A DNA stretch of 12,785 bases from Paludibacteraceae bacterium (GTDB lineage Bacteria > Bacteroidota > Bacteroidia > Bacteroidales > Paludibacteraceae). This document shows positions 1 through 12,785 of this stretch, in pieces (the stretch's first letter is position 1; the number at the start of each line of letters is the position of its first letter). Below the pieces are notes generated by a model that was not told the origin of the DNA, did not search any database, and saw only the letters and a list, made by a program, of their open reading frames with translations. The position numbers were made by a program, and so were the translations under genes. The stretch spans positions 1 through 12,785 of the forward strand of contig JAFXWI010000042.1 in assembly GCA_017542915.1 (NCBI GenBank), read 5' to 3'.

Positions 1-1
1 A

Positions 2-2152
2 GCTGAGGTAACTCCTGCTCGCAAGTCTTACGAGGGCTTTGAAGCTCCGGCAGCTCAGACGGTAACTATCCTTGCGGATGGCTCGCTTGTGGTAACCTAT
101 AATTACACGCGTAAGAGTTATGCTCTGTCTTGGGTTACGGACGGAGATGCGCTGACAGGTAGTTATACTACGGGTAGCACGAAGTATGGTGCAGCAATCA
201 TTGCTCCGAATACTCCGACGAAGACGGGTTATGACTTTGCAGGTTGGAGCAATGGTACGAGCGTGGTAATTCCCGTAGCTACGATGCCTGCTGCTGATAC
301 AGAATACACGGCAACATGGACACCGGTGAACTACACGATTACGTTCGATAGCAACGGTGGTACTGAGGTAGCATCTATTACTCAGGGTTATGAAACGTCT
401 GTAACGCCTCCGGCGAATCCGACCCGAACGGGTTATACGTTTGCAAATTGGAGTCCGGAAGTACCGAGTACAATGCCTCTCGATGGAACAACCTGTGTGG
501 CACAGTGGACACTACAAAACTACACTATCTCGTATAACTTGGATGGCGGTAACGTAACCTCTGCCAACCCGACAGAATATACGATCGAGAGTGAGGCTAT
601 CACGCTGAACAACCCGACGAAATCCGGCTATACCTTCGATGGTTGGACGGGAACGGGCCTGAGTGGTGCTACTGCGACAGTGACCATCGCCGCTGGTTCC
701 ACGGGCGACCGTTCTTACACAGCTACGTGGCACATTGCTAGTTCGGATGTACTGGAAGTAGGCGAAACACATGAGAAGCAGATCACCATTAACTCCAACG
801 AATCCGTAACGACTACAATCGTACACGCAGATGGTAAATTGAATATAGAGTATGGTAAGACACTTACTACGACTGAGCTCATCCTACAGGCATCTGAAAG
901 CACTTCCGGAGAGATTATTAGGGGGAAAAATGCGTCTGGTGAGTTTGCTGGTGGTATAGATGTTCCGTCAAACGCTTACTTCGATCTTACGCATACGGGA
1001 GGCTTTAAGGCTCGTACTTGGTATGCGGTGGCCGTGCCTTGGGAGGTATTAGTACCGGCTTATCAGGTAAACGGTGTATATCTTAAGATAGGAGATGAAT
1101 ACGTGCAGCAGAGACTGGGCGAAACGTACGATTTGATTTTCTATGATGGCAAGCATCGTGCAACAACAGGCGAGAACAAAGCATGGACCTACGTAGAGGA
1201 CTACTATGCTGCTCACACAGAAAAAGAGTATCCTGTGATGGAGCCTGGAGTCGCGTATATGATTTACCTCACTTCGGATGCGGATGTGATTCGTTTCAAA
1301 AAGCGTACAAATGCGCCAGTCCATACGACTGGTCTGCAAGTAACTGAACATGATTCTCCCATTAAGGCAGATAAGCACTGGAACGGTATTGCTAACCCCG
1401 CCACCTACCATGCTCGCATTGACTTAAGTAGTGTAAAGGTTTATTTCGGTCAAGTGTATAGCGATCCGATAAAACAACTGTATAGTGTGTTTGACTTGAG
1501 CGAGAAACTCGTGGTTGGCCAACCGGTCTTCGTACAAGTGCCTTCGACGAGCTCGGTAGAAGTGAGTGCTCCGTCTCTTGCACGACGCCGCGCGAAAGAG
1601 CAGGTATCGATTACGCGCTATGACTTGATGTTGGCGGCCAGCGATGCGGATGTGACCGACCGTGTGATTGTTCGCATGGACGAGGAGAAGACGGAGAACG
1701 AGTATGTCATAGGTCAAGACCTCGTGAAGATGGGCGTGAGTGACAAGGCTCCCCAGATGTGGATTAATCGCTATGGAGAAAAGATGTGTGTCAACACCGT
1801 AGCCGGATATGCCAACACAGCTGATTATCCGCTGGGTATCTTTGCGCCGAAGAATGGCGAATATGACCTCTTTATCGATGACCAACCGAATGACGAGACG
1901 ATGCTTTATCTGACGTATGACGGTGAGGCTATATGGAACCTCAGCTACGGAGGTTATGTGGCATCTCTGGAGAAGGGAACCAATACGCACTATGGCTTGC
2001 GTATCGTGAAGAAAGCTCCGCAGATTACTACCGGTATCGAGGAGACAACCGTCCAGAACGGCGAGGCTGTTCGCAAGGTGCTCGTAAATGATAAGGTATA
2101 TATCATCCGTAACGGAGAAATTTATAGTGTAACCGGACAAAAGGCAAAATGA
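2..2152 (+). CDS. InlB_B/MucBP-like repeat surface protein, 3' part (5' end outside the window)
   Basis: The reading frame is open to the first base of the window, so only the last 716 residues are visible; the in-frame GTG at 89 is not a true start. Visible residues 1-36 resemble a MucBP-like unit (GFEAPAAQTVTILADGSLVV). Three InlB_B (Listeria-Bacteroides, Flg_new) repeats follow at about 37-107, 109-170 and 173-243, each with the hallmark P-T-[KR]-[ST]-G-Y-x-F-x-x-W and a closing A-x-W. Residues 244-676 form a module I know from Bacteroidales repeat proteins, with landmarks such as YDLIFYDGKHRA, PGVAYMIYL, WNGIANP, PQMWINRY and LTYDGEAIWNLSYGGYV. The last 40 residues carry a short tail (VYIIRNGEIYSVTGQ) of the type also found on the 449-aa and 428-aa proteins downstream. 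The likely location is the cell surface, as an adhesin or matrix protein; that is inferred from the family. No catalytic motif was seen. It is followed after 2 nt by a small ORF, which suggests one transcript. Confidence 0.93.
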   Translation, partial: AEVTPARKSYEGFEAPAAQTVTILADGSLVVTYNYTRKSYALSWVTDGDALTGSYTTGSTKYGAAIIAPNTPTKTGYDFAGWSNGTSVVIPVATMPAADTEYTATWTPVNYTITFDSNGGTEVASITQGYETSVTPPANPTRTGYTFANWSPEVPSTMPLDGTTCVAQWTLQNYTISYNLDGGNVTSANPTEYTIESEAITLNNPTKSGYTFDGWTGTGLSGATATVTIAAGSTGDRSYTATWHIASSDVLEVGETHEKQITINSNESVTTTIVHADGKLNIEYGKTLTTTELILQASESTSGEIIRGKNASGEFAGGIDVPSNAYFDLTHTGGFKARTWYAVAVPWEVLVPAYQVNGVYLKIGDEYVQQRLGETYDLIFYDGKHRATTGENKAWTYVEDYYAAHTEKEYPVMEPGVAYMIYLTSDADVIRFKKRTNAPVHTTGLQVTEHDSPIKADKHWNGIANPATYHARIDLSSVKVYFGQVYSDPIKQLYSVFDLSEKLVVGQPVFVQVPSTSSVEVSAPSLARRRAKEQVSITRYDLMLAASDADVTDRVIVRMDEEKTENEYVIGQDLVKMGVSDKAPQMWINRYGEKMCVNTVAGYANTADYPLGIFAPKNGEYDLFIDDQPNDETMLYLTYDGEAIWNLSYGGYVASLEKGTNTHYGLRIVKKAPQITTGIEETTVQNGEAVRKVLVNDKVYIIRNGEIYSVTGQKAK

Positions 2153-2154
2153 TT

Positions 2155-2304
2155 ATGGAAAAACTCAAGATATATGTAACGCCAAGTGTGGAGATCTTGG
2201 TGTGTGCCCCGCAGGCAATGATGAAGACAGGTTCCGATTTGCCACCGGGTCCGGGCCCGGTACCTGATCCGTCACCGGCACCGGCACGTGATAAAGTGTT
2301 CTAA
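2155..2304 (+). CDS. Small 49-aa proline-tailed protein of unknown function
   Basis: The ATG at 2155 lies two bases after the preceding stop, and the TAA ends 12 bases before the next ATG. This 49-codon frame therefore fills the gap between two long genes. The peptide begins MEKLKIYVTPSVEILVCAPQ, continues AMMKTGSD and ends in a proline-rich stretch (PPGPGPVPDPSPAPA) and a short charged end. It has no signal peptide or membrane helix. The start resembles small unannotated Bacteroidales peptides of the form 'MKKY.xPxxEVxxx....M..SG' that I recall beside surface-protein genes. That resemblance is from memory and untested. The spacing argues for translational coupling with the upstream gene. It could be a leader or precursor peptide, an accessory factor, or a non-functional frame. 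No function is claimed. Confidence 0.6.
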   Translation: MEKLKIYVTPSVEILVCAPQAMMKTGSDLPPGPGPVPDPSPAPARDKVF

Positions 2305-2316
2305 AATCACACAGTT

Positions 2317-4152
2317 ATGAAACGATTGTATAGTGCTTTCATATGCGCATGCGCCCTATTACTAATAGGAACGGGCGTGCCCGCGTACGCACAAAAGGAC
2401 GGATCGACTTGCTATAAGGCGATTCCGATTACGAAGGACTTTCAGGTGGAGATCACATCGTCCCAGACGGTGTGGTACACCGCCGGAACATTCGACTTGC
2501 CTTTGGCAGTGTACTTCATCCCGCAGAACGAGTCCGACCCGGCTCCGGAAGTGGAGATGGACTTCAGTTGTACCAGTCGTGTGTACTCGGATCCGATCAT
2601 CTGTATGTTGTTCTGTAAAGGAGGAACAATCAGTATGCCTATGCCGCATAAACCCCCGTTGGAGACAACGAGAATAGACGGCAAACTGGCGTATTATATC
2701 TCCGTCGGTAAGTCCTATCGAGACCTGTTGTTGCAGATGGGTATCGATTATAACGTGGATGTGATGATTAAAGTGACTTATCATGCGGCCGGTTCTATGA
2801 GTATAGCCCCCGATGATATGTTCTCCACCTGTGTAGATGTGGCTAAGATTGCCCATTTCGGCGATTCGATACCCGTGGAGGCCAACGATAAGGAGAGTTA
2901 TGTGATTGTGCCTTACGTACAATGGCAATATGATTCTATCCAATATGAGTGGTACGGCACCTCGCCATGTATTCTTTCTATCGCCAACAAATGTACGTTT
3001 GATCCGACCAGCGCAACGGATGGAGCTATCATGGATGGCGGACCGAATAGCCCCTCTAACCCCTTGCAACCCGGAGATAAATGGAAGGTGACGAGCGACC
3101 TGCTGATGAAATATGTCAGCGATACGGTGAATTATCCGAATGAAGCCGGTATGTTCTTCGCGAAGTTCTACAGTGAGGAGCCGGGAGGCGTGAAGATCAC
3201 GAAAATACCTACCGTACCTCCGCGCAAAAACGCTACCCTGATGCGCTATGATCGTGCGTATGCGCTCAGCGCCAATGAGACCGATATTTATGCCATACCG
3301 AATTCATGGGTGGAGGATATTGAGTTCAGCACCCCGACGATGCACCTGTTTAGCATGACGATTGCTTCCGATCCGGATTTCTCAGAGGAGCATACGCTCG
3401 CTACCTATGCGTTCAATCCCGCGGATGACGGCCATCTCTTGCCGCTGACGAGCACGGAGTTGAAAGAGTTATGGAAAAAGGCAACAGAGCAGTATTTATA
3501 TGTGCGTTTCGTATGCTCGGAGGCGACCACTATCACGGCGTCTAAACAGAGTCCCTCTCCCTGTTCAGCCAAAGCCAAACTGATTTCCAAAGGACAGGAA
3601 ATAACCGTCACGAAATATCAAAACGGAAGTGTATTCTATCGGATCTATTACAACCATTGGAAGGGCGGGGATATGACTTTCGAATGGAAAAATACTCGTA
3701 CCAAATGTCAGATATACATGGGCGATACCTGCTCTTTCGCGAACTCGACAACCGATGAGCATGTGTTCTTAAACGCAGAAGTCCCGACCAATGGCACGTG
3801 GACGCTGACAAAGGAGCAGTTGGAAACATTTGAGAAATACGTTGATGGAGACGGATTCCTGTATATTCTCTTTTGGACGGGAGCGCAAGCAAAGATGGAG
3901 ATCACTTCCGATGCTCCCGAGGAGACCGATCCGGTTTATCCGACGAACACCATCACGGTGGCTTGTGATGAGAATAAAAAGCCATTTGTTGAGGTAAATA
4001 AAGCGCAAACGATTCTCATCAAAGATGAGTCGGGCGCGGTGGTCAAAACCATCGAGGATTTGCAACCGGAAACGAAGTATTCGCTCTCCGATTTACCCGC
4101 CGGAAAATACACATTAGTGGGAGAAACGGACGAAATTGTCGTAAATTTGTAG
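2317..4152 (+). CDS. Secreted 611-aa protein with four degenerate WY/Cys-type repeats and a T9SS-like tail
   Basis: I do not recognise this as a named protein. Residues 1-25 are a Sec signal peptide with likely cleavage after AYA (AYA|QKDG). About four related units follow, roughly at 28-166, 167-303, 304-412 and 413-540. Three units have an N-terminal Cys (C32, C172, C416) and a second Cys 53-56 residues later (C85, C226, C472); the third unit lacks both. Each unit has an aromatic strand where the giant downstream protein has WY (VWY at 52, SYVIV at 194, DIYAI at 323, VFYRI at 439). Units two to four also share a late segment of the form 'L..ELL..Y......LY..F' (for example LTKEQLETFEKY). Residues 546-611 (ILIKDESGAVVKT, then LPAGKYTL and a closing strand) resemble a T9SS type A sorting domain, more weakly than the 1692-aa protein does. 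No Shine-Dalgarno precedes the ATG. The gene probably shares a transcript with the two genes upstream. An extracellular binding or structural role is inferred. Confidence 0.92.
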   Translation: MKRLYSAFICACALLLIGTGVPAYAQKDGSTCYKAIPITKDFQVEITSSQTVWYTAGTFDLPLAVYFIPQNESDPAPEVEMDFSCTSRVYSDPIICMLFCKGGTISMPMPHKPPLETTRIDGKLAYYISVGKSYRDLLLQMGIDYNVDVMIKVTYHAAGSMSIAPDDMFSTCVDVAKIAHFGDSIPVEANDKESYVIVPYVQWQYDSIQYEWYGTSPCILSIANKCTFDPTSATDGAIMDGGPNSPSNPLQPGDKWKVTSDLLMKYVSDTVNYPNEAGMFFAKFYSEEPGGVKITKIPTVPPRKNATLMRYDRAYALSANETDIYAIPNSWVEDIEFSTPTMHLFSMTIASDPDFSEEHTLATYAFNPADDGHLLPLTSTELKELWKKATEQYLYVRFVCSEATTITASKQSPSPCSAKAKLISKGQEITVTKYQNGSVFYRIYYNHWKGGDMTFEWKNTRTKCQIYMGDTCSFANSTTDEHVFLNAEVPTNGTWTLTKEQLETFEKYVDGDGFLYILFWTGAQAKMEITSDAPEETDPVYPTNTITVACDENKKPFVEVNKAQTILIKDESGAVVKTIEDLQPETKYSLSDLPAGKYTLVGETDEIVVNL

Positions 4153-4187
4153 AAAAATCGACGAAAATCAATAAAAAGAAACAAAAA

Positions 4188-4199
4188 AATTGCGCAATT
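4188..4199. repeat. 12-bp perfect palindrome AATTGCGCAATT in the promoter region
   Basis: The twelve bases equal their own reverse complement. They lie in the 88-bp gap between the 611-aa gene and the 449-aa gene and overlap the putative -33 TTG. A-rich (4182-4188) and T-rich (4206-4212) arms flank the palindrome and could pair around it. The site could be an operator for a dimeric regulator or a weak hairpin. The stem is too AT-rich for a confident intrinsic terminator. Confidence 0.5.
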
Positions 4200-4220
4200 G
4201 AAAACTTTTTTGTACTTTTG
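4190..4220 (+). promoter_or_regulatory. Putative Bacteroidota sigma-type promoter for the downstream gene set
   Basis: TACTTTTG at 4213-4220 matches the Bacteroidota -7 consensus TAnnTTTG exactly. A TTG at 4190-4192 sits 20 bp upstream, the right distance for the -33 element. The transcript would start near 4226-4228, leaving a leader of only about 13-15 nt before the ATG at 4241. This is the only convincing promoter seen in the window and is likely to drive the 449-aa and 428-aa genes, and perhaps the genes after them. Confidence 0.65.
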
Positions 4221-4240
4221 CGCACTGAATTTTCGTGTAT

Positions 4241-5590
4241 ATGCGTGATATACGTGCACATATAGTGATTTGCCTGCTGCTCGTTATGTCGAGTATGCTT
4301 TGTGCGCAGCAGTTGGTGCCTGCCGGCATCACGGCGGATAAGGCGAATCCCATCACCGAGCCGACGATGCTGACGGTCCAGAGCGGAAGCAATTATATCC
4401 GTTTCGACGAGGAGCGTCTGCCGGCGGTGGTGACCTATACGTCCTCCGAGGCTTTTGGCCCGATACCAGCGGCGTTGTCGCTGGGCGATACGATCAAGGC
4501 GGAGTTGGTGTTTGCCGACTGCGGCATGGCTTGGCGCTGGACGGTGGAGGAAGGCGAGGGAGATAAGATCGTTGAGATTAAGGCGCATGAGAGCGCCGTC
4601 ATTAACGCTGCTCCCTATATGTGTAATACCACCTTCGGTGATACGACTGCTGTGGCTTACGATTCGTTCACATGGTATGAAGAGACTTTGACTACAAGCG
4701 GTGACTATACGCATGTGCTGACGAATGCTGCAGGATGTGACTCTATCCTGACATTGCATCTGACGATAGAGCAAGCAACATGTACTACCACCTTTGGTGA
4801 TACGACTGCTGTGGCTTACGATTCGTTCACGTGGTATGAAGAGACTTTGGCTACAAGCGGCGACTATACGCATGTGCTGACGAATGCTGCAGGATGTGAC
4901 TCGATCCTGACATTGCATCTGACGATAGAGCAAGCAACATGTACTACCACCTTCGGTGATACGACCGCGGTAGTTTGTGAATCGTTCAGGTGGTATAGCC
5001 AGACCTTGGCTACAAGCGGCGACTATACGCATGTGCTGATGAATGCTGCCGGTTGCGACTCGATCGTGACGTTGCATCTGACGATAGAGCACAATTGCGG
5101 ATCGTACGATACGGCGTATTTCTGCCGCGGTTTCAATACGGAGCACGAGGAGCTGATGGCGGGCGGCGTGATTCGTCGCTATCGTCCCTATGTGTTCGAG
5201 TCGCCGGCGGAGTGGGATTACATGGAGGGCGTGATTGTGGAGCGTGAGCATGATCGTGCGTTAGTCGACCTGCGCCGCGCGGAGAAGAACCTCTATGCGC
5301 ATTATGTCGGCCAACTGACGCCGATCAGTTCTATCCGCTGGAGCGTGCAATACGACGGCAAGGGCCAGTACGAGCCGCTGACAGTGACCAACAATCCCCA
5401 ATGGATCGCTACCGGACATGTGGCGGTACAGATCAGTTTCCTTTGCGGTGAGTTATACAACACCGAGTTCCCCACCGATATCGACCAGGTGTCGCAGGAG
5501 ATGGTGTCCATCAAGCGCATTGAGAACGGCCGCGTAGTGATCATTCGCGGCGGTGCTAAATACGATATGTTCGGAACCAAAATTCAATAA
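4241..5590 (+). CDS. Secreted 449-aa protein with three 53-residue GCDS-type tandem repeats
   Basis: The ATG at 4241 is preferred over an in-frame GTG at 4235 because it gives a compact signal peptide (residues 1-22, likely cleavage CA|QQ). Residues 23-127 are an unassigned N-terminal region. Residues 128-180, 181-233 and 234-285 are tandem copies of a unit with C-x-x-T-F-G-D-T, a W-Y strand, T-S-G-D-Y-T-H-V-L and A-G-C-D-S-I. This resembles the widespread Bacteroidota surface-adhesin repeat with a 'tsGtYt...aGCDSivtL.Ltv' pattern. Residues 291-402 form a domain that also occurs near the C-terminus of the 1692-aa protein (shared landmarks: F-x-C-[RK]-G, S-S-I-[RK]-W, T-N-[NQ]-P). The last 37 residues hold a short tail (RVVIIRGGAKYDMFGTKIQ) like those of the first gene and the next gene. 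It lies 4 nt before the 428-aa gene and directly behind the promoter, so it probably leads an operon. Surface location is inferred. Confidence 0.92.
   Translation: MRDIRAHIVICLLLVMSSMLCAQQLVPAGITADKANPITEPTMLTVQSGSNYIRFDEERLPAVVTYTSSEAFGPIPAALSLGDTIKAELVFADCGMAWRWTVEEGEGDKIVEIKAHESAVINAAPYMCNTTFGDTTAVAYDSFTWYEETLTTSGDYTHVLTNAAGCDSILTLHLTIEQATCTTTFGDTTAVAYDSFTWYEETLATSGDYTHVLTNAAGCDSILTLHLTIEQATCTTTFGDTTAVVCESFRWYSQTLATSGDYTHVLMNAAGCDSIVTLHLTIEHNCGSYDTAYFCRGFNTEHEELMAGGVIRRYRPYVFESPAEWDYMEGVIVEREHDRALVDLRRAEKNLYAHYVGQLTPISSIRWSVQYDGKGQYEPLTVTNNPQWIATGHVAVQISFLCGELYNTEFPTDIDQVSQEMVSIKRIENGRVVIIRGGAKYDMFGTKIQ
4622..5095 (+). repeat. Three-copy in-frame tandem repeat (159, 159 and 156 bp)
   Basis: Units start at 4622, 4781 and 4940, each with a TGT Cys codon, and encode 53, 53 and 52 residues. 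By eye the first two units differ at only about eight positions. The third diverges mainly in its middle (4965-5005). The near-identity at DNA level indicates recent duplication or gene conversion. Copy number may vary between strains. Confidence 0.95.
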
Positions 5591-5594
5591 CACA

Positions 5595-6881
5595 ATGAAA
5601 ACGACGCATTGGATCATAGGAATGCTGATGCTGCTCCCGCTGCAAGCGATGGCGCAGGCTACATCGTGTGCCGACGATGAGTTCTGGAAGGTGTATAAAG
5701 ACTCGCTGCCTGATACCTACTGCGAGTGCACCTATAACACGACACCGTTTGCCTTCCCGATAGACACGGTCTTGACCGGATCGGTATGGTTCTCCGCTAC
5801 GATGGCGGACGTACGTCAGGGTATCTCCGCTTATTGGTTCTCTACGGACTCCGTGGTGCTGGATATCTATGCATTCTGTATCAGCCACCGTCCGACCTTC
5901 TCGATGATTGTTCCGCCGAACCGTATGTATGAATTGCCGGTAGAGGAGATCAATAAGCGTATCGACGAGCTGCCCGGTAGCGCGGAGTACCTCAAGACGC
6001 TCGAGCCGCGTATCCATGCTTATACGCTGCATGGCGGCGTAGGAACGGTCTATTGCTATCCGTATAATCATGGCCCGCATTCGACCTGCGAGAAGCCGAT
6101 GGAGATGCGCTCTTGGATGACTTATGTGTGCGAAGAAGCAGAGAACGTATACCGCATACCGGCGAGCAATATCCCGTCGAAAGGCAAAGCCTTTTTGCGC
6201 TGGATTCATAAACCCGATCACGCGAACCTGAAGAGCCAGCCGGCGGACATCCGCCTGACGCTCGACAGCTGCGATGGCGAAGAAGCAGGCCGCGCGACGA
6301 TTACCGATTCGATGCACGTCTATATGTTCGACTCCGCGATGCTGGTGGATGCCCGCAAAGCCGGCCGAGATGTATGGGTGCATGTGTCGCATGTGGAAGG
6401 TATCACCGGTCGCTTGCGCTATTTCGCCAATCCGAAATATGCGGAGGGCATGCCCGATATCGACGAGTCGATATGTCTCGGCAAGACCCTGACCGTCAAT
6501 GGCCGTGAGTACAATTCGGACACGACGTTTATTGAAGGCATCTATGTCAACCGCGATACGCTTTCGACGCAGCATGTGACCCTGACCTTCACCGAGCCGA
6601 CGCCGATATACGACACCGTCTTGGTAGACCCGAAGGACCTGAAGCGCGGCGTAGTGCATGAGTTGACGGGCGCAGTGCTGTTCAACTACGGCGACACGAT
6701 CATCGATATCGTGGCTCCGAAGCAGTGCACCAAGCGTTACCAAGTGACCGTGAAAGACCCGACCCCGATTGAGAATGTAGATGCGGACCGAAAAGGCGCC
6801 CGCAAACAGATACAAAACGGAAGAATAATCATCTTTGTTGATGAGCGAAAATACAACATCGTAGGACAACAAATTGATTAG
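5595..6881 (+). CDS. Secreted 428-aa protein with two degenerate WY/Cys-type units and a short C-terminal tail
   Basis: The frame is open from 5553, overlapping the previous gene, but the ATG at 5595 is chosen because it begins a signal peptide (MKTTHWIIGM start, likely cleavage AMA|QATSC after residue 20). I do not recognise the mature protein. Residues about 22-160 contain Cys 25, 43 and 45, a GSVWFSA strand near 62-68 and a second Cys at 95. Residues about 161-285 contain C165, a VYRIPASNI strand near 185 and C226, 61 residues after C165. This layout is a degenerate form of the repeat in the 611-aa and 1692-aa proteins. Residues 292-332 (ICLGKTLTVNGREYNSDT and following) resemble the GCDS-type or shared C-terminal module of neighbouring proteins. 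The last 38 residues end in a tail with NGRIIIFVDERKYNIVGQ. It starts 4 nt after the 449-aa gene, so co-transcription is near certain. No enzyme motif was seen; it is probably an extracellular structural or binding protein. Confidence 0.92.
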   Translation: MKTTHWIIGMLMLLPLQAMAQATSCADDEFWKVYKDSLPDTYCECTYNTTPFAFPIDTVLTGSVWFSATMADVRQGISAYWFSTDSVVLDIYAFCISHRPTFSMIVPPNRMYELPVEEINKRIDELPGSAEYLKTLEPRIHAYTLHGGVGTVYCYPYNHGPHSTCEKPMEMRSWMTYVCEEAENVYRIPASNIPSKGKAFLRWIHKPDHANLKSQPADIRLTLDSCDGEEAGRATITDSMHVYMFDSAMLVDARKAGRDVWVHVSHVEGITGRLRYFANPKYAEGMPDIDESICLGKTLTVNGREYNSDTTFIEGIYVNRDTLSTQHVTLTFTEPTPIYDTVLVDPKDLKRGVVHELTGAVLFNYGDTIIDIVAPKQCTKRYQVTVKDPTPIENVDADRKGARKQIQNGRIIIFVDERKYNIVGQQID

Positions 6882-6892
6882 AAATCAAATAA

Positions 6893-6918
6893 CTATTAAT
6901 TAACTCTATTTATTAACT
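6893..6918 (+). repeat. Tandem 13-bp direct repeat in the leader of the giant gene
   Basis: CTATTAATTAACT (6893-6905) is followed directly by CTATTTATTAACT (6906-6918), with one mismatch. The pair lies 17-42 nt before the ATG of the 1692-aa gene, within a 53-bp AT-rich spacer. No TAnnTTTG promoter was found here. The repeat may be a protein-binding site, part of an unstructured translation-enhancing leader, or chance in AT-rich sequence. Confidence 0.6.
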
Positions 6919-6934
6919 AACAACAATCAATCAC

Positions 6935-9900
6935 ATGAAGAAGTTTTTCTTACTAACCATGGCGTCATTGATGACCGTCTTCGCGATGGCTGTCGGACGT
7001 AATGATGGTAGTACCAAAGCCAATGCCATTGACTTTGATTGGGACCAGGGTAATGTGCACCCAGGTGGTACCTTATGGTACCATGTTGACTTGGCTCCCC
7101 TCTACGAAGAGGAGAATCCCTCGTTGACGCTGTATGTGACGAACCCCAGTCGTGACAATTCGGTAAAGGCCAGCCTGACTGCGACTGTTGCCGGTGAGAC
7201 GGAGACGAAACACTACACCGTTACTCCTCACGAGCACCAGATCTACACTACGAATGCAACGATGCTGGTTCGTCTTCACCAGACGGAGATCTATCTCACG
7301 CTGACGACCGATGGCCCGGTGCTCTTGAGTGCAAAGGTGTTTGAAGCTTCGGATCTTGATGAGACCTGTAAGGACGCCAAAGAACTCAAGTGGGACACCG
7401 AGGCAACCCAAACCAAGGGTTATGCAGCATGGTGGAAAGTGGATTTGACCCAGATCAAAGACACGGTGAAGTTCAAGAAAGATGCGAAAGTCACCATCAC
7501 CAACGCTGGTTCCGGCACCGTTAACGTGAAGGCTGGTCAGTCGCTTGACTGCCCGTCGTCCGGTTTGACCAAGCGTAACTACACCCTCGCTGCAGGTAAG
7601 TCCATCGAGGACACCATCCCGCAGAGCATGATCCTGAGTGTGTACCCGGATGAGCTCTATTTCAGCATTGAGAACTTAGAGCAACCGGTGAAGATCAAAG
7701 TGGAAATGGTAGACCAACCGGTAGTGCCGATTATCCCGGCAGGAACGGCTGCCATTGAGATCAAGGCTAACCCGGCGGACACCACTATCGAAAGTGCAAA
7801 CATCCCCGCCGGCACAACGCTGTACGCTTTTAGCGTAGCTGACCTGAATGCACTGGCTAAGTATGAGCCGGAATTCACCTATCGCAACGAGAATGGTACG
7901 GCTGCTAAAGTCACCACCAAGATGGCTTTCGAGCGCCCCGCTTTCGGTACTACGAACGCTAACTACACAATCCCTGCCAAAGAGGACGAGATCGTGGTTT
8001 ACAAAAAGAACATGTTGGACGGTATGACCGGCGTAGACTCGATCTTCCTGCTCACGACTACCGACAAACCGATCAAGTTCTTGGCTCGCTACAAACACGT
8101 ACGTGAGGGTAAGGCTTGTAAGACCAACATCGACTTCAACTGGGAGTCCGGTCATACGCAAGAGGCTCGTACCACACAGTGGTATGCTGTTGAGATCGCT
8201 AACGCACGTGATAACATCGAGGATATCGTTGTTCACTTGAAGAACCTCAACCCGTCGGCTGCGGCTAAAGTAAATGCATCGTTGGCATTCTCCTGCCCGT
8301 ATATCGACCTTCAGGAGATTTCTCACTCGATTGCAGCCGGTAAAGAGGAGACTCGTACGCTGCGTTATTCGACCTATGCGATGATGTCTGACACCGTTTG
8401 GATCGGTTTGGAGACCAACCAGGATCTTAAGTTCTGGGCTACCACCAAGCCGGCACAGACCAAAGAGCCGGATAAAGCTTGTGAGCAAGCTGAGCCGTTC
8501 AACTGGGACAACGGTGTATTCCAAAAGAAGGACACCACCGTATGGTATAAGATTAATATGGAAGAAGTGCGCGAGAAAGCCGCTAAGTTCCCGACCGTAT
8601 TCGTTGAGAACCTGAGTGCTTCGAACCCAGTGAAGATCACCGCTGAGCTTTCGCTCGAGTGCCCGGATTCGATTGAGAACCAGAAACGCGAGTTGACGAT
8701 TGCTGCTAAGGGTACTTACTCCAAGCAGATCGCACGTAACCTCTTCGAGAACATCGTTCAAGATGAGATCTATCTGCGTGTCACCACTACGGAGGATATC
8801 TCGCTGAAAATTCGCTTGACTGAAGAAGCTGCTGGTTCCAGTTGCTCGTCCGCTATCCCGTTCAACTGGGCTTCCGGAAACACGCAGCCTGCCGGTGCTA
8901 ACCTCTGGTACGTAATCGACTTACATTCGGTTATCGAGAGTGGCAATGACCTCAAGCTCCATATGCAGAACCGCGACAACGCGAAGTGCGAAGGTTTCAT
9001 CCAGTTGGCATATAACTGCCCGCTTGAGGAGGCTACTTCGCTCCAGAACTTCACCTTGGCTCCGTACGGACAAAAGGATGCAACTATCCGCAACAGCGCT
9101 ATCGAGGCGATGACGGATGGTGTGGTATATGTAAACGTATCCGGTAGTACTTCCCTCCGCTTCTGGGCTGACAAACTCGAGGTAGTTCCGTTTGATACCA
9201 TCAAGGCTGATGGCATCACGCTCACCGAGCTGAGATGGAACGAGACCTATACCCAGACGGCTGATACCGCATGGTATCTCATTCCGAAGTCCCAGATCGA
9301 ACTCGTTCGTAATCTGGAAGAGAAAATGAAACCGGTAGCTCACCTGATCGACGCTTCTTCGTCCGCGAAGACCATCATGGCTGAGGCTGCATTCGCTTTC
9401 CCGATTGGAAAGAAGATGATGGGTAAGAGCCAAGATCTAAAGGCTAACCAACACTTCGCAGATACGATTCCTGCAGGTACCTTCGACCAAGTGCTTAAGC
9501 ACGACTCGATCATCCTGCGCATCATCCGTACCAAAGGTACCGGTGCCTTCGAGTTCAAGGCTGAACTCGTGAAAGCGTTCAGCGGTAACGATCCGAAGGA
9601 TGCTCTTCCTGTTCGCGTCAATGCGCTCTATACGCAAGCTCCGAACACCGAGATGTGGTATAAGGTTAAGACGGCTGACCTCAAGGCAGACAAGAACCTG
9701 TTCAACAAGGTATTGTATGTAATGGGTAAGAACGCCGGCAAGGGCGATGCGAAAGTGAAAGTAGCTGTTTACGATGGTTACAAACCGAAATATGTTAAGG
9801 AAGATGACCTGCTCATGGATCGCGGTGAGAGAACCATCAAGAAGGGCCAAACGAAATCGCATAATATTCCTGCACAGGCTATCTACGGTGTCGGTGATGT

Positions 9901-12013
9901 AGAGCTCTATATCAAGCTTCGTACGACAGACTCGCTCGTATTCGAGACTAAGTTCAACGGTGAGTATGCCGCTCAAACTCCGGATCCGGAGCAGCAGAAG
10001 GCTAAACTCGTTGTTCCGAACGTACAGTACTCGATCAAGGCTGGTGAGACCCGCTGGTATCGCGTATGTCTGCCGTATATCCAGAACAACTACAAGTACA
10101 TCGATAACTCCAGCCTCGAGTATGAGTTGCCGGGTACGGCTACTATCGAGGTAACCGCTACCTTCCAGGATACGATGAACTGCGCTATGCCGGTTCGCAA
10201 ACGTACCATCAACAAGAGTGGCAAGGCTTATAAGGGCACGAAGACGCTCCGCGAGTTGATCGACCGCGCTATCCGTAAAGCTGGTTACAAGTACGATATC
10301 TCCAGTACCGCTCCTGAATACATCGATAGTATGCTCCATCGCTTTGTAACAAAGGATTCGATCACGCTGTATGTACGCGTGAAGTCCGACCAGGACATCA
10401 AGGCGAAACTCATCACCCCGCAAACGACCGGTGACGACTGCCTCAACGCAATGTCGTTCGATTGGGAGCACGGTAACGTGAACCCGAAGAACCTGATTGG
10501 CGGTGGCAACTCCTGGTATGTAGCTGCGCTGGATACCGCTAAGTTGTTCGCTGAGGGCAAGAGCTTGCGTCTCCACGTTGACAACTGGTCTGAGACCAAT
10601 GCGAACACGGTTTATGCATCGCTCTTCTTCAAGTGTGGTGACCCGTCGCAAGGTGACATCTCGAAGACCATCCCGGCTGACTCCTCTTTGACGAAAGATA
10701 TCGCTCTTGACTTCATTAAGGCTTCCAGCCCGCAACTCATGTTCATCGAGTTCAACTCGACGGAGGACGCACATATCTGGATTGAGAAGATTGATATCAA
10801 GCGCGACACCGTACGCGTTGACACTACGTTCTTCGTATGTAAGGGTGGCGACGTGCTGGGTAAGACCATCAACGTTGATACCCTCTGGAACGATACGATT
10901 CGCAACATCAAGGACAACGAGAGAATGATGCTGTATGATTCGATCACGACCGTTCATGCCTTTGTTCTCCGCGAGCCGAAGACGTATGACATCTCTGATC
11001 AAGTAGACATCGAGCGCAATGCTGTGCTTGACCTGACTACTGCTGACACGTGGTTGAAAGCACAGTATGCTGCTGATGACAACGATACGATTCAGACGCT
11101 GTCGAGTATCAAGTGGCAATATGCTGTTTATCCGAGTGAGACCTTCAAGGATATTGACTTGACGAACCAACCGACCGTAACTTCGGAGCGTATCAAAGTA
11201 AGATACTTCGCATTTACGGAGTGTACGGAAGGTCAAGATCCGGATCCGTCTAAGGGTATCGTAGTATATAAGAACTATCTGAATACCGCGCGCGATACCG
11301 CTAAGATTACTGCATGTAACATGTATAAGTGGGCGGAGAATGATTCGACTTATATCGAGTCTACCACGGCTAATCCTGACTCGGTTGTCTTCCCGGGCGG
11401 TGTAAACTGGGGTGATAGTATCCTCTACTTGAGCCTGACGTTGAATAACCCGGCTAAGATGGACCTCAAGGCTATTGCTAAGTATGGTAACCGTCTGTTG
11501 CTCATCAACCGTTGGGACTTCGCTAAGTACGGCTTCGCAACCGATTCGATCTACACCTCTGGTGGTGCAGTGAAGGTTGAGTGGTTCGAGATGTTGGGTG
11601 CAACTCCGGATCCTGAGAATACGGATAAGTTCTTGGTTGAAGGCTATTCGTATAACAAGGCTGATGGTTCGCCGCTGGTAGGTACCTTCTACGCTGTTGT
11701 AAAGGTAGATAACGGAACCGCTTGCGGTCTCTACGGACGTACGAATACGCTCGTTTGTGGTGCACCTGCCGGCGTTGCTCCGCTGCTCGCTCCGAGCATC
11801 GTAATGCCGGGTGAGGACATCAAGGTGCTCAACCTCAATCCGGACCAAGAGACCACGATCCGCATCTTCACGACCGAGGGTCTGCTCCACAATACCTATA
11901 AGGTAAGCGGACAGGAGACCTTCACGATCAAGGCTGCGAACGATCATGGCTTCTACCTGGTAGAGCTCTTGAGCGGCGACGAGAAGTCCACTTTACGTTA
12001 TATTGTTAAATAA
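6935..12013 (+). CDS. Giant secreted 1692-aa protein with ten WY/Cys repeats and a T9SS type A-like tail
   Basis: Residues 1-19 are a signal peptide (MKKFFLLTMASLMTVFAMA). Residues 22-1290 hold ten degenerate tandem units of about 118-150 residues. Each contains an aromatic hallmark, with the position of its W or equivalent at 48, 166, 296, 416, 537, 658, 780, 908, 1041 and 1194; WY is present in eight, WW in one and LY in one. Better conserved units also show C-x-x-A, F-x-W-x-x-G and a later C-P. Residues 1298-1430 match the 449-aa protein's C-terminal domain. Residues about 1431-1612 are unassigned. Residues 1613-1692 (TTIRIFTTEGLL ... GFYLVELLSGDEKSTLRYIV in outline) have the form of a Por_Secre_tail/TIGR04183 sorting domain, implying export by the T9SS and surface attachment or release. 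Strand-rich repeats with a WY-x-V strand recall PPC-like beta-sandwich domains, which is only a guess. Codon use is strongly biased, suggesting high expression. No Shine-Dalgarno precedes the ATG. No catalytic motif was seen. Confidence 0.95.
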   Translation: MKKFFLLTMASLMTVFAMAVGRNDGSTKANAIDFDWDQGNVHPGGTLWYHVDLAPLYEEENPSLTLYVTNPSRDNSVKASLTATVAGETETKHYTVTPHEHQIYTTNATMLVRLHQTEIYLTLTTDGPVLLSAKVFEASDLDETCKDAKELKWDTEATQTKGYAAWWKVDLTQIKDTVKFKKDAKVTITNAGSGTVNVKAGQSLDCPSSGLTKRNYTLAAGKSIEDTIPQSMILSVYPDELYFSIENLEQPVKIKVEMVDQPVVPIIPAGTAAIEIKANPADTTIESANIPAGTTLYAFSVADLNALAKYEPEFTYRNENGTAAKVTTKMAFERPAFGTTNANYTIPAKEDEIVVYKKNMLDGMTGVDSIFLLTTTDKPIKFLARYKHVREGKACKTNIDFNWESGHTQEARTTQWYAVEIANARDNIEDIVVHLKNLNPSAAAKVNASLAFSCPYIDLQEISHSIAAGKEETRTLRYSTYAMMSDTVWIGLETNQDLKFWATTKPAQTKEPDKACEQAEPFNWDNGVFQKKDTTVWYKINMEEVREKAAKFPTVFVENLSASNPVKITAELSLECPDSIENQKRELTIAAKGTYSKQIARNLFENIVQDEIYLRVTTTEDISLKIRLTEEAAGSSCSSAIPFNWASGNTQPAGANLWYVIDLHSVIESGNDLKLHMQNRDNAKCEGFIQLAYNCPLEEATSLQNFTLAPYGQKDATIRNSAIEAMTDGVVYVNVSGSTSLRFWADKLEVVPFDTIKADGITLTELRWNETYTQTADTAWYLIPKSQIELVRNLEEKMKPVAHLIDASSSAKTIMAEAAFAFPIGKKMMGKSQDLKANQHFADTIPAGTFDQVLKHDSIILRIIRTKGTGAFEFKAELVKAFSGNDPKDALPVRVNALYTQAPNTEMWYKVKTADLKADKNLFNKVLYVMGKNAGKGDAKVKVAVYDGYKPKYVKEDDLLMDRGERTIKKGQTKSHNIPAQAIYGVGDVELYIKLRTTDSLVFETKFNGEYAAQTPDPEQQKAKLVVPNVQYSIKAGETRWYRVCLPYIQNNYKYIDNSSLEYELPGTATIEVTATFQDTMNCAMPVRKRTINKSGKAYKGTKTLRELIDRAIRKAGYKYDISSTAPEYIDSMLHRFVTKDSITLYVRVKSDQDIKAKLITPQTTGDDCLNAMSFDWEHGNVNPKNLIGGGNSWYVAALDTAKLFAEGKSLRLHVDNWSETNANTVYASLFFKCGDPSQGDISKTIPADSSLTKDIALDFIKASSPQLMFIEFNSTEDAHIWIEKIDIKRDTVRVDTTFFVCKGGDVLGKTINVDTLWNDTIRNIKDNERMMLYDSITTVHAFVLREPKTYDISDQVDIERNAVLDLTTADTWLKAQYAADDNDTIQTLSSIKWQYAVYPSETFKDIDLTNQPTVTSERIKVRYFAFTECTEGQDPDPSKGIVVYKNYLNTARDTAKITACNMYKWAENDSTYIESTTANPDSVVFPGGVNWGDSILYLSLTLNNPAKMDLKAIAKYGNRLLLINRWDFAKYGFATDSIYTSGGAVKVEWFEMLGATPDPENTDKFLVEGYSYNKADGSPLVGTFYAVVKVDNGTACGLYGRTNTLVCGAPAGVAPLLAPSIVMPGEDIKVLNLNPDQETTIRIFTTEGLLHNTYKVSGQETFTIKAANDHGFYLVELLSGDEKSTLRYIVK
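6998..10804 (+). repeat. Ten-unit protein repeat region of the giant protein (WY/Cys repeat)
   Basis: Approximate residue limits are 22-140, 141-262, 265-392, 393-512, 513-635, 636-752, 753-884, 885-1018, 1019-1166 and 1167-1290. Distances between successive aromatic hallmarks are 118, 130, 120, 121, 121, 122, 128, 133 and 153 residues. Units 4, 5 and 6 are the most alike (F-N-W near the start, WY, CP). The units have diverged at DNA level, so this is an old amplification, unlike the recent one in the 449-aa gene. Boundaries are approximate, and units 3, 7, 8 and 9 are the least certain. Confidence 0.85.
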
Positions 12014-12017
12014 GAAT

Positions 12018-12024
12018 AGGAGGT
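12018..12024 (+). promoter_or_regulatory. Strong Shine-Dalgarno (AGGAGGT) before the last gene
   Basis: AGGAGGT lies 6 nt before the ATG at 12031 and supports that start. None of the other five visible starts in the window has such a site, as is usual in Bacteroidota, where the anti-Shine-Dalgarno of 16S rRNA is reported to be largely sequestered. The site lies in the 17-nt gap after the giant gene. Confidence 0.75.
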
Positions 12025-12030
12025 AGCTCT

Positions 12031-12785
12031 ATGAAAACTATTAAATCAATTTTAATTGCAGCCACCCTGATTTGTGCAACGGCCGTTTCGGCTCAAGAAG
12101 CACAAGCTCCGAAACATGAGTTTAAAGTGGCTATCGGAGACTCCGTAATGATTAAGCGTGAGTGTCAAAAGTACTGCACGGGTGAGACTCCTTCTGTTTG
12201 GGTATGGGATAAAGTTCATACGGTTCGTCAGTTGGGTACCAAGCGTTTCCCGGACGGCGTGCTGTTGATGAACATCTATTCCTGGATGTGCGAGGACTGC
12301 TTGATCCCGGTTAACGGTCAGGCAGAAGAGAAAGCCGAGCAGGCTAAGAAAGAGCAAGCCGGCCAGAAAAAGGCATACGAGCAGGCAGTGAAGGACGGTA
12401 AGAAAGCCGAAGCTGCTAAGGCTGCTGAAGAAGTGAAGAAAGCAGAAGAGGCAAAGGCTGCCGCTGCTGCAACTGCTGCTGCCGCCGCAGAGCCTGTTAA
12501 GGCTGAAGAGGCTAAGGCTGCAGAGCCTGCAAAAGCAGTAGAGCCCGCTAAGGCAGAAGAGGCTAAGAAAGCTGAAGAAGCAAAAGCCGCTGAGGCTGCT
12601 AAGGCTGAAGAGGAGAAACCTCTTGCTGCTGACGGCGTAAAGCACGAGGCCGCTAAGGGTGACTCTATTCACTCGAAGCAGGACTTCCGTAGCGGTTACG
12701 ATCGCTTCACGATCGGCGTACGCGGCGGTGTGGCTTCGCAGTTGCACCAAGCTGTTTCCGGCGTGAATGCACATTGGGGTATCGG
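12031..12785 (+). CDS. Outer-membrane beta-barrel-type protein with SH3-like domain and Ala/Glu/Lys linker, 5' part (3' end outside the window)
   Basis: The frame runs from the ATG at 12031 to the window end (251 complete codons, no stop). Residues 1-21 are a signal peptide (AVSA|QEA). Residues 30-95 form a compact domain (KVHTVRQLGTKRFPDGVLL, then IYSW) resembling a small SH3-like fold that I recall from secreted and cell-wall-associated bacterial proteins. It contains four cysteines arranged as C45-x3-C49 and C87-x2-C90. Residues about 98-198 are almost purely Ala, Glu and Lys with some Pro, a TolA-like helical linker. From about 218 the pattern changes to alternating residues (YDRFTIGVRGGVASQL), typical of the first strands of a Bacteroidales outer-membrane barrel. 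The protein probably sits in the outer membrane with its N-terminal part in the periplasm, perhaps touching peptidoglycan; that is inference. It follows the giant gene by 17 nt, so co-transcription is likely, and it has an unusual strong Shine-Dalgarno. Confidence 0.88.
   Translation, partial: MKTIKSILIAATLICATAVSAQEAQAPKHEFKVAIGDSVMIKRECQKYCTGETPSVWVWDKVHTVRQLGTKRFPDGVLLMNIYSWMCEDCLIPVNGQAEEKAEQAKKEQAGQKKAYEQAVKDGKKAEAAKAAEEVKKAEEAKAAAAATAAAAAEPVKAEEAKAAEPAKAVEPAKAEEAKKAEEAKAAEAAKAEEEKPLAADGVKHEAAKGDSIHSKQDFRSGYDRFTIGVRGGVASQLHQAVSGVNAHWGI
12322..12624 (+). repeat. Low-complexity Ala/Glu/Lys coding stretch
   Basis: About 100 codons use almost only GCN, GAR and AAR triplets in irregular K-A-E-E-A and K-A-A-E-P patterns. 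This encodes the helical linker of the last protein. Such DNA is prone to length variation by slippage. It also creates a long spurious open frame on the opposite strand. Confidence 0.9.

Follow-up and report, generated by a model that had tools for sequence, protein, structure and literature searches.

Gene content of the window

The window, by which we mean the whole 12,785-nucleotide stretch of Paludibacteraceae DNA analysed here, carries on its plus strand the genes for a List_Bact-repeat protein, na, nb, nc, a ten-unit protein and the start of OMP1 (Table 1). Long minus-strand ORFs are also present. Promoter and terminator scans of the window gave results at or below chance, and Rfam and tRNA scans of it were empty. 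Residues 1–20 of the ten-unit protein look, by eye, like a typical putative signal peptide.

Table 1. Genes and protein regions in the window; residues are those of the ten-unit protein, and the strand is that of the window.
Feature	Residues	Position	Strand	Basis or remark
List_Bact-repeat protein, cut by window start		2..2152	+	PF09479, 5e-27
na, exported-looking, 611 aa		2317..4152	+	N-terminus resembling a unit start, HHalign
nb, exported-looking, 451 aa		4235..5590	+	ORF; three near-identical 53-residue repeats
nc, exported-looking, 428 aa		5595..6881	+	Directly upstream of the ten-unit gene
Ten-unit protein P0001, 1692 aa		6935..12013	+	ORF call, translation
Putative signal peptide	1-21	6935..6997	+	Read from sequence; MKKFFLLTMASLMTVFAMA
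Unit 1, without cysteine pair	22-138	6998..7348	+	HMM, profiles, AlphaFold2
Unit 2, C145/C206	139-262	7349..7720	+	HMM, profiles, AlphaFold2; PF05506 match below cut-off
Unit 3, degenerate WY strand, without cysteine pair	263-388	7721..8098	+	HMM, profiles, AlphaFold2
Unit 4, C395/C454	389-509	8099..8461	+	HMM, profiles, AlphaFold2
Unit 5, C516/C576	510-630	8462..8824	+	HMM, profiles, AlphaFold2
Unit 6, C637/C695	631-753	8825..9193	+	HMM, profiles, AlphaFold2
Unit 7	754-880	9194..9574	+	HMM, profiles, AlphaFold2
Unit 8	881-1014	9575..9976	+	HMM, profiles, AlphaFold2
Unit 9, most diverged by sequence, helical insertion	1015-1162	9977..10420	+	Profiles, AlphaFold2
Unit 10, C1169/C1234	1163-1292	10421..10810	+	HMM, profiles; outside the AlphaFold2 models
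Variable tail region	1293-1626	10811..11812	+	Length differs widely among core orthologs
C-terminal T9SS-type sorting domain	1627-1692	11813..12010	+	TIGR04183, below cut-off here
OMP1 start, ~470-aa probable outer-membrane barrel, cut by window end		12031..12783	+	Barrel by eye

A ten-unit repeat detectable by profiles

The initial annotation of this DNA had described a ten-copy repeat at 6998..10804 in a 1692-residue protein. Our analysis bears this out, with an array of ten units of 117–148 residues that occupies residues 22–1292 (6998–10810). The WY-type strands of units 1 to 10 lie at residues 48, 166, 297, 416, 537, 658, 780, 908, 1041 and 1194, at intervals of 118, 131, 119, 121, 121, 122, 128, 133 and 153, exactly the spacing of 118–133 residues in eight of nine intervals that had been claimed. 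The accompanying motif description was overstated: W[YW]x[VI] is found in 8 of the 10 units (the exceptions being WYVA in unit 10 and LYAF in unit 3), but FxWxxG in only 5 and CP in only 4.

Plain self-BLASTP of the protein did not see the repeat, and profiles were thus needed; the mean identity among its units is 18.2%. In a leave-one-out HMM analysis, 9 units scored 23.4–91.6 bits compared with at most 14.2 bits for their own shuffles (1000 per unit, of which 861–993 scored), whereas unit 9 was marginal (11.2 versus 11.1 bits for shuffles). Profile–profile comparison with HHalign linked 37 of the 45 unit pairs at >50% probability and 34 at >90%, whereas none of 100 reversed controls exceeded 50% (3 exceeded 20%, the highest reaching 41.4) and none of 30 comparisons between the units and the C-terminal region exceeded 20%. 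The 8 failing pairs are those of unit 9 with units 1, 2, 3, 4, 6 and 7 and of unit 3 with units 8 and 10; unit 9 is linked to unit 5 at 95.4%, to unit 8 at 91.8% and to unit 10 at 63.3%. The ten-unit repeat of the window protein is real.

Fold and family of the units

In AlphaFold2 models, one of them of the adjacent units 5 and 6, units 1–9 share one beta-sandwich topology, their strands and helices following in identical order (mean pLDDT 80.4 for units 1–9 and 87.0 for units 5–6); unit 10 is in neither model, and its membership rests on the profiles. The predicted fold appears to resemble jelly-roll/PPC collagen-binding domains. A PDB search with the nine-unit model brought up large proteins of several domains at uninformative TM-scores (0.06–0.11 when normalised to the model), and a fold search against viral proteins returned many low-TM matches and no lead.

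The initial annotation could assign the units to no named family; no Pfam or NCBIfam model scores over its cut-off on the protein, and sequence searches of Pfam, NCBIfam and the PDB gave no family for the units. The initial annotation's suggestion of a PPC-like beta-sandwich appears to hold for the fold resemblance but not for a sequence-profile match to PPC. PF04151 gave no match to the whole protein at E ≤ 1, to the ten single units at E ≤ 10 or to 23 relatives at E ≤ 0.01. As a direct test, PPC profiles were built from 25 PPC domains of Bacteroidota that score over cut-off, two of which do so only jointly with adjacent matches. Compared with the ten units and the combined unit profile, they reached at most 3.0% probability (reversed controls, at most 1.3%), whereas one half of the PPC set recognised the other at 99.6%. 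By this test, the unit, with its PPC-like predicted fold, is not a PPC member. The closest Pfam model is PF05506 (PLipase_C_C), which on the window protein stays under its gathering score (19.7 versus 24.4 bits), with a partial match at residues 183–229. At E ≤ 0.01 it is found in 10 of the 23 relatives, the best value being 1.6e-8, and precomputed annotation assigns it to 8 of the best 120 of 271 homologs.

Across 728 units, both conserved cysteines are present in 415, neither in 284, the second only in 28 and the first only in 1. Because the two nearly always co-occur or are both absent, this pattern supports a predicted disulfide. In a per-unit breakdown that includes L094, units 8 and 9 are mostly without either cysteine in the core but have both in the distant set; five core proteins have neither in unit 10, and unit 7 accounts for many of the exceptions to the pairing.

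Relatives and distribution

Homologs at E ≤ 0.001 numbered 271 among 7993 scored proteins, the best 120 of these 271 being 55–97% identical over 99–100% of the query. A scan of species genomes revealed 51 related loci, 35–78% identical in the best segment, all from organisms labelled Bacteroidales or Paludibacteraceae bacterium and several from ruminant stomach samples. Unit-bearing genomes made up 69 of 300 in a sample of the family, 3 of 393 in one of the order (two profiles) and 1 of 395 in one of the phylum; the sole phylum-level positive is the centre genome itself, and the three order-level positives recur in the family sample. From these whole-genome counts, the units seem, among the genomes sampled, to be restricted to a single Bacteroidales family. 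In the literature searched, no description of Paludibacteraceae T9SS repeat proteins was found, and on that basis the system appears undescribed.

Fixed unit number and variable tail

Bacterial surface proteins built of repeats often differ in array length. Here, a unit HMM built from 16 orthologs counted exactly ten units in all 50 complete core proteins, the window protein included. The core set comprises 52 proteins with that of the window, of which two (L040 and L050) are cut by contig ends and count 7 and 8 units; L081–L091 (n = 11) and L094 were left out of the core and distant counts because their contigs are equal in length to core contigs (that of L094 to that of core L015). Since the core orthologs are related, 50 of 50 does not stand for 50 independent events, and the argument is carried by the distant set, a non-random one drawn from 20 positive family-sample genomes, mostly divergent, together with G249 and G387. 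Among its 23 proteins, the HMM counted ten units in 16, eight in three, eleven in two, four in one and three in one; one of those counted as eight (L102) has a gap of 258 residues where two units may be missed.

Some distant loci have additional arrangements. At L095 (genome G586), a ten-unit and an eleven-unit array protein flank one OMP1 gene, with nc adjoining the ten-unit one. L099 encodes, at 8042–9424, a 461-residue protein with only three units, with three matches (E ≤ 0.001) among 7997 scored proteins, and this locus also has a PorW gene. In G249, a second protein of 1016 residues with four units (L092, 5036–8083) is found in a genome that also has a ten-unit protein.

The array ends at residue 1258–1314 in the core orthologs, and the tail behind it measures 381–853 residues; the 362-residue tail of L014 is split over two ORFs and, with its frame interrupted, is kept apart from this range. 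Mean pairwise identity among core orthologs is 31.6% for tail residues 1293–1500. Units at the same position are, on average, 45.3–63.0% identical between core orthologs, depending on the unit, as against 18.2% within the window protein, so the array is old and predates the clade. In line with this, 118 of 170 distant units match the core unit of the same position best, as do 99 of 108 at a margin of at least 10 bits; these figures include L094, and without it, by subtraction, they become 108 of 160 and 89 of 98. The array has thus been kept rather than renewed by duplication.

A conserved gene trio

Among loci with enough flanking sequence, the gene immediately upstream of the array gene is nc in all 49 core arrays and in 17 of 21 distant ones (gaps of 7–68 and 15–176 bp, respectively), and OMP1 is the next gene downstream in 48 of 49 core arrays and in 18 of 19 distant ones (gaps of −1 to 20 and 12–63 bp); L014 is the sole core locus without OMP1 directly behind the array (1270 bp). 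Because the neighbour models were trained on the core, there is some circularity in its figures; it is the distant figures that provide the test. The trio of nc, the ten-unit protein and OMP1 is conserved in core and distant genomes.

OMP1 is a probable outer-membrane barrel protein, judging by eye from its barrel-like C-terminus. Searches with it gave no Pfam match at E ≤ 0.1, no PDB match and no PorP-type NCBIfam match, the NCBIfam search returning only a low-complexity match under cut-off. A low-complexity KAEE/AEPAKA repeat (window 12487–12613) lies between its cysteine-containing N-terminal part and the presumed barrel.

Of the other neighbours, na is linked to the array through its residues 27–61, which match the combined unit profile at 80.8% in HHalign (reversed units, 1.8%); single-unit profiles found nothing significant in the neighbours (best 14.8%, unit 8 with na), and nb, nc and OMP1 are unlinked to the combined profile (at most 3.9%). 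The tandem repeat of nb (window 4622–5091) consists of three copies of a 159-bp unit with 91% matches. GCDS-type repeats like those of nb also occur in longer ten-unit orthologs, e.g., P0058 and P0048, within the variable tail, which suggests an exchange of spacer repeats between neighbours.

Outside the window, a PorW/SprE gene (identified in L001 by NF052312 at 590 bits) is found downstream, at a distance of no more than 4 kb, in 44 of 48 core loci and in 0 of 9 distant arrays. L001 (2660–3484) and its relatives have an optional upstream protein of ~280 residues, with a C-terminal hydrophobic segment after PLGATPWLL; that of L001 has no NCBIfam match at E ≤ 0.01.

Probable export and glycosylation

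The sorting model TIGR04183 scores 15.4 bits on the window protein, against a cut-off of 23. Of the ten-unit ORFs of six relatives, those of G387 (35.4 bits) and G249 (24.3 bits) exceed the cut-off, that of G004 (21.9 bits) falls under it, and for those of G001, G002 and G003 the search lists nothing at E ≤ 0.001; the ten-unit protein of L001 has no NCBIfam match at E ≤ 0.01. SprA is over cut-off in 25 of the 26 unit-bearing relatives' genomes examined and equally in 17 of 17 family genomes without units.

Exported proteins of Bacteroidota are glycosylated at the motif D[ST][AILVMT], as reported in PMC8550257. The window array contains 16 such sites versus 5.0 expected and the window tail 10 versus 2.1, and in neither case did any of 2000 shuffles reach the observed number. 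Over shuffles, the motif is enriched 3.49-fold in core arrays and 5.38-fold in core tails, compared with 1.07 and 0.62 for the reversed motif. Among the neighbours, it is enriched in nc (6.11), nb (4.17), OMP1 (3.02) and na (1.97); the cytosolic controls MiaB, TsaB and GreA gave 0.95, 0.75 and 0.30, and in the exported-looking List_Bact protein the motif is scarcer than in shuffles (0.17). PorW, which its model names a periplasmic lipoprotein, shows a 3.95-fold enrichment, and this PorW/SprE lipoprotein may thus itself be glycosylated. Control motifs were mostly near or below 1, the strays being the reversed and E-type motifs in MiaB (1.83 and 1.49), the N-type motif (N-S/T) in OMP1 (1.51) and two motifs in GreA, the reversed one (1.43) and, from a small number of sites, the N-type one (5.29). 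Collectively, the nearby PorW gene, the sorting tail in some orthologs and the enriched motifs suggest a glycosylated T9SS surface protein. The ten-unit protein is probably exported and, as predicted from motifs whose presence is no proof of modification, probably O-glycosylated.

A proposed surface element of set size

We propose that the T9SS would export the ten-unit protein, probably O-glycosylated, to the cell surface, where its N-terminal part would be a row of exactly ten beta-sandwich domains of the jelly-roll/PPC-like kind, the majority stabilised by a predicted disulfide. The C-terminal spacer of variable length and the sorting tail would determine how far from the outer membrane this row is placed, the distance differing between species, and nc and OMP1 may be partners of the protein in the way that SprF is of SprB. 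The row of domains would have a structural role with fixed dimensions, for instance as the subunit of an S-layer-like coat or a rod of fixed length, and a fixed-length surface rod or coat element appears the most likely function. Our confidence in such a structural element, which we prefer to a multivalent adhesin, stops just short of even; it was lowered because the sorting-tail model stays below cut-off here and is unlisted in three of six relatives. Also counting against this reading are the absence of PorW within 4 kb downstream of the 9 distant arrays, the presence of SprA in genomes devoid of units, the 7 of 23 distant proteins with 3, 4, 8 or 11 units, the failure of OMP1 to match any known barrel family and, for the glycosylation motif, its enrichment in PorW, its depletion in the List_Bact protein and the stray control motifs.

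An adhesin for carbohydrates or plant fibre, in which each unit would bind and the ten together would provide tenfold avidity to plant or host polymers, is a distinctly less probable reading; the count of exactly ten in close relatives is more suggestive of a surface structure whose size is set than of a sticky fibre that changes freely. Still less probable, we consider, is that the units are a lineage-specific branch of PPC (PF04151) or PLipase_C_C (PF05506) that drifted past detection, the number ten having no particular significance: PPC profiles match the units hardly better than they match reversed controls, whereas the PPC halves readily find each other, and PF05506 covers, below its cut-off in the window protein, only about 47 residues of one unit. 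The conserved sequence and gene order, together with PorW/SprE within 4 kb in most core loci, would also fit a component of the T9SS or envelope machinery co-inherited with PorW, the units being a scaffold of set length from the outer membrane to partner proteins. However, PorW is that near in none of the 9 distant arrays, one distant locus (L099) having it close to a three-unit protein, and the presence of SprA in all 17 unit-less family genomes implies that the T9SS does not need the units; we regard this as the least probable of the readings.

Returning to a structural element of set size, a more far-reaching version is that the locus specifies an undescribed T9SS-exported assembly of one Bacteroidales family, a three-gene module in which the domain number would be under selection and the array would serve as a ten-position ruler or scaffold on an adjustable stalk. 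We put this forward tentatively, as a possibility somewhat short of the structural role itself. A count fixed at ten across a clade, of unlike, orthologous domains accompanied by a probable barrel partner that is itself conserved, would indicate that rumen and gut Bacteroidales have a structure of set dimensions on their surface. The units are also a domain family for which no curated model scores over cut-off on the ten-unit protein, and they raise the question of why there are ten.

Comparison with known systems

The PPC/collagen-binding domain of ColG (s3a-s3b, PDB 5iku), which we take to belong to Pfam PF04151, has a fold that the one predicted for the units appears to resemble; unlike the PPC domain, the units have a conserved cysteine pair and a WY strand and occur ten in one protein. 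The extracellular domains of SID1/SIDT (PDB 8k11, 8k1b), animal membrane proteins linked to dsRNA transport, share at most the fold with the units, at about 7–13% identity, and not the function; a literature search for bacterial SID1-type jelly-roll extracellular domains found nothing.

Closer in setting are TfsA and TfsB of Tannerella forsythia, which, according to PMC8550257, are T9SS-exported, O-glycosylated S-layer proteins, with TfsB heavily modified, and thus offer a precedent. Like them, the ten-unit protein is a Bacteroidales surface protein (here by prediction) rich in D[ST][AILVMT] (PMC8550257), with S-layer formation as a candidate role. T9SS cargo can also be held by an outer-membrane barrel of its own, as in the pairs SprB–SprF and PG1035–PorP, SprB being large and repetitive and its gene adjoining sprF, according to PMC9143113. 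The tail of the ten-unit protein resembles the type A sorting model TIGR04183, whereas SprB and PG1035 are of type B, and OMP1 has neither a Pfam match (E ≤ 0.1) nor a PorP-type NCBIfam match. The gene arrangement is like that of SprB–SprF, in that the ten-unit gene adjoins the gene for a probable barrel.
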